Assembly: GCF_000172155.1 (NCBI RefSeq)
Contig: NZ_ABIZ01000001.1
Location: 248,001 to 312,000, forward strand
From: Verrucomicrobium spinosum DSM 4136 = JCM 18804
GTDB lineage: Bacteria > Verrucomicrobiota > Verrucomicrobiia > Verrucomicrobiales > Verrucomicrobiaceae
DNA: 64,000 nucleotides
Reading direction: 5' to 3'
A model generated the notes under the pieces. That model did no database searches and was not told where the DNA came from. It saw only the letters and a list, made by a program, of their open reading frames with translations. Of this stretch, positions 1 to 64,000 are shown one piece after another; positions within the stretch are counted from its first letter, which is position 1; every line of letters starts with the position of its first letter. A program made the position numbers and the translations under genes.

Positions 1-1476
1 CAGCAGTGGGTCCACTCCCAGGCACTTGCGATGACCTTGAATTCAGGTGATGGAATCGTGCGCCTCATCTCGCCTCACGAGATTGTCTTCCGCCCGCCTA
101 CGTTCACGGAGTCTGTCACGGCGATGATCATGCCAGACGGGGAATTGCATGTGGATGGCAAACTTTTTTGGCCCTCTGGCGGCCCGTTGAAGGTTGGCAG
201 CGGGGCATCGCAATCGGGCACCGCAACACCTGACGGACCAGCCACGGGTACAGGTAAAGGTGCGCAGACGCAGACATCGGCCCCAGTCCCCGCGCCCGAG
301 GCCCGGGCGCGCAAGGAGATCGTGCGCAGAATCAATGGCGGAATCATCAAGGAGGTCCAGACGCATAAAGACGCCGAGCACTATGTGGCCACGCTTTACT
401 GGATGCCTGATGGGGGCGTGCCGGTGGTGATCGATCGCTCTGAACGAAGCCTCAAGTTTGATCCGCACTGGACCTTGCGAGCGGGCTACTTTGAGGGAAA
501 CCGGATCGCGCTGTGGAGAACCAAGGCCACAGGCATGACGGAGTATTGGGGGTTCACTGAGAAAGAGGGAAGGTGGCAGCTGACCGACCGTGCCTTTTTG
601 GGCACCACTTCCGGAGAGGGTTTTGACAATGCACAATTTACCTCGGTTCGCAGGCTTGAATTTCTAAATGGCAACAAGGTATCCGTGCGGTTTGAGATTA
701 CGGAGCAACCGCGCAGTGGGGATGCCGTTTACCGCAAGGTGATTCGCAATGGGGTGGAGTGGGCAGCCCCGGGGACTTTCGTGGGTACAGAAACGGAGGA
801 ATCGCTGGCCGCTCTCGCAGCGAAGTCCAGCCCCCATGGCGAGCTGCTGCTGATTATCAAAGGGGGAATGATCGTCCAAACGCGGGAACCGAAAGGCGGT
901 GACCGGTATGTTACCACGCTCTATTGGCAGGTCGATGGAGGGGATCGGGTCGTCGTCGATCAATCGGAGCAGAGTGCGAATGAAGAAATGCGATGGACGC
1001 TGGACGCTGGCTACTTTGACGGGGAAAACATTGCGCTCTGGAGGGGCAACGCTGGCGGCATGACGGAGTACTGGTGTTACACCAAACAAAAGGACTCGAA
1101 GTGGAAGCTGACCAAGCGGGCCCAGTTGGGCTCGTTCGCGGGAACGGGCATTGATGATGCGCGATTCAACTCCCTGAGGGCCATTGAACTCCTGAAGGGA
1201 GATGTGGTGAAGGTGAGGTTCGCGGTGACGGATACTCCGAGGGGTGGAGATCCCGTCTATCGCAAAGTGCTTCGTAACGGCGTGGAGTGGGCACCCAAAG
1301 GATCCGCGATCGGCACGGAGCTTCAGGATCTGGCTGAGGTGCAGAAGCGAAAGACAGGAATGGTGCCCTCTGATCAGCATCAACCCAATAACCGGTCACG
1401 CCTCCCTTGGGTGGCTGGGGGAGTGGTGGTGCTGCTGGGTGTGGGATGGTTGCTGTGGAAGGTCGTTAGGAGGTAA
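1..1476 (+). CDS. Duplicated-domain protein with C-terminal membrane anchor (5' partial)
   Basis: The frame is open to the window edge, so the gene may begin upstream; the first ATG in view is at 31. Numbered from that ATG, a low-complexity Gly/Thr/Pro linker (about 55-93) is followed by two related domains of roughly 160 residues (about 95-255 and 270-430). Both copies carry the motifs GMTEYW and YRKV-RNGVEWA. A single membrane segment (about 460-478, VAGGVVVLLGVGWLLW) ends in KVVRR, so the repeats probably face one side of a membrane with a very short tail on the other. No enzyme motif or known family was recognised. The internal duplication is seen directly; location and role are inference. 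Confidence 0.75.
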   Translation, partial: QQWVHSQALAMTLNSGDGIVRLISPHEIVFRPPTFTESVTAMIMPDGELHVDGKLFWPSGGPLKVGSGASQSGTATPDGPATGTGKGAQTQTSAPVPAPEARARKEIVRRINGGIIKEVQTHKDAEHYVATLYWMPDGGVPVVIDRSERSLKFDPHWTLRAGYFEGNRIALWRTKATGMTEYWGFTEKEGRWQLTDRAFLGTTSGEGFDNAQFTSVRRLEFLNGNKVSVRFEITEQPRSGDAVYRKVIRNGVEWAAPGTFVGTETEESLAALAAKSSPHGELLLIIKGGMIVQTREPKGGDRYVTTLYWQVDGGDRVVVDQSEQSANEEMRWTLDAGYFDGENIALWRGNAGGMTEYWCYTKQKDSKWKLTKRAQLGSFAGTGIDDARFNSLRAIELLKGDVVKVRFAVTDTPRGGDPVYRKVLRNGVEWAPKGSAIGTELQDLAEVQKRKTGMVPSDQHQPNNRSRLPWVAGGVVVLLGVGWLLWKVVRR

Positions 1477-1516
1477 GGGGGCGGGTTCTTGGTTCTTTTG
1501 TTGCGCGTCATGTCAT

Positions 1517-1738
1517 GAACCCGGAGGGTTCGCCATGCGTAGCCATGGGTCGGCCGAGTAGAGCGAGGACTACCCATGGCGGACAGAGTCTGCGTGGTGG
1601 GTTGGCGGGAATGGCGTCAGGGGGGTGCCATGCGATGGGCCTACCGCTTCGCGGTAGATCGGCAGGCGGGTGTGTCCAGTGGTAGCCCTCGCTATGCTCG
1701 GTCAACCACTGGCTATTCATGGTGAACCCTCCGGGTTC
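1517..1738. repeat. Long imperfect palindrome with hairpin tips (element A)
   Basis: The ends are inverted copies of one another: each tip is a self-complementary GAACCC-GGGTTC hairpin, followed by CCATG and TAGCCA boxes, about 33 nt per arm with few mismatches. Inside is another small hairpin, CTACCGC-TTC-GCGGTAG (about 1641-1657). A close relative lies at 56857-57124. The rest of the 1477-2118 gap (1739-2118) shows no gene I can support. Confidence 0.7.
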
Positions 1739-2118
1739 GGAAAATGCGGAATGCGAAATGGGGAGTGCTTGGTTTTTGATTGAGAGGTCCGCATAGCGCA
1801 GCGTACTGTTGCTGGCATCCAGTGGCTTGCGATTTTGACCGCCCTGCTCTTCGCCTGTGCTGAGTGTGTGGCCAAAGATATTGTCGAGAAAAAGCTGTCG
1901 TCTGATTCCCAACTGGTGCTGCGGTAAGATGAGACGAATGCCAAAACCTCGTACACGTTGCAGATTGTCCGGTGGTCGTGTATCCAAGAATACTGACAAG
2001 GGGGGGGCTCCCTTTTGAGCGCCGTTGTTTCAGCAGGGTGCTTGTCCGGCCGAAATCCTGGACATGACTTGCGGAGGTTGAACCTTGTCTTTCGGCTCCT
2101 GCCTGACTATGGATCACG

Positions 2119-2625
2119 ATGGAATCGGTCCTCCCTCAAGTCATCATCCACACCGACGGCGGCTGCCTTGGCAACCCCGGCGTGGGTGGATGGGCGGCGG
2201 TTCTGGAGTCGTGCGGACGTCGCAAGGAGATCAGCGGGGGTGAGCCAGCCACGACGAACAATCGGATGGAGCTGCGCGCGGCCATCGAGGCGCTCTCCCA
2301 CCTGAAAAAAACCTGCGCTGTGGAGATGCACACGGACTCCCAATACGTCCGCAACGGCATCACCAAATGGCTGGCGGGGTGGAAGAAAAACGGATGGAAA
2401 ACGGCCAGCAAGCAGCGCGTGAAGAATGAAGATCTCTGGAGCACACTCGATGCCGCGGCACAACGGCACCAAGTGAGCTGGCACTGGGTCAAGGGGCATG
2501 CCGGGCATGATGACAACGAACGCTGTGACCAGCTCTGTGGGGAGGCGATGGAGGCGGTCAAGAAACAGCACACCCGCCAGCAACTTGCTGCTGCGCTGGT
2601 GGCTTTTAAAGACACCGGGAGGTGA
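2119..2625 (+). CDS. rnhA: Ribonuclease HI
   Basis: Cytosolic endonuclease that cleaves the RNA strand of RNA-DNA hybrids. The 168-residue length fits the family. The catalytic carboxylates are all visible: D13 in HTDGG, E51 in RMELRA, D73 in TDSQY and D137 in NERCDQL, with the helper H127 in VKGHAGH. These match E. coli D10, E48, D70, D134 and H124 with a constant offset of three. The basic-protrusion segment ([16 protein letters not shown]) is present, so this is a bacterial type with full substrate grip. The stop overlaps the next gene's possible GTG start and lies two bases before its ATG. Confidence 0.97.
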
Positions 2626-2627
2626 CC

Positions 2628-3251
2628 ATGAGCACGACGAGATTCCCGATGAAGCTTCGCGACATCCGGTCCGCGGGTCGGACGTTCTGGCATCTCGGCA
2701 TCCTGTTGTTGTGGGCGCTCATCATTGGCCTGGATCTGCTTCACGTCCGGTTTCCGTCGGATGAGATGAGCTCGCTGCGAGATGGCCCGGAAGCGAACAA
2801 GCTTCACAGTATCAAACAAGCGCTGGAACAGGCGGCGTCCATCTACCGCACTCGCGACATGAGTGTCCCGACAGATCGGGTGATCGGGATCTGGCCGGAT
2901 TTCGACGCGACCAAGCTCGGTGGGAAGCCAATCTTTTCAGGTGCAGATCCCCAGTCGATAACGGACCCCCAAATCAGGGCTGCTTACGTGCAGGCACTGG
3001 TGGATCATGAGAAGCTCTTGAGCCGGCTGCCCATCGAGCTGCACAAGCTTCAAGAAGGGGACCATTGCGCGAGCGGGGCATTGCGGATCTTCCAAACTTC
3101 CTCGGACCCTGCGAGTTTGATGAAAGCTGTCGCGAATCAAATCGAATCCATGCCGGAGGCTACCTGGATCAAGGAGCGCTTGAGCAAGGTCATGTTTCTC
3201 GGAAGCCCCTCCAAGAAGCCATCAGCGTCTGCTTCAGACACAAAAGGGTAG
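2628..3251 (+). CDS. Membrane-anchored hypothetical protein
   Basis: About 207 residues from the ATG at 2628; a GTG at 2622 is an alternative start overlapping the rnhA stop. A basic N-terminus is followed by one hydrophobic segment (about 17-40, HLGILLLWALIIGLDLL), suggesting an N-in anchor with a soluble domain outside. The soluble part is mixed helical, with an Ala/Ser-rich tail ending KKPSASASDTKG. No family was recognised. It is probably co-transcribed with rnhA, but nothing links their functions. Confidence 0.7.
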   Translation: MSTTRFPMKLRDIRSAGRTFWHLGILLLWALIIGLDLLHVRFPSDEMSSLRDGPEANKLHSIKQALEQAASIYRTRDMSVPTDRVIGIWPDFDATKLGGKPIFSGADPQSITDPQIRAAYVQALVDHEKLLSRLPIELHKLQEGDHCASGALRIFQTSSDPASLMKAVANQIESMPEATWIKERLSKVMFLGSPSKKPSASASDTKG

Positions 3252-3254
3252 AAG

Positions 3255-3751
3255 ATGAAAACGCCGCGCACTCGAGCTTTGCTCTGGGCTGGAACAATCA
3301 CCGTCGGAGGCGCGGCAGAACCGGCGGCGTGCCAGGGGTGCTCTATGATTTCAAGCAGGATCGCAAAGGGAAACCGCAGCCCTACAACGCCAACGGATAC
3401 TTCCAGCTCGTGAAGGCGTTCGCGGACAAGAAGTTTGGAGCCTCGGAGATGAAAGGTTATTTCCAAGCTCCGCAGCAGATGAACTTCACCTTCCTGGCCG
3501 TGCCCTTGCTGGCGGCAGAGGAGGGGCCCAAGGCCTTCGCCGTGGAGAAGGACGTGCAGCCCCGCGGCTGGCTGGTGCACTACACCGGCATGGTGACCCC
3601 GCCGGAGAACGGGGAGTGGCGCTTCGTCGGTTACTTTGATGATCTGCTGGCCGTGTACATCAACGGTGAGCCGGGTGATGGCTTCTCGCCCTCATGGTTG
3701 ACGCCGGTCAGGCCGGGCATGGAGTGCAAGCATACGGTAGTACGAAAGTAA
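3255..3751 (+). pseudogene. Frameshifted PA14-like exported protein remnant
   Basis: An ATG at 3255, three bases after the preceding stop, opens a signal-peptide-like sequence (MKTPRTRALLWAG...). That frame soon loses coding character. The adjacent frame, from about 3330, then reads GVPGVLYDFKQ and later WLVHYTGMVTPPENGEWRF and FDDLLAVYINGE, which resembles the PA14-like domains that Verrucomicrobia use in secreted proteins. It breaks off at 3751 after an atypical end. Joining the two frames needs one frameshift near 3320-3335, and the usual C-terminal strands are missing. I read this as a decayed gene; a sequencing error at the shift is the alternative. Nothing convincing was seen in 3752-3958. 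Confidence 0.5.
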
Positions 3752-3958
3752 CCACGGCGGAGCCAAAGACCCCGTGACCCTCAAGGATACGTTGGCAAAC
3801 CCAGGGCCCCTCGACAAACACTTGCCGCACGCAGCGCCACCAATTTTGGGGTGCTCAGGGTCTTCGGGGACGGTGCGTGATTGTGTGAAAGTTCCGCCCC
3901 TGCCTCCGCCGTAATGCAAGCCGTGGTCCTATTGCAGCAATGGCTCTTGATCGAGGGG

Positions 3959-4678
3959 ATGAAACTGGCGCGCAGCGCCCTCTTCCTGGGGCTGTGCGTC
4001 ACGGTGACAGCACGCGGGGCCGAGACAGCACGCGGGGCCTCATCTCCGGATGACAATGGGGGAATGCCGCAGCCTCTGAAACAGGAGCTCTTCGAGGGCC
4101 TTCTCGCGAATCCGCCTTTCACCCGCTCCTTGGGGTTGTCAGATACGTTGATTCTCACCGGGGTTGCCCGCTTCGACAGCGAGGTGTTTGCCACCCTCCT
4201 GGACACGAAGACCATGGAATCCCAAGTCGTCTCGCAGAAGCCCAATCGGGAAGGCTGGCAACTTATTGGCATCGGCGGCGATCCCGCCCTGATGCACACC
4301 TGGTCGGCCAAGATCCAGATCAAGGGGGGCGAGGTCGCGGTGATCCGCTATGGGAAGCCGCCACCCAAGCCCAAACGGCCTATCGGCGGTGGAGGAGGGT
4401 TTGGTGGCGGCCCGGGTGGATCCCCGGCTCCGCTGAGTCCGTCTGAGCAGGCGGAGGCCAAGCAAGCCGCCGTAAACTATCGCGAAGGTTTCTCCTCGGA
4501 CGGGTATCCGCGTCAGCCACCGCCCGAGATGGTGGAGAAGCTCTCCCGCATGAGCGTGGAGCAGCGCGAGGCGATCAACCGCGAGATGATCGGCATCCGC
4601 AATCGCGGTATGAGCATGGAGGAGCGTCGTCGCATCTACGAGGACATGGTGAACCGGACGAGCCGCGGTGGACGGTGA
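3959..4678 (+). CDS. Exported hypothetical protein with Gly/Pro-rich linker
   Basis: The frame is open from 3881, but the ATG at 3959 gives a normal signal peptide (MKLARSALFLGLCVTVTARG) and a 239-residue product. About 120 residues of mixed composition follow, then a flexible stretch (PKPKRPIGGGGGFGGG) and a charged helical C-terminus rich in Arg, Glu and Met (MSMEERRRIYEDMVNR). No enzyme motif was recognised. A periplasmic or surface location is inferred from the signal peptide only. Confidence 0.65.
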   Translation: MKLARSALFLGLCVTVTARGAETARGASSPDDNGGMPQPLKQELFEGLLANPPFTRSLGLSDTLILTGVARFDSEVFATLLDTKTMESQVVSQKPNREGWQLIGIGGDPALMHTWSAKIQIKGGEVAVIRYGKPPPKPKRPIGGGGGFGGGPGGSPAPLSPSEQAEAKQAAVNYREGFSSDGYPRQPPPEMVEKLSRMSVEQREAINREMIGIRNRGMSMEERRRIYEDMVNRTSRGGR

Positions 4679-4879
4679 ACTGATGCAAAGGATGAAGGAT
4701 TGACGCCCGTGAGACGTTCATGAGGGGCGCGCCGTTCAGGTGCGCCTGATTCCCCGGCCGCCTCTGACCACCACCCCTGCTACCCCGGGAGACTGTCGTT
4801 CGTCCCATCCTTCCGCCGGTCAACACCCCACCACCACCCACTGTTGTACCGGAAGGCTTGTGCTTATGCCTCCGTTCAC

Positions 4880-6943
4880 ATGAAAACCTCTCTACTGACT
4901 CTTTTGGCGACGGTCTGCTCCGTTGCTGCCGCCGCCCCCTCTGAAAGACCCAACGTCGTGGTCATGCTGGTCGATGACATGGGCTGGTCGGACATTGGCT
5001 GCTATGGCGGCGAGCTGAAGACACCAAACCTGGACGCTCTGGCCAAGGGAGGGGTGCGTTTCACCCAGTTCTACAATGCGGCACGCTGCTGCCCCACGCG
5101 CGCCTCCCTCCTCACCGGGCTGTATCCGCACCAGGCAGGTGTGGGCCACATGACCGATGAACGGCGCGATGAGAAGGGCAACGCTCTCCCAGGATATTCA
5201 GGCCGGCTCAATGACACCTCCGTCACCATTGCCGAGGTGTTGGGCCAGGCGGGCTACTTCACCGCCATGACGGGCAAATGGCATGTGGGCCAGAACTTGG
5301 GAGTGGTGCCAGACAAGCGCGGATTCCAGCGCACTCTGACGGCCGCCGCCGGTGGCTTCTACTTCCCCGAGGCCAAGAACGCGCGCCTTTTCTACAATGG
5401 CGAGGAGGTTGCCAAAGACAAAGAGGGCGGGCCAGTGTCCAAAGAATGGTACTCCAGCGATCTGTGGGCAGACTTTGGTCTGAAGTTCGTGGATGAGGCG
5501 CTCGCCGCGAAGAAGCCGTTTTTCCTCTACACCGCCTTCAATGCCCCGCACTTCCCGTTGCAGGCTCCGGAGGAGGACATCGCCCGCTGGCGTGGCAAGT
5601 TCAAGGCAGGCTGGGACAAGCTGCGTGAGGAGCGCTATCGTCGCCAGATCGCCGCTGGGCTCATCGATGAGAAGTGGCCGCTCTCTCCCTGCCCCGCAGA
5701 GGTGCCTGCGTGGGAAAGCCTCACGCCGGAGCAGCAGGACCGCTATGACCACCTCATGGCCATTTATGCCGCCGTCATCGAGCGCATGGACCGCGCGGTG
5801 GGGCAACTGGTGGATGGGCTGAAACAGCGCGGCCAGCTCGACAACACGCTCATCCTCTTCCTGAGCGACAACGGCGGCAATGCGGAGGCTGGTGTGCCGG
5901 GGCGCTCCAACGGAAAGAATCTGGGCAGTGCGGACTCTGACGTCTTCATCGGCCAGTGCTGGGCCACGCTCAACAACACCCCGTTTGTGCGCTACAAGCA
6001 CTACACGGACGAGGGCGGCATCTCCACACCGCTGATCGCCCATTGGCCGGGTGGCATCCCTGCGGCACGCCGTGGCGTCCTGGAAAAGCAACCCGGCCAC
6101 TTGATCGACATTCTCGCGACGGCGGTGGATGCCTCCGGCGCGGAGTACCCGAAGGAATTCAACGGCAAAGCCATCACCCCCAAAGCGGGCATCAGTCTGC
6201 TTCCGGCGCTGAAAGGCGAATCCCTGGCCCGCAGCCAGCCGATCTTTTGGGAGCATGAGGGTAATCGTGCGGTGCGTGACGGTGATCTCAAGCTCGTCGC
6301 TCTGGAGAATCAGCCCTGGCGTCTCTATGATCTGGCGGCAGATCGCAGTGAGCAAAACGACCTCGCGGCCGCACGGCCCGACGTGGTGAAGGCCCTTGCG
6401 GACAAGTGGCAAACCTGGGCGGCAAGCTCGAATGTGCTTCCGTTGGGAGGGTGGCGGGCTGGCCCGCGAAAGAAGGGGCCCAACCGTTTCACCCTGAAGA
6501 GCGGTGACCACCTCGATGGTGAGAAGGCCCCGGGCGTGGCGGGCAGAGGGTTCACCCTCACCGCGAAGTTTGAGGCGACAGATGGCGACAGTGAGGGCGT
6601 CCTCGTCGCTCATGGCGGCACGGCCCACGGATACTCTCTCTCCTTCCAGCAGGGCAAGTTGACGTTCGCGGTGCGCCGTGATGGCAAAATCACCCAGGTG
6701 GGCGTGCCGGAAGCCGTCAAAGGACCGCAGACCGCCGTCGCCACCTTGGGAGCGGATGGAGCGATTTCGCTCTCGGTCGGCGGGAGTGTGGCCACTGCGA
6801 AAGCAGAGGGCGTCATCGCGGCCAATCCCAAGGACGGTCTCGATGTTGGCAATGACCTCGGTGCCCCTGTGGGGCCCTATGCGAAGGCGGCTCCCTTCAA
6901 GGGCAAGATCGACTCCGTAGAGATTGTGATTTCCAGGAACTGA
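4880..6943 (+). CDS. Exported sulfatase (arylsulfatase family) with C-terminal lectin-like domain
   Basis: The ATG at 4880 gives a signal peptide (MKTSLLTLLATVCSVAAAAP) and 687 residues. The sulfatase core is clear: metal-binding VDDMGW (D32, D33), then the formylglycine signature C70-C-P-T-R in NAARCCPTRASLLTG, and the later GKWHVG and LSDNGG motifs. C70 would be converted to formylglycine, and the enzyme would remove sulfate from sulfated polysaccharide or other sulfate esters outside the cytoplasm. The last ~140 residues form a separate beta-rich domain (GRGFTLTAKFEA... KGKIDSVEIVI) resembling concanavalin/LamG-like modules, a likely glycan-binding part. Substrate cannot be read from sequence. 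It heads a co-directional set of three exported proteins. Confidence 0.93.
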   Translation: MKTSLLTLLATVCSVAAAAPSERPNVVVMLVDDMGWSDIGCYGGELKTPNLDALAKGGVRFTQFYNAARCCPTRASLLTGLYPHQAGVGHMTDERRDEKGNALPGYSGRLNDTSVTIAEVLGQAGYFTAMTGKWHVGQNLGVVPDKRGFQRTLTAAAGGFYFPEAKNARLFYNGEEVAKDKEGGPVSKEWYSSDLWADFGLKFVDEALAAKKPFFLYTAFNAPHFPLQAPEEDIARWRGKFKAGWDKLREERYRRQIAAGLIDEKWPLSPCPAEVPAWESLTPEQQDRYDHLMAIYAAVIERMDRAVGQLVDGLKQRGQLDNTLILFLSDNGGNAEAGVPGRSNGKNLGSADSDVFIGQCWATLNNTPFVRYKHYTDEGGISTPLIAHWPGGIPAARRGVLEKQPGHLIDILATAVDASGAEYPKEFNGKAITPKAGISLLPALKGESLARSQPIFWEHEGNRAVRDGDLKLVALENQPWRLYDLAADRSEQNDLAAARPDVVKALADKWQTWAASSNVLPLGGWRAGPRKKGPNRFTLKSGDHLDGEKAPGVAGRGFTLTAKFEATDGDSEGVLVAHGGTAHGYSLSFQQGKLTFAVRRDGKITQVGVPEAVKGPQTAVATLGADGAISLSVGGSVATAKAEGVIAANPKDGLDVGNDLGAPVGPYAKAAPFKGKIDSVEIVISRN

Positions 6944-7092
6944 CCGGCCACGGATTGGCGGGGGTCCGGGCAGTCTTCCCGCCGGTGCTCTGCAACGGGT
7001 GCCGGCGGTCCAGGGGCTTGGCTCCCCCGACATTTGTTGGGGGTAGAACATCTGGCGGAGGTTCGTAGGAGAAAGCGTCCCATTTTCCTGCC

Positions 7093-8469
7093 GTGTTTAC
7101 GAAATACCTCCTGCCGTCCTCCCTGCTGATCCTGTGGTGTGCTCCCTCAATCTCCGCTGCTCCTGACAGCCCAGATCCGGTCATTGTCTCAAGCCTGGCT
7201 GAGCTCTCCCAAAAGGCGGCCGAAAGCGGCCTGGGGGTGAAGATGACACCCGGGGTGTATCGCCTGGCGGACTACCTCCCTCTGGCGACCATGCGGGAGC
7301 GGGCCCAGCGGAAGGCATGGCAGTTCATCACCTTCAGCGGGAGCAACAACACCTTCGACCTCACCGGCGTGACCATTGAGCTGGACACGTCGTTGAGGGC
7401 GGCCCTCCGTTCACCCATTCACACCGATGAGTTCCTCATCAACGGCAGCAATGTGACTCTGAAGGGGCTGACGATCACCAGCGTGGGTGATGGCAAGGCG
7501 AATGGCGGGGCAGTGCTGGGCGTGGCAGGTCAGGGCACCACCCTGCGCGATTGCACCATTCACGTGCAGGGGTCAGCGCCGTACGGCTATGGCGATCTGT
7601 TCGGCAAAGGGGGGCTCAAGCACAGCGGGGTGCATATCACCGGCAGCCAGACCACCATCATCGGCTGCAGGATCTACTCGCGCTCCTTCGGCCACGGCTT
7701 CTACCTGCAGGAGGATTGCCATGACGTCCGCTTTGAGGACTGTCATGTGGAGGGGGTGATGCGATCAACTGACGAGATGCTGAAAGAGACGGACGGCCTC
7801 GCGGTGAAGCGCAACTTTCAGACCGTGATCAAAACGCATGCTGGAAACTACCAGATCCTTCCGGGTTATATGAAAGCACTGGGGGAGGACGCCTTTCGCA
7901 CCTATGGCCAGCACAGGAATCTGACGGTGAAGAACTGCACTGCAAAGAACATGCGTGGCGGGTTCGAGCTGCGCACCCAGACCGCGCCCCGGGTGGAGGG
8001 TTGCACAGCGCTGGGTTGCGAGCGTGGGTTTTGGGTGTCCACCGGAGCGACCCTCCTGCAATGCAAAGGCGATGTGCAATACGGGCCGCTGCTCTTCGTG
8101 GAAGGCGATGACGCCACAGTGGAAGTGAGCCTGGTGCCCTCGGACGACAGCAACATCAAGGTGCACCAGACGGCCGCCATCTACGGCCGCAGAAACAAGA
8201 TCACGATCACCTCCCTGGGCGATCCGGCGCTCCTCCCGCCCATCCTGCTTGGCTTTGCGCCTCCCGGCATGGGCACCGGCTTGTCTCCAGTCAGTGAGCG
8301 GGATGCGCGCGAAATCGTGCTGTGCAATGAGACTGCCCTGCCGGTGGTCATCGGATCGCGGGCGGCCAAGTGCGAGGTGGCCACGCGGGGACCGGTGTTG
8401 GAGAACAAGGGCAAGGACATCAAGATCACGAGCCTGAGAGAGATCCAGGCGGCTCCGGGAGAGCGGTGA
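7093..8469 (+). CDS. Exported right-handed beta-helix protein
   Basis: The GTG start at 7093 gives a signal peptide (FTKYLLPSSLLILWCAPSISA) and 458 residues. From about residue 100 on, the sequence is a run of short strand repeats with buried Asn and Val/Ile ladders (GSNVTLKGLTITSVGDGKANGG, TTLRDCTIHVQG, QTTIIGCRIYSR), typical of pectate-lyase-like parallel beta-helix folds. No specific lyase or hydrolase catalytic set was identified. Such folds bind or cut polysaccharides, which fits the neighbouring sulfatase, but the activity is unproven. Confidence 0.8.
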   Translation: MFTKYLLPSSLLILWCAPSISAAPDSPDPVIVSSLAELSQKAAESGLGVKMTPGVYRLADYLPLATMRERAQRKAWQFITFSGSNNTFDLTGVTIELDTSLRAALRSPIHTDEFLINGSNVTLKGLTITSVGDGKANGGAVLGVAGQGTTLRDCTIHVQGSAPYGYGDLFGKGGLKHSGVHITGSQTTIIGCRIYSRSFGHGFYLQEDCHDVRFEDCHVEGVMRSTDEMLKETDGLAVKRNFQTVIKTHAGNYQILPGYMKALGEDAFRTYGQHRNLTVKNCTAKNMRGGFELRTQTAPRVEGCTALGCERGFWVSTGATLLQCKGDVQYGPLLFVEGDDATVEVSLVPSDDSNIKVHQTAAIYGRRNKITITSLGDPALLPPILLGFAPPGMGTGLSPVSERDAREIVLCNETALPVVIGSRAAKCEVATRGPVLENKGKDIKITSLREIQAAPGER

Positions 8470-8631
8470 GCTTGCCGAGAAGCGGCGCAGAGGCCGGGGG
8501 CGCTGGGTGTCGGGCATTGTCACCTGATATTCGGCCAAAAAAGGAAGCGATTGAGCGCGTAGTCTCGAGTCGCCTTGTTTGTCAGGTGGTCCGGCAGTAT
8601 CATCCCGGCCCTTTTCCGCTCCCCCAGCCTC

Positions 8632-11600
8632 ATGTTCTGCTTCCGATCCGCGCTTATACTTGCTCTACTGGCTCTCTCTTCGCTCCCCACGGTGCGAGGC
8701 CAGACGTATTGGGATGCCAACGGAGACGCCGCTGGCTCAGGGAACCTCGGGGGTGTGTGGGGGACGGATGCCTTCTGGTCGAGCAACGCCAATGGCCTGA
8801 CGGCGACAGGCGCGTATGTCTCTGGGAGTCAGGTGGTGTTCTCCGCAGGCACGGATGGCGTCGGCACTTACACCATCACCCTGTCCAGCAACCAGAGTGC
8901 TGCCGGGCTCAATTTTCAGGAGGGGCATGTCACCCTGGCACCGGCCACGACGGTGGACTTCGCCTCCACCCAGGTGCTGACCCTCACGGGAGCGGTGCCC
9001 GGTGTGAACGTGCAGAACATGGATTCGGTGATCTCCAGCAGGCTCACCTCGTCAGGATTGACCAAGACCGGGCTGGGCAAGCTCACGCTCAACTACGGCA
9101 CCTCGGGCAGTGCCAGCTACTTTAACCTGGCGGGTGGTGCCATCACAGTGAACGCGGGTACGCTGGAGCTGGCCGGCACGGGTACCAGCGCGAACCAGCT
9201 GAATGCCGCCAATGGCATTGTAGTGAACTCCGGCGGCACGTTCCTGTGGAGCAGCGGGGTCAACAACATCAGCGATGGTGCCAAGTTCACCATCAACACC
9301 GGCGGCACGTTGATCACGAAGGTCAACGACCAGATTGGCACCTTCGAGGGGAGCGGTCTCATCTCCGTGCAAAACGGCTCCGTCAATCTCTCCATGGGGG
9401 CCAACGTGACCACCTTCTCCGGCCTCATCACCGGCAATGGCACGCTACAGGTGAACAACTCGACGGGCAGCCTGACCCTGACCAACGCCAACACCTTCTC
9501 CGGGGGAATCACCTCCCAGACCACCATCACGAACTCCGGTAGCATCCGGTTGGGGCACAATCGGGCGGCGCAGAATGCCACACTCAGGCTCAACAACTAC
9601 GACACGTCGAAGATCAACATCAGCTTCGCCACCGGCATCGGCACCTTTGTGACAGGCGGTCTGGAGGGCATCAGCAAGCTGCTGCTGCAGGACACGACTG
9701 GTTCCGCCATCACCTTGCAGGTGGGAAACAACGATGTCTCCACGGTGTACCGGGGCGCTCTCAGCGGGAGTGGCGGCCTCACCAAGATCGGCAGCGGTAC
9801 CCTGACCCTGACCGGGGAGTTTCTCACCGTCACCGCCACGACGGGCGGAGTCCCGACCACGTTGACCTCGCCCGGTGCGGCTTCGCACACCTACACCGGT
9901 GACACGACCATCCTCTCCGGCCCGCACACCAACGGCGGCGTCAGCTCCACCAGCGTCAGCACGTTGAAGCTGGACTTCAATGCTCTGGCAGACGTGTCCG
10001 CCGTCAGCGGAAGCACCACCTATCTGACCACCGCGACGGCAGCGACCTCGAACATCGTAAGCAGTTCCAGCCGCCTGGTGCTCGGGACCGGGAGGCTTTG
10101 GGTGGCGGGAAACAACGCCGGCGGCACGGCCAGCCAGACCTTCAACAACACCCGGCTTCTGACCGGTCGCAGCTATGTGACCGTGACCCAGGGGACGGTG
10201 GCCGGCCCCACGGTGGTGAATCTGGGCACCATCACCCGGGAGGTGGTGGGCATTCTGGAGTTCACCCTGCCCACAGGCACCCAGAGCCTGACCAACGGTA
10301 TCACCACCACCACGGCCAACGGTGCCAGTGGCATCCTCGGTGGCTGGGCCATCGTTGGCAACGAGTGGGCGGTGAAGAACACCGCGGGGAGTGACATCGG
10401 AAACGTCGTTGCTGCCGGCGCAGGGGTGTACACCGCCTATGCAGGCGGCGATGTGGCGGGCACAGCCATCACCAATGTGTTGATCAATGACGCGTCCACC
10501 ACCGTCTCCACCGGCACCGGCACCACGGATGTGAACACAGTCATGGTCAGAAATCTGGCCGCGGACAATAGCGTGGTGAACCGCACGATCGACATCGCGG
10601 CAGGGGAAACCCTCCGCCTGGGGGAATCTGGCAGCATCTGGAATCAGGGGGGCGGGACCCTGGCGATCGGGACTGCCGCGAATGTGGGTGTGCTCACGGC
10701 TGGCGGTGCGGATAACACGGCAGGGGAGATCATTCTGCATCAGACGGGTGCGGGCGAGGTCACCCTGCGGTCATCCATCCGGGACAACGGCACCGGTGCG
10801 GTCACGTTCATCCGCACCGGCGCGGGCGGGCAGGTGGTCATCTCCGGGGTGAACAACCACACGGGTGGCAGTGTCTTCACGCAGGGCCGCACCCGGGTGG
10901 ACAATGTGGGCGGTCTGGGCTCCGGCCGGGTCACCGTCACGACTGGGGGGCAGCTCTGGATGAATGCCTCGGGCACGTACGCCCAGGCGTTTTCCCTCTC
11001 GGGTTCAGGTTATGGGGAGTCGGGCATTCCTGGTGCGCTACGCCTCGCTGGCGGGCAGGTGCTCAGCGGCATCATCACGCTCACGGGTGACACACGCATC
11101 GGGGCTGTGAATGCGAGCTCCGCCAGCACCCTGTCGGGCAAGATCACCGGGGACTATGCCCTGGATCTCTCTGGCGGCGCCAGTGGCACCAACATCATCG
11201 TGCTCAGCAACACGACGAATGATTTTACCGGGAACCTATCGCTCAACACCAATCTCAACGGCACCACCGCCTTTAACGCCGCGCTGGTGACCGTGCGGCT
11301 GGGTGCATCTGAAGTCATCCCCAACGGCTTTGGTAAAGGCAATGTAGTGCTGTCCGGTGGCTCCTCGGCGGTGACGCTGGATCTCAACGGGTTCAGTGAA
11401 ACCATCAACAGCCTGATTTCCTATGGCACGCACGCCAACACCTTTGTGACCAACAACGCCACGGGCACCACCTCCACCCTCACCCTGGGGGACAACAACA
11501 CAAGCACGCTGGTCGCCACGAATGCCGCCTACAGCACCTACTTCGGCGGGGCCTTGAAGGACGGTCTGGGCATTCTGGGCCTGACCAAGGTGGGAGAGGG

Positions 11601-12726
11601 CACACAGACCTTGAGCGGGGCCAATACCTACTCTGGCGTGACCCAGATCAACAAGGGCATCCTCCAGGCCGGGGCGGTCAACACGCTTTCCGCGAACTCC
11701 GATGTGGTGCTGATGAATGATGCCACCGTGATTCTCGCTCTAACCAACGGCATTGCGGATTTTTCGCAGGTCATCAAGTCCCTCTCAGGAGGTGGCAGGG
11801 TCAACCTGGGCACCATCGCCGCCGCCGACACGGTGGCAACGCCCGGCACGCGCCTCACCACGGGCAGTGCCGCAGACACCACGTACTCCGGCCAGATGGT
11901 CGGTGCGGGTGGTCTGGTGAAGCAGGGCGCAGGCCGCTTCACCCTCACCGGGGCGAATACGTATGTCGGCACCACCACCATCACGGCAGGGAATCTGCAG
12001 GTGGGGCTGTCAGGAGCGGGACAGACGGGCACGGGGCAGGTCACGGTGAATGCGGGGGCCACACTCTCCGGCACCGGCGTGGTGCAGGGGGCCACCACCG
12101 TTCAGGGCTTGATCAGTGCCGGGGACAATGGCGGTCAGGACCTGGGCAAGCTCACCTTCAGCAATGCGACCTCCGGCAGCCTGGTGCTGGCAGGGGGCGG
12201 CTCCGCGCTGGATCCGCGCGTGCTCTTCACCCTCGGTGGTGCCACCGGGAATGAGGCCGATCCCATGGATGGCATCCAGACCACAGGATGGCTCAATGGC
12301 GGGACCGGCAACCACGACCATGTGGAGGTGCAGGGTTCTTTGACGCTGACGAGCGGCAGTGTGATCAAGGTGGTGCTGGCCGATGCCTACACCCCCATGT
12401 GGGGAGATGTCTTCAACCTCATCGACTGGGCGACCGTGACGGGTGCGCTCAATGCCGGAACCTTCAATGTTGCCACCGACTTGAATCTCCAGGTGAGTGA
12501 CACCATGACGGTCAATGGTTGGTACTGGGAAACAAACCAGTTCCTCACAGATGGCATCATTTATGTGGCTCCGGAGCCTGCGCGGGTGATGCTCATCTTG
12601 TTGGGCATGGGGTTCAGTGTGATGGGGCGTCGTCGCCGGAAAAAGGTGTCAGCCCGAACGACTCTCGAGCCTGGCATAGTAAAGGAGGCGGGGGTTCCCA
12701 GCCCCGCTCAGTCGAGCGTCTCGTGA
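8632..12726 (+). CDS. Giant exported beta-strand-repeat protein with PEP-CTERM-type anchor
   Basis: The ATG at 8632 begins a signal peptide (MFCFRSALILALLALSSLPTVRG); the product is 1364 residues. The body is low-charge, rich in Gly, Thr, Ser and Asn, and carries autotransporter-associated strand repeats at least four times: GLTKTGLGKLTLN, GLTKIGSGTLTLTG, GLTKVGEGTQTLSG and GLVKQGAGRFTLTG. Near the C-terminus is a PEP-CTERM-type tripartite signal: APEPARV, a hydrophobic helix (MLILLGMGFSVMG) and a basic cluster RRRRKK. Exosortase-family processing of such signals is known; no exosortase gene lies here. Oddly, 26 further residues follow the basic cluster, where these proteins normally end. A surface or matrix role is inferred. 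Confidence 0.88.
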   Translation: MFCFRSALILALLALSSLPTVRGQTYWDANGDAAGSGNLGGVWGTDAFWSSNANGLTATGAYVSGSQVVFSAGTDGVGTYTITLSSNQSAAGLNFQEGHVTLAPATTVDFASTQVLTLTGAVPGVNVQNMDSVISSRLTSSGLTKTGLGKLTLNYGTSGSASYFNLAGGAITVNAGTLELAGTGTSANQLNAANGIVVNSGGTFLWSSGVNNISDGAKFTINTGGTLITKVNDQIGTFEGSGLISVQNGSVNLSMGANVTTFSGLITGNGTLQVNNSTGSLTLTNANTFSGGITSQTTITNSGSIRLGHNRAAQNATLRLNNYDTSKINISFATGIGTFVTGGLEGISKLLLQDTTGSAITLQVGNNDVSTVYRGALSGSGGLTKIGSGTLTLTGEFLTVTATTGGVPTTLTSPGAASHTYTGDTTILSGPHTNGGVSSTSVSTLKLDFNALADVSAVSGSTTYLTTATAATSNIVSSSSRLVLGTGRLWVAGNNAGGTASQTFNNTRLLTGRSYVTVTQGTVAGPTVVNLGTITREVVGILEFTLPTGTQSLTNGITTTTANGASGILGGWAIVGNEWAVKNTAGSDIGNVVAAGAGVYTAYAGGDVAGTAITNVLINDASTTVSTGTGTTDVNTVMVRNLAADNSVVNRTIDIAAGETLRLGESGSIWNQGGGTLAIGTAANVGVLTAGGADNTAGEIILHQTGAGEVTLRSSIRDNGTGAVTFIRTGAGGQVVISGVNNHTGGSVFTQGRTRVDNVGGLGSGRVTVTTGGQLWMNASGTYAQAFSLSGSGYGESGIPGALRLAGGQVLSGIITLTGDTRIGAVNASSASTLSGKITGDYALDLSGGASGTNIIVLSNTTNDFTGNLSLNTNLNGTTAFNAALVTVRLGASEVIPNGFGKGNVVLSGGSSAVTLDLNGFSETINSLISYGTHANTFVTNNATGTTSTLTLGDNNTSTLVATNAAYSTYFGGALKDGLGILGLTKVGEGTQTLSGANTYSGVTQINKGILQAGAVNTLSANSDVVLMNDATVILALTNGIADFSQVIKSLSGGGRVNLGTIAAADTVATPGTRLTTGSAADTTYSGQMVGAGGLVKQGAGRFTLTGANTYVGTTTITAGNLQVGLSGAGQTGTGQVTVNAGATLSGTGVVQGATTVQGLISAGDNGGQDLGKLTFSNATSGSLVLAGGGSALDPRVLFTLGGATGNEADPMDGIQTTGWLNGGTGNHDHVEVQGSLTLTSGSVIKVVLADAYTPMWGDVFNLIDWATVTGALNAGTFNVATDLNLQVSDTMTVNGWYWETNQFLTDGIIYVAPEPARVMLILLGMGFSVMGRRRRKKVSARTTLEPGIVKEAGVPSPAQSSVS

Positions 12727-12753
12727 GCGACATCGCCGGGAAACTCGGGGAGC

Positions 12754-12770
12754 GCAGGCGGCCCGCCTGC
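12754..12770. terminator. Hairpin between convergent genes
   Basis: A perfect 7-bp stem (GCAGGCG/CGCCTGC) with a 3-nt loop lies 28 bases after the stop of the strand-repeat protein and before the 3' end of the convergent minus-strand gene. There is no T-tract, so termination is only a guess. Confidence 0.3.
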
Positions 12771-12912
12771 AGCTCACTCAGTCACCCTCACGCAGAGCGC
12801 ACTCTATAGCTCCGACGCTGAGTTCCCGGCGAGCCGACTGCGCTCCCCAAGGCATTAATGCGTTGGCATCAGTCGAAGCTTGGGGGGCGCACGCACCTGC
12901 AAACTTCACACG

Positions 12913-15900
12913 TCAGGGTGCCGCAGAGGCAGCGGCTGATTTACCTTTATCCTTCGCGAACTGATCCGTGCCATACACCGCCATTTCGTTGAAGGACCAG
13001 AAGCAGCCTTTGTCGGAACCCGTCTGGGTGATGCGCACAAAGCGGGTGACGGTGTTGGGCGGGAATTGGACGGTGGTCATGGCCGCGCCTTTGCCGGAGA
13101 CCACGGGCTCGGACCACTTTTCACCGTCGGTGCTCACCCGGACCTCATATCCACGGGGGTAGTCGTCCTTGGAGGCCAGGGAGTCGAGGGTGATCCTCGT
13201 GAGCAGATGGTCCCGCTGCATGTCGAACTGGAACCACTGGCCGGGCTGCTGCGGGGTGCCGGTGGACCAACGGGATTTGGCATCGCCGTCCCACGCGTGT
13301 TTGGTGTCCTTCTCCTTGAGGGAGGCGCTGAAGGCCCAGGCCTTCATGTTGTCGCGCGGCACGGTCAGATAGGGCCCCAGCTCAGCCAGGGTGTAGGGTT
13401 CCAGTCGGTCGGACTCGGCGCGAATGGCAGCCACCTCCGCAGGGGTGATGGTGGGCGCGTTGTTGCCGAAGTTGTTGCGGATATAGGTAAGAACCTCCGC
13501 CACCCATTGGTCATCGTTGGCCTTCATCGGCACCATGGCACCAGGGTAGGTCTTGCCATCCACTTCGCCCATGAGGCCATGCAGCAGGATGCGCACGAGG
13601 GCATCCGGACTGCCTGCCACGCGCGGTGAACCGGAGAGCGGCGGGGCGAGATGGAGACCATCGGAGGTCACCACGCCCTTGCCGTCCGGGCCATGACAGG
13701 CAAAGCAGATCTGGGCATAGTGCTCGCTGCCCTTGCGCATGAGCGCCATGCCTACCGGATCGATCTTGACGGAGATGCCGCTGGGTCTGGCCGGATCGAA
13801 CTGCAGGCCCTGTCTGGCGGAGGCGGTGATGATCTCGTTCCAGGGATGCGAAGTGGCGGCCGCCTGCATCGCGGTGTGTCCGCCTTTGGCAGGAACGTAG
13901 CGCAAGGAGTTGACAGCTTGAACCACCACGTCAGGGGAGGGGTCTTTGACCATCGCCTCCACCTGGGTCAGCACTTCCTTGTCGGCCTTCTGCAGATAGC
14001 CTTCGCTGATGCGGATGGCCGTGGCGCGCACGCGTTCATCTTTGTCTTTGAAGGCGTCCATGAGAAGCTGCCGGTCCGTGGCACCCAGGCCGTCCAGCGT
14101 CCAGAGGGCGTGCATGCGGCCCAGAGGCTCCTGGCCCTTGTGGACGAGTTCGGTGAGGGCCGGGACCACGCTCCGGTCTCCTTTGAGCACCAGGAGCTTC
14201 TGCGCGGTGTCGCGCCACCAGCCGTTGGGGTGGGAGAGATGGCGGACCAGTTCAGCCGGTTTTTCCTGCAGCATGCGAGGCTGTGCGCCCGGTTGGTGGT
14301 CCTTGTGCACCAGGCGGTAGATGCGGCCATGGCCCACATACTTGTCATAGCCTTCGTTCACGATCGCGCTGTGCAGGTAGCCGCCCTGGGGCACCCAGGC
14401 GCTCTCCTGAATGACGCCGTGGTGCATGTCCACGATGTACAGGCAGCCATCGGGCCCGGTGGCGGTCCACACCGGGCGGAAGGCCAGGTCGGTGGAGGTG
14501 ATGAACTCGTCGCCCGGGGTGGCATTGGTGAGCACACGCTTGCCATCCACGTTGTTCACCTTGGCCCGGCGGATGAGGCGACCCACCGGCTCCGGCAGGA
14601 TGTAGTCGCCCCGCATTTCCTGCGGCAGTTGATCACCGCGAAAGATGGACTGCCCGCAGCAGGCGCTGAAGTGATTGAGCGTGCCCTTGGTGTTGTGGAT
14701 GCGGTTGAGGCCGCTTTGGGTGTCCAACGTCTGCACGCCGGGGAAAGTCTCGGCAAATCCAGGCTCGGTTTCGTCTGGCAACGTCAGGCTGCCGTAGGTG
14801 GGAAACTGCTGGAAGCCAAAGGCCGGGTTCTCCCCGCCGGCAGCAGAGCAGAAGAAGCGCCCTTCATCGTCCATGGCCAGACCCCACTGGGAGGTGCGGC
14901 CGAAGATCTGCACGGGCTCCATGGCATTGCCTTCGCGGGTGAGTCGGAAGCGGCGGGAGAGATTGCCGCTGTACAGGTGATTGTCGATGCCCCACTGCAG
15001 CGCGGTGTCCTGGTGCTCCAGGTTGTTCTTGGTCGGTTCCCCGTTGTAGAACTCCTTCTTCTCATCTGCGATGCCGTCGCCGTTGGTGTCCTGATAAGTG
15101 GCGAACTTGCCGGTGTAGGTTTCGGCAATGATGACGCGCCCGTCCAGGGGTAGGACCATGCGCGGCAGCACCAGCTTGTCTGCGAAGACCGTGGATTGGT
15201 CGAGGATGCCGTCCCCGTTGGTATCCGTGAGGCGGGACACCCGCGAGACCGGTTCGTCCTGGCCGGTGGCCTTGAGATCATGCATGTAGCTGCGCATCTC
15301 CGCCACATACATGTGCCCGTCTCCATCCCAGGTGCAGAGCACGGGATGCACGATGGTGGGCTCTGCGGTGACGAGTTCAAGGCGATAACCTTCCGGCACT
15401 TTGATCCGGTCCATGGCCTGCTGGGTGGTGAGATCCATCATAGGCACCTTGGGCACGCCACCGGGGAAGTTGCGGCTGGTGCGCTCCTCCGTGGGGAAGT
15501 CCTGAGGAATGGCCGTCGGGCATTTGCCGGTCACCAGCCATTCGATGGAGCGCAGGAATGTCGTTTGAAAACCAACACAGGCCAGCGGGCCGGAGCTGTC
15601 TCCCACGTGGCCCATCACATTGGTCATGACTTTGCCCTTGCCGTAGGGCACCCACCAGAGCACGGGCTCATGCTTGCCTGTGCCACCGTACTTTGCGTCA
15701 TCGAATGCGCTGAGGAGGATGTTCACGTTCTCGGCCGGTCCGCGCTGGCCGTGGTAGAGCTCGTCCTTCACATGCTTCCAAACACGGGGCATGCCTGCGG
15801 TGACGGGGTGTTGCGCATCGCGCACGGTGACCTGCCAGTCCCACTGCTTGCCGTGGCCGGAGGAGCGGCCTTTGCCCGCGGGCTCGCGCACCACAGTGCC

Positions 15901-16416
15901 GTCATCTTCCAGATAGAGCCCTGCACCATAGACGGTGTGACGCCAGAGGAGGCCCACCATTTTTTCGTATTCCTTCCAGCCGGTGAAGCTGTTGTTGGCG
16001 GCATGAACCAGGGCCACGGAGCCGCCTTCAGCGACATATTTCTCAAAAGCCGTCTGCACCCGCTGCGGCCACATGTCCCCGTTGTAGTCGAGCACGATGC
16101 ACTGGTACTTGTGGAACTGGGGATCCCACTTGTCCCACTCCGTCGCAGGCGCGCCTTTGGCAGGCGTGTTGGATTCTCCGGCGATGAATCCTGGCAGTCC
16201 ATTCAGGAGGGTCAGCAGGAATTCATTGCCGATCTTCCAGTCGTGATTGTTCTGTCCTCCAATGACGAGCACGGAGATGGCATCCTTCGATTTCGCGACG
16301 GTCGTAGCCGGAGCGGGCGCGGAAGGTTGTGCGGCAAGAGGGTGCGCGAGCGGAGTGGACGTCAGCAGCAGCACAGCCAGCCGGAGGCCTTGGGTGAATG
16401 ACGGTAACTTGATCAC
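12913..16416 (-). CDS. ThuA / membrane-bound-dehydrogenase / cytochrome c / discoidin fusion protein
   Basis: GTG start at 16416, 1167 residues, with a signal peptide at about 1-29. Domains in order: ThuA-like glutamine-amidotransferase fold (about 45-290, from VLVIGGQNNHDWK); a beta-propeller of the PVC membrane-bound dehydrogenase type (about 330-700, VPEGYRLELV...); HEAT-like helices (about 720-870); a cytochrome c with C904-F-A-C907-H908; and an F5/8 type C (discoidin) domain at the end. Proteins of this type are exported and thought to oxidise sugars and pass electrons to heme, but no member with this exact chain is known to me experimentally. The discoidin module could tether it to glycans. 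Confidence 0.88.
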   Translation of the reverse strand: MIKLPSFTQGLRLAVLLLTSTPLAHPLAAQPSAPAPATTVAKSKDAISVLVIGGQNNHDWKIGNEFLLTLLNGLPGFIAGESNTPAKGAPATEWDKWDPQFHKYQCIVLDYNGDMWPQRVQTAFEKYVAEGGSVALVHAANNSFTGWKEYEKMVGLLWRHTVYGAGLYLEDDGTVVREPAGKGRSSGHGKQWDWQVTVRDAQHPVTAGMPRVWKHVKDELYHGQRGPAENVNILLSAFDDAKYGGTGKHEPVLWWVPYGKGKVMTNVMGHVGDSSGPLACVGFQTTFLRSIEWLVTGKCPTAIPQDFPTEERTSRNFPGGVPKVPMMDLTTQQAMDRIKVPEGYRLELVTAEPTIVHPVLCTWDGDGHMYVAEMRSYMHDLKATGQDEPVSRVSRLTDTNGDGILDQSTVFADKLVLPRMVLPLDGRVIIAETYTGKFATYQDTNGDGIADEKKEFYNGEPTKNNLEHQDTALQWGIDNHLYSGNLSRRFRLTREGNAMEPVQIFGRTSQWGLAMDDEGRFFCSAAGGENPAFGFQQFPTYGSLTLPDETEPGFAETFPGVQTLDTQSGLNRIHNTKGTLNHFSACCGQSIFRGDQLPQEMRGDYILPEPVGRLIRRAKVNNVDGKRVLTNATPGDEFITSTDLAFRPVWTATGPDGCLYIVDMHHGVIQESAWVPQGGYLHSAIVNEGYDKYVGHGRIYRLVHKDHQPGAQPRMLQEKPAELVRHLSHPNGWWRDTAQKLLVLKGDRSVVPALTELVHKGQEPLGRMHALWTLDGLGATDRQLLMDAFKDKDERVRATAIRISEGYLQKADKEVLTQVEAMVKDPSPDVVVQAVNSLRYVPAKGGHTAMQAAATSHPWNEIITASARQGLQFDPARPSGISVKIDPVGMALMRKGSEHYAQICFACHGPDGKGVVTSDGLHLAPPLSGSPRVAGSPDALVRILLHGLMGEVDGKTYPGAMVPMKANDDQWVAEVLTYIRNNFGNNAPTITPAEVAAIRAESDRLEPYTLAELGPYLTVPRDNMKAWAFSASLKEKDTKHAWDGDAKSRWSTGTPQQPGQWFQFDMQRDHLLTRITLDSLASKDDYPRGYEVRVSTDGEKWSEPVVSGKGAAMTTVQFPPNTVTRFVRITQTGSDKGCFWSFNEMAVYGTDQFAKDKGKSAAASAAP

Positions 16417-16558
16417 GGAGATGAGGAGCGGTGGTTGAACTGAAGCGCGATGGTCCCGAAAAGCCGGGGGTCCTCATTCAAGTTGCACGCACTCCCTCGG
16501 CTCGTCACTTCCCGCCGTATCCCCTAAAGCGGGGAGGTCATCCCCTGCCCGCGGAGGG

Positions 16559-17197
16559 TCAGGATTCGCCGGAAATATGCTTCGCCACCGCTTCGGTGCG
16601 GTTCTTTACCCGCAGTTTCACGCAGATGTTTTTGACATAGGTGCGCACCGTTTCGGTGCCGATGCCCAGCTTGTCCGCGATCTCCTTGTAGATGTATCCG
16701 GAGGCCAGCAGCTCAATGACCTCCCCCTCGCGCGGCGAGAGTTTTTCGCTCTCGTCCACCGGTTTCGTGGGCCCGCGAAAGTACTGCACCACCCGGCGGG
16801 CGATGTGGGCGGAGAACTGGGCTCCACCCGAGTGGACATCACGGATGGCCTCGAACAGTTTCTCCGGGGCGCTCGATTTTACGAGGTATCCGCTCGCCCC
16901 TGCTTTGAGGGCGCGGAAGATGCGTTCGGCATCTTCATAGACGGTGAGCATGATGAACTCCATGTCCGGCAGGCGCTTCTTGAGCACCGCCACGCATTCA
17001 ATGCCCGACATCCCTGGCAGTTGAATGTCCATCAAGACCACATCGGGTGGGTTGGTGGGGATCTGGCGGACGGCTTCTTCCCCAGACTTCACGGCGTAGA
17101 GGCACTCGATATCGCGGGCGCTTTTCAGCACCAGGAGGAGCTGCTCGCGCAGCCCTGGATCATCCTCCACGATCACGACCGTTTTCTTGTCTTTCAT
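16559..17197 (-). CDS. NarL/LuxR-type response regulator
   Basis: 212 residues. The N-terminal receiver has the acidic pair (VEDDPG), the phospho-acceptor Asp in VVLMDIQLPGMSG and the lysine in GYLVKSSAPEKL. The C-terminal LuxR-type helix-turn-helix begins at LSPREGEVIELLASGYIYKEIAD. It lies four bases downstream of the histidine kinase stop on the same strand, so the two form a two-component pair. Output is DNA binding after phosphorylation; target genes are unknown, though the adjacent ThuA fusion gene downstream is a candidate. Confidence 0.95.
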   Translation of the reverse strand: MKDKKTVVIVEDDPGLREQLLLVLKSARDIECLYAVKSGEEAVRQIPTNPPDVVLMDIQLPGMSGIECVAVLKKRLPDMEFIMLTVYEDAERIFRALKAGASGYLVKSSAPEKLFEAIRDVHSGGAQFSAHIARRVVQYFRGPTKPVDESEKLSPREGEVIELLASGYIYKEIADKLGIGTETVRTYVKNICVKLRVKNRTEAVAKHISGES

Positions 17198-17201
17198 CAG
17201 C

Positions 17202-18875
17202 TTAGGTCGCAGGAGAAGAGGATGGTGATGACCGTCTGGAGGGCCTGGCAGGAATGGGCACTTCGAAACGGACGGTGGTGCCCTTGGCGGGCGTGCTGTG
17301 GAAGGTAACGGTGCCTCCCAGGGGATTCATGCGGCGCTCCATGTTGTTGAGACCGTGCCCTGGTGTCGTGTTTGCGGAATCGAATCCGCTCCCATTGTCG
17401 GTGATGGTGATCGTGAGGGTCGGATCGGTGAACTCCATGCGCACGGTGATCTCGGTGGCCGCAGCGTGCTTGATGGCATTGTGCAGGGCTTCCTTCACGG
17501 CCAGGGTGATGTTGTGACGCACCTCACTGGTGACGCGGCGTTGGCCCGGCACCTCGCAGGAATGAATGCGGCAGCGGATCCGTGCGGTGTCGCAGAAGTT
17601 CTGCGTGAGCTGGCAGATGTAGTTCACCAGCGCCTCCAGGTGATCGTGCTCGGGATTCACGGTCCATACGGTTTGGTAGAGTGCGCCCACCAGCTCGCGA
17701 GCCATGGCGGAGATGCGTTGGAAGCTCTCCCGCGAGGACTCGCTTTGGGGCTCGTTCTCGGCGAGCCCGCTCATGAGCGAGATGTGAGTGAGCCTCGCCC
17801 CGAGGTCGTCATGCAGATCCCGCGCAATCCGCAGGCGTTCCAGCTCGACCAACCGCTCTTGCTCGGCCCGGGCGAGGTGTTGGCGGATGCGCCGCCGGAT
17901 GACGGCCCGGCATGCCCACCAGAGCACCAGCCCGCCGGTGATGGAACTGCTGATCCAAAACCAGACGCTGCGCCACAACGGTTTCAGCACCACAAACTGA
18001 AGCTGGCGGGGCCCTTGGAGGGAGTTGCCCGTGGCATCCAGTTCATCACTCCAGAAGGTATAGGTACTGGCATTCAGCCGACCGTAGTTCACATCAAAGC
18101 GGTTGCCCATGCCGATGTTGTACATCTCGGACCACTCGACGGTGAGGGTCTCGCCGGGAGTGACGCGTGGTGCCCCCGTGCGTAGAAGATTCCACTCTGC
18201 ATGAGCTCCAGCATCATCATCCAGGATGCACAACGCTTCTCCCGCAGGGGTGGTCACCAGCCTGGCCATGGAAGGGCGGGTGCCGCTCCGCGTCCAGCCA
18301 GTGGCGAGGGAGTGCTGCTCATCAAGACCGGAGGCCGTTTCATAGACGAGCCTTGCTGTCGGCTTGGCCGGGCTCGAGAGCTTCAAGTCTCGAACGGCAT
18401 AAAGTCCCATGGCCGTGGGAGGGCCGGACGAGGAAATAGCCACTGTCACGGTGGCGGCATCCGGTGGCACCCGTAAGGATTCCCGTCGCAAGGTGAAGGT
18501 GGAGGTCCCGGTCTCACCCCGCCATCCTGCACTGATGCCGTCCACCGGGAAGAGGCGCTGCCCCACCTGGTCTCCCGCTGCATCGGCGAACCGTACGATG
18601 AGGCACATCTCGCTCTCGATCTGACGCCAGGATTCATCCACTCCATCCAGTTTGAAGCGAATGCGGCGGCAGTTCTCTGGATCCTCCTGGGCGGATTTGC
18701 CAAGGCGGAAGCTGACCGTTTTGGCGAACGCCGGAACTCGAAAGCCAGTTGGACCCGCAGAGAACGGTTTGCCATCCACCAGCAACACCACCGGGGCGGG
18801 GTTGGGGAGGTATTCAGCATGGACTGCGGGCAGGGCCAGCGGCGAGACCAGGTAACCCCAGAGGATGGGTGCCAT
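17202..18875 (-). CDS. Membrane sensor histidine kinase (HisKA_3 type)
   Basis: The frame is open from 19163, but the ATG at 18875 starts a good signal peptide (MAPILWGYLVSPLALPAVHA), giving 557 residues. A ~370-residue beta-rich sensor region follows, containing a segment like those in other PVC kinases (RIRFKLDGVDESWR). Then come one membrane helix (WFWISSSITGGLVLWW), the dimerisation/phospho-acceptor helix with ARDLHDDLGARL, and the ATPase lid DNGSGF and GHGLNNMERR. It phosphorylates the NarL-type regulator encoded four bases downstream. The ligand is unknown. Confidence 0.92.
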   Translation of the reverse strand: MAPILWGYLVSPLALPAVHAEYLPNPAPVVLLVDGKPFSAGPTGFRVPAFAKTVSFRLGKSAQEDPENCRRIRFKLDGVDESWRQIESEMCLIVRFADAAGDQVGQRLFPVDGISAGWRGETGTSTFTLRRESLRVPPDAATVTVAISSSGPPTAMGLYAVRDLKLSSPAKPTARLVYETASGLDEQHSLATGWTRSGTRPSMARLVTTPAGEALCILDDDAGAHAEWNLLRTGAPRVTPGETLTVEWSEMYNIGMGNRFDVNYGRLNASTYTFWSDELDATGNSLQGPRQLQFVVLKPLWRSVWFWISSSITGGLVLWWACRAVIRRRIRQHLARAEQERLVELERLRIARDLHDDLGARLTHISLMSGLAENEPQSESSRESFQRISAMARELVGALYQTVWTVNPEHDHLEALVNYICQLTQNFCDTARIRCRIHSCEVPGQRRVTSEVRHNITLAVKEALHNAIKHAAATEITVRMEFTDPTLTITITDNGSGFDSANTTPGHGLNNMERRMNPLGGTVTFHSTPAKGTTVRFEVPIPARPSRRSSPSSSPAT

Positions 18876-19158
18876 CCGCCACGGACCCCCACGCCGCTGG
18901 AGTGAGGCGGGTTGGGGGAGAATGGAGAGACGCGAAGGCACCACAGACGCTACTGTATCTGGAAGCAGTCTCAAATGCGAGGTTGGGTGCAGGGGGAGGA
19001 CGGGGAGGTTTCGTGAGCTTGCCTCAAGTGGCAGGGGTTTTAGTGGGGTGTTGACTACGTTAGGCAAACGAACCAACCGCGCGATTGGGGGGCAAGGAAC
19101 CACTTTGAGGTGCCCGCCACAGACCGAAGTTGATCCCAGTATGGGATCTGTAGCACAG

Positions 19159-19204
19159 CCCAAGGTTGGACGAGTCCCGCAAGGCGGGACGAGTCAACCT
19201 TGGG
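19159..19204. repeat. Nested double hairpin
   Basis: Outer arms CCCAAGGTT/AACCTTGGG enclose a perfect inner stem GTCCCGC-aag-GCGGGAC, each arm followed or preceded by GAGTC. The rest of the 18876-19412 gap shows no gene. It resembles the hairpins at 29259 and 30829 in layout. Confidence 0.6.
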
Positions 19205-19412
19205 TAACGCCGAAGGAGATGATCAGGTGGGAAGGCCGGCAGCATTCGCTTCCTCCCAACCGCCTTCAACACCTCCACGTCAGCGCCTCAGGTTCCTTGG
19301 CTGGCGCAAATTTTCCCGTATGGCATGTCCGCCGCGCGGAATGCAGCCGCATACCCAACGGGATATCAGTGCCGCCGGGTAGTACCTTCAACCGTCTCCC
19401 GACACCCCACTC

Positions 19413-20885
19413 CTACGTCCCGCAAAAGGTCTGGTAATCACCAGAGGGCGAGCCTGCGAGGTACTCCTCCGGAGGCGGCTGCACGTGTTCATACGGCTGC
19501 GCCAGCACGGCCAGCAGGCGCTCCAGCACTCCCAGGTCCTCACGCTCCACGGCGGCGGTGAGGGCTTCCTCCACCTTGTGATTGCGTGGGATGGCCACCG
19601 GATTGTGACAGCGCATGATTTCCTGAACCGCTTCTGCCGTCTGCGGCTGGCGGGTCAGACGTTCCTGCCAGCGCTGGTGCCAGGCGAGGAAGTCCGGGTC
19701 GGCGGAGAGTGATGCGGAACCTGGAGACGACAGAGCCCGGAAGGTGTTCGTGAAATCGGCTTGAGTTTCCTGCATCCATTTCAGAAGGGAATCGATCAAG
19801 GACAGGTCATCCCCTTCCTCTGTGAGGAGGCCGAGCTTGCCCCGCATGCCGGTGAGCCAGTGCTGCTTGTAAATGGGCTCGAACCCGATGATGGCATCGT
19901 TGGCCAGCTCCACCGCCTTCTCTTCGACGGGATCCAACAAGGGCAGAAGAGCCTCGGCAAACCGGGCCAGATTCCACTGGGCGATGAAGGGCTGCCTGCC
20001 GTAGGCGTAGCGGCCCTGGTGATCGATGGAGCTGAACACCGTGGCGGGATCGTACGCCTCCATGAAGGCGCAGGGTCCATAGTCGATGGTCTCGCCGGAG
20101 AGGGCCATGTTGTCCGTGTTCATGACGCCGTGGATGAAGCCCACGTGCTGCCAGCGGGCGATGAGGGCGGCCTGGCGCTCGATCACGCCCTGCAACAGGG
20201 CCAGATAGGGCTGGGCGGCGTTTGCCGCGTCCGGGTAGTGCCGCTGCAGAGTATGGTCTGCGAGCGCCTGGAGCAGCGCCTGTTCGCCACGTGCGGCGGC
20301 GTACTCAAAGGTGCCGACCCGGATGTGGCTGGCCGCCACGCGGGTGAGGACGGCTCCGGGCAGCATCCCATCGCGCCGCACCAGCTCTCCGGTGGTGACC
20401 ACAGCGAGGCTGCGTGTGGTGGGGATGCCCAGGGCGTGCATGGCCTCGCTGATGATGTACTCCCGCAGCATGGGGCCCAGCGTGGCCCGGCCGTCCCCGC
20501 GGCGTGAGAACGGTGTCTGGCCGGAGCCTTTGAGCTGGATGTCAAAGCGCTGCCCCTTCGGGGTGATCTGCTCGCCCAACAGGATCGCGCGGCCATCTCC
20601 CAGCATGGTGAAGTTTCCGAACTGGTGGCCTGCATAGGCCTGCGCCAGGGGCTGTGCTCCCGGTGGCAGGTCGTTTCCGGAGAACCACGATGCGTGGTCC
20701 AACTGAGCTGCATCCAGCCCCAGAGATTCGGCCAGGGCACGATTCAGGATCACCAGCTTCGGCTGCCGCACCGGCGTGGGCTGGAAGGCGACGTGAAAGG
20801 CCTCGGGAAGTTGGGCATACGAATGTTCCAGGTGCCAACCGGCGGTCAAAGAGCGGGTGGAGGAGGCGGATTCGGGGCTGGGCAT
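19413..20885 (-). CDS. selO: SelO-family protein adenylyltransferase (YdiU)
   Basis: 490 residues, a normal length. The pseudokinase-fold AMP-transfer core is visible in RGDGRATLGPMLREYI and in the metal-binding stretch HGVMNTDNMALSGETIDYGP. SelO enzymes transfer AMP from ATP to Ser/Thr/Tyr of other proteins and are linked to redox control. The penultimate region ends TFCGT, with Cys488 where animal SelO has selenocysteine; in the E. coli enzyme a C-terminal Cys takes part in a regulatory disulfide. Monocistronic; ATG start at 20885. Confidence 0.93.
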   Translation of the reverse strand: MPSPESASSTRSLTAGWHLEHSYAQLPEAFHVAFQPTPVRQPKLVILNRALAESLGLDAAQLDHASWFSGNDLPPGAQPLAQAYAGHQFGNFTMLGDGRAILLGEQITPKGQRFDIQLKGSGQTPFSRRGDGRATLGPMLREYIISEAMHALGIPTTRSLAVVTTGELVRRDGMLPGAVLTRVAASHIRVGTFEYAAARGEQALLQALADHTLQRHYPDAANAAQPYLALLQGVIERQAALIARWQHVGFIHGVMNTDNMALSGETIDYGPCAFMEAYDPATVFSSIDHQGRYAYGRQPFIAQWNLARFAEALLPLLDPVEEKAVELANDAIIGFEPIYKQHWLTGMRGKLGLLTEEGDDLSLIDSLLKWMQETQADFTNTFRALSSPGSASLSADPDFLAWHQRWQERLTRQPQTAEAVQEIMRCHNPVAIPRNHKVEEALTAAVEREDLGVLERLLAVLAQPYEHVQPPPEEYLAGSPSGDYQTFCGT

Positions 20886-21073
20886 TGATCGGAGGAGGGG
20901 GCAGGATTGGGCGGCGGCAAGCGTGCTGTACGCGAGAGAACTTACGCCGCCAATGGATAAGCGGGGACTGCCGATGGCGTCGGGCCGGATAGAGGCCCCT
21001 GAGATGGTCCGTTTGTAGCACGGTGCTCTTTCTGAAGCTCAAGATGACTGTTTCCGAGATTTTTCAACGTGGC

Positions 21074-23089
21074 ATGAAGGCCAGGCTCCTGCTCAGTGTA
21101 GGCCTGGCGATGTCATGGGCTTTTCCGTGTGCCGGGCAGGAGATCGCCTCCGCGACCCCGGCAGGGGCAGGTGCGGGGGCTCCTGCTGCCAAGGCTCAAA
21201 CAACTGCCCCTGCGCCAACGCCCAAGCCTGTCTCCGCGCTCGCTCCCGCTCTGTCGGCAGAGGATGCGGAACTGGTGGCGCTCCAGGCCGAGATCAAAAA
21301 GTCGTTCCGCGAGAGCGTCACGCCTTTCGTCAAAAACTACTGCCAGCAATGCCACGGGAACCGCCGTTCCAAAGGAGGCATCAATCTTGAGGTTGCCTTG
21401 AGGAATCCCGGCGGAGTGGCGTTTAGCAAGCACTGGAAGGCGGCCATCGCCACGGTGAACAGCAAGGACATGCCGCCAGATGATGAAGACGCCTTGCCGA
21501 GCGATGCCGAGCGGCAGGCCTTCGTGGACTGGATTGCCAAGCTGAAATTCCTCAGCCCCAAGGACCCCGGACCCTTTGTGATCCGCCGCCTCACGAAGGT
21601 GGAGTACGGCAACACGCTGCGGGATCTCTATGGCGTGGATCCGGCCATCGCCCATGCGCTGCCGGATGAAGTGTTCGGCGAGGGGTATATGAACACCCTC
21701 TCACCGCTCCATCTGGAGGAATACCTTGGGATCGCCAACGAGGTGCTGGACAAGGTGCTCGCGCCTCTGGACGCGCCGCCTACGGAGATGCAAAAGCGCC
21801 TCTTTGGCGATGCTCCGGCACCAGGGGCGGACCCGCGCGCCGCTGCGCGGAACGTGGCGCGCTCGCTGGCTCGCAACGCCTTCCGCCGCCCGCCCACCGA
21901 GGCAGAGCTGGACACGCTGGTGGCCGTGTTTGATCTGGCCACGCAGAACAAGCTGGCTTACCCCGCCGCGTTGCGCCTCATGTACAAGGCGGTGCTGGTG
22001 TCTCCCCAGTTCCTCTTCATCACCCCGGCGACAGAGGCCCCGGCGGGGAGCAAGATCGTGCCGCTGGATGATCACCAGCTCGCCTCCCGTCTCTCCTACT
22101 TGCTGTGGGCCACCATGCCGGATGCGGAGCTCATGGAGCTGGCAGACAGTGGTAAACTCCACGAACCCGCCGTGCTCAAGGGGCAGGTGAAGCGCCTCCT
22201 GCTGGATCGCCGGTCGCGGGCCCTGTTCGATGGATTCGGTGCCCAATGGCTGCAGCTTGGGGAGCTGGAGAGCAAAACCTTCGACACCACGAAGTTCCCG
22301 CTGATGACGGGTGAACTACGGGCCGCCATGTATGATGAGGCCCGTCTCTTCTTCGAGAGCGTGGTGCGGGAGAATCGCAGCGTGGTCAGCCTGGTGGACA
22401 GTGACTACACCTTCCTCAACGGCACTCTGGCCAAGCTGTACGGCATGGAGAAGACCGTCACCGGGCCGGAGATGCGCAAGGTGAAGCTGACGGATGCAAA
22501 CCGCGGCGGCATCCTGGGCATGCCCGGCGTGCTGGCCACCACTTCATTCCCCAACCGCACCAGCCCGGTGAAGCGCGGCGTGTGGGTGCTGGAGCAGGTG
22601 CTTGGGCAGCATGTACCACCCGCTCCGCCCAATGTGCCGGCCCTGGAGAAGCAGGACCAAAAAGCGGTGGCCAACATGACGCTGCGTCAGCGCACGGAGA
22701 TGCACCTGACCAACTCCGTGTGCGCGAACTGCCACAAGGTGCTGGACCCCATTGGATTCGGCCTGGAGAACTTCGACGCCATCGGCCGCTGGCGGGATCA
22801 GGATGACACGGGCGGGGCCATTGATGCCGCGGGAGAACTGCCTGGCGGCAAGCGCTTCACGACCCCCAAGGAACTGAAGGGCATCATCGCAGCCCGCACC
22901 GATGACCTCGCGCGGAATCTGACGGAGAAACTGCTGGCCTATGCGCTGTGCCGCCAGATCGAAGGCTATGATGACATCGTGGTGGACCGCCTCATGGAGA
23001 CCATCGCCAAGGATGGCTACCGCATGCAGACGCTCATCACCGAGGTGGTGACGAGTTATCCTTTCCTGAACCGCCGCGTGCAAAATTGA
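21074..23089 (+). CDS. Exported DUF1587/1592/1588/1585 cytochrome-type protein
   Basis: The ATG at 21074 gives a signal peptide ([21 protein letters not shown]) and 671 residues; a longer frame from 21023 is less likely. An N-terminal PSCyt-like segment has a heme motif C90-Q-Q-C93-H94, followed by [17 protein letters not shown] (DUF1587), the DUF1592 core, and a second CANCH motif (C550, C553, H554) in the DUF1588 region with the typical [12 protein letters not shown]. The family is abundant in planctomycetes and verrucomicrobia and always near DUF1552 proteins, as here (27-base gap). A role in extracytoplasmic electron transfer or polymer degradation is suspected but undefined. Confidence 0.92.
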
Positions 23090-23116
23090 CCCCGCCCAAC
23101 CCTTCCCCCACCTGCT

Positions 23117-24520
23117 ATGAGAAACCGCTTTCTGATCGACCGTCGCACCTGCTTGAAGGGGCTGGGTGCCTCCCTCGCGCTGCCTCTCCTGGAGACAATG
23201 GGCTGGGCAGATGCCCTCAAGGGCAAGGCCGCGTACAAACCCCCGGTGCGGATCGGATTCATGTACATGCCGCATGGGGTGATCATGGATCAGTTCTGGC
23301 CCGCGAGCCCGGAGAGCTTTCTCACCGCCCCGCCTCCCGCGCTGGAGTCCCTGCGGCCAGTGCTGGACCAGTGCTTGTTGATGAAAGGGATCTCCGGCGT
23401 GCCCATCGCCCCGTTCAACGGTGCGCCTCATGCGCTGGAGCTTTCCACCTGGCTCACTGCGACCCTGCCCGATGCCAACCGCCGCAACCAGATCAACATT
23501 GCCATCTCGGCCGACCAGATTGCCGCCAACTATGTGGGCGGGCTCACGTCGCTGCCCTCCCTGGAGCTGGCCACCATGCCGCAGACGCACAAGGAGAACC
23601 AGGAAGGCCTCAATGAGGGGTACTACTCGCATTGTAGTTTCCGCTCACCCACCCAGGCTGTGCCGGCGGAGATCAACCCGCGCAATGTGCTGAACCGCCT
23701 TTTCAAGAGCAACGACTTCAGCGGTCAGGGGCGGGGCGGGCGCGGTGCCGGGCAGTCGGATGCGCTGGACCGCAGCATGCTGGATCTGGTGATCGGCGGT
23801 GCCAAAGACCTGCGCCGTACCCTGCCGCAGAACGACCAGCACAAGCTGGATGAGTACCTGGACAGCGTGCGTTCCCTGGAGCGCCGCATCGCCTCCATTG
23901 AGTTCCGTCAGAAGGAGGCCGCGCTGGAGAAGGCGGGTGTCAGCACCAGGCGGCGCAACGATGCCGACTCCCCGCCCATCGAGATCAGGATCCCGGAAGG
24001 CGACCGGCGCAGCGAGTACATGCAGGTCATGTGTGACCTGAACGTCCTGGCCTTCCAGACAGACACCACCCGGGTGAGCACCTACATCGGCTCCACCCCC
24101 AACGGCGTCTCCTACCCCGAGCTCGGGTTCAAGGACGAACACCACTCCCAGACCCATCACAACAACCAGGGCGACAAGGTGGGCAAGGTGGCCGCCATCA
24201 CCGCGTTCAACATCTCCCAGTTCGCCCACATGGTGAAGAAGATGGCCAGCCTGAAGGAGGGCGACGGCACCCTGCTGGACAACTGCATCATGATGTGGGG
24301 TTCCGGCCTGGAGGATGGCAACAAACACTCCCGCGAGAACCTGCCCTTCATCATCGCCGGCAAGGGCGGTGGCTCCATCAACACGGGCCGCTTCCTGGCC
24401 GATACCAAGGGCAACCAGGGAGACCTGCTCACCACGCTGCTGGCCTGCGCGGGCGTGCCGCTGGACCGGCCCATCGGCATCGCGACCAAGCAGATCACGG
24501 AGATGATGGTGAAGGTGTAG
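23117..24520 (+). CDS. DUF1552 protein, probable Tat substrate
   Basis: 467 residues. The N-terminus has a twin-arginine-like pattern ([20 protein letters not shown]), so export may be in folded form. The rest matches the DUF1552 family ([20 protein letters not shown], and [19 protein letters not shown] near the end), related in fold to DUF1501 and alkaline-phosphatase-like proteins. It is the usual partner of DUF1592 proteins and sits 27 bases behind one. Catalytic function is not established for the family. Confidence 0.92.
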
Positions 24521-24556
24521 AGAAAGGAGAGGGGAACTGGCGCGTACCTACACGCC

Positions 24557-25765
24557 ATGAAGCGTTTCCTCCTCCTTCTCGCGGTCCTGCTGGTGCCGCT
24601 GGCGATCCGTGCCACCGCCAGCGCCGCCCCTCCGGCCAAGCTCAAGATCTACCTCCTGGCAGGCCAGTCCAATATGGAAGGGCACGCCAGGGTGGAGACC
24701 TTTGACTACATCGGGGATGACCCCGCCACCGCACCGCTGCTCCAGCAGATGCGGGGTGCAGATGGCAAGCCAACCGTCTGCGACCATGTCTGGATCTCCT
24801 ATTTTACCGGCACTGGTAACTCGAATGGCGAAGGCTTGGGGAAGCTCACCGCAGGTTATGGCTCGCGACAGGACCCCGCGAAAGATGGCGGCAAAATCGG
24901 GCCTGAATTCACCTTTGGCCTGACCCTGGACAAGGCGCTTCAGGAGCCGGTCCTCATCATCAAAACGGCGTGGGGCGGCAAGTCACTGTACCACGACTTC
25001 CGCTCTCCAAGCTCCGGGGTGTACTCGCGCACGGCCAAGGACATCGAGAAAGGGCAGCATGCCGAGGCCCAGTCCGGCGAGTACTACCGCCTCATGATCG
25101 GGCACGTGAAGCACGTGCTGTCTGACCTCAAACGCGTGTGCCCGGCTTATGATGAAAAGCAGGGCTACGAGATCGCCGGGATGGTCTGGTTCCAGGGCTG
25201 GAATGACATGGTGAACCGCGAGGTGTACCCCTTGCCGAAGCCGGGCGATGCCACGCCGCGTTACGCAGAGTACAGCCGACTGATGGCCAACTTCATTCGC
25301 GATGTGCGCAAGGACATCAACGCCCCCCAGATGCCCTTTGTCATCGGGGTGATGGGCGTTGAAGGAAGCAAGCCGAACGAGCACATTGCCGCCTTCCGCG
25401 AGGCCATGGCGGCTCCAGCAGCCCTGCCAGAGTTCAAAGGGAATGTCATCGCCGTCCCAACCGCGCCATTCTGGTCGGAGGAACTGGGGGCCATTGCCAG
25501 CAAGCGTGATGAGGTGCGGCAGATGGGCTATTACCTGAAGACGAAGAGCGCCAAACACGCGAATGCGGATGGCTCCATGAGCGAACCGCAGCAGCGGGAG
25601 TACTTGAAGAAGTTCGAGGCGGATCTGATCTCGCCTGCGGAAGAGGCGCTTTGGAAGAGAGGGGCCTCCAACGGAGGGTATCACTATCTCGGCTGTGCCA
25701 AGACCTTCGCGTTGATGGGCAAGGCGTTCGCGGAGGCGTTGTTGCGGACGGGTGGCCAGCATTGA
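24557..25765 (+). CDS. Exported sialate O-acetylesterase-like carbohydrate esterase
   Basis: 402 residues with signal peptide (MKRFLLLLAVLLVPLAIRATASA). The SASA/SGNH signature LLAGQSNMEGHA carries the nucleophile Ser, IKTAWGGKSL forms the oxyanion region and VWFQGWNDM lies further on. Such enzymes remove acetyl groups from sugars. It follows the DUF1552 gene by 36 bases, so the three genes likely form one transcript; a glycan-handling role for that operon is inferred from this gene. Confidence 0.87.
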   Translation: MKRFLLLLAVLLVPLAIRATASAAPPAKLKIYLLAGQSNMEGHARVETFDYIGDDPATAPLLQQMRGADGKPTVCDHVWISYFTGTGNSNGEGLGKLTAGYGSRQDPAKDGGKIGPEFTFGLTLDKALQEPVLIIKTAWGGKSLYHDFRSPSSGVYSRTAKDIEKGQHAEAQSGEYYRLMIGHVKHVLSDLKRVCPAYDEKQGYEIAGMVWFQGWNDMVNREVYPLPKPGDATPRYAEYSRLMANFIRDVRKDINAPQMPFVIGVMGVEGSKPNEHIAAFREAMAAPAALPEFKGNVIAVPTAPFWSEELGAIASKRDEVRQMGYYLKTKSAKHANADGSMSEPQQREYLKKFEADLISPAEEALWKRGASNGGYHYLGCAKTFALMGKAFAEALLRTGGQH

Positions 25766-25776
25766 GTCAGCTGAAT

Positions 25777-25847
25777 GTAGTCCAGAGCTTTAGCTCGGTA
25801 TGGAGATACGGGAGCCGTTCGACTGACGCGCTGGAGTGCTGGACTAC
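25777..25847. repeat. Inverted repeat downstream of esterase gene
   Basis: Arms GTAGTCCAG and CTGGACTAC are perfect complements about 53 bases apart, just after the esterase stop. It may be a transcript-end structure or a dispersed repeat copy. The rest of the gap to 26030 shows nothing else. Confidence 0.45.
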
Positions 25848-26030
25848 TTTGCCTGCGAGTCCTCTCGTTTCGTGGGTTGATGCGGGCAGAACGAAATTTT
25901 CTTCGCGGGGCGTGGGAGTTCGGGCGAGGGCCGCGGACTCCCCTACATCCAAACCCGTACTCGAACCGAACTTGTGCTCGGAGAGCCAGTATTCTTATAC
26001 TCGACCTGCTGCCGCATGCCCCCTGATGCC

Positions 26031-28994
26031 ATGAAACTCCCCCGGCCCCTGCTCAGCCACGGATTGGCGTCTGTCGGTCTGCTCGTATTTGCATTTGGCT
26101 TCCAGCTCCAGGCCGCTCCGCCTGTGGCGGTCAATGATTCGGTGGTGATGCATCACCTGCAGAAGGCGCGGATCGCAGCGCTGGCGAACGATACCGGGAA
26201 CGTGAGCAGTCCCACCGTCGCCATCATGCAGGCTCCGCAGTGGGGCAGTGCCGTTGCGGACAGCAGCGGTCGCATTCTCTACACGCACCAGTCAGGCACC
26301 CCGGCCAGCGACTCATTCACCTACCGGGTGACCAGCGCTGAGGGCACGTCGAACGCGGCCACGGTGACGGTGGCCTTCTCCAACAGCCTGCGCATTTCTG
26401 GCGGCTTCAATATTCCTGCCACGCCGCCCCCGTTGGCCGTGCAGCTCACACCGGTGGTCACAGGGTTGGCCTCGCCTACGGCGATCGCCACACCACCCGG
26501 GGAGACGCGGCGGGTGTTCGTGTGTCAAAAAGGAGGGCTGTTGCGTTTGGTTCAGGACATAACGGCATCCACGCCAGCCGTGTCCACCTTTTTGAATCTT
26601 GCCAATGTGCTGACCCTGCGGGGCGAATCTCTCAGCACCACCAGCGAGCAGGGCCTCCTGGGTCTGGCCTTTCATCCCAACTACGCGACGAATCGATACT
26701 TTTACCTCTTCTATTCTGTCACCGCCGGCGGCATCACCTACGAGCGCGTCTCCCGCTTCACCACCAGTACGACAGATCCGAATCTGGCGGACGCCGGTAG
26801 CGAGGTGGTGCTCATTCAGCAGCGGGATGATGCCTCCAATCACAATGGCGGAGATCTCCACTTCGGGCCGGATGGGTATCTGTACATTTCCCTGGGGGAC
26901 GAGGGCAATCAAAACGACTCGCTCAACAACAGCCAGACCATCACGAAGGATTTCTTCTCCGCCGTGGCGAGGATTGATGTGGACAAGAAACCCGGCAGCC
27001 TGCCGCCCAACGCCCATGCGGCGGTGGTCCTGACGGGAGGGGTGGCGGGCTACGCCATTCCTCCGGACAATCCCTATGTGGGGGCGACTACCTTCAATGG
27101 GGTGACCATCGCCAACACCTCAGCGATTCGCACGGAGTTCTGGGCGGTGGGCTTTCGCAACCCGTGGCGCTTCTCCATTGACTCTCTGACCGGTGAACTC
27201 TGGCTGGCGGATGTGGGGCAGGACACCTACGAGGAGATCGACATCGTGGCCAAAGGAGGCAACTACGGCTGGGCCTACCGGGAGGGGGCACACAGCGGAG
27301 CCAAGTCGGGCCAGGCCCCGGTGAATTTTGACTCCTTGTACCATACACCACCGCTCTATGAGTATGTGCACACCGGTGTGAGCGGCGGGGACGCGAACTT
27401 CAAGGGCAACTCCGTCTCGGGCGGTGTGGTGTACCGTGGTACGCGCCATTCCAACCTCATCGGCGCTTACATCTTCTCCGATCACGTGTCCGGACATATC
27501 TGGAGCCTGGTACGCAATGCAACGGGACCCCCGACCGTCACCCGCATCGCGGGCGAAGGCAATGTCGTGGCGTTTGGCAAAGATCCTTCCAACCAGGATG
27601 TGCTGCTGGTGGACCACAATGACGGCCGTCTGCTGCGCCTGACCTCCACTGCAGGCACGGGCACCTATCCAGACACGCTGAGTGCCACGGGCCTCTTTGC
27701 GGATCTGACCGATCTGTCTCCCTCACCTGGTCTGTTGCCCTATGTGCCGAATCTGGCCTTCTGGAGCGATCATGCGGTGAAGAGCCGCTGGTTCAGCATT
27801 CCCACCGCTGGGGTCGCCATGACCTGGAGCCGGGACGGGCAGTGGACCTTCCCCGACGGCCAGATCTGGGTGAAGCACTTCGATCTGCCGCTCAACCGTG
27901 ATAATCCCACTACGAAGAAGCGGCTGGAAACACGGGTGCTGGTGAAGAACGCCTCAGGGGCTTACGGCGTGAGCTACCGCTGGAACGATGCTGGGACGGA
28001 GGCCACCCTGGTGCCGGATGCGGGTGTGGAGTTTGATGTCAACATCACCGTGGGAGGCAATCCGGCTGTGCAGCGGTGGCGCATTCCCAGCCGCGCCGAG
28101 TGCATGATCTGCCACACCTCCCAGGCAGGGCATGCGTTGTCCTTCAGCACCCGCCAGCTCAACCTTTCCCAGACGGTGAACGGCTTCAGCGGGAACCTGC
28201 TCACCCTGCTCAGTGGCGCAGGTTATTTCACCAATACCCCGGAAGCGCCCAATGTACTGCCCCGGCACGTGCGCCTTGATGAAGTCAGTCAGCCGGTGGA
28301 ATCCCGCGTCCGCAGCTATCTGGCGGTGAACTGCGCCTACTGTCACATGGCGGGGGGCTCTGCGGCACCCGCCGCATGGGATGGCCGCATTGAACTGGCA
28401 TTGGACCAGACCGGGCTCATCAACGGCACTGCTGTGAACAACGGCGGCAGCACCGCCAACAAGCTGGTCGTGCCGGGAGATACCGCTCACTCCGTGCTGC
28501 TCAATCGCGTGGCAGTGACCAATGGCTTCACCCGCATGCCCCCCATCGGCAGCAATCAACTGGACACCCAGGGGATTGACCTGCTCACCACCTGGATCAA
28601 CAGCAGCCTGCCCGCCCGGCAGACCTTTGCGGACTGGCGGTTGCAGCAGTTTGGCTCATCGAACTCCACCAACGGCGACCCGCTTGCCGACCCGGACAAT
28701 GACGGCGTGAACAACAAGGCCGAGTATCTGGCCTCTACCTCGCCTCTGGATGGAGCAAGCTTCTTCAAGGTGGAACCCGCCGTGACCGGCCCCGCCGGAG
28801 ACACCATCACGGTCACCTTCAGCGTCCCGCCCAACCGCTCCGCTGTGGTGGAGACCTCCACGAACCTCTCCGACTGGTTCTACTGGGACGTGCCCGGCAA
28901 CAGCGGCCTTCCCCAGGCGGGCGGACCAGTGACCCTCACCGGCCCCGTTGAGGGCAGTCGCCAGTTCTTCAGGGTGAGATTGAGGGAGCATTGA
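26031..28994 (+). CDS. Exported PQQ-type sugar dehydrogenase fused to diheme cytochrome
   Basis: The ATG at 26031 gives a signal peptide (MKLPRPLLSHGLASVGLLVFAFG) and 987 residues. After a short cadherin/Ig-like module (about 30-120) comes a glucose/sorbosone dehydrogenase beta-propeller (GLLGLAFHPNYATNRYFYLFYS, DLHFGPDGYLYISLGDEGN, VGFRNPWRFS). A domain of the SO2930-type diheme cytochrome family follows, with C691-M-I-C-H695 and C768-A-Y-C-H772. The C-terminal ~90 residues are a beta domain common in verrucomicrobial secreted proteins. Predicted role: oxidise a sugar with PQQ and pass electrons directly to the fused hemes in the periplasm. Substrate and cofactor are inferred. Confidence 0.9.
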   Translation: MKLPRPLLSHGLASVGLLVFAFGFQLQAAPPVAVNDSVVMHHLQKARIAALANDTGNVSSPTVAIMQAPQWGSAVADSSGRILYTHQSGTPASDSFTYRVTSAEGTSNAATVTVAFSNSLRISGGFNIPATPPPLAVQLTPVVTGLASPTAIATPPGETRRVFVCQKGGLLRLVQDITASTPAVSTFLNLANVLTLRGESLSTTSEQGLLGLAFHPNYATNRYFYLFYSVTAGGITYERVSRFTTSTTDPNLADAGSEVVLIQQRDDASNHNGGDLHFGPDGYLYISLGDEGNQNDSLNNSQTITKDFFSAVARIDVDKKPGSLPPNAHAAVVLTGGVAGYAIPPDNPYVGATTFNGVTIANTSAIRTEFWAVGFRNPWRFSIDSLTGELWLADVGQDTYEEIDIVAKGGNYGWAYREGAHSGAKSGQAPVNFDSLYHTPPLYEYVHTGVSGGDANFKGNSVSGGVVYRGTRHSNLIGAYIFSDHVSGHIWSLVRNATGPPTVTRIAGEGNVVAFGKDPSNQDVLLVDHNDGRLLRLTSTAGTGTYPDTLSATGLFADLTDLSPSPGLLPYVPNLAFWSDHAVKSRWFSIPTAGVAMTWSRDGQWTFPDGQIWVKHFDLPLNRDNPTTKKRLETRVLVKNASGAYGVSYRWNDAGTEATLVPDAGVEFDVNITVGGNPAVQRWRIPSRAECMICHTSQAGHALSFSTRQLNLSQTVNGFSGNLLTLLSGAGYFTNTPEAPNVLPRHVRLDEVSQPVESRVRSYLAVNCAYCHMAGGSAAPAAWDGRIELALDQTGLINGTAVNNGGSTANKLVVPGDTAHSVLLNRVAVTNGFTRMPPIGSNQLDTQGIDLLTTWINSSLPARQTFADWRLQQFGSSNSTNGDPLADPDNDGVNNKAEYLASTSPLDGASFFKVEPAVTGPAGDTITVTFSVPPNRSAVVETSTNLSDWFYWDVPGNSGLPQAGGPVTLTGPVEGSRQFFRVRLREH

Positions 28995-29258
28995 ACGGCG
29001 GGGGATTTGCATTCGAGCCTTGGAGCAAAGGGGCGCGCTGGGCCGGTTGCAGGCTTATGCAGACTGGATGGGGCGTGGGATCCGGCGGCTGGCGAAGGGT
29101 TCGAGGCGTCACGAGGCCTGGCAAAAGCGATGTCATGTGCTGTCTGACATTCACGGCAAGATGCCGCGAACAGCACGCAAGGATGCGTGCGCTCCCCGAG
29201 CTTCCCAGGTATAGGTCGTTTTGAGAACTGTCAGACCGCCACAATTCCAACACCTGTT

Positions 29259-29295
29259 CCCAACGTAGACTCGCTGGAGACTCGCCAACGTTGGG
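29259..29295. repeat. REP-like hairpin repeat, copy 1
   Basis: CCCAACG...CGTTGGG arms enclose TAGACTCGCTGGAGACTCG. A second, slightly diverged copy in the same orientation is at 29259+1570. The surrounding gap 28995-29339 has no other supported feature. Confidence 0.6.
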
Positions 29296-29339
29296 CTTGT
29301 AGCCCCATCCTCTTCGAGGAAGAGCTTCGACTGAGTGTC

Positions 29340-29882
29340 TTAGGGGTGAGCTGCCATGTATTCCACCAGCAGATGCGGTGTGCCAAAGCAGATCGCGGCT
29401 GCATAGATCGCATCAAACCAGACAACGGACAACACGGCCCCGAGGAAGATGAGGCCACATATGGGCGTGGCGAGCAGTCGCAGAGCCCAGCCGGTGTCCG
29501 GTGCCTTGATGGATTGCCAGAGGCTGCTTGCATCGCCCGTGCTGGGGAAGGCATGCATGCCGACGGAGATGCCGAGCCAGCCGAGCAGCATTTCGATGAG
29601 GCCAGGCTCCACATTGCCAGCGGCTCCCAGACCGACGGGAAAGGCGATGGCTATCGCGAGAAGGGTATTGACCAGAAACGGGGCGACCGAAATGAAGAAG
29701 TGCTTCCACGGGCCGGAGGGGCGTGCGTGAATCACATACCCAGAGGGGTTCTCCATCTGGAAGTACTTCACATCCAGCACCGGCGTGTCCGTCAGGCGGC
29801 ATGCCAGCTGGTGGGCGGCCTCATGCACGACCACACCAGGAAAAGTCAGGGCGGCGATGATCGGGGCGGGAATAAAGATCAT
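29340..29882 (-). CDS. M50-like membrane metallopeptidase
   Basis: 180 residues, almost entirely membrane-embedded. The zinc motif H20-E-A-A-H24 lies in the first hydrophobic segment (FPGVVVHEAAHQLACRL), the layout of site-2-type peptidases. Three more hydrophobic segments follow. It lacks a PDZ domain and is short, so it belongs with minimal M50-like proteins rather than RseP. Substrate unknown. The next minus-strand gene upstream encodes a zinc-ribbon membrane protein 23 bases away, suggesting co-transcription. Confidence 0.75.
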   Translation of the reverse strand: MIFIPAPIIAALTFPGVVVHEAAHQLACRLTDTPVLDVKYFQMENPSGYVIHARPSGPWKHFFISVAPFLVNTLLAIAIAFPVGLGAAGNVEPGLIEMLLGWLGISVGMHAFPSTGDASSLWQSIKAPDTGWALRLLATPICGLIFLGAVLSVVWFDAIYAAAICFGTPHLLVEYMAAHP

Positions 29883-29905
29883 GGGAGAGATGAGGCTGGA
29901 GGGGG

Positions 29906-30430
29906 TTAGTCCTGCAAGGTGCGGTTGGAGGTTGCATTCTTGGCCTCCCTTTTCAGAGCGAACTCCAGCGCATCGCCAACCTGATTGGCCTTGTCCATCT
30001 GGTGCTGGGACACTCTGCGACCTTCGAGTGTGTTCATCGTCTCAATGGCTTCGCGCAGGTGATGGCTTTTCACGCAGGCCTCCGCAAAGCGCAGCTGCAT
30101 GTCCGTGTCATCGCGATGATTGATGGCGAGGGGCTTGTATGAGGCGTAGGCCGCATCCCAATCATTGCTCTGTGCGTATTGACCCGCTCCGGCGTAACTC
30201 ATGGCTGCCTGCCATTTTTCCGGGATCTGCACCAAGGCGGCAGCCAGCAAGGCGACGACCAAAGCGGCGCAGACCTTCACCCATATGGGGAAGGGAAAAC
30301 GGACCATCGCATGACGGCACGGCTCGCAGACGGGCAGACGCGTGCGGTCGCTCAATTGGGGGTTGCCGCAATTGGCGCAGACCGCCGGGTCGGTTTGGTC
30401 AGCAGGGGGAAGAGGGGGTGGAGCGTCCAT
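29906..30430 (-). CDS. Zinc-ribbon, single-span membrane protein with TPR-like tail
   Basis: The ATG at 30430 gives 174 residues; a longer frame to 30478 is possible. Features in order: a Pro-rich start, a CxxC...CxxC zinc ribbon (CANCGNPQ ... CEPCRHAM), one membrane helix (VKVCAALVVALLAAALVQI) and helical repeat-like sequence (AQSNDWDAAYASYKPLA ... LREAIETMNTL) that resembles TPRs. No family assigned. It precedes the M50-like peptidase on the same strand. Confidence 0.7.
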   Translation of the reverse strand: MDAPPPLPPADQTDPAVCANCGNPQLSDRTRLPVCEPCRHAMVRFPFPIWVKVCAALVVALLAAALVQIPEKWQAAMSYAGAGQYAQSNDWDAAYASYKPLAINHRDDTDMQLRFAEACVKSHHLREAIETMNTLEGRRVSQHQMDKANQVGDALEFALKREAKNATSNRTLQD

Positions 30431-30531
30431 GGATCCAGATCGTGGCCGCCATGCTGCTTCATGGCGCAACGGAGGCAAGTGGAAAAACTAGTCTGCGCGA
30501 TTATGTCAGGAGCGCGTTCATGTCATGGATT

Positions 30532-30754
30532 ATTCATGCCGAAGGCATCATAGGAGGTAGGGGTTGAGCGTAGCGATACCCCTGGAGAGCAGACCCAAAC
30601 AAGGGCACCGTGAAAGGGTGGCAGCAACGTCGCTACCGTAGAGAGCCTTTCTGGCATCCCTTCAGGATGCGGGTGTATTTGTGGCTTCCCGGGGGCTGGA
30701 CTCGTCGAACTCGCCCGGCCCCTGGCTACCATCTGGGAGGCCTTCGGCATGGAA
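30532..30754. repeat. Long imperfect palindrome (element C)
   Basis: The ends are inverted copies: ATTCATGCCGAAGGC at the left, GCCTTCGGCATGGAA at the right. Inside lie further complementary pieces, including GGGGTTGAGCGTAGCGATACCCC at the left and a run containing CCCCTGGCTACC at the right. At ~223 bp it is laid out like element A (1517) and element B (56857) but diverged in sequence. No gene fits the 30431-30991 gap. Confidence 0.55.
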
Positions 30755-30828
30755 ACAATCTAAGAGGCGCGGAGGCTCTGAAAGGATGACTTGTTGACCT
30801 CCACCCCTGAGAGGTAAGCGTGGTATTT

Positions 30829-30864
30829 CCCAACGTAGACTCGCTGGAAGCTCGTCAACATTGG
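30829..30864. repeat. REP-like hairpin repeat, copy 2
   Basis: Same orientation and nearly the same sequence as the copy at 29259-29295; the right arm has drifted (TCAACATTGG for GCCAACGTTGG). The two copies flank the M50-like/zinc-ribbon gene pair. Confidence 0.55.
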
Positions 30865-30951
30865 CTTTTCGAGGGAAGAGGAATTACTCCGAAGGAGTTT
30901 CGGCGGTCTGACTCTGACCTGCCGGATCTGGTGGCGGAGAGACGCCTGAGC

Positions 30952-30980
30952 AGCTGGCGGCCCACAGCGGGCCGCCAGCT
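30952..30980 (-). terminator. Strong hairpin behind the SDR gene
   Basis: A perfect 12-bp stem (AGCTGGCGGCCC and its complement) with a 5-nt loop lies 11 bases beyond the SDR stop. No T-tract follows on the minus strand, so it may act with Rho or protect the 3' end. Confidence 0.45.
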
Positions 30981-30991
30981 CAGAAGGGCCA

Positions 30992-31753
30992 TCACAAGAA
31001 CATCCCGCCAGAGGCTTCCACGCGTTGTGCATTGACCCAGCGTCCTTCCTCAGAGCAGAGGAAGGAGATGACGCCGCCGATGTCATCGGGCACACCGACG
31101 CGGCCGAGGGCGGTCTGGGAGGCGAGGAAATCACGCAGGCCGGGATGGCTGAGGGCGTCTTTGGTGAAGTCAGTCTCGATCGCTCCGGGTGCCACAGCGT
31201 TGGCGTTGATTCGGCGCGGCCCCAGCTCCTTGGCCAGGTAGCGGGTGAAGACCTCGATCGCCCCTTTCATGGAGGCATAGGCGGCATAGCCGGGGATGGA
31301 GAAGCGGGCGAGACCCGTGGAGGTGTTGACGATGCGGCCGCCATCAGCAATGAGCGGGAGCAGTTTCTGGGTGAGGAAGAACACACCCTTGAAGTGCACA
31401 TTCATGAGATCGTCAAAGTCGGTCTCCGTCGTCTCCGCGAAGGGCGAGGCGCGATCAATGCCGGCGTTGTTGATGAGGAAGTCGAAGTCCTTCCGCTGCC
31501 AGACTTCATGGAGCACTCCCTCCAGGGACTGGCTGAAGGTTTCGAAGCCCGCGGTCATTGCCACGTCGATTTGCAGGAGGGCTGCCTTCCGGCCGAGCGT
31601 CTCGATCTCAGCTTTCACGGCTTCGCCCTCCGTCTTGCCCTGGCGGTAGGTGAGGATGACGTCTGCACCGTCGGAGGCGAGCTTGAGGGCGGTGTTGCGG
31701 CCCAGGCCCCGGCTGCCGCCGGTGATGAGGGCGATCTTTTGGGTGTGTTTCAT
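30992..31753 (-). CDS. Short-chain dehydrogenase/reductase
   Basis: The frame opens at 31933, but the ATG at 31753 fits the family (253 residues). NAD(P)-binding is shown by TGGSRGLGR near the start and NNAG at mid-protein. The catalytic Ser-Tyr-Lys is visible as INTS..., then YAAYASMKGA. Cofactor preference and substrate are not readable. It is divergent from the AraC-type regulator that starts 152 bases away, a common regulator-target arrangement. Confidence 0.9.
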   Translation of the reverse strand: MKHTQKIALITGGSRGLGRNTALKLASDGADVILTYRQGKTEGEAVKAEIETLGRKAALLQIDVAMTAGFETFSQSLEGVLHEVWQRKDFDFLINNAGIDRASPFAETTETDFDDLMNVHFKGVFFLTQKLLPLIADGGRIVNTSTGLARFSIPGYAAYASMKGAIEVFTRYLAKELGPRRINANAVAPGAIETDFTKDALSHPGLRDFLASQTALGRVGVPDDIGGVISFLCSEEGRWVNAQRVEASGGMFL

Positions 31754-31905
31754 ACGCCCTATCAGTGCCCCCACCCGGCGTCTCGCTCCATACCTGGAAC
31801 TCCGGGAGATTTGCCTGATCCTCCAATGGGAGGGGTGGGCGGCGTATTTTGATTGGAGGCTGACCAGGCCTACTTCATCTTGTCGCCGTCGCTCTTCTGT
31901 TCCGT

Positions 31906-32814
31906 ATGATCGATCTTTCCGTTCCGTGTTCAAACCCGCGCCTCATCGCCCTCTTGTCCGAGCTGGCAGCGGGGCAGGGGTTTAGTGATTCTCGGCTGCC
32001 GGAGGTCAGGTTCATGCGCTCCACCCAGCATGTGCCGAACAGCCCCATCGTCTATGATCCCAGCATCGTGATCATCGCCCAGGGGCGCAAGACCGGCACC
32101 TTTGACGGGCGGAAGATCATCTACGACCCCAGCCACTATCTGGTGCTGGCGGTGCCTCTGCCTTTTGAGTGTGAGACGGAAGGCAGTCTGGGCGAGCCAT
32201 TGCTGGGCGTGTCTATCGCGGTGAAGCCCGCGACGGTGGCCGAGTTGCTCCTGCAAATGACCTTCATCCGGGACGAGGATGTGGCCCCCCATGCCATTGA
32301 TTCCGCCGGTCTTGATGAAGCACTTAGCGAGGCCACGGTACGCCTCCTGGAGAGCTTGCGAACTGAGGAGGATGCCCGGATCCTGGGGCCGCAGCGGGTG
32401 CGGGAGGTGGTTTACCGGGTGCTGCAGGGGCCGCTGGGGCACTGTTTGCGTTTGCTCGCGGCCCCGGACAGCCACTTTGGCCAGATCAGCCGCGTGCTGA
32501 ACCGCCTGCACCTTGACTACACCCAGAATCATGATGTGACGTTCCTGGCTCAGGAGGCGGGCATGAGTGTCTCCACCTTTCATGCCCACTTCAAGGCGGT
32601 GACCTCGTCCTCCCCGTTGCAGTACTTGAAGAACATCCGTCTGCACAAGGCCCGGCAGCTCATGGTGCATGAAGGGGCCAACGCAGGGGTGGCCGCCCTG
32701 CAGGTGGGCTATGAGAGTGCTTCCCAGTTCAGCCGGGAATTCAAGCGTCTGTTTGGCGAAGGCCCCGCCGCTGAAGCGGAACGGCTGAGGAAAGCCCTGG
32801 TCCGCCTGGCCTAG
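31906..32814 (+). CDS. AraC-family transcriptional regulator
   Basis: 302 residues. The N-terminal half matches the AraC_N ligand-binding domain (YDPSIVIIAQGRKTGTFDGR). The C-terminal ~100 residues hold two helix-turn-helices (VTFLAQEAGMSVSTFHAHFK; VAALQVGYESASQFSREFKRLFGEGP). Placed head-to-head with the SDR gene, it probably controls that gene and itself from the shared 152-bp gap. The inducer is unknown. Confidence 0.92.
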   Translation: MIDLSVPCSNPRLIALLSELAAGQGFSDSRLPEVRFMRSTQHVPNSPIVYDPSIVIIAQGRKTGTFDGRKIIYDPSHYLVLAVPLPFECETEGSLGEPLLGVSIAVKPATVAELLLQMTFIRDEDVAPHAIDSAGLDEALSEATVRLLESLRTEEDARILGPQRVREVVYRVLQGPLGHCLRLLAAPDSHFGQISRVLNRLHLDYTQNHDVTFLAQEAGMSVSTFHAHFKAVTSSSPLQYLKNIRLHKARQLMVHEGANAGVAALQVGYESASQFSREFKRLFGEGPAAEAERLRKALVRLA

Positions 32815-33063
32815 TGAAGGGGGCCCTCTCCCGCCAAATGCCTCCCGGCCAGGAGGTTGCACCTGGCGTTGTCAGGGATCTGCTTGTGTGCAGGCATTAT
32901 TTTTGCCATATTTCCGGCTTATGTGGCAGGCGGCGCGTGGTTTCTCGCGGAGATAATCTTTGGGTACCAGGTCTGCTGGCTGGGGCGATGGCCCGGTCCG
33001 GTCCGCATCGTGTGGTGCTGCCCCAGTGTTTTTCGTTCTCTTATCGTCCTGTTTCCTTCATCT

Positions 33064-34779
33064 ATGAACTGGTTCACCAATCTCAAGACGCGTGCCAAAC
33101 TCCTGCTCGCCTTTGGTTTCATCTTGTTGCTGCTGGTGCTGGTGGTGGGGGTGGCCTTTCAGGCGCTGAAGGCCGTGCGGCTCGACTACAATGTGGCGGC
33201 GGATGTGGCGCGGCTGGAAAGCAACATCAACGCCCAGCGGGGTGCCCTGTTGTCGATGATGCACGAGACGGACCGTGCGGTTCTGGACGCTGAGCTTGCC
33301 ACGCTGAAGACCCGGAAGGAGCTGAACTCCCAGATCATCACCGCACTGAAGGAGGTGGCCCGTGACAACCCCGGGCTTCTTTCGCGGATCAATGAATGGG
33401 TGACGCAACGCGATGACTACAACAAGCTCCGGGACGAGCAGATCATTCCCGCTCTCCTCTCCGGGAAGGTGGAGGAGGCGCGTGGGCTGGTGATGGGCAC
33501 CCAGTCAGACCGCTATGAACGCATGCGTACCCTGGGGGAGGAGGTCTCCAACCTGGCGCGTGCCGATGCCGACTCCCGGGTGCATGACGCCATGCTGACG
33601 GTGATCACGCTGGGCATTGTCGCCCTGCTGGTGGGACTGGTGCTGGTGGGGGTGTTGAACCGTCTCATCGCCATTCCGCTGGGCAACATCTCCCGGGCGG
33701 CGGAGCAGATCGCCCTGGGGGATTTGGACGTGGTCACGGCCATGCCGGGACGCACCGATGAGGTGGGCCTGCTGGGGGCCTCCTTTGACCGTATGACGAC
33801 ATCCCTTCAGGTGATGGCGCGCGGGGCAGAGCAGGTGGCATCAGGTGACCTCACGGTGGCCATCCAGCCGCAGTCTGCGAAGGATGTGGTGGGCAATGCC
33901 CTCGCCACCATGGTGCAACAGCTCTCCGCGCTCATCAGCCAGGTTCAGAAGTCTGGCATCCAGGTCACCACCTCTGGCACCGAGATCGCCGCCACCGCCC
34001 GCCAGCAGCAGGCCACGGCCAGTGAGATCTCCTCCACCACCACAGAGATCGGTGCCACCGCAAAGGAGATCTCCGCCACGGCCAAGGAACTGGTGAAGGC
34101 CATGAAGTCCGTCACGGAGACGGCCGAGGAAACAGCCACCCTGGCCACCAGTGGCCAGACCGGGCTCACTCGCATGGAGGCCACCATGATGCAGATCATG
34201 GAGGCCTCCGGCTCCATCAACGCCCGGCTCGCTGTGCTCAGTGAGAAGGCGGGGAACATCAACAAGGTGGTCACCACCATCACGAAGGTGGCGGACCAGA
34301 CCAACCTCCTCTCCCTGAACGCTGCCATCGAGGCGGAGAAGGCGGGCGAGTATGGTCGCGGCTTCGCCGTGGTGGCCACAGAGATCCGTCGTCTGGCAGA
34401 CCAGACCGCAGTGGCCACCTCTGACATCGAGCAGATGGTCAAGGAGATGCAGTCCGCTGTATCTGCTGGCGTCATGGGCATGGACCGCTTTTCTGAGGAA
34501 GTGCGCCGCGGCGCGGAAGTGGTGGATCAGGTGGGCACCCAGCTCACGGAGATCATCGAGAAGGTGCAGACGCTCACGCCCAGCTTCGAGACCGTGAATG
34601 AGGGCATGCAGTCCCAGTCCCTGGGCGCGCAGCAGATCAGCGAGGCGCTGGTGCAACTGGGTGAGGCGGCGCAGCAGACTGTGGAGTCCCTGACGCAGTC
34701 GAACCTGGCCATCCAGCAGCTTACGGATGTCACGGCTGCCCTCCAGAGCGGGGTGTCACGGTTCAAGGTGACAAGCTAG
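33064..34779 (+). CDS. wspA: Methyl-accepting chemotaxis-type receptor, WspA-like
   Basis: The frame is open from 32857; the ATG at 33064 gives a normal receptor start (MNWFTNLKTRAKLLLAFGF) and 571 residues. Two membrane segments (about 12-32 and 185-205) enclose a ~150-residue helical sensor of the four-helix type. A HAMP region (NRLIAIPLGNISRAAEQIALGD) follows, then a signalling domain with the hairpin tip TKVADQTNLLSLNAAIEAEKAGEYGRGF. First gene of a seven-gene Wsp-type operon. In Pseudomonas, WspA responds to surface contact; the stimulus here is unknown. Confidence 0.9.
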   Translation: MNWFTNLKTRAKLLLAFGFILLLLVLVVGVAFQALKAVRLDYNVAADVARLESNINAQRGALLSMMHETDRAVLDAELATLKTRKELNSQIITALKEVARDNPGLLSRINEWVTQRDDYNKLRDEQIIPALLSGKVEEARGLVMGTQSDRYERMRTLGEEVSNLARADADSRVHDAMLTVITLGIVALLVGLVLVGVLNRLIAIPLGNISRAAEQIALGDLDVVTAMPGRTDEVGLLGASFDRMTTSLQVMARGAEQVASGDLTVAIQPQSAKDVVGNALATMVQQLSALISQVQKSGIQVTTSGTEIAATARQQQATASEISSTTTEIGATAKEISATAKELVKAMKSVTETAEETATLATSGQTGLTRMEATMMQIMEASGSINARLAVLSEKAGNINKVVTTITKVADQTNLLSLNAAIEAEKAGEYGRGFAVVATEIRRLADQTAVATSDIEQMVKEMQSAVSAGVMGMDRFSEEVRRGAEVVDQVGTQLTEIIEKVQTLTPSFETVNEGMQSQSLGAQQISEALVQLGEAAQQTVESLTQSNLAIQQLTDVTAALQSGVSRFKVTS

Positions 34780-34800
34780 GCAATCGTGGGAGGTGTGGTC

Positions 34801-35262
34801 ATGTTGCTTCTCGTCTTCCAACTGGGTCAGCACCGCTTTGCGCTGGATACGCGCCAGGTGGCGGAGGTGCTGCCCCTGGTGCAGCACCGGCCCCTGCCGC
34901 AGGCTCCGGCCGGAGTGGCGGGTGTCTTTGCCTACCATGGCCGTCCTGTGCCGCTTATTGATCTGGCAGCCATCGCCCTGGGGGAACCCTCCCAGCAGCG
35001 CATGAGCACCCGCATCATCCTGGTGAATTATGAGGATCGAGGGGAGAGCCACCTGCTCGGCCTGCTGGCAGAGAAGACCACCGAGACCCTCCGTCGCACT
35101 GAGGCCGACTTTGCCACGACGGGCGTGACGCTCGACTCCGCCCCCTACCTCGGGCCCGTGACGCATGACGCCCGCGGCATGATCCAGCGGGTGGAGGTGT
35201 CCGCCCTGCTCTCTGAGGAGGTCCGTACCGTGCTGTTCCGGCAACCGCTTGAAATCCCCTGA
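34801..35262 (+). CDS. wspB: CheW-type coupling protein, WspB-like
   Basis: 153 residues. The ATG at 34801 is preferred over the upstream GTG at 34786 because GGGAGGT (34788-34794) lies at ribosome-binding distance in front of it. The single CheW domain (FQLGQHRFALDTRQVAEVLPL, VAGVFAYHGRPVPLIDLAAI) bridges receptor and kinase. Its stop shares one base with the next start. Confidence 0.88.
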   Translation: MLLLVFQLGQHRFALDTRQVAEVLPLVQHRPLPQAPAGVAGVFAYHGRPVPLIDLAAIALGEPSQQRMSTRIILVNYEDRGESHLLGLLAEKTTETLRRTEADFATTGVTLDSAPYLGPVTHDARGMIQRVEVSALLSEEVRTVLFRQPLEIP

Positions 35263-36557
35263 TGCCCCACAGCCACAATCATATCACGAATCTCCTGAAG
35301 GAATCGATCGGCGTGGATGCCGCCACGATGGGGAAGTCTGTCGTGACGAATGCCGTGCGCCAGCGCATGGCCGCCTGTGGGTTGCAGGAAACAGGGGCCT
35401 ACTGGAACTTGCTGCGCCGTTCGGATGAGGAGCTGGCCCAGCTGGTGGAGCTGGTGGTGGTGCCGGAGACCTGGTTCTTCCGTGATCCGGCGGCCTATGC
35501 CGCGCTTGTGCATCATGTACGGCAGGAGTGGGGGCCCGCCCATCCCACCGGGCGGCTGCGTGTGCTCAGTGCCCCATGCTCCACCGGAGAGGAGCCCTAC
35601 ACCATCGCCATGGCACTGCTGGATGCAGGCCTGCCAGCGATGCGGTTTCAGATCGATGCCATCGACATCAGTGAGCGTGCCCTCGCCCGGGCGCGCCGGG
35701 CTGTCTATGGCCGCAACGCCTTCCGCGGCAGTGACGTCGGTTTCCGCGAACGGTACTTTCGGGAGGAGCAGGGGCTGCACCGTCTCACGCCGCTGGTGCG
35801 GGAATGTGTGGATTTTCGTCAGGCCAACCTGGTGTCCGATGACCCGCTGCCGGGGGCCGGCAGCTATGATGCCATCTTCTGCCGGAACGTGCTCATCTAC
35901 TTCGATGCGCCGACCCAGGAGCGCGTGATCCGGGCGCTTGACCGGCTGCTCGCACCCGAGGGCCTTCTCTTTGTGGGTCCTGCGGAGACCTTTCTCACCC
36001 GCAGTGCCGGTTTCACCTCGGTGGATTTTCCCTCCGCGTTCGCCTGCCGCCGTGCGGCCAGGAAGAGCGGGGTCCAGCTTTCCGGGGCTGCTGCCAGCGT
36101 GTCGCCCGCCTTCCGTCCGTTCACGATGCCTCCCCCAGGCCGGGGTGAGCCCCGGAATCCCGTGCCTGCCAGGGCGGCAAAGCCTGCCGCCAGGAAGTTG
36201 GCTCCTGCACCCGCTCCCGTCCCGGCTGCCCCTGCGCCGTCAGGGCCGGCCACCGCTCTCGCGGCCATCACCCGGCTGGCGGATGGCGGCCATCTGGCGG
36301 AGGCCCTCACCGCATGTGAGGGGCATCTGCGTGATCACGGCCCCTCAGTGGAGGCGTACTACCTGCTGGCGCTCATCCGCGACATGCTAGGCAGCCATGC
36401 CGAGGCCGCCAAATGCTACCGCAAAGTGTTGTACCTGGATCCCAACCATTCCGAAGCCCTGCTGCACCTCGCGCTGCTGGCAGAGAACCAGGGCGATCTG
36501 GCAGAGGCCCGCCGCCTGCAGCAACGCGCCCGCCGCAGTGAGGAGGTGGCCCGATGA
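35262..36557 (+). CDS. wspC: CheR-type methyltransferase with TPR tail, WspC-like
   Basis: 431 residues. The N-terminal ~270 residues form the SAM-dependent receptor methyltransferase (VVVPETWFFRDPAAY, LRVLSAPCSTGEEPYTIAM, YDAIFCRNVLIYFD). A Pro/Ala-rich linker (about 290-330) leads to TPR helices (SHAEAAKCYRKVLYLDPNHSEALLHLALLAENQGD). The CheR+TPR fusion is diagnostic of WspC and related alternative-function systems. It would methylate glutamates of the receptor, opposed by the CheB-type protein downstream. Confidence 0.92.
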   Translation: MPHSHNHITNLLKESIGVDAATMGKSVVTNAVRQRMAACGLQETGAYWNLLRRSDEELAQLVELVVVPETWFFRDPAAYAALVHHVRQEWGPAHPTGRLRVLSAPCSTGEEPYTIAMALLDAGLPAMRFQIDAIDISERALARARRAVYGRNAFRGSDVGFRERYFREEQGLHRLTPLVRECVDFRQANLVSDDPLPGAGSYDAIFCRNVLIYFDAPTQERVIRALDRLLAPEGLLFVGPAETFLTRSAGFTSVDFPSAFACRRAARKSGVQLSGAAASVSPAFRPFTMPPPGRGEPRNPVPARAAKPAARKLAPAPAPVPAAPAPSGPATALAAITRLADGGHLAEALTACEGHLRDHGPSVEAYYLLALIRDMLGSHAEAAKCYRKVLYLDPNHSEALLHLALLAENQGDLAEARRLQQRARRSEEVAR

Positions 36558-37165
36558 CCCGGCCGCCCGCAGATGCGCCCGCACCGCCCCCGGCTGGCGG
36601 CGGCACCTCAGGTGCCCAGTTCCTGCTGGATCGTGCCCCGCCGGAGGACTACCTGCGCGAGTGGACGGAGCGGATCGCCAGTGAAAAACGGGCGGCCGAT
36701 ACCGGCACCACCTCCGCATTGATCTTCCGCATCGGCGTGGAGTGGCTGGCCCTGCCCACGCAGATCTTCCAGCAGGTGGCAGACCAGTGCCCGGTGCACA
36801 GCCTGCCGCACCGGATGGACGGCATCGTCCGCGGGGTGGTGAACATCCGCGGGGAGCTCCTGGTGTGTGTGTCCCTGGGCTCGGTACTAGGTATTGACAA
36901 AGAGCCTGCCACCGTGAGTGAGGGGGGGCGCCGGGTCTATCCCCGGCTCCTGGTGGCCAACCGCGGCGGCAACCGCCTGGCGTTTCCCGTGGATGAGGTG
37001 CTGGGGGTGCACCGCTACCATCCCGGCGTCCTGCGCCCCGTGCCGACGACCCTGGCGGAGAGCCGTGTTTCCTATACCCAGGGACTGCTCCCCTGGCGGG
37101 ACCGCACCGTGGGCTGCCTGGATGACGAGCTGCTCTTCTACACCCTCAACCGGAGCCTTTCATGA
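36554..37165 (+). CDS. wspD: CheW-type coupling protein, WspD-like
   Basis: 203 residues with an ATGA overlap at both ends, so tightly coupled. An N-terminal extension with QFLLDRAPPEDYLREWTERI precedes the CheW domain (LIFRIGVEWLALPTQIFQQV, GIVRGVVNIRGELLVCVSL). Two different CheW proteins are usual in Wsp systems. Confidence 0.9.
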   Translation: MTRPPADAPAPPPAGGGTSGAQFLLDRAPPEDYLREWTERIASEKRAADTGTTSALIFRIGVEWLALPTQIFQQVADQCPVHSLPHRMDGIVRGVVNIRGELLVCVSLGSVLGIDKEPATVSEGGRRVYPRLLVANRGGNRLAFPVDEVLGVHRYHPGVLRPVPTTLAESRVSYTQGLLPWRDRTVGCLDDELLFYTLNRSLS

Positions 37166-39474
37166 GCGCAACAGATGGCGGTGACCTGGGCGACTTCTCC
37201 CTGGCGGATCTCTTCCGCATGGAGGTGGAGACGCAGACGGCCGTGATGACGGAGCACCTCCTGGCGCTTGAGCGCGAGCCGGAGGTTGCCCGCCACTATG
37301 AGGAGCTCATGCGCAGCGCGCACTCTCTGAAGGGCGCAGCTGGCATTGTGGACAACAAGGCTGCGGCACGCATTGCCCACAGCATGGAGGACTGCTTCGT
37401 CGCGGCGCAGCACGGCCACATCACCCTGCCGCAGGAGCGCATTGATCTGCTCCTGGACGGCGTGGACCTGCTCTCCCGCCTGTCAAAGGTGGCGGAGGAC
37501 GATCTGGAGCGGTGGCTGGTCACCCATCATCGGGAGATTGCGACCTTCTTGGACTCCCTCGCCTCCTCCCTCAAGGTGCCGCCGGGCTCTGCGGACCCTG
37601 CGCCGCAAGCCCCGGCAGCCGGTGAAGTTGTTTCATCGCCTCCCGCTGAGCCGGTCGAAATTGCGGACGACCGGAGTGCAGTTCAAGGAAACACCGCCAC
37701 CGGCGCCGGGCGCGGGGCGGATGCCGCCGTGCGGTCCCTGCGGGTGACGGCGGAGAACCTCAACCGCCTGCTTGCATTCGCCGGGGAATCGGTGGTGGCC
37801 TCCCGCTGGGTGAACACGTTCGCGAGCGACCTGCTGCGGATGAAACAGCTGCAGAACACGATCAGCCAGACCGTCGCCAACCTGCGTCAGGCGCTGGCCG
37901 GTGCCGGCTTGGATGAGCGCGTGCAGGCCCAGTGCATGGAGCTGCAGCGCCGCACCGGGGACTGCCTGGATCTGCTGACCGGGCAGCTCACGGACCTGGA
38001 CCTGTTTGACCGCCGCTTCTACAACCTCTCCAAGCGCCTCTACCAGGAGGTGCTGGACTGCCGCATGCGCCCTTTCTCAGATGGTTTGCAGGGTTTCCCC
38101 CGGCTGGTGCGGGATGCCGCCCGCTCGCTGGGCAAGGAGGTGCGGCTGGACATCGTGGGCGGCTCCACCCCGGTGGACCGTGAGGTGCTGGAGCGCGTGG
38201 AGGCCCCGTTGGGCCATCTGCTGCGCAATGCGGTGGATCACGCCATTGAGTTGCCGGCGGACCGGTTGCAGGCCGGGAAACCCGCCTTGGGTACCATCCG
38301 TCTGGAGGCGCGCCACAGCGCCGGCATGCTCATGATTGAGGTCACGGATGACGGTCGCGGCATTGATCTGGAGATGATCCGCTCCGCCGTGGTGCGGAAG
38401 AATCTCACCACCGCCGCACTCGCCGCTGAGCTGTCTGCCGCGGAGCTGCTGGAGTTTCTCTTCCTGCCCGGCTTCAGCATGAAGGACACCGTCACCCATC
38501 TCTCCGGCCGCGGGGTCGGGCTGGATGTGGTGCAGGCCATGGCCAAGGAGGTGGGCGGGGGAGCCCGGATTTCATCGAACCTCGGCAGCGGCACGCAGTT
38601 CCAGCTCCAGCTGCCGCTCACGCTTTCCGTGCTGCGCACGCTGATCGTGGAGGTGGGCGGGGAGACGTATGCCTTCCCGCTGGCCCGCATCGCCGGGGCC
38701 TTGAAGGTGCCGCGGGATCAGATCGAGTCGGTGGAGGGGCGGGAGCACTTCCGCTTTGGCGATCAGCAGGTAGGGCTGGTCACAGCGCACCAGGTGCTGG
38801 GCGTGCCGGACGCGCCTGCCGCCGAAGCAGAGGTGCCTGTGCTGGTGCTGGGGGACAAGAACAGCCGCTACGGCGTGGTCATTGATCGCTTTCTGAACGA
38901 GCGGGAACTCGTGGTGCTGCCGCTGGACCCGCGTCTGGGCAAGATCAAGGACATCAGCGCCGCCGCCCTCATGCCGGACCAGTCGCCCGTGCTCATTGTG
39001 GATGTGGATGACATGGTCCGTTCCATAGAGCTTCTCGTCTCCGGCGGGCGGCTCGCTCATGTGTCCCGTGGCGATGCCACGCAGGGCCGGAAGTCCCGCA
39101 AGCGGGTGCTCGTGGTGGATGACTCCCTCACCGTGCGGGAGCTGGTGCGCAAGCTCATCAGCAGCAAGGGGTATGTCGTGGAAGTTGCCGTGGACGGCAT
39201 GGACGGCTGGAACGCTGTACGCACGGGGAACTACGATCTGGTGGTAACAGATGTGGACATGCCCCGCATGGATGGCATTGAACTGGTGAACCTCATCAAG
39301 AAAGACACCCGCCTGCACTCCCTGCCTGTCATGATTGTTTCCTATAAAGATCGAGAGGAGGACCGACAGCGCGGCCTGGAGGCCGGGGCGGACTACTACC
39401 TCACGAAGGGCAGCTTCCACGATGAGACGCTGCTCCGCGCCCTGCAAGACTTGATCGGGGAGGCCGGCGCGTGA
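37162..39474 (+). CDS. wspE: Hybrid CheA-type histidine kinase, WspE-like
   Basis: 770 residues. Domains in order: Hpt with phospho-acceptor H54 in RSAHSLKGAAGI; a variable linker; dimerisation helices; an ATPase domain (HLLRNAVDHAIE, VTDDGRGID, LSGRGVGLDVVQ); CheW-like regulatory domain; and a C-terminal receiver with D697 in VTDVDMPRMDG and K in YYLTKGS. It would autophosphorylate under receptor control and pass phosphate to the CheB-type and WspR-like receivers. Length and order match WspE. Confidence 0.94.
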   Translation: MSATDGGDLGDFSLADLFRMEVETQTAVMTEHLLALEREPEVARHYEELMRSAHSLKGAAGIVDNKAAARIAHSMEDCFVAAQHGHITLPQERIDLLLDGVDLLSRLSKVAEDDLERWLVTHHREIATFLDSLASSLKVPPGSADPAPQAPAAGEVVSSPPAEPVEIADDRSAVQGNTATGAGRGADAAVRSLRVTAENLNRLLAFAGESVVASRWVNTFASDLLRMKQLQNTISQTVANLRQALAGAGLDERVQAQCMELQRRTGDCLDLLTGQLTDLDLFDRRFYNLSKRLYQEVLDCRMRPFSDGLQGFPRLVRDAARSLGKEVRLDIVGGSTPVDREVLERVEAPLGHLLRNAVDHAIELPADRLQAGKPALGTIRLEARHSAGMLMIEVTDDGRGIDLEMIRSAVVRKNLTTAALAAELSAAELLEFLFLPGFSMKDTVTHLSGRGVGLDVVQAMAKEVGGGARISSNLGSGTQFQLQLPLTLSVLRTLIVEVGGETYAFPLARIAGALKVPRDQIESVEGREHFRFGDQQVGLVTAHQVLGVPDAPAAEAEVPVLVLGDKNSRYGVVIDRFLNERELVVLPLDPRLGKIKDISAAALMPDQSPVLIVDVDDMVRSIELLVSGGRLAHVSRGDATQGRKSRKRVLVVDDSLTVRELVRKLISSKGYVVEVAVDGMDGWNAVRTGNYDLVVTDVDMPRMDGIELVNLIKKDTRLHSLPVMIVSYKDREEDRQRGLEAGADYYLTKGSFHDETLLRALQDLIGEAGA

Positions 39475-40508
39475 GGATTGCCATCGTCAACGACATGGCC
39501 ATGGCGGTGGAGGCCGTCTCCCGCGTGCTCACCAAGTCTGGGGAGCACCAGGTGGCATGGATTGCCCGGGATGGAGCGGAGGGCGTGCGCCGCTGTGGGG
39601 AGGACCGTCCCGACCTCATCCTCATGGATATCTTCATGCCTGTGATGGATGGCGTGGAAGCCACCCGGCAGATTATGGTGCAGTCGCCATGTCCCATCCT
39701 CATCGTCACCGCCAGTGTAGAGAGCCACACGTCCAAGGTGTTCGAGGCGCTCGGGGCCGGGGCCCTGGATGTGGTGACCACCCCGGTGCTCGGGCCGGAT
39801 GGCCGGGGGGACGGTGGACCTGCCCTGCTGGCGAAGATCGGCGTGCTTAGTCGTCTCATTACCGGTCGTGCTCCCAAGGCCCATGCCGCCCCGCCCCCAG
39901 AGACGCCAGCGCTGGCTCTGGCGCAGAACCGGCTGGTGGTCATTGGAGCCTCTGCGGGTGGTCCCGCCGCCCTGGCGGAAGTGCTGGGAAACCTCCCCCA
40001 GGACTTTGCCGCCTCCCTCATCATTGTGCAGCATGTGGATGCCCAGTTCTCCGGCCTCATGGCCAAGTGGCTGCATGGGCAGGCCCGCATCCCTGTGCGT
40101 CTGGCGGAGGATGGCGACCGCCCGGAGCCCGGCGTGGCCCTCCTGGCAGGCACGAACGATCACCTGGTCTTCGACGGGCCCCGTCTGCTCTGCTACCATT
40201 CTGAGCCGCGCAACTGCTCCTACCGCCCCTCCGTGGACGTGTTCTTCGAAAGCGTGGTCCGCCACTGGAAAGGCGAGATCGCGGCCGTCCTGCTCACCGG
40301 CATGGGCCGGGACGGGGCCAAGGGGCTGAAAGCCCTGCGGGACCGCGGAGCATTCACCATTGCGCAGGATCAGGCCAGCTGCATTGTCTATGGCATGCCC
40401 AAGGCGGCAGTGGCGCTGAATGCCGCGGTGGAGGTTCTCCCTCTGAGCCAGATCGGCCCCCGCCTGACCCGCCATTTCCCGCACGTCAAAACTCCCTCCC
40501 CCGCCTGA
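39471..40508 (+). CDS. wspF: CheB-type protein-glutamate methylesterase, WspF-like
   Basis: 345 residues from a GTG overlapping the previous stop by four bases. The receiver is at the N-terminus (IVNDMAMAVEAV, phospho-acceptor in LILMDIFMPVMDG), then a linker and the methylesterase with Ser in IGASAGGP, His in IIVQHVDAQF and Asp in LTGMGRDGAKG. It removes methyl groups from the receptor to reset signalling. In Pseudomonas, loss of WspF locks the pathway on. Confidence 0.94.
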   Translation: MRIAIVNDMAMAVEAVSRVLTKSGEHQVAWIARDGAEGVRRCGEDRPDLILMDIFMPVMDGVEATRQIMVQSPCPILIVTASVESHTSKVFEALGAGALDVVTTPVLGPDGRGDGGPALLAKIGVLSRLITGRAPKAHAAPPPETPALALAQNRLVVIGASAGGPAALAEVLGNLPQDFAASLIIVQHVDAQFSGLMAKWLHGQARIPVRLAEDGDRPEPGVALLAGTNDHLVFDGPRLLCYHSEPRNCSYRPSVDVFFESVVRHWKGEIAAVLLTGMGRDGAKGLKALRDRGAFTIAQDQASCIVYGMPKAAVALNAAVEVLPLSQIGPRLTRHFPHVKTPSPA

Positions 40509-40933
40509 TGAGTACTGAAGCTTCCCCACCAGAGAACTCTGATACGCCCCCCCCCACCGGCACCATCACCGTGCTGTTGGTGGACGACCAGCGCATCATC
40601 GGGGAGGTGGTGCGTCGCATGTTTCTGGACCAGCCGGACATTCGCTTCCACTACTGCGCAGATGGCACCCAGGCCGTGGCCCGGGTTCAGGACATTAATC
40701 CTGATGTCATTCTCCAGGACCTCGTCCTGCCGGAGATCGATGGCGTCGAACTCGTCCGTCAGTACCGCGCCCAGGAGTGCTCCCGCACCACCCCGGTGAT
40801 CGTCCTCTCCGCCGCCGAAGACGCAGCCACCCGCACCCGGGCCACCGAAGCCGGGGCCAACGAATTCATGGTCAAGCCTCCGCCCAAGGCCGCTCTCATC
40901 GAGCGCATCCGTGCCCTGCTGGGGTCCGCGTGA
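40508..40933 (+). CDS. Single-domain receiver, WspR-like but without GGDEF
   Basis: 141 residues; start overlaps the wspF stop. Receiver features: acidic patch LVDDQRIIGEVVRR, phospho-acceptor D71 in VILQDLVLPEIDG and K123 in FMVKPPP. The sequence is closest in style to the WspR receiver (LLVDDQ, IGE-VRR, VILQDLV), and it stands where wspR stands. The protein ends at LLGSA right after the receiver, and the following ~100 bases code for no GGDEF remnant. It therefore cannot make c-di-GMP itself; output must go through another partner. Confidence 0.9.
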   Translation: MSTEASPPENSDTPPPTGTITVLLVDDQRIIGEVVRRMFLDQPDIRFHYCADGTQAVARVQDINPDVILQDLVLPEIDGVELVRQYRAQECSRTTPVIVLSAAEDAATRTRATEAGANEFMVKPPPKAALIERIRALLGSA

Positions 40934-41040
40934 GGGAGGAAGGTGGTAGTTTCGGGCAGCCGGAATTTATCTGACGAGAAGCCGCGTCTCTTCAGGCGTC
41001 ATCCGGCCCGTTCGTTGCGGCGAGCTGAAACCATTTCCCT

Positions 41041-41069
41041 TTGACAAAACAGACAGGTCTGTCTATGAT
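41041..41069 (+). promoter_or_regulatory. Sigma-70-type promoter with operator in its spacer (tetR promoter)
   Basis: TTGACA (41041-41046), 17-bp spacer, TATGAT (41064-41069). The palindrome AGACAG-GT-CTGTCT (41051-41064) fills the spacer and touches the -10, so a bound repressor would block polymerase. Expected transcription start is about 41075-41077, at or beside the ATG at 41076, so the message is probably leaderless. Confidence 0.85.
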
Positions 41070-41075
41070 TTTGGC

Positions 41076-41639
41076 ATGTCAGATGCCCGCAACCAGATCC
41101 TCAGCACCGCCGCCATGCTGTTTGCGGGTCGCGGGTATGAGCTGGTGGGCATCAATGAGATCATTGAGAAGTCCGGCGTGGCCAAGGCGACGTTCTATGC
41201 ACACTTCAAGAGCAAGGAGAAGCTGTGTCTGGAGTGGCTGAAGGCTGATGCCGCAGAAACAGCGGCAGCGCACGAGAAGCTCCTGGCGGATCCCCGGCCC
41301 CCCGTGGAGAAGGTGGTGAAGAAGTTCGATGGACTGCGCCGGTATGTAAAGAGCTCCGACTTCCGAGGCTGTCCGTTCTCGATCACGGCATCGATGCTGG
41401 AAACATCCAGCGAGGTCCGGGAAACCATCCGTCTGCACAAGGCAGGCAACCGGGAGTTCTGGCAGCGCCTGGCGGCGCAGGTCAGAGGCGGCGCTTCGGC
41501 AGAATCGCGTCTGCTCGGTGACACGTTGTTTCTGCTCTACAGCGGGGCGGTGATGGAGTCCCAGAATGCCCGCAGCACCTGGCCGGCGGAATCTGCCAGG
41601 ACGGCTGCGCTGGCCTTGTGCGAAGGGCTTCCGGCATGA
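41076..41639 (+). CDS. TetR-family repressor
   Basis: 187 residues. The N-terminal helix-turn-helix is clear (ILSTAAMLFAGRGYELVGIN then SGVAKATFYAHFKSKEKL). The C-terminal ligand domain resembles the TetR_C subgroup of regulators near detoxification genes. The next internal Met would cut the first helix, which supports the ATG at 41076 despite no leader for a ribosome site. Two matching palindromes, in its own promoter and in front of trxA, point to autoregulation and control of the genes that follow. The inducer is unknown. Confidence 0.92.
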   Translation: MSDARNQILSTAAMLFAGRGYELVGINEIIEKSGVAKATFYAHFKSKEKLCLEWLKADAAETAAAHEKLLADPRPPVEKVVKKFDGLRRYVKSSDFRGCPFSITASMLETSSEVRETIRLHKAGNREFWQRLAAQVRGGASAESRLLGDTLFLLYSGAVMESQNARSTWPAESARTAALALCEGLPA

Positions 41640-41668
41640 GCAAAAAGAGTTTTTTCATTGAACATAAA

Positions 41669-41686
41669 ACAGACAGACCTGTCTGT
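41669..41686 (+). promoter_or_regulatory. Second TetR operator, upstream of trxA
   Basis: A perfect 18-bp palindrome ACAGACAG-AC-CTGTCTGT, the same core as in the tetR promoter (one arm there has a single mismatch), preceded in both by AAA. It lies 49 bases before the trxA ATG. A -35-like TTGAAC at 41658 is visible, but the -10 is not clear. Confidence 0.85.
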
Positions 41687-41734
41687 ACGTATTAAGCCCT
41701 CAAGATCAATCTCAACTGCGAAAGCACCAAAAGC

Positions 41735-42055
41735 ATGAAAGCCATTGAACTCAGTTCCCAATCCTTTGACCGCACGCTTGCCTCCACCTCCCAGCCGGTG
41801 CTGGTGGACTTCCACGCTGAGTGGTGTGGACCTTGCCGCATGATGAGCCCGGTCATCGAGCAGGTGGCGGGTGAACAACAGGGCAGAGCGGTGGTGGCCA
41901 AGGTGAATGTGGATGACGCTCCTGACCTGGCACAACGCTACGGCATCAGCAGCATCCCTACGCTGATCGTCTTCAAGGACGCGCAGCCCGTGGCCACGGT
42001 CCGCGGCGCGCAGTCCAAGTCGGCGATCGAATCCCTGATCGCCCGCGGTGCCTAA
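41735..42055 (+). CDS. trxA: Thioredoxin
   Basis: 106 residues, standard size. Active-site W30-C31-G-P-C34 in FHAEWCGPCRMM and the cis-proline loop GISSIPTLIVF are present. A cytosolic disulfide reductase. First gene behind the second TetR operator, so probably an inducible thioredoxin serving this cluster rather than the housekeeping copy. Confidence 0.96.
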   Translation: MKAIELSSQSFDRTLASTSQPVLVDFHAEWCGPCRMMSPVIEQVAGEQQGRAVVAKVNVDDAPDLAQRYGISSIPTLIVFKDAQPVATVRGAQSKSAIESLIARGA

Positions 42056-42082
42056 ACTACCCATCCCACCGTATCAGTCCCC

Positions 42083-42526
42083 ATGAAAGCACCTGATCTC
42101 ACGCAAGCCCCGCCGCGCAGCCCGCGAGTTCGCCTGGGTGGATACACCATCCTCCCGCGCATCCTCGACAAAGCCCGTGCGGCGATTGCGGGCACTCTTG
42201 GGGAGTACCGCTACGGCAACCCCACGGACTGGCACTTCTACCGCTTCACGGGCATCGATCCCGATGCCCTGCTCGAGAGGGTGAAGGCTGGCGGCGGGGA
42301 CTGGGCGATCCTCCAATGGGTGCAGGAAACGGCACCCATCAAACGGAGCCCGTTCGAAATCGCCCAGTGGGCGGCCTGGACGGAAACCTTTGCCTACCAT
42401 GGCGCAGAACGCCGTGACTGGTTCACTGCCGAGATCCGGCGGCTGAATCCGGAGCGGGATGACATTGCCACCGTGTTCGACCGCCTCGATCTAGACGACT
42501 ATGTGGCCTTCGGCGGCGAGGCCTGA
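42083..42526 (+). CDS. DUF5069 protein
   Basis: 147 residues, soluble, no signal peptide. The opening (DLTQAPPRSPRVRLGGYTILPRILDKARA) is typical of DUF5069, a family of unknown function common in Verrucomicrobia. It lies 27 bases behind trxA and is presumably in the same TetR-controlled transcript. Confidence 0.8.
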   Translation: MKAPDLTQAPPRSPRVRLGGYTILPRILDKARAAIAGTLGEYRYGNPTDWHFYRFTGIDPDALLERVKAGGGDWAILQWVQETAPIKRSPFEIAQWAAWTETFAYHGAERRDWFTAEIRRLNPERDDIATVFDRLDLDDYVAFGGEA

Positions 42527-42553
42527 TCTGAAACTCTCACCTGTATCCCTGCC

Positions 42554-43162
42554 ATGGCTGAACGATATCGTGAAATGGTCAGCACTCCCGCCGTGCTGGA
42601 GGCGCAGCAGCATTACTTTGGCAAGGCCCGGGTGCCTGCCCCTGCCGGCCAGGATGATCGCCTGACCCGTGAGGAGGCGGTGTTCATTACCACCCGGGAC
42701 AGCTTCTACATGGCCAGTGTGACTGAGACTGGCTGGCCGTACCTGCAACATCGCGGGGGTCCTCCAGGATTTCTGAAGGTTCTGTCTCCCTCAGAGCTGG
42801 CCTTTGCGGACTTCCGCGGAAACCGGCAGATGCTCAGCACCGGCAATGTCTCGGTGAACGACCGGGTGAGCCTGTTCCTGATGGACTACCCCAACAAAGA
42901 GCGTCTCAAGATCATGGGCCACGCCCGGGTGCTGGACGCCCGCGAGCATCCGGATCTGGTGGAAAAGGTGGCCCCACCCGGCACGGCCGCCATCACGGAG
43001 CGCGTGTTCGTCATTCAGGTTGTTTCCTTTGACTGGAACTGTCCGCAGTACATCACCCCGCGCTATACGGCTGAGGAGGTGGAGGCGGCAGTTGCGCCGA
43101 TGAGAGCCCGCCTCGCTGAACTTGAAGCCCAGCTCGCAAGTCAACCAAAAGTAAAATCATGA
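42554..43162 (+). CDS. Pyridoxamine-phosphate-oxidase-like flavin-fold protein
   Basis: 202 residues. The split-barrel flavin-binding fold shows in [31 protein letters not shown] and [29 protein letters not shown]. Members bind FMN or F420 and reduce or oxidise small molecules. It overlaps the next gene by ATGA, so the two are coupled. Confidence 0.88.
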
Positions 43163-43569
43163 ATCCAAGACCTCCCCTCCCTCCCTTCACCGAAGAGTCT
43201 GCCCGGGCCAAAGTCCAGGCCGCCGAAGACGCCTGGAACAGTCGTGACCCGGAGCGAGTCTCCCTGGCCTACACGGAGGACACCGAGTGGCGCAACCGTG
43301 CCGAGTTTGTCAACGGCCGGGCGGCGGTGGTGGAGTTCCTCCGCCGCAAATGGGCCCGGGAGCTGGACTACCGGCTGAAGAAGACCCTCTGGGCCTTCAC
43401 CGGGAACCGCATCGCCGTGCGCTTTGAGTATGAGTGGCACGACGACAGTGGCCAGTGGTACCGCAGCCACGGCAACGAGAACTGGGAGTTTGATGAACTG
43501 GGGTATATGAAATATCGATACGCGAGCATCAATGACCAGCCCATTGCGGAGGCGGAGCGGAGGCTTTGA
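43159..43569 (+). CDS. NTF2-like protein (DUF1348)
   Basis: 136 residues. A cone-shaped NTF2/SnoaL-type fold with the DUF1348 signatures [22 protein letters not shown] and [15 protein letters not shown]. Small enzymes or binding proteins; the reaction is unknown. Start overlaps the preceding stop by four bases. Confidence 0.88.
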
Positions 43570-43787
43570 GGTCGGCGCGTCGGTCGGGGGTGGACGGCTG
43601 CTGTGCATCCGGAAGAACTGCCTTTCAGACGCGAACACTGCACTCTCTCATCCAAAAGGAGGAGGCGCTTCCCATCCGTCTGGCGGGCAGTAAATCCCCC
43701 CGCCCGGGCGATAGCGGACGAGGCAGTCGTGGAGCAAACTAGACGCGGTAAACTGAGGTCCCACCTCCCCGGGAAGGGAATGACAAA

Positions 43788-44075
43788 ATGACTGTGAGCA
43801 CCACCGACAAAAGCCTGCTGACTGCGGACAACTGCACGGTGAATTTTATCACCTTGGCGGGAGGGCGTGATGCCGCATCCTGGCTGTCGAGGGCGTTTCC
43901 TGAAACTCCGGTGATCTCGCGTGCCCGCACCCATCCCCGGGACTGTCCCAGGTTTCAAACGGCGCTCCCGTTTGTGCTGGAGCGGCAACGTGACTGTTGC
44001 AACGATCCCCACGGCGATGCGGTGAGGTCTCTCTTGGCCAATCAGGAGAGGCGGCTGCCTGTCCCCCGTATCTGA
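43788..44075 (+). pseudogene. Remnant resembling the start of an isochorismatase-family hydrolase
   Basis: The first ~20 residues (TTDKSLLTADNCTVNFI) look like the N-terminus of YcaC-type isochorismatase-family hydrolases, which continue with the catalytic Asp and D-QPQM. Here the sequence instead turns at once into an Arg/Pro-rich stretch that matches nothing. Most of the ~190-residue enzyme is absent, so I read it as a deletion remnant. The rest of 43570-44149 holds no supported gene. Confidence 0.4.
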
Positions 44076-44149
44076 TTTCTGACTCCATTTCCAGAACACT
44101 CCTTCAATCGAGCGAACAAAACCATCAACGATCAATCCATCCATCCACC

Positions 44150-44974
44150 ATGAGCAAGTTCATCACCAAAGACGGCACGGAAATCTACTACAAGGACTGG
44201 GGCAAAGGGCCGGTCATCACCTTCAGTCACGGCTGGCCGCTCAGTTCTGACGCGTGGGAGGCGCAGATGTTTTTCCTCGCATCCCATGGATTTCGCTGTA
44301 TCGCGCACGACCGCCGCGGGCATGGACGTTCCAGCCAGCCTTGGGATGGCAATCACATGGACCAGTATGCTGACGATGTGGCGGAGCTGTTTGAGCTGCT
44401 GGACCTGAGAGACGTGGTGATGATCGGTCACTCTACAGGCGGCGGGGAAGTGGCCCGCTACATCGGCCGCCATGGCACGGCACGGGTTTCCAAGGCTGTG
44501 CTCATGGGAGCGGTGCCACCGATCATGCTCAAGACAGAGGCCAGTCCCGGCGGTCTGCCCATGGAGGTGTTTGACGGCTTCCGCCAAGCCTATCTGGCTG
44601 ACCGGGCGCAGTTCTTCCTGGACGTGGCCAGCGGTCCCTTCTTCGGCTTCAACCGTCCGGGGGCCAAGGTTTCGCAGGGCCTGATCCAGTCCTGGTGGGC
44701 GCAGGGGATGATGTCCGGGCACAAGAACGCGTATGACTGCATCAAGGCTTTCTCCGAGACGGATTTCACAGAAGATCTGAAGCGGTTCGATGTGCCTACT
44801 CTCATCGTCCACGGGGATGACGACCAGATTGTCCCCATCGGTGCCTCCGCTCATGAGGCGGTGAAACTCATCCCAAACGCCGAACTCAAGATCTATCCCG
44901 GCGGCACCCACAGCCTGGGAGACACCAGCAAGGATCGGCTCAACGCCGACCTGCTCGCCTTTGCGCAGAGCTGA
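44150..44974 (+). CDS. Alpha/beta hydrolase, non-heme haloperoxidase type
   Basis: The frame is open from 43997; the ATG at 44150 fits the family (274 residues, [18 protein letters not shown]). Catalytic Ser lies in IGHSTGGGE, Asp in [10 protein letters not shown] and His in GGTHSLGD. The oxyanion region [11 protein letters not shown] is typical. Related enzymes have esterase or perhydrolase activity. No signal peptide. Confidence 0.92.
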
Positions 44975-45018
44975 GATCGCTCTCCGCCCGGAACTTTCTT
45001 TCATCCGATTACCATCTC

Positions 45019-45771
45019 ATGCCCACTTCATCCAAGCTGTCTGGCAGGACTGCCATCGTCACCGGAGCCTCCAAAGGCATCGGTGCCTCCATAGCCAGGC
45101 ACCTCGCCGCAGAAGGCGCGTCCGTCATCGTCAACTACTCGTCCAGCAAGGAGGCTGCGGATCAGGTGGTGGCAGAGATCATCGCCGAAGGCGGCAAAGC
45201 CGCAGCCGTGCACGCCAACATGTCCAAGCAAGCTGACATCGAGCGGCTCTTTGCCGAGACCAAGGAGCTCTACGGCCAGCTCGACATCCTGGTGAACAAC
45301 GCTGGGGTGTACGACTTTGCGCCGCTTGAGCAGATCACTGAGGAGCACTTCCACAAGATGTTTAACCTCAACGTGCTCGGGCTCATCCTCGCCATGCAGG
45401 AGTCGCTCAAGTACTTTGGCGGGGATGGAGGCACCATCGTGAATGTGAGCTCGGTGGTGGCGACCTATTCCCCGCCCAACTCCGGCGTGTACAACGCCAC
45501 GAAGTCTGCTGTGGATGGCCTGACTCGCACGTTCTCCAAGGAGCTGGCTCCCAAAAAGATCCGGGTGAACTCGATCAATCCGGGGCCCATTGAAACGGAA
45601 GGCGTGCATGCCCAGGGGCTGACTGACAAGTTCCGGGAAATGGGGGCGGCGCTGCCCTTGGGGCGTGTGGGCCAGCCTGCGGACATCGCCACCGGCGTGG
45701 TGTTCCTCGCTTCCGACGACTCGTCCTGGATGACGGGAGAGACTCTCTACATCACGGGCGGTCTGCGGTGA
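45019..45771 (+). CDS. Short-chain dehydrogenase/reductase
   Basis: 250 residues. Cofactor motif TGASKGIGA, structural NNAG, and catalytic Ser in VNVSS with YNATKSAVDG (Tyr, Lys). It resembles classical 3-oxoacyl-reductase/glucose-dehydrogenase SDRs; the substrate cannot be assigned. The 44-base gap from the hydrolase suggests a shared transcript. Confidence 0.92.
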   Translation: MPTSSKLSGRTAIVTGASKGIGASIARHLAAEGASVIVNYSSSKEAADQVVAEIIAEGGKAAAVHANMSKQADIERLFAETKELYGQLDILVNNAGVYDFAPLEQITEEHFHKMFNLNVLGLILAMQESLKYFGGDGGTIVNVSSVVATYSPPNSGVYNATKSAVDGLTRTFSKELAPKKIRVNSINPGPIETEGVHAQGLTDKFREMGAALPLGRVGQPADIATGVVFLASDDSSWMTGETLYITGGLR

Positions 45772-45822
45772 GTTCAGGAGTCAACGCAATCTCTTTCAAC
45801 ATCAAGCAGAAAGGGCAATGAC

Positions 45823-46317
45823 ATGGGACTTACCACATTGGGAATCATTCACACCGCCATCAGTCTGGTGGCGGTCTTTGCCGGGATCTTCGCCTTCATC
45901 AGGGACCGGCAGATCATCACCGGCAATACGGTGGGCCAGATTTACCTCTGGTGTACCGTTCTCACCTGCCTCACAGGATTTGGCATCTTCCAACATGGCG
46001 GCTTTGGGGCTCCTCATGCACTCGGCATCATCACCCTGGTGGTGCTGCTGATTGCCTGGGGCGCTGGCACCCGCGGCTGGTTTGGCAAGTCCGGCAAGCT
46101 GGTGGAAGTGGTGAGCTACTCCGTCACCTTTTTTTTCCACATGATCCCGGCCATTACAGAGACCACGACGCGTCTGCCTGCGGGCAATCCGCTGGTAAAG
46201 GATCGTGAGGGGCCGGAGCTGCAAGCCGCGGCAGGCGTGTGCCTGGTGCTGCTCTTGATCGGTGTCGTTTTACAGGTCCGGCGTTTGCGACGCAGGACCC
46301 TCCCTGGCGTGCGCTGA
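45823..46317 (+). CDS. Four-span membrane protein of unknown function
   Basis: 164 residues with about four hydrophobic helices (about 5-25, 40-60, 65-83 and 140-157). A conserved-looking FFFHMIPAITETTTRLPAGNP stretch sits between helices 3 and 4, with His in the membrane plane. A basic tail (RRLRRRTLPGVR) is probably cytoplasmic. Last gene of the run behind the TetR operator. Confidence 0.75.
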   Translation: MGLTTLGIIHTAISLVAVFAGIFAFIRDRQIITGNTVGQIYLWCTVLTCLTGFGIFQHGGFGAPHALGIITLVVLLIAWGAGTRGWFGKSGKLVEVVSYSVTFFFHMIPAITETTTRLPAGNPLVKDREGPELQAAAGVCLVLLLIGVVLQVRRLRRRTLPGVR

Positions 46318-46324
46318 CCTTTCT

Positions 46325-46346
46325 CGGGCAGGCTCAGGCCTGCCCG
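46325..46346. terminator. Hairpin between convergent genes
   Basis: A perfect 9-bp stem CGGGCAGGC/GCCTGCCCG with a TCAG loop, just after the membrane protein stop and overlapping the last codons of the convergent MFS gene. It could end both transcripts. No T-tract on either side. Confidence 0.5.
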
Positions 46347-47605
46347 CTTCGCATTGGGGTGGTGACAGCGCTCTTGGCGGGATTCAATACTGCGGGGTGG
46401 GAGTGACTCAGCGAGGCTGCATACCCCGAGGGGGACAGTTTGGCTGTCAGTCCTGCCACCACGGCGATGCAACCCAGATGCACCAGCCAGCCTGCGGTGA
46501 AGCCGTCTGTAGAGTCGTGCAGCACGGCAGCCAGCCATGGAGCAATGGCGGCGAGAAAAAACCCGCCTCCTTGCATGACGGCACTGAGGGCAGCGGCGTG
46601 TGCGGGACGGTGGTCATGGTCCAGAGCCACCACCATAAAGAGGGCGAAGAATCCGCCCAATCCTGCGCCGCCGACTGCGGCCCAGAGCTTGGGGGAGAGG
46701 TCAGGCCATGCTGCCAGGCCGGTGAAAGCAACAGCCTGCAAGGCCAGTGAAAGCCAAAGCCAGGTGCGGCGGTCGAGGTTGCGACGCGCAAGAGTGGGTA
46801 GCAACAGGGCGGCCGCTGCTTGGGAAAGGGTCATCACGGCCACCAGACTGCCGCTGCCCGTCGCACTCCAGCCATGGGTCTGGTAGAACGGGGCGAGCCA
46901 GGCCACCAGGGACGAGTAGCCGCCGTTCACCAGACCAAAGCAAAGCATGAGCAGCCAGGCGCGCGGACAACGCAGGAGAGGCGCAAGAGGAACCAAGCGG
47001 GTCCTTGCGCAGATATCAGAAGCCGGCAGGGCAATCCATGCCAGCCCCAAGGCCAGCAAACAGGGCAGTCCCAAGACGGCGAGGGCGAGGCGCCAGTCTC
47101 CCAGAGCGTGTGCCAGCAAAGGCGAAAGCTGTGCACCCAAGGCACCGCCACCCATCATGGCAGCAGAGTAGAGGCCCATCACCGGGGCCAGCCAGAGGGG
47201 CATTTGCGACTTGATCACAGCGGGGAAAACCGCCTGCACCACGGCCACACCCAGCCCGCACAGGGCGGCGGTGCCAATGAGGGTGAGCCCACTGTGAGCC
47301 TCAAAGCGCAAAAGAGAACCCAGCCCAAGCATGGCGAGAGCGATCAGGATGGCGCGCCGCGAGCCAAGCTTGCGGGCCACCCAGGGTGAGGCAAAAGCGC
47401 CGGCCCCCATGAGGGCCACTGGCAGAAAGGTGAGCCAGGCCATGCCCTGTTGGGAAAGGCCTGTGCTGCGCTGGATGTCCGCGGCCAGCGGGCCGGCGGC
47501 GGTGAGGAAGGAGCGCAGATTTACACCCGTCAACACCACCGTGGCCAGCAGCAGAAACGTGCGGGCCGGGCGGGTGGTCAAAGTTGTTTCCGCGTGAGGG
47601 CGCAT
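46334..47605 (-). CDS. MFS transporter, CynX/NimT type
   Basis: 423 residues from the ATG at 47605, which shares one base with the stop of the deaminase gene. About twelve hydrophobic helices; the opening (TVVLTGVNLRSFLTAAGPLAADIQRSTGLS) matches the CynX/NimT branch, which moves small anions or nitroimidazoles. Coupling to a deaminase suggests a nitrogenous-base or related substrate, but that is inference. Confidence 0.85.
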   Translation of the reverse strand: MRPHAETTLTTRPARTFLLLATVVLTGVNLRSFLTAAGPLAADIQRSTGLSQQGMAWLTFLPVALMGAGAFASPWVARKLGSRRAILIALAMLGLGSLLRFEAHSGLTLIGTAALCGLGVAVVQAVFPAVIKSQMPLWLAPVMGLYSAAMMGGGALGAQLSPLLAHALGDWRLALAVLGLPCLLALGLAWIALPASDICARTRLVPLAPLLRCPRAWLLMLCFGLVNGGYSSLVAWLAPFYQTHGWSATGSGSLVAVMTLSQAAAALLLPTLARRNLDRRTWLWLSLALQAVAFTGLAAWPDLSPKLWAAVGGAGLGGFFALFMVVALDHDHRPAHAAALSAVMQGGGFFLAAIAPWLAAVLHDSTDGFTAGWLVHLGCIAVVAGLTAKLSPSGYAASLSHSHPAVLNPAKSAVTTPMRSGQA

Positions 47606-48114
47606 CACGGGGAGGTGGTGATCTGGATGCCCCGGGCAGTGGCCCATGCCTCGTAGGGATGGTGCCCCGTCAATTCTGTAGGGAAGTGCACCAGGCGGAG
47701 ATGGCGCAGGCTGGTCGGCAGGCCCAGCTCCTCATAGAGGCAGGTGGTGGAGAGTCCATAGGGCTCCGCCTCCGGGTTGGTGAAGGCGTAGAACACATCC
47801 GTGACACCTGCCATCCGCATGGCGGCCAGGCACATGGGGCAGGGGTGACCGCTGGCATAGAGGGTGCAGCTCTCCAGCAGCGGAGACTGTAGCACCTGGC
47901 TGGCGGCGCGCACCGCCAGCATTTCTGCATGCGCGGTCGGGTCGTTGGAGAGGTGTGTTTCATTGACCCCCCGGGAGATGACCCGCCCGTACTTCACCAC
48001 CACGGCACCAAACGGCCGGCCACCCTCAGAGATGTTGGCCACAGCCAGATCAATCGCTTCCTGGAGAAAGGCGGCCGGTGCGACAGAGGTGGGGGTGACA
48101 AAAGTCGTCGTCAT
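47605..48114 (-). CDS. Nucleoside/guanine deaminase-like protein
   Basis: The ATG at 48114 is preferred over a TTG at 48126, giving 169 residues. The zinc deaminase motifs are complete: HAE in DPTAHAEMLAV (His ligand and catalytic Glu) and PCPMC in GHPCPMCLAAM. The layout fits guanine-deaminase or general nucleoside-deaminase members more than tRNA deaminase TadA, but the substrate is not certain. Translationally coupled to the MFS transporter. Confidence 0.88.
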   Translation of the reverse strand: MTTTFVTPTSVAPAAFLQEAIDLAVANISEGGRPFGAVVVKYGRVISRGVNETHLSNDPTAHAEMLAVRAASQVLQSPLLESCTLYASGHPCPMCLAAMRMAGVTDVFYAFTNPEAEPYGLSTTCLYEELGLPTSLRHLRLVHFPTELTGHHPYEAWATARGIQITTSP

Positions 48115-48141
48115 GATTTTGAGCAAGGCGCAGCGATGACC

Positions 48142-48783
48142 TCAGCGACCACCGGCGGCCAGCAGCAGTCTGGCCATTTTCGTCTGCCCACGCTGGGTCG
48201 CGTGTTTCAAAGCCGTGACCCCCTCGCCGTCAGGAAGGTTCACATCGGCCCCTGCATCCAGCAGGAGGCGGGCGATTTCTACATAAGCTGCGCTACCATC
48301 GCCAAAGATCACTGCCAGGAGCAGGGCGGTCCAGTCGAGCCAGTTGATGTGATTCACCGCGACCCCGCTCTTGAGCAGCAGCCCGACCGTTTCCACGTCC
48401 CCTCGTTCCGTGGCGGCCATGAGGGCGGTGCTTTCAAAGCGGTCGGTGCTGTGGACATTGGCTCCATGTTGGAGCGTCAGCGCCAGGAGATCCGGCCGAC
48501 CTTGGGAGGCGGCCGTCATGAAGGGACTGGAAAGCACCGCGTCCCGGGCGTTCACGTCCGCTCCGGCTTCCATCAGCAGGCGGGCTGTTTCCACATGATT
48601 GCCCTGCACGGCTGCGAGGAGGGCGGTGCGACGTCGATGGTCACGTGCCTCCAGCGGCACTCCTTCATGGAGGGCTGCCAAAACCGCCTTGCTGTCGCCC
48701 CGGTCAGCTGCCGCGACGAGTCGCACCGCCGATGAAGAATCGGTGGTGGCCGAGGCATGAGCGGAAAAAGGGTCCGAGATCAT
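48142..48783 (-). CDS. Ankyrin-repeat protein
   Basis: The ATG at 48783 gives 213 residues, soluble, with no signal peptide. Five or six ankyrin repeats are visible by the G-TALLAAV and LL-AGADVN patterns (HRRRTALLAAVQGNHVETA, RLLMEAGADVNARD, RLLLDAGADVNLPDG). A protein-binding scaffold; partner unknown. It is divergent from the LysR gene and 27 bases upstream of the deaminase. Confidence 0.9.
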   Translation of the reverse strand: MISDPFSAHASATTDSSSAVRLVAAADRGDSKAVLAALHEGVPLEARDHRRRTALLAAVQGNHVETARLLMEAGADVNARDAVLSSPFMTAASQGRPDLLALTLQHGANVHSTDRFESTALMAATERGDVETVGLLLKSGVAVNHINWLDWTALLLAVIFGDGSAAYVEIARLLLDAGADVNLPDGEGVTALKHATQRGQTKMARLLLAAGGR

Positions 48784-48898
48784 AGCACAGAGCGGGAAGC
48801 AATGGTGACCAGGACGGCAGAGGAATAGGGGTTTGGGAGTTCCCGTACCGTTTCGGACACTACTCAAACGGCTTAGTATTTGGAAATTAAATCATGAC

Positions 48899-49765
48899 AT
48901 GCTATCTATTGCATTTGTGAATGTCTCCCTGCTCGACCCGGAGCTGCTCCGCACGTTTGTGTCGGTGGTTGACTGCGGCAGCTTCACGGTCGCGGCGGGG
49001 CGCCTGAGTTCCACCCAGTCCACCGTGAGCCAGAAGATCGCCCGGCTGGAGGAGCAGGTCGGCCATGCGGTGTTGGACCGGAGCCGTCGCGATGTGCGTC
49101 TGACAGCGGCCGGCGAGAGGTTGATTGGTTACTCACGCCGCCTGCTGGCGCTGAACGAGGAGGCGGTGGAGGCCCTCTCCCGCGGGGTGGTGGAGACCAC
49201 CATCCGCCTGGGAGTACCGGAGGACTTCGCCGCCGGGCGGCTCACCGGTATGCTGGTGGAATTCACCGGCAGGCACCCCAACTTGAAGCTGGAGATCACC
49301 AGCGGTCTGAGCCGGGACCTGCGACGGCTGTTTGAGCGAGGTGAACTGGATTTGGGCCTCATCAAGCAGCGCAAAGGGACTGAGGAAGGCGTCCAGCGGT
49401 GGCGGGAACCGCTCTGCTGGGTGGACAGCCGGGCGAACCCAGCTTTTGACCGGGATCCGGTGCCCTTGGTGGCGTTCCCTCCCCACGGACTCTACCGGGA
49501 TGACATGATCCACACGTTTGAGACTCTGGGGCGAAGCTGGCGAATTGTCTATTCCAGCTCAAGTCTGGCGGGCATTCAGGCGGCCGTGGCAGATGGGCTG
49601 GGCATCAGCCTGTTACCAGTACGCACCGTGCTGCCCGCGCATCAAGTCTTGGGAGAGGAGCATGGGTTGCCATTGATCGACAACATGGAGATTGCCACCT
49701 ACCACCGGACGGATGCCGGGGAGTTGATCACTGAACTGGCGCATCAGCTCTCACTGCTGATCTAG
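48899..49765 (+). CDS. LysR-family transcriptional regulator
   Basis: The ATG at 48899 gives 288 residues. The winged helix-turn-helix (LLRTFVSVVDCGSFTVAAGRLSSTQSTVSQKIARLEEQ) and the periplasmic-binding-like effector domain are typical. A 115-bp AT-richer gap separates it from the divergent ankyrin gene, where self-binding would be expected; the ankyrin-deaminase-MFS set is a candidate target. Effector unknown. Confidence 0.93.
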   Translation: MLSIAFVNVSLLDPELLRTFVSVVDCGSFTVAAGRLSSTQSTVSQKIARLEEQVGHAVLDRSRRDVRLTAAGERLIGYSRRLLALNEEAVEALSRGVVETTIRLGVPEDFAAGRLTGMLVEFTGRHPNLKLEITSGLSRDLRRLFERGELDLGLIKQRKGTEEGVQRWREPLCWVDSRANPAFDRDPVPLVAFPPHGLYRDDMIHTFETLGRSWRIVYSSSSLAGIQAAVADGLGISLLPVRTVLPAHQVLGEEHGLPLIDNMEIATYHRTDAGELITELAHQLSLLI

Positions 49766-49772
49766 GCCTGGT

Positions 49773-49811
49773 AAAAAGAACGCCCCGCCGGGGTGCGAAT
49801 CCAGCGGGGCG
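49773..49811 (-). terminator. Intrinsic terminator of the Gfo/Idh/MocA gene
   Basis: Read on the minus strand: stem CGCCCCGC, 15-nt loop, GCGGGGCG, then TTCTTTTT. It lies 84 bases beyond the oxidoreductase stop. This is the only textbook Rho-independent terminator I found in the window. Confidence 0.85.
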
Positions 49812-49894
49812 CTGCGCCTGTCAGAGTGAGGAAGCTGGGCGGACGGTCCTGTGGGGCCGGCCACCCATTCTGGCGGACGAATTGTTGTCAGCGA

Positions 49895-51355
49895 CTAGGC
49901 CTTGAGCCAGCCGTCGCGATAGGAAGCGCGCTTGATGAACTTGTTGGCCGCGTCGTCGTTGGTCACCTTCATGGCGTCCTTGTCCCACTGCACGGTCTTG
50001 CCGGAGCGGATGGCGAGGTTGCCAAGGAGAACAAACTCCGTGAGCGGGCAGGAGTAGTCGAAGTTGGAGCTGGGGGTGCCGCCATTGACGATGCAATGAG
50101 CCCACTCGCCCTGCGGATTGTTCGGCTTCGGACTGCGGGCCTCAGTCTTCTTGATGGTGCCGGCGGCCATGGCTTTCTTGGTGTCCATGAACTTGGCGCT
50201 TGGGTAGATGGAGGGGCTGGCGCAGTAGGCGTCGCCTTCGTACACCACGGCTTCCGTGCCCTGGAAGATCATGCCGCTGCTGGCCTTCTTCCAGCCGTCT
50301 TCACTAAGGTCGGCCATCATTTCTGGTTTGGCAGGCTTGTTGGCCTGGCCGTCCTTGACGCCATCCTGCCAGCTCACCACGAGCGGCTCGGGGTTGTTCT
50401 TGCCGGGAGCGAAGTGGTACTTCAGGCTGCTCCAGGTCGGGGCGCAATGTTCGCTGACCTCACCGCTCTCCACCTCGATCTTCACCGGGATGGCCTGGCC
50501 GAGGATGCTGAAGGTGGCGTCCATGATGTGGCAGCCCATGTCGCCCAGGGCACCGGAGCCAAACTGCCACCAACCGCGCCAGTTGAAGGGATGCACGCTC
50601 TTGCCGCGCTTGTTGGGCTGGCCGGTCGGGATGTCGAATTCAAAGTAAGGCTCGCTGGCCTCGCTGGAGAGCCAGAGGTCCCAGTCGAGCTCTGCCGGAG
50701 CCGTGGCGGCGACTTTCTTGAGGGGGCCTTGGGGCCAGATGGGGCGGTTCGTCCAGAGGTTGATGCCCTTGAGGGTGCCGATCGCGCCCTGTTCGATCCA
50801 TTCCTTGGCGAGGCGCTGGCCTTCCATGGTGCGGCCCTGGTTGCCCATTTGGGTCACCACGCCAGCAGCCTTGGCAGCCTTGTGCAGTTCACGCACTTCC
50901 CAGATCGTGTTGCAAAGGGGCTTCTGCACGCATACGTGCTTCTTGTAGCCGAGGGCCCACATGGCGGCCACGAAGTGGGTGTGGTCCGGGGTGCTGATGA
51001 CGACGCCGTCGATGTCTTTGTGGTTCTCGTCCAGCATCTTGCGGAAGTCTTGGTAGAGCTTCGGCGCGGTGGAGGGAGCCGTCTGGCCAGCGTCGGTGAA
51101 GTACTTGGCGTGTTTGGCGGCAGCTTCTTCCACGCGCTTCTTGTCCACGTCCACGAGGGCTACGATGTTGTGGTCCAGAGCGATGGCCTGGGTGTCAGAC
51201 TGGCCTTTGCCAAGCGCACCGATCACCGCGATGTTGAGCTTCTTGCTCGCGGTGTTTTGACCGTGGAGGAGCAGGTTCGGGAAGGTGAAGGCGCCCCCGG
51301 CCAATCCGGCGGTCGTCGTGAGGAAGCGGCGACGATTCAGTGCTTTGCTTGACAT
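49895..51355 (-). CDS. Tat-exported Gfo/Idh/MocA-family oxidoreductase
   Basis: 486 residues. A twin-arginine signal (LNRRRFLTTTAGLAGGAF) means export in folded form with cofactor bound. The nucleotide fold opens with LNIAVIGALGKGQSD, and the family motif CVQKPLCNTIWE carries the usual EKP-like Lys. Such proteins act on sugars and derivatives with tightly held NAD(P). The leader contains three short TTTGG repeats (about 51365-51380). The gap 51356-51783 contains no other gene I can support. Confidence 0.93.
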   Translation of the reverse strand: MSSKALNRRRFLTTTAGLAGGAFTFPNLLLHGQNTASKKLNIAVIGALGKGQSDTQAIALDHNIVALVDVDKKRVEEAAAKHAKYFTDAGQTAPSTAPKLYQDFRKMLDENHKDIDGVVISTPDHTHFVAAMWALGYKKHVCVQKPLCNTIWEVRELHKAAKAAGVVTQMGNQGRTMEGQRLAKEWIEQGAIGTLKGINLWTNRPIWPQGPLKKVAATAPAELDWDLWLSSEASEPYFEFDIPTGQPNKRGKSVHPFNWRGWWQFGSGALGDMGCHIMDATFSILGQAIPVKIEVESGEVSEHCAPTWSSLKYHFAPGKNNPEPLVVSWQDGVKDGQANKPAKPEMMADLSEDGWKKASSGMIFQGTEAVVYEGDAYCASPSIYPSAKFMDTKKAMAAGTIKKTEARSPKPNNPQGEWAHCIVNGGTPSSNFDYSCPLTEFVLLGNLAIRSGKTVQWDKDAMKVTNDDAANKFIKRASYRDGWLKA

Positions 51356-51783
51356 GTGTGTGGTTTGGTTTGGTTTGACGGTGAAAAAGTGTGCAAAAAC
51401 GGTCAGAAAAAGATCAAAAGCCTAGGCGAAACAAACGGGGCTGACCAGAGGTTATTGCGCGCCAGACCGTGAAAAATTGAGGATTATCGGGGCATCTTTG
51501 TCTGGGGATGCCGTCATTTGCCCAAGATTTTGCATGGTAAAAATTCGCCAGGTGCCGGACAGAGTATCGTGCCACCCTGCCGCTTTGGTTGGCGGGAAAT
51601 TCAATCCGTCCCAGCCTGATCAGCGCACCTTCATCTGGAATGTTCCCCCCATTTGTGGGTCGCTCCGCGAGAACGTGGATTTGCAGGTGAGAGATGTGGG
51701 AGAGTATGGTAATTTCAAGAAACAATGAAGCATCAAGTTCTTTTGGCTGAGGGAGTTACAGAACGCTGCCGGGTGACTGGTGA

Positions 51784-52800
51784 ATGAACATGAGCGGGCT
51801 GTCCTATCTCTCCGTCTTGATCCTCCTCCTGACGGCCATCTTGGTCGGATTGGCGGTGTGGGGTGTCCGCATCTGGCGCAAGCGTCAGGAGGACGCTGTT
51901 GGCCGTCGGCGTGAGCAGTTCTCAGATGCGTGGCTCCAGGAGTTGCTCCCGGTGCTGGAGGGGCAGAGCCAGATCGCCGTCCTGCCTCTTCCCGGGACGG
52001 CGGAGGAGATGCGCGAGGCCCTGCATTTGATCCTCGAACTCCTGGAGCGCGTGCGTGGCCAGTATCGCGACCGGCTTCGACTGGTATTGGACCATCTCGG
52101 AGCGGAGGCCACCGCCTTGCGCGATCTGGTGTCGGGCCCGTCGGAAGCCAAAATTTCCTCATGCCGTCTGCTGGCGCTGACCCAGGCGGATTCCAATGTG
52201 GATCTCCAGCTCTCCCGGGCATTGTACGATGCTGATTGGAAGGTGCGGCTGGAGGCTGCTTACGCGCTTTCCGTCCGCCAGCCGCTGGGGCTTGCTTTGG
52301 AGTCCCTGCTGTCTCCCTTGCGGGCGACACCTGCCTTTGACACGGAACTGGCGCAAAAGGTAGTCAAGCAGTTCGCTCCGCTACCCGGCCGTGGAGATGA
52401 ACTGGCGCGGGCTCTCATGGGTTCAAGGAATCCGCAAGAACGAGTGGTCCTGCTCGCGGGAATTGCGGATGCCGATGATCTGATGCTGGGGGATGTGGTG
52501 GCCTGGCAGCTCTCAGACTATTCTTCAGCTGTACGACTGGAGGCCATCCGGACCCTGGAGCGCATGGCAGATCCCGTGCAGATCATGAAGGTGACGTCTC
52601 TGACGGCAGATCCTGAACCGGCGGTGCGGCAGGCAGTCGCGGCCTATGCCGGCTCCATGGGCGGTGGGGCAGATGCACAACTTGCTCTCCAAGCCCTGGC
52701 AAACGACTCCTCCCCAGAGGTCAGGCGGGTCGCAGAGGCTGGACTCAGGCGTTGGCAGTCGGGAGGGCGTGTGACCGGGGCGACCGACGTCCATACATGA
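51784..52800 (+). CDS. Membrane-anchored HEAT-repeat protein
   Basis: 338 residues. One N-terminal membrane helix (LSYLSVLILLLTAILVGLAVWG) with a basic stop-transfer (RIWRKRQ), then helical repeats of HEAT type (VRLEAAYALSVRQPLG, SSAVRLEAIRTLERMADP, PEVRRVAEAGLRRW). A scaffold for protein contacts. It is followed by a receiver-only gene 72 bases away and faces a large hybrid kinase, so a signalling role is possible. Confidence 0.8.
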   Translation: MNMSGLSYLSVLILLLTAILVGLAVWGVRIWRKRQEDAVGRRREQFSDAWLQELLPVLEGQSQIAVLPLPGTAEEMREALHLILELLERVRGQYRDRLRLVLDHLGAEATALRDLVSGPSEAKISSCRLLALTQADSNVDLQLSRALYDADWKVRLEAAYALSVRQPLGLALESLLSPLRATPAFDTELAQKVVKQFAPLPGRGDELARALMGSRNPQERVVLLAGIADADDLMLGDVVAWQLSDYSSAVRLEAIRTLERMADPVQIMKVTSLTADPEPAVRQAVAAYAGSMGGGADAQLALQALANDSSPEVRRVAEAGLRRWQSGGRVTGATDVHT

Positions 52801-52872
52801 AATTCGGTGGCAGCCCCCTCCTCGTTTGAGGGGTGGCGGTCTCGGATTCGAGGATGTAACATACCTGGTTTG

Positions 52873-53271
52873 ATGACAACTTCTACTTCGATGACACATA
52901 CAGTGCTTCTGGCCGATGACGATCCGCTGCTCCATCGTGTGGTGGGCTTCAAGGTGGCCCAGCAGCAGTGGCAGCTGATATCTGCCTACAATGGCGCAGA
53001 GGTGATCGAGCAGGCGCGGCTCATGCGACCGTCTGTGATCATTCTGGACGGCATGATGCCGGTCATGGATGGCTTTGAGGCACTGCAGGAATTGCGTCGT
53101 GACCCCATCACCGCGTCGATCCCGGTGCTCATGCTTTCCGCCCGCAACCGGGACGCCGATGTGGTGGGAGCCCTGGATCAGGGCGCGAATGATTACCTGA
53201 CGAAGCCGTTCAGTCCGGCGGAACTGGTGGCCCGGGTGAGCAGACTCATTCCGGGAGGTGCTGTTGCATGA
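52873..53271 (+). CDS. Single-domain response regulator
   Basis: The ATG at 52873 gives 132 residues: a receiver only, with LLADDDPLLHRVVGF, phospho-acceptor in VIILDGMMPVMDGF and Lys in DYLTKPFSPAEL. No output domain. It probably relays phosphate or acts by binding a partner such as the hybrid kinase encoded convergently, or the HEAT protein upstream. Confidence 0.92.
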   Translation: MTTSTSMTHTVLLADDDPLLHRVVGFKVAQQQWQLISAYNGAEVIEQARLMRPSVIILDGMMPVMDGFEALQELRRDPITASIPVLMLSARNRDADVVGALDQGANDYLTKPFSPAELVARVSRLIPGGAVA

Positions 53272-53287
53272 GGGGGGCTGCGCCCCC
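53272..53287. terminator. G-rich hairpin between convergent signalling genes
   Basis: GGGGGC-TGC-GCCCCC directly after the receiver stop, followed by a T-rich but interrupted stretch. Weak terminator candidate. Confidence 0.4.
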
Positions 53288-53323
53288 GCACCGGTGAATA
53301 AGTTGTTTCCTTGAGTCCGCGCC

Positions 53324-55945
53324 TCATGAGGCCTGGGCCGCAGAGGGGTAGCCGAGTTCGTGCAACCGGTTTTCGAGCCGGGCGACGGCTTCGTGGAGCT
53401 CCGCAAGAATATCAGCCCGGTCGGCTTTCTGAATGGTATCGAACTCCGCACGCTGAAAGAGGGCGGACAATTCGGTGAATCCCATGGTAGCTCCGGAGCC
53501 CCGGCCCAGGTGGGCAGCCTGCTGCCAGGAAGTATTGGCATCCTCACGGAGGGCAGCATCCAGCTGGTCAAGCACCTCCGTCATCTGCTCTGCGGCCATG
53601 CGCACAAGCTCGCGGTCAAGACTGCGGTCCCCCGTCAGGCAGTGCTTGAGCTGGGTCTCATCCACCACCGGAGGCTGGGAGTGGGGGAGGGTGTTGTTTC
53701 CTGCGCCAGCTTCCGGTGCAGCGGTCGTCGGCGTGCCCGGGGCGAGCCAGGCCAACAGGGCCTGCTGCAAGCGGTCCACCTCCACCGGCTTGGGCAGGTA
53801 GCCGTCCATGCCTGCCTCAAGACAGAGTTCTGCATCCCCCGCCATGACGTGGGCCGTGACGGCGATGATGGGCACGCGTTTCGCTCCTGTGAGGCTCTCC
53901 CACTCGCGGATCTTTCGGGTGGCCTCGAACCCGTCCATGACCGGCATCTGGCAGTCCAGCAGGATCACTTCGTGGCCCCCTTCCCTGGCAAGCTTCAGGG
54001 CCTCAGCACCGTCGGAACATGGGGTGACTTGCATCCCCAGGTATTCGAGCTGATTTTTCAGCACACGCTGGTTCACCGGGTTGTCATCCGCCACCAGGAT
54101 CCGGGCAGAAGAGAGCTCCAGGCGATCTGCCAGCTTTGCGGCGGGGGGCACAGGAGTGCCGGAAAGGAAACCGTAGAGTTCTGAAGGACGGAAGGGGTAC
54201 GTCAACAACCCGGCAACGCCGATCTTCTCCACGAATTCATCATCTAGGCCCTCACCATCCGACATGAGGTAAACGGGGCACCGGGTCCACCCTGATTTCT
54301 GCCGGAGTACTCGCACCGTCTCCTGCCAGCTCTCCCCCTGGGGACTGCCCACTACTACTGCACATAGTGGAAGCGGCTGGCCGTCTGAATCGACCCCAAA
54401 GGAATCCGGGAGGTCTTTGGTGCTGGTGGCGATGACGGGATGCAAGCCCCAACTGCTCGCATGGGTGCGGACGGACTCTGCCGTCAGCGCCCTGTTTTCC
54501 ACTATCAGTAGGGCCCCTGGCACCAGTTTCTGTGCGGCGGCTGGTTCAGCCACTGCTTCGAACACCACAGTGAACCAGAACTTGGCCCCTTGCCCGGGAG
54601 TGCTCTCCACATTCAGGGTGCCGTTCATTCGTTGCACGAGCTCTTGGGAAACGGCCAGCCCCAGGCCGGTGCCGCCCTGACGCCAGCCCCCTTTGCTACT
54701 GGCCTGGGCGAACGGCACAAAGAGACGTTGTTGGGCTTCGGGCGTGATGCCGGGTCCGGTGTCGCGTACATCGATGCGGAGGCAGATGCGGTTCTCTGAC
54801 TCCATCTGACGCCGGCGCATCACGTGAATTGAGACACTGCCGGCATTCGTGAACTTTACAGCGTTAGAGACAAGGTTTTGCAGCACCTGCCGGAAGTGTT
54901 GCCGGTCTCCCATGACCTGCGCAGGCAGATCGGGCTCCAGATGGGAGGTCAGCTCCAGGCCTTTCTTTGTCGCACGATCTGCATAGTGCGTGAGCACATC
55001 CTCCACGATCGCTGAGGGCGAGAAACTCTCGGTGACGAAGCTCATCTCTCCCGCCTGGAGTTTGGAGAGGTCCAGGATGTCATTGATGATCGCCAGCAGC
55101 GTCTTTCCAGAAGTGCGGATGGTTTCCACGCCATCTCGTTGTCTGGCGGAGAGAGACGTGTCTCGAAGCAGCAGATCGGCTGCTCCCAGCACCCCGTTCA
55201 TCGGAGTGCGGATCTCGTGACCCACAGAGGCCAGAAAGACTGAAGTGGTCTTCACGGAATCGAGCGCCGCATCACGGGCTTCCGCCAGCCTCGCCTCGTA
55301 TCGCATGCGGTTGCGACACTCCCGGAACACGATGCCAGCCCCGGCCACCACCGCAAGGAGTCCTACCACGCAGGAGATGCCAGCTATGCGCTGGAACTGG
55401 CGACGCTCATCCAGAAACCGGTCCCGACGGGTATCCAGGAGCTGGAGCTCTGCTGTCTTGACCCCGGAGATCTGGTGGTCAAGTTCAAGGGACTTTCCCG
55501 CGCTCTTCTCCAATTGGACGGCCAGCGTGGTGCTGCCGATGGTGTCTGCATTGTTGACGTTCTCATCCAGAAGATTGAGGTGCTCTGCGAGCACTTGGCG
55601 GAGGGGTTCCATCTTCAAGGACTGGAGCGGATTGTCCTTCACCAGGCGGGCCAGTGTTTCCAGCGCCCGGGGGGCGTCATGGCGGTGCAAATGGTAGTCA
55701 CTGAAGCAAGCTTCGCTCTTGGTCAGCATGAAGGCGCGTTGCGTGCTCTCAGCTTCACGTGCCAGGTAACGTACTGCATCCACCTGGCTGAGCACTTCGT
55801 GGGTGTGCTCCACCAGCCTGTAGCTGGCCATCTCTTGTCTGGCTTGGTGCAAAAGTACCCCACCGAGCAGGAGAGGCACGGACACAACGATCAAAATGCC
55901 TGTCGCCAAGACAAGCCATATCCAGGCGCTGACGCGATAACTCAC
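53324..55945 (-). CDS. Hybrid sensor kinase: CHASE3-like, kinase, degenerate receiver, receiver, Hpt
   Basis: GTG start at 55945, 873 residues. Two membrane helices (about 8-32 and 185-207) enclose a CHASE3-like sensor. Then come HisKA with FLASVGHEIRTPMNG, the ATPase domain (NLVSNAVKFTN, VRDTGPGI, GGTGLGLAVS) and a receiver-like domain that lacks the phospho-acceptor (CAVVVGSPQ where ILLD-MP is expected). A normal receiver follows (ILVADDNPVNQRVL, EVILLDCQMPVMDGFE) and a C-terminal Hpt with AAHLGRGSGATMG. It is a complete His-Asp-His relay; final recipient unknown, the convergent single receiver being a candidate. Confidence 0.93.
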   Translation of the reverse strand: MSYRVSAWIWLVLATGILIVVSVPLLLGGVLLHQARQEMASYRLVEHTHEVLSQVDAVRYLAREAESTQRAFMLTKSEACFSDYHLHRHDAPRALETLARLVKDNPLQSLKMEPLRQVLAEHLNLLDENVNNADTIGSTTLAVQLEKSAGKSLELDHQISGVKTAELQLLDTRRDRFLDERRQFQRIAGISCVVGLLAVVAGAGIVFRECRNRMRYEARLAEARDAALDSVKTTSVFLASVGHEIRTPMNGVLGAADLLLRDTSLSARQRDGVETIRTSGKTLLAIINDILDLSKLQAGEMSFVTESFSPSAIVEDVLTHYADRATKKGLELTSHLEPDLPAQVMGDRQHFRQVLQNLVSNAVKFTNAGSVSIHVMRRRQMESENRICLRIDVRDTGPGITPEAQQRLFVPFAQASSKGGWRQGGTGLGLAVSQELVQRMNGTLNVESTPGQGAKFWFTVVFEAVAEPAAAQKLVPGALLIVENRALTAESVRTHASSWGLHPVIATSTKDLPDSFGVDSDGQPLPLCAVVVGSPQGESWQETVRVLRQKSGWTRCPVYLMSDGEGLDDEFVEKIGVAGLLTYPFRPSELYGFLSGTPVPPAAKLADRLELSSARILVADDNPVNQRVLKNQLEYLGMQVTPCSDGAEALKLAREGGHEVILLDCQMPVMDGFEATRKIREWESLTGAKRVPIIAVTAHVMAGDAELCLEAGMDGYLPKPVEVDRLQQALLAWLAPGTPTTAAPEAGAGNNTLPHSQPPVVDETQLKHCLTGDRSLDRELVRMAAEQMTEVLDQLDAALREDANTSWQQAAHLGRGSGATMGFTELSALFQRAEFDTIQKADRADILAELHEAVARLENRLHELGYPSAAQAS

Positions 55946-56104
55946 CGGGCGAATCTACCCGGATGCCCTTTCCAGTCAATTTCCCGAGGGACCAGTGAGA
56001 TACGCAGGAAATCCATCCCGGGTGTTAGGAAGGAATGACCTTCTATTGCCTGGCATAAATATTTTGGATTGTAAAACCACCAAACTTTTTGCGTTATTGA
56101 ATCA

Positions 56105-56674
56105 ATGAAAACCACCCTTCCCCTGAGTCGCCTGTCTTTCGTTGGACTGGCTGTGATGATGATGGCCGCGCTTGCCGGCTCGTGCCTCGCCCAGCAGCCG
56201 GACCGTAAACTGGATCTCTTGAAGAACGGCTCGTTTGAAAAGGGTCTGGAGGGATGGCAAACCACCAGCCACCGCAAGAACAGCAAGATTGAAATCGACA
56301 AGGTGGAGCTCTACAAAGGGCAGCCGACGCTCAAGATCGATAACTTGGGAGCGGATGATTCCCTGGTGATGCAGAAGGTGACCGTGAAACCTGTGACCCG
56401 CTACCGCCTCACGGGTTTTGTGAAGACCAAGGACATCAAGCCTGGCGAGAAAGAGGCCACGGTCGGGGCCAATGTGTGCCTGCGAGGTGGGTTCGAGCGC
56501 TCAGAGAACGTCATGAAGACGCGGACCTGGGGGCGGTTGACGCTTGAGTTTGAAACGGGGCCAAAGACCGAGGTGGAAGTCGGGCCGCGGTTGGGCTTCT
56601 TCTCCTCTGTCGTGACCGGTACCGCATGGTTTGCCGATTTGTCGCTGGTGGAGTTGGGGCCGGCGCGGCGGTGA
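56105..56674 (+). CDS. Exported carbohydrate-binding-module-like protein
   Basis: 189 residues with signal peptide (LSFVGLAVMMMAALAGSCLAQ). The core opens NGSFEKGLEGWQ, the hallmark of CBM-type jelly-roll modules, and ends TAWFADLSLVEL. No catalytic domain is attached, so it likely binds polysaccharide or another surface glycan. The cleavage site is after Ala or Cys near CLAQ; a lipoprotein form is not clear. Confidence 0.75.
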   Translation: MKTTLPLSRLSFVGLAVMMMAALAGSCLAQQPDRKLDLLKNGSFEKGLEGWQTTSHRKNSKIEIDKVELYKGQPTLKIDNLGADDSLVMQKVTVKPVTRYRLTGFVKTKDIKPGEKEATVGANVCLRGGFERSENVMKTRTWGRLTLEFETGPKTEVEVGPRLGFFSSVVTGTAWFADLSLVELGPARR

Positions 56675-56760
56675 GGGGCAATGGATTTAGGTGAGAGTCT
56701 GGGAATGGGTGTCCGCGATGCCCGGTTCCATGCCTGAATGCCCGGAGTGTGACATGCCCA

Positions 56761-56795
56761 AGGTGGACTCGATCAAGGTGGACTCGATCAAGGTG
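56761..56795. repeat. 15-bp tandem repeat
   Basis: AGGTGGACTCGATCA occurs twice in perfect tandem, plus five bases of a third copy. It lies between the CBM-like gene and element B. Confidence 0.85.
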
Positions 56796-56856
56796 CTCGT
56801 CGACCCTTTGGATGTGTTGCAAGTTCTGCGAGTAAGGCCCCTCCACGGATTGTCCT

Positions 56857-57124
56857 CGAACCGGAGGGTTCACCATGAATAGCCATAGGTGAAACGAGCG
56901 TAGCGAGTGCAACCCATGGATGGTTTGCGCAGCTTCTACCGCGCAGCGGTAGGCCCATTGCAACCACCGCGATCCCCGACGCCCTTTGCGCAACAATTGT
57001 GGTTGAACAATCGAACGTGATTGGCCTACCGCTCCGCGGTAGAAGCTTCTGGTCGGGCATCCATGGGCAGACCTCGCTACACTCGGCCGGCCCATGGCTA
57101 CTCATGGTGAACCCTTCGGGTTCG
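56857..57124. repeat. Long imperfect palindrome with hairpin tips (element B)
   Basis: Same family as element A (1517-1738): the left tip is CGAACCGGAGGGTTC, the right tip GAACCCTTCGGGTTCG, each followed inward by CCATGA and TAGCCAT boxes. Inside are two CTACCGC...GCGGTAG-type hairpins (about 56936-56952 and 57026-57042). Length ~268 bp. The rest of 56675-57337 holds only the tandem repeat and the 73-bp repeat. Confidence 0.75.
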
Positions 57125-57240
57125 AGGAATCCCGTCTGCGCCACAGTAGGTAGGCAATCATGATGAGACTCGTGTGCTGACGGGGACAACCATGAATGAG
57201 TTGGGTGTAGCGAGGATCGGCAACGGCGCGTCAGCGTCTT

Positions 57241-57313
57241 GGAGTACGGTGGCTCGACACCGTTTTCTGGCCGCGATGCGATGTGGTCACGATGTGACAG
57301 CGAAGCGAAGCGG
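57241..57313. repeat. 73-bp dispersed repeat, copy 1
   Basis: 67 of 73 bases match the copy at 62501-62573, with no gaps. It begins GGAGTACGGTGG and includes the hairpin CGGTG-gctcga-CACCG, ending GAAGCGAAGCGG. It lies 24 bases beyond the stop of an ACP-like gene, as does the other copy (18 bases). Confidence 0.9.
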
Positions 57314-57337
57314 GTTCTCCCGTTCGCTTGCAAGGCG

Positions 57338-57598
57338 TCAATCCAACCCTAGATCTCTCACGAAGTCGGCCTCTGGAGTGAACACGTCCGGGGAGACGCC
57401 GATTTGCCCGAAGACGATGGCTCTTAGCTTCTGCATCACCTCCCCCTCGTTTGGATTCAGGCCCATCCCTCGCAACGCCCGGACAATGAGATCGCGGAAA
57501 CTGCCGACGGTAGTGATCTTCGACGCATCCTCATCGGAGATGACGATGTCGAACTCCTTTTCCACCGCCATGACAAGCTCAACGGAATCCAGGCCCAT
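57338..57598 (-). CDS. Circularly permuted acyl-carrier-protein-like protein (copy 1)
   Basis: The frame is open to 57745, but the internal ATG at 57598 gives 86 residues, exactly the length of the paralogue at 62592; the upstream extensions of the two are unrelated. The first ~42 residues ([28 protein letters not shown]) match ACP helices II-IV. The last ~30 ([28 protein letters not shown], then stop) match helix I and the loop up to the residue before the phosphopantetheine serine. The order is thus rotated, and the cut falls at that serine: Gly2 takes its place, although Ser5 (DSVEL) might serve instead. No strong ribosome site. Partners unknown. Confidence 0.85.
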
Positions 57599-57754
57599 GT
57601 GGCATGGAATGCGGCGGTCCTGGTGGCCGTCAAGCAAACGTTTGGCAACAGATTCCCTTTTCGTGTTGAGGGTTGGAGGCGATGAGTCAATCCACCCCTG
57701 AAGCGGCCAGTCACGATTCAGTGGACTTTCTCTATGGGCGTGCAAATTTGAGGA

Positions 57755-58786
57755 ATGAAGCAGAGTTTGTCAGGGGCGTTTCTTGCCAGATTGGTTCGAT
57801 CTACCTATTTAGTGGCGGGTTTCATGGCGATGATGAGTGCGTCCGCTCTTGCGCAGGCCACCCCTGTAAAGATGCCGCTCTCCACAGACCTGATGAGGAC
57901 CTATGGTGCCTGTCTGAGCATGAGATCCACGATCAAGCTGATCAAACAGCAGTACCCCGCGCTCGGGCTGGAGGCTGATGCGGCCCAAGTTCATTGGGAT
58001 GCGGTTTTTAAGGTTTGTGAGGACAATTTGGATGTGAGGCTGACCGAGAAGTTCGGAGACAGGTGGGTGACAGCCAGACCTACCATCGAGCAACAGGGGC
58101 AGGCGGCGATGAAGATTCTGCAGGACAATATGACCGAGGACCTTGCGCGATCCGTCATCCGGGAGACCCACCTCCGCGGCACCACCCTGGCAGATTCGCC
58201 CGTCCGGATGCTTCTCCTGGCGTCCCATCCCGATTTCATGAAGCAACCCGAGGAGGAGATTCAAAGAGGATTCGTGACGCCGTTCATCACCCAGGGGCAT
58301 CAGAGAGCAAACGGGGTGAAACTGAACCTCAAAGTCCCCATGAGCTGGAAACCGGCAGAGGGCGACCGGCCGCATATCGTCCAGAAGTGGACCTCCGATG
58401 CAGGGCATGGGTCGGACACCATCATGTTGCAAATCGGACCTGTCAGCGCCGCTCTGGATGACCAGCCCAAGGAAGTTCTCTTTACCGAAGACTTTGCACG
58501 GCCGTATTTCGGGCAAGCGAAATTGAATGTCTCTGACTTCAAGACGATGAAGCTTGAGGCGAGGACAGCGGGATGGGTGAAACTCGATGGCGTGCTGGAA
58601 CGGTTGGACACCAGGATCGAGACGTCGGGAATCACCTGCTACTTCTTGTCTGGGGAGAATCTCGTCGCGATCCATCTCTCCTGTGTGGCCAAGGCAGGAT
58701 CGGGCACGAGTGAGAGCGGGAGGAAGAAAATGGAGCCGCTCTTCAAGTCCGTGTTGAACTCAGTGGTTCTTTCGGGTGGTCGCTGA
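57755..58786 (+). CDS. Exported hypothetical protein
   Basis: 343 residues. A signal peptide of about 30 residues ([23 protein letters not shown]) is followed by mixed alpha/beta sequence with two or three Cys, including [15 protein letters not shown] and [17 protein letters not shown]. No family recognised. It is divergent from ACP copy 1, starting 156 bases from that gene's ATG, and is followed 41 bases on by a lipoprotein gene. Confidence 0.75.
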
Positions 58787-58827
58787 GGTGCCGGGAGCAA
58801 CTGCCCAATTTGTTAAGTCCAAATACT

Positions 58828-59346
58828 ATGCCTATTCGACGCCTTCTGCCGTTGTTGTTCCTAACAGGAATGTCCACCTCCATGGTCGTGAGTTGTGCCT
58901 CCCTTCCATCCAGTCCTTATGTGATGCGCCAGCACAATCTCAAGCCTGGGGAGTTGAGAGGAACTGTTATCGTCCAAGTCACGAGCAATTCGCTGTCAGC
59001 GCAGGAACTTCAAGACACGACTTCGAGGATTAAAAACAGGTTTGCGCAGGCAGGAATGCAGCCCGTCTCGAAATTGGCCCGTACAGACTGGACGTTGATC
59101 GTAACCCATCAGGTTAAGCCCGTCGCCATGCCTCCAGGAGCCGATGGCTCAGTGCCCTCCACTCCGCGGGCTCTGAAAGGCAGCTATGAGCACAGCATGA
59201 CATGCTTCCTTTTTGAGAAGGGGCAGCCTGACACGCGTTGGGGCGTGAGCACGACCTTGATCCAGCCCCATCAACAGAGCGCAGATGTGGTGGCAAAGCT
59301 GGTGGATGCCTGCATCACGGACCTACCGGGCGAGGTGACACGTTAA
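58828..59346 (+). CDS. Putative lipoprotein
   Basis: The ATG at 58828 gives 172 residues. The signal ends MVVSCASLP, a fair lipobox, so the product is probably lipid-anchored. The ~145-residue domain (LRGTVIVQVTSNSLSAQEL, DWTLIVTHQVKP, TLIQPHQQSADVVAKLVDACI) has the strand-helix pattern of small periplasmic lipoproteins but no family was recognised. Likely one transcript with the exported protein before it. Confidence 0.75.
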   Translation: MPIRRLLPLLFLTGMSTSMVVSCASLPSSPYVMRQHNLKPGELRGTVIVQVTSNSLSAQELQDTTSRIKNRFAQAGMQPVSKLARTDWTLIVTHQVKPVAMPPGADGSVPSTPRALKGSYEHSMTCFLFEKGQPDTRWGVSTTLIQPHQQSADVVAKLVDACITDLPGEVTR

Positions 59347-59370
59347 CAGCGGGCGGGTCTGGGCTTACGG

Positions 59371-62352
59371 TCAGCGCTGGGAAGAGGTGAGAACAAACGG
59401 AGCAGCATGCCTGATGGCGAAATGCCAGCCGTGATCTTCAGCCCAGTCCCGTAGGAGTTGCCGCTGATTCAGATTCATCGCCGTCACGGGATTCTGCGTC
59501 TTGAGGTACTGGACGTAGAATTCCCCCATGAATTTGATGGTGGAAAGATCTGAAATCGACCACAACGTGGTCATCACATGCTGCGTGCCGGCTTGTAAGA
59601 GAGATTGCTGTAGGCTTGATGCACCCATGCCCGGCATGTCGAGGCCTGCATTTGTTTCACAGGCGCTGAGTGTCACCAGTTGGGTGTTGCGTAGATCGAG
59701 CTGGGAGGCGTCGACCGCAGTGAATATTCCGTCGTTGTCGAAGGCGGGCACCTGATTGGCGCGCCAGAGACTGAATGAAGTGGAACCCCCGGCGAGGGCA
59801 AATCCACTGCGAAACTTGCTGTCTGCAAACGGAGAGTTTGTAGGTCCAAGATTCTGCTGGATGGTTCCATCAGCATCACGGAGAAAGAAACCGTGCGTAG
59901 CCAGATGAAGAATCCGTGGAGATCCAAGTGTGCGAAGCGCTTTTTCGCTGGCGGCAGTTCCTTCGAGGGTTCGTGTCTTCCAGCCTGCATGGCTAAAGAG
60001 CTCACCAAATACTTCGGCTTCAACGCTAGAACCCAGCAATTGAGGAAGGTAGACATTCTCAGTTGCAGCGGCCAGGGGTGGCCTGCCAGGTCGGGCGCAA
60101 TTCTTGGGCGCAAGGTCAAAGTAGTCTGGATTGCCAAAACAGACGGCGGTGAGGGAACCGTCGCTTGGGAGTGGTTTTTTTAACAGGTCCCGACCGCTGA
60201 CAAGATGCTGAAGAACATACTTCTCACACAAGAACTTGCCGTTCTGATCGATCAGTGCGGCGAAGGGGACGCCGTGCAGAAAGGAGTCAAGGGACAGAAA
60301 CAGCGTGTCAGTTCCAGGAGGGAATGAACTCTCAAGTGGAGCCACCACCGCGGTGTATAAAGCCTGGGCACAAGCCTTCGTCCGCTCATCAAGTTCAGTC
60401 TTTGGCGTGTCTTTAGGTGGGTGTTTGACAATGCCTGTCAACATGTGACGCAATGTCGCAGTCTCCTCGTTGCTGCTCAGGCGCACCATTTTTGGTTCTT
60501 GCCCGGGAGCGATGACAACGGCTGCGAAGCTGCCTTCCAATTTCTTTGGCTTGATAGCGCCGGTAAGAGGGATCTCATGATCGACGAAATACTCCACCAA
60601 AACGGAATTGGAGGGGAGCTTTGCGGCAACCGACGTGGCATTGACGGATTGCAGATCAAGCAGGGGTGGCCCGTTTTTGAGTTCGGCATTGAGAGCTTTT
60701 TCAGCGGCCTCAGCCTCTTCATGGGCGGCTTTGATCTGATTCGACGAAGCTCCGGTCTGGTGAAGTGCAGCAAGGCGGTTTAAAGCTTCTCTGTTGGCTT
60801 GCTCCAGCAGGCGAACTTTTTTGCTTCGGTTGGCCGATAGAGCTCGTGCCCGGCGTTCGCGAAGCGCGGAGGAGATGCTGCCCTTATAACGAAGCACCTC
60901 ACGAGCGGCGAATTGAGGCGAATGCAGTTTGGGCCCCAGATTGGCTTGGTATGCCATTCGGATGGACGATTCGAGCTGCTCCTCTGAACCAAATTTGAGG
61001 ATGTCCTCCCACCATTGGCAATGATAAGCAGCCGTCAGTTCCGCCAGTTGAATAGCCTCGTCCAGTTTGCCTGACTCGGCGAGCAACGCGCAAAGATTGC
61101 TCCTGGCTGTATTCAAACCACCTTCATCGCCGCGAGTTTCTGCCAGGGTCAAAATACGACGGCCAATGGATTCTGCGGCGTCCAGGTTATTTGAACGACA
61201 TTCCAGTCCAAACAGCGACGAAAGGGGGCTGATCAAGTAGGGGCTCTGGATTCCAAAGATGGATTCGTAGCGGGAGACGGACTCTTCGAAATGCTTGCGG
61301 GACTTGTCGAGATTTCCTTTTGCAAACAAGATATCTCCCAGTTGCAGGTCGATCAGTGCCATCGAGTGAGGGACGGCCTTGTTCTGCTCTGCCACGGCCC
61401 TGGCGCGCAGTGTGATGGATTCCGCTTCAGCGAACTTCAATTGTCGAAGATGCACTTTGCCCAGGAGGAATAAGGCCGTGTAGTGGTCCTCTGTGGGAAG
61501 GGCGGGAAGCGCGTCGTAGATGGTGATCGCGCCCTTCAACCGTTCTTCGGCACGATCATTGTTATTGAGTTGCACATAAACTCTCGCTAGTTGCAACTGA
61601 TTCGAGGCCAGGATGGGGTCTTTGGAAACACCCATTTTTGTCCATAGTCCAATGCACTCGAGATATCCAGCCTCCGCAAGGTCCAATTCATCCAGGTCGT
61701 AGTGGGCTTTTGAGCAATCGCTCAGAATGCCAACATAGAGTCGTGATGCCTTGCCCACCGATTTCTCTGCAAGGCTCAGAGCTCGCTGATAAACCTTCAC
61801 AGCTTCGGGCCGCTTCCCCTGCTTGACGTGCAGATAGCCGATGTACTGAAGTGTGGACGCGGCATAGGAGTCATCCTTGTCAGGTCCGGATTCCACCGTT
61901 TTTAGAGCTCGTTGCAGATAGGCAAGCGCCTCATTGTACTTTTCCTCCATGAGGGCGATGCGACCCAGTCCCTGCAGATTCATGGAGTTCCAACGGTCTT
62001 CGGGTCCAAGTGTCTTCTTCGTCAACTTGGATGCGGCTAGAAAGTTTTCTTTCGCCTTGTCGAACTGTCTTGCTTTGAAACAAGCGTCGGCCAGAACGGT
62101 CAAGGCGAGGCTCGTATCGACTGTGGATTCACCGGCCACACGTTTGGTACGTGCAACAGTGGCTTCTGCCAGTTTGATAGCCTCGGAGTGGCGTCCACCG
62201 GCAGACAATGCGAGAACTTTATCCTGGTCCGCATTGGCTTCAGCTCTGAGGGCGTCGAGGTCTGCTCCCGCAGCTTGGAGAACACAAGGGCTGACGATGG
62301 CGACTTGAAGACACAGGAGGGAAACAACGACCTGCTGCTTGAATGGATGCAT
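59371..62352 (-). CDS. Exported TPR-CHAT-domain protein
   Basis: 993 residues with a signal peptide (VVVSLLCLQVAIVSPCVLQAAG). About fourteen TPR-like helices (residues 30-480) lead to a coiled linker and a C-terminal CHAT domain, the caspase-like fold. The catalytic pair is intact: H820 in RILHLATHGFF and C898 in VTLSACETNAGLD. Some CHAT proteins are proteases released by a partner; others have no shown activity. The signal peptide means action outside the cytoplasm. No known CHAT partner lies beside it; the two ACP-like genes and the two exported unknowns are its neighbours. Confidence 0.93.
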   Translation of the reverse strand: MHPFKQQVVVSLLCLQVAIVSPCVLQAAGADLDALRAEANADQDKVLALSAGGRHSEAIKLAEATVARTKRVAGESTVDTSLALTVLADACFKARQFDKAKENFLAASKLTKKTLGPEDRWNSMNLQGLGRIALMEEKYNEALAYLQRALKTVESGPDKDDSYAASTLQYIGYLHVKQGKRPEAVKVYQRALSLAEKSVGKASRLYVGILSDCSKAHYDLDELDLAEAGYLECIGLWTKMGVSKDPILASNQLQLARVYVQLNNNDRAEERLKGAITIYDALPALPTEDHYTALFLLGKVHLRQLKFAEAESITLRARAVAEQNKAVPHSMALIDLQLGDILFAKGNLDKSRKHFEESVSRYESIFGIQSPYLISPLSSLFGLECRSNNLDAAESIGRRILTLAETRGDEGGLNTARSNLCALLAESGKLDEAIQLAELTAAYHCQWWEDILKFGSEEQLESSIRMAYQANLGPKLHSPQFAAREVLRYKGSISSALRERRARALSANRSKKVRLLEQANREALNRLAALHQTGASSNQIKAAHEEAEAAEKALNAELKNGPPLLDLQSVNATSVAAKLPSNSVLVEYFVDHEIPLTGAIKPKKLEGSFAAVVIAPGQEPKMVRLSSNEETATLRHMLTGIVKHPPKDTPKTELDERTKACAQALYTAVVAPLESSFPPGTDTLFLSLDSFLHGVPFAALIDQNGKFLCEKYVLQHLVSGRDLLKKPLPSDGSLTAVCFGNPDYFDLAPKNCARPGRPPLAAATENVYLPQLLGSSVEAEVFGELFSHAGWKTRTLEGTAASEKALRTLGSPRILHLATHGFFLRDADGTIQQNLGPTNSPFADSKFRSGFALAGGSTSFSLWRANQVPAFDNDGIFTAVDASQLDLRNTQLVTLSACETNAGLDMPGMGASSLQQSLLQAGTQHVMTTLWSISDLSTIKFMGEFYVQYLKTQNPVTAMNLNQRQLLRDWAEDHGWHFAIRHAAPFVLTSSQR

Positions 62353-62500
62353 AGGCGACAGTTGGCATGGACGCCAATGTCAAGCCAGTTATTTTTCCAA
62401 TAGGGTGTAAAGCGATGGGTCGGGCTGCCATTCGACACGCACGCTGCATTTTGCTGACCCACGCCGGCTCGATGGTTATCTCCGTCGCGGCAGCATCTTT

Positions 62501-62573
62501 GGAGTACGGTGGCTCGACACCGTTTTCTGGCCGCGATGAGGTGCGGTCACAATATGACAGTGAAGCGAAGCGG
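62501..62573. repeat. 73-bp dispersed repeat, copy 2
   Basis: Matches the copy at 57241-57313 at 67 of 73 bases without gaps and lies in the same orientation beyond the stop of the second ACP-like gene. Confidence 0.9.
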
Positions 62574-62591
62574 TGGTTGGAGTGGTGGTCG

Positions 62592-62852
62592 TCAATCGAC
62601 GCCCAAGTCCCGGATGAAGTCGGTTTCAGGTGTGACTTGGTGTGGGGAGACGCCAAGCTGATCCGCGATGATGTCCTTGAGTTTCAGCCAGACTTGGTCA
62701 GCGTTGGTCTGGATGTTTTGGTTCCGCAGGGCCCGGAGGATGAGATCCCGAAGATCTCCCGCTGTCTTCGCTGTGGAGGCGTCCTGATCAGAGATGGCGA
62801 TGCCGAACGCTTCCTCCACCGCCATGACGAGCTCAACGGAATCCATGCCCAT
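62592..62852 (-). CDS. Circularly permuted acyl-carrier-protein-like protein (copy 2)
   Basis: 86 residues from the ATG at 62852; a frame from 62888 adds 12. By my count 50 of 86 residues equal copy 1 with no gap. Helices II-IV come first ([33 protein letters not shown]), helix I last (KLKDIIADQLGVSPHQ, TPETDFIRDLGVD, stop). The usual ACP serine is replaced by Gly2 or possibly by Ser5. It lies 239 bases upstream of the CHAT gene on the same strand. A carrier role is inferred from fold only. Confidence 0.85.
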   Translation of the reverse strand: MGMDSVELVMAVEEAFGIAISDQDASTAKTAGDLRDLILRALRNQNIQTNADQVWLKLKDIIADQLGVSPHQVTPETDFIRDLGVD

Positions 62853-62899
62853 GGGGTATGGAGTGGTGCAACGGCGACAGGCAGTCAAGGCCGATCCGC

Positions 62900-63000
62900 C
62901 GTCCCTCCGGGACGGGATATCTACTATCCTCTACACCGGTGGTTCTCGGCCTGATGACAGGCCTTCACCACCGGCTACAGTCCAGCGTCCCTCCGGGACG
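62900..63000. repeat. Compact hairpin repeat (element D)
   Basis: Both ends carry the 15-base self-complementary word CGTCCCTCCGGGACG. Between them is a nested stem: ACCGGTGGT/ACCACCGG arms around a perfect GGCCTG-atga-CAGGCC hairpin (62948-62963). It fills most of the gap between ACP copy 2 and the DUF1501 gene. Confidence 0.75.
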
Positions 63001-63045
63001 AATTTCAGATGTTTGCGAGATGCAAGAGAAAGAGGGGGTGAGTCA

Positions 63046-64000
63046 CTACGCAAACACCTCTTTTACCACATGGCCGAACACGTCCGTGAGGCGGAAGTCA
63101 CGGCCGGCGTAGCGGTAGGTGAGCTTCTCGTGATCCATGCCCATGAGGGCGAGGATGGTGGCATGGAAGTCGTGGATGTGAACCTTGTTCTCCTGGGCGA
63201 AGTAGCCGTAGTCATCGGTGGCACCGTAAGTGGAGCCAGCTTTGACGCCGCCGCCGGCGAGCCACATGGTGAAGCCTTCGGGGTTGTGGTCGCGGCCATC
63301 GGTGCCTTGGGCGGTGGGGGTGCGGCCGAACTCGCCTCCCCAGATGACGAGGGTGTCTTGTAGCAGGCCGCGGGAGCGGAGGTCCTTCAGGAGGCCGGCG
63401 ATGGGCTTGTCCACCTCGGCGGCGTTTTTGCTGTGACCCTTGTAGAGATTCCCGTGCTGGTCCCACTGCACTTCGCTGTCGCTGTGGGTGACCTGGACAA
63501 AGCGCACGCCGCGTTCGATGAAACGCCGCGCCATGAGGCACTGACGGCCGAAGTTGGAGGTGACGGGGTTGTCCATCCCGTAGAGCTTCTTGGTCACCTC
63601 CGTTTCATTGTCCACGTCCTGGGCATCGGGCATGGCCATCTGCATGCGGAAGGCGAGCTCGAAGGAGTTGATGCGGCCTTCCAGTGCCTGATTGGGGCCA
63701 GTGAGTTCCAGATGCTCGTGGTTCATCTGGGCCAGCAAGTCGAGCTGCTGGCGTTGCAGGCTGGCGCTGAGCTGGGTATTGCGGATGTGCTTGACCATGG
63801 CCTGGTCGGAAGGCACGGCGGCATTGCCGATGGGCGTGCCCTGGCACCAGGCGGGAAGGAAAGCGGCCCCCCAGTTGTTGACGCCGCCATGGGCCAGTGT
63901 GGGGCAGATGGTGATGAAGGCGGGCAGGTTGTCGTTCTCGGTGCCGAGCCCATAGGTGATCCATGAGCCCATGCTGGGGCGCACCTGGACATCACTGCCG
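63046..64000 (-). CDS. DUF1501 protein (5' partial)
   Basis: At least 312 residues; the frame remains open through the right edge (reading GSDVQ before VRPSMGSW), so the true start lies outside. Typical DUF1501 motifs are [60 protein letters not shown] and [15 protein letters not shown] near the C-terminus. The family has a sulfatase-like fold, usually Tat-exported, and commonly stands beside cytochrome-type PSCyt proteins. Activity is undefined. Confidence 0.93.

Follow-up and report, generated by a model that had tools for sequence, protein, structure and literature searches.

A Wsp-type chemosensory operon of Verrucomicrobium spinosum ends in a receiver-only regulator, in a genome where no GGDEF, EAL or PilZ domain was found

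The Wsp system is the textbook case of surface sensing through c-di-GMP, and a Wsp-type operon whose last gene encodes a receiver and nothing else raises the question of where its signal goes. Such an operon is found in Verrucomicrobium spinosum (genome of 8,220,857 bases in a single contig, 100% complete), where seven genes in Wsp order occupy positions 33064-40933 of the window, that is, of the whole 64,000-nucleotide stretch of DNA that was analysed, which spans genome positions 248001-312000. All of them lie on the + strand and were assigned by Pfam search: a wspA-like chemoreceptor (33064..34779, 571 aa; MCPsignal and HAMP above cut-off, with 4HB_MCP_1 as a sub-threshold match), a wspB-like CheW (34786..35262, 158 aa; CheW), a wspC-like CheR-TPR methyltransferase (35262..36557, 431 aa; CheR and TPR), a wspD-like second CheW (36554..37165, 203 aa; CheW), a wspE-like hybrid CheA-REC kinase (37162..39474, 770 aa; Hpt, HATPase_c, CheW and Response_reg), a wspF-like CheB methylesterase (39471..40508, 345 aa; Response_reg and CheB_methylest, with the NCBIfam CheB model also above cut-off) and a receiver-only wspR/wspH homologue, here called R (40508..40933, 141 aa, phospho-acceptor D71; Response_reg only). 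The order A-B-C-D-E-F-R, the CheR-TPR fusion, the two CheW proteins and the hybrid CheA, which the initial annotation had named, are borne out by these matches. Neighbouring genes abut closely or overlap, R sharing one nucleotide of its ATG (40508) with the stop codon of F; R is thus part of the operon and occupies the wspR position.

The syntenic order of MCP, CheW, CheR/TPR, CheW, hybrid CheA and CheB is common to most Wsp-like loci with complete flanks. WspE is 43-56% identical to the Wsp-like CheA proteins of the phylum outside the genus, and overall 43-57% identical to Wsp-type CheA, but no more than 36% identical to other CheA proteins, for the most part in partial alignments; it groups with the Wsp CheA proteins and not with those of other ACF systems. 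The locus is thus, judged by sequence, a Wsp-type (ACF-class) core of a putatively surface-sensing type. Other chemosensory loci are present in the genome. A second cluster of ACF type (L069, G000:C1:3732142-3741708) has a three-receiver hybrid kinase as its last gene, and a third, apparently broken (L070, G000:C1:6016154-6018320), has parts of SpoIIE and fragments of CheR and CheW lying in frames that overlap. Within the window, a single receiver (154 aa, + strand) adjoins a CHASE3-HisKA-HATPase-REC-Hpt hybrid kinase (873 aa, - strand) at 52807-55945.

R consists of a single Response_reg domain (residues 22-135 of 141) that retains the phosphorylation residues D26, D27, D71, S101 and K123, and its ORF ends immediately past helix alpha5. 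Among PDB sequences it matches two WspR-type REC-GGDEF entries best, 3i5a and 3bre (110-112 bits, with the next match at 60 bits), and the receiver is clearly of WspR type by this comparison. The AlphaFold model has a REC fold (mean pLDDT 89.9), with alpha4 at residues 106-115, beta5 at 119-122 and alpha5 at 127-140. No output-domain remnant was found 3' of R by tblastn with kinase, phosphatase, cyclase and GGDEF tails, so that the initial description of a WspR-type receiver with D71, after which the gene stops with nothing recognisable downstream, proved accurate. The same description had named a frameshift hiding a GGDEF domain as the finding that would overturn it. In two congeners, however, L039 (from genome G218) and Verrucomicrobium sp. 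BvORR106 (L079), R has 142 aa and the same stop position, and a frameshift or assembly artefact was rejected because the end point is the same in three Verrucomicrobium genomes. The operon lies in a block collinear with L079 over 32827..40935 (87% identity by blastn), the ends of which are the stop codon of R and a point just upstream of wspA, and in one collinear with L039 from 30991 to 40996 (blastn). Over the three congener pairs, the dN/dS of R is 0.09-0.12 (NG86), within the range of the other six operon genes (0.05-0.22, NG86). The receiver-only R is real and under purifying selection, and from its sequence it is most likely functional.

The search for the usual messenger gave a uniform result: GGDEF, EAL and PilZ had 0 matches each in the complete, single-contig genome, and the same searches gave matches in the expected control genomes. 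GGDEF is present in 140 of the 388 genomes of the phylum sample and in neither of the two from the genus Verrucomicrobium, the other being the congener G218, also with 0. Given an R without output domain and no c-di-GMP enzyme found, the signal would leave the array by a route other than c-di-GMP. Any HD-GYP phosphodiesterase would make no difference to c-di-GMP synthesis where GGDEF is lacking. The initial annotation was therefore right that the c-di-GMP output is missing at the seventh gene; it had further suggested rerouting to a free-standing diguanylate cyclase or another partner, and looking for a GGDEF protein elsewhere in the genome. That search returned nothing, and "another partner" remains the best reading of the two. 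A cyclase in trans has a precedent of sorts in Burkholderia, where WspH was at first suspected of working via another cyclase (PMC8552884), but in V. spinosum the absence of GGDEF, EAL and PilZ matches from a complete genome effectively excludes it; contradicted as it is, this explanation could stand only with an unrecognisable cyclase, and we regard it as next to impossible.

What a Wsp-type receiver can carry was surveyed with a CheA probe. At 43% identity or more, with a clear score gap from the next group, 29 of the 388 phylum genomes proved to have a close Wsp-like operon, V. spinosum and G218 included, and 80 named loci were recovered elsewhere. Many verrucomicrobial MAGs have SpoIIE/PP2C behind the R-type receiver, and other Verrucomicrobia as well as Acidobacteria gp5 have HisKA-HATPase(-REC) there; in Proteobacteria, Pseudomonas among them, the receiver precedes a GGDEF domain, and in cyanobacteria a class III nucleotide cyclase. 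The 97 aligned receivers comprise 51 of GGDEF type, 17 of kinase type, 13 of SpoIIE type, 13 others and 3 that are receiver-only, all three from Verrucomicrobium; in all other sampled operons with R in the wspR position, R bears an output or other extension. The survey of verrucomicrobial Wsp operons for a receiver-only WspR, also proposed at the outset, found this form in the three Verrucomicrobium genomes only. Several loci have features of their own. In the cyanobacterial L095 and L119, where R carries a class III adenylate/guanylate cyclase, CheW and CheR-TPR precede the MCP. The R of an Acidobacteria gp6 locus (L080:5037-5879) has a receiver and a coiled coil, followed by a short CxxC...CxxC tail that replaces the kinase and has no Pfam match, and in a Verrucomicrobiales MAG (L155:6147-6830) masked N bases within the output region leave the output only partly readable. 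Finally, the Verrucomicrobiota G128, G164, G229, G337, G343, G289 and G148 lack R beside the core and have it elsewhere in the genome.

Regarding the module that R has lost, the CheA tree places the Verrucomicrobium trio as sister to L108 (Acidobacteria gp5; SH-aLRT 99), whose R is a REC-HisKA-HATPase-REC protein running to the contig end. A concatenated tree of five genes (2018 columns) also joins Verrucomicrobium to L108 (SH-aLRT 100), with other kinase-type operons around them. Taken singly, F and C give trees in which the placement of Verrucomicrobium seen with WspE does not recur, so that the nature of the lost module is less secure than the support from the concatenation would imply; a receiver-only tree was left unused, as it has too few columns and sets Verrucomicrobium beside unrelated receivers through long branches. 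Since the sister operons carry a kinase on the same receiver, loss of a histidine kinase is the simplest reading. Going by these core trees, the ancestral R probably lost a histidine kinase and not a GGDEF domain, and the initial view of GGDEF as the missing part is probably wrong.

The receiver left behind has changed to an unusual extent. When the three Verrucomicrobium R proteins are set apart, the remaining 94 receivers have 52 positions with a conservation of at least 90%, and R is altered at 12 of these (median 1, next most deviant 9 among the 97); its divergence relative to its own CheA is likewise an outlier (z about -3.8). In the C-terminal third, after residue 103, 8 of 18 conserved positions have changed; up to that residue the figure is 4 of 34 (Fisher p=0.014, for a split at 103/104 that was picked by the analyst and agrees with the start of alpha4 at 106 in the model). 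According to the alignment and the AlphaFold model, the changes located at the usual output face or next to it are K109R, F113T/A, D119E, Y120F, L124P, E129A, A132E and H137L. Fixed catalytic residues, low dN/dS within the genus and a changed output face together suggest a receiver that talks to a separate partner. On balance we favour the reading that R is a CheY/DivK-like single-domain regulator of a Wsp-type array, which has lost its ancestral kinase module and would act in trans on a separate, putative partner. By analogy with other Wsp systems, WspE would phosphorylate D71 of R, and phospho-R may then contact its partner through the remodelled alpha4-beta5-alpha5 face. Loss of the fused output would have been followed by a burst of change in the receiver and then by renewed constraint, and part of the divergence could stem from relaxed constraint just after the loss. 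The likeliest class of target would be a separate kinase or phosphorelay, continuing the ancestral control by a kinase, or possibly type IV pilus ATPases; PilT-family ATPases are present in the genome, three of them above cut-off. The flagellar motor and c-di-GMP would not be favoured as targets, and FliM was not found in the genome. V. spinosum also has SpoIIE proteins, for which no link to R was found.

Instead of being lost, the kinase module might have split off, with a separate kinase gene as its direct descendant that still acts with R in trans. Such a fission would account for a receiver kept alone, and hybrid kinases of V. spinosum are up to 45% identical to the kinase module of L108. 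However, no tested Verrucomicrobium kinase falls inside the Wsp-R kinase group in the tree, a group taken without the divergent L063 type, and for this reason fission is unsupported; the tested kinases are moreover full sensor kinases with N-terminal regions of their own. Nor has R moved as a whole: a receiver probe that detects a relocated R (about 395-456 aa, 102-120 bits) in 7/7 relatives without R in the operon finds no relocated full-length R in V. spinosum, where the next receiver after R scores only 67 bits. Descent of a present-day kinase from R accordingly appears improbable.

Two further explanations do without a partner for R. If R were a decaying, truncated gene without function, the operon being kept by inertia or by another output, its standing as the most deviant of the 97 receivers would be expected, and the conserved block shared with L079, which stops at the stop codon of R, resembles a capture breakpoint. 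This is very improbable in view of the retention of all phosphorylation residues, the equal length in three species and a dN/dS of about 0.1. The other explanation sees R as a phosphate sink that drains WspE for termination or adaptation, with the true output lying in the REC fused to WspE or in a different regulator that WspE phosphorylates. Sinks of this kind are known among the single receivers of chemotaxis systems with two regulators, WspE retains its own REC, and R has no partner gene attached. Against this stand the sampled operons, where R in the wspR position elsewhere always bears an output or other extension, and the concentration of change on the interaction face with the catalytic residues unaltered, a pattern that points to a new binding partner; we therefore consider a sink unlikely. 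Regulation of a separate partner by a kinase-less R remains the preferred explanation.

A conserved Wsp core in a genome without detected GGDEF, EAL or PilZ separates the array from its usual messenger and offers a clean system in which to study the processes that the array governs. Our confidence is evenly divided on the wider proposal, namely that this is a Wsp array in an organism without any c-di-GMP system, that its multidomain regulator shed a kinase and was remodelled to serve a new target as a CheY-like messenger, and that the Wsp core works generally as an input module, to which GGDEF, a histidine kinase, a PP2C phosphatase, a class III cyclase or no output at all is joined, contrary to a simple dichotomy of WspR and WspH. 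Beta- and gammaproteobacterial Wsp systems are said to use one or the other in all cases (PMC8552884), a statement that the present survey widens to fused outputs of at least four kinds, plus a form that has none. Parts of this picture are already known, among them single-domain regulators in ACF/CheR-TPR clusters (PMC3447774) and the c-di-GMP-independent output of WspH (PMC8552884). A literature search of partial coverage found no paper on a Wsp operon in Verrucomicrobium.

Compared with the Pseudomonas Wsp system (WspA-F and WspR), the V. spinosum operon shares the order of the genes, the CheR-TPR fusion, both types of CheW, the hybrid CheA and a WspR-type receiver, and differs in that R has no GGDEF and that no GGDEF, EAL or PilZ was found in the genome. 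In Burkholderia, WspH is a REC-kinase and the Wsp output is independent of c-di-GMP (PMC8552884); the Wsp core and a terminal regulator without GGDEF are shared with V. spinosum, whereas wspH lies 5' of the operon and is fused to a kinase, and R lies 3' and is receiver-only. The histidine kinase of WspH is matched in the sister operons of Verrucomicrobium, not in the Verrucomicrobium R. CheR-TPR clusters carry regulators with many outputs (PMC3447774), including 20 REC-only regulators, nearly all from species without flagella. V. spinosum fits this ACF class with a single-domain regulator, as it combines a CheR-TPR cluster, a REC-only regulator and a non-flagellated cell; the passages of that article considered here give no account of a single domain arising when a multidomain ancestor of WspR/H type lost its output. 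A precedent comes from Comamonas, where the single-domain regulator FlmD of a biofilm chemosensory pathway acts through protein contact (SoxR), without c-di-GMP (PMC8880074); FlmD is described there as a homologue of PilH, whereas the R of V. spinosum is of WspR type.
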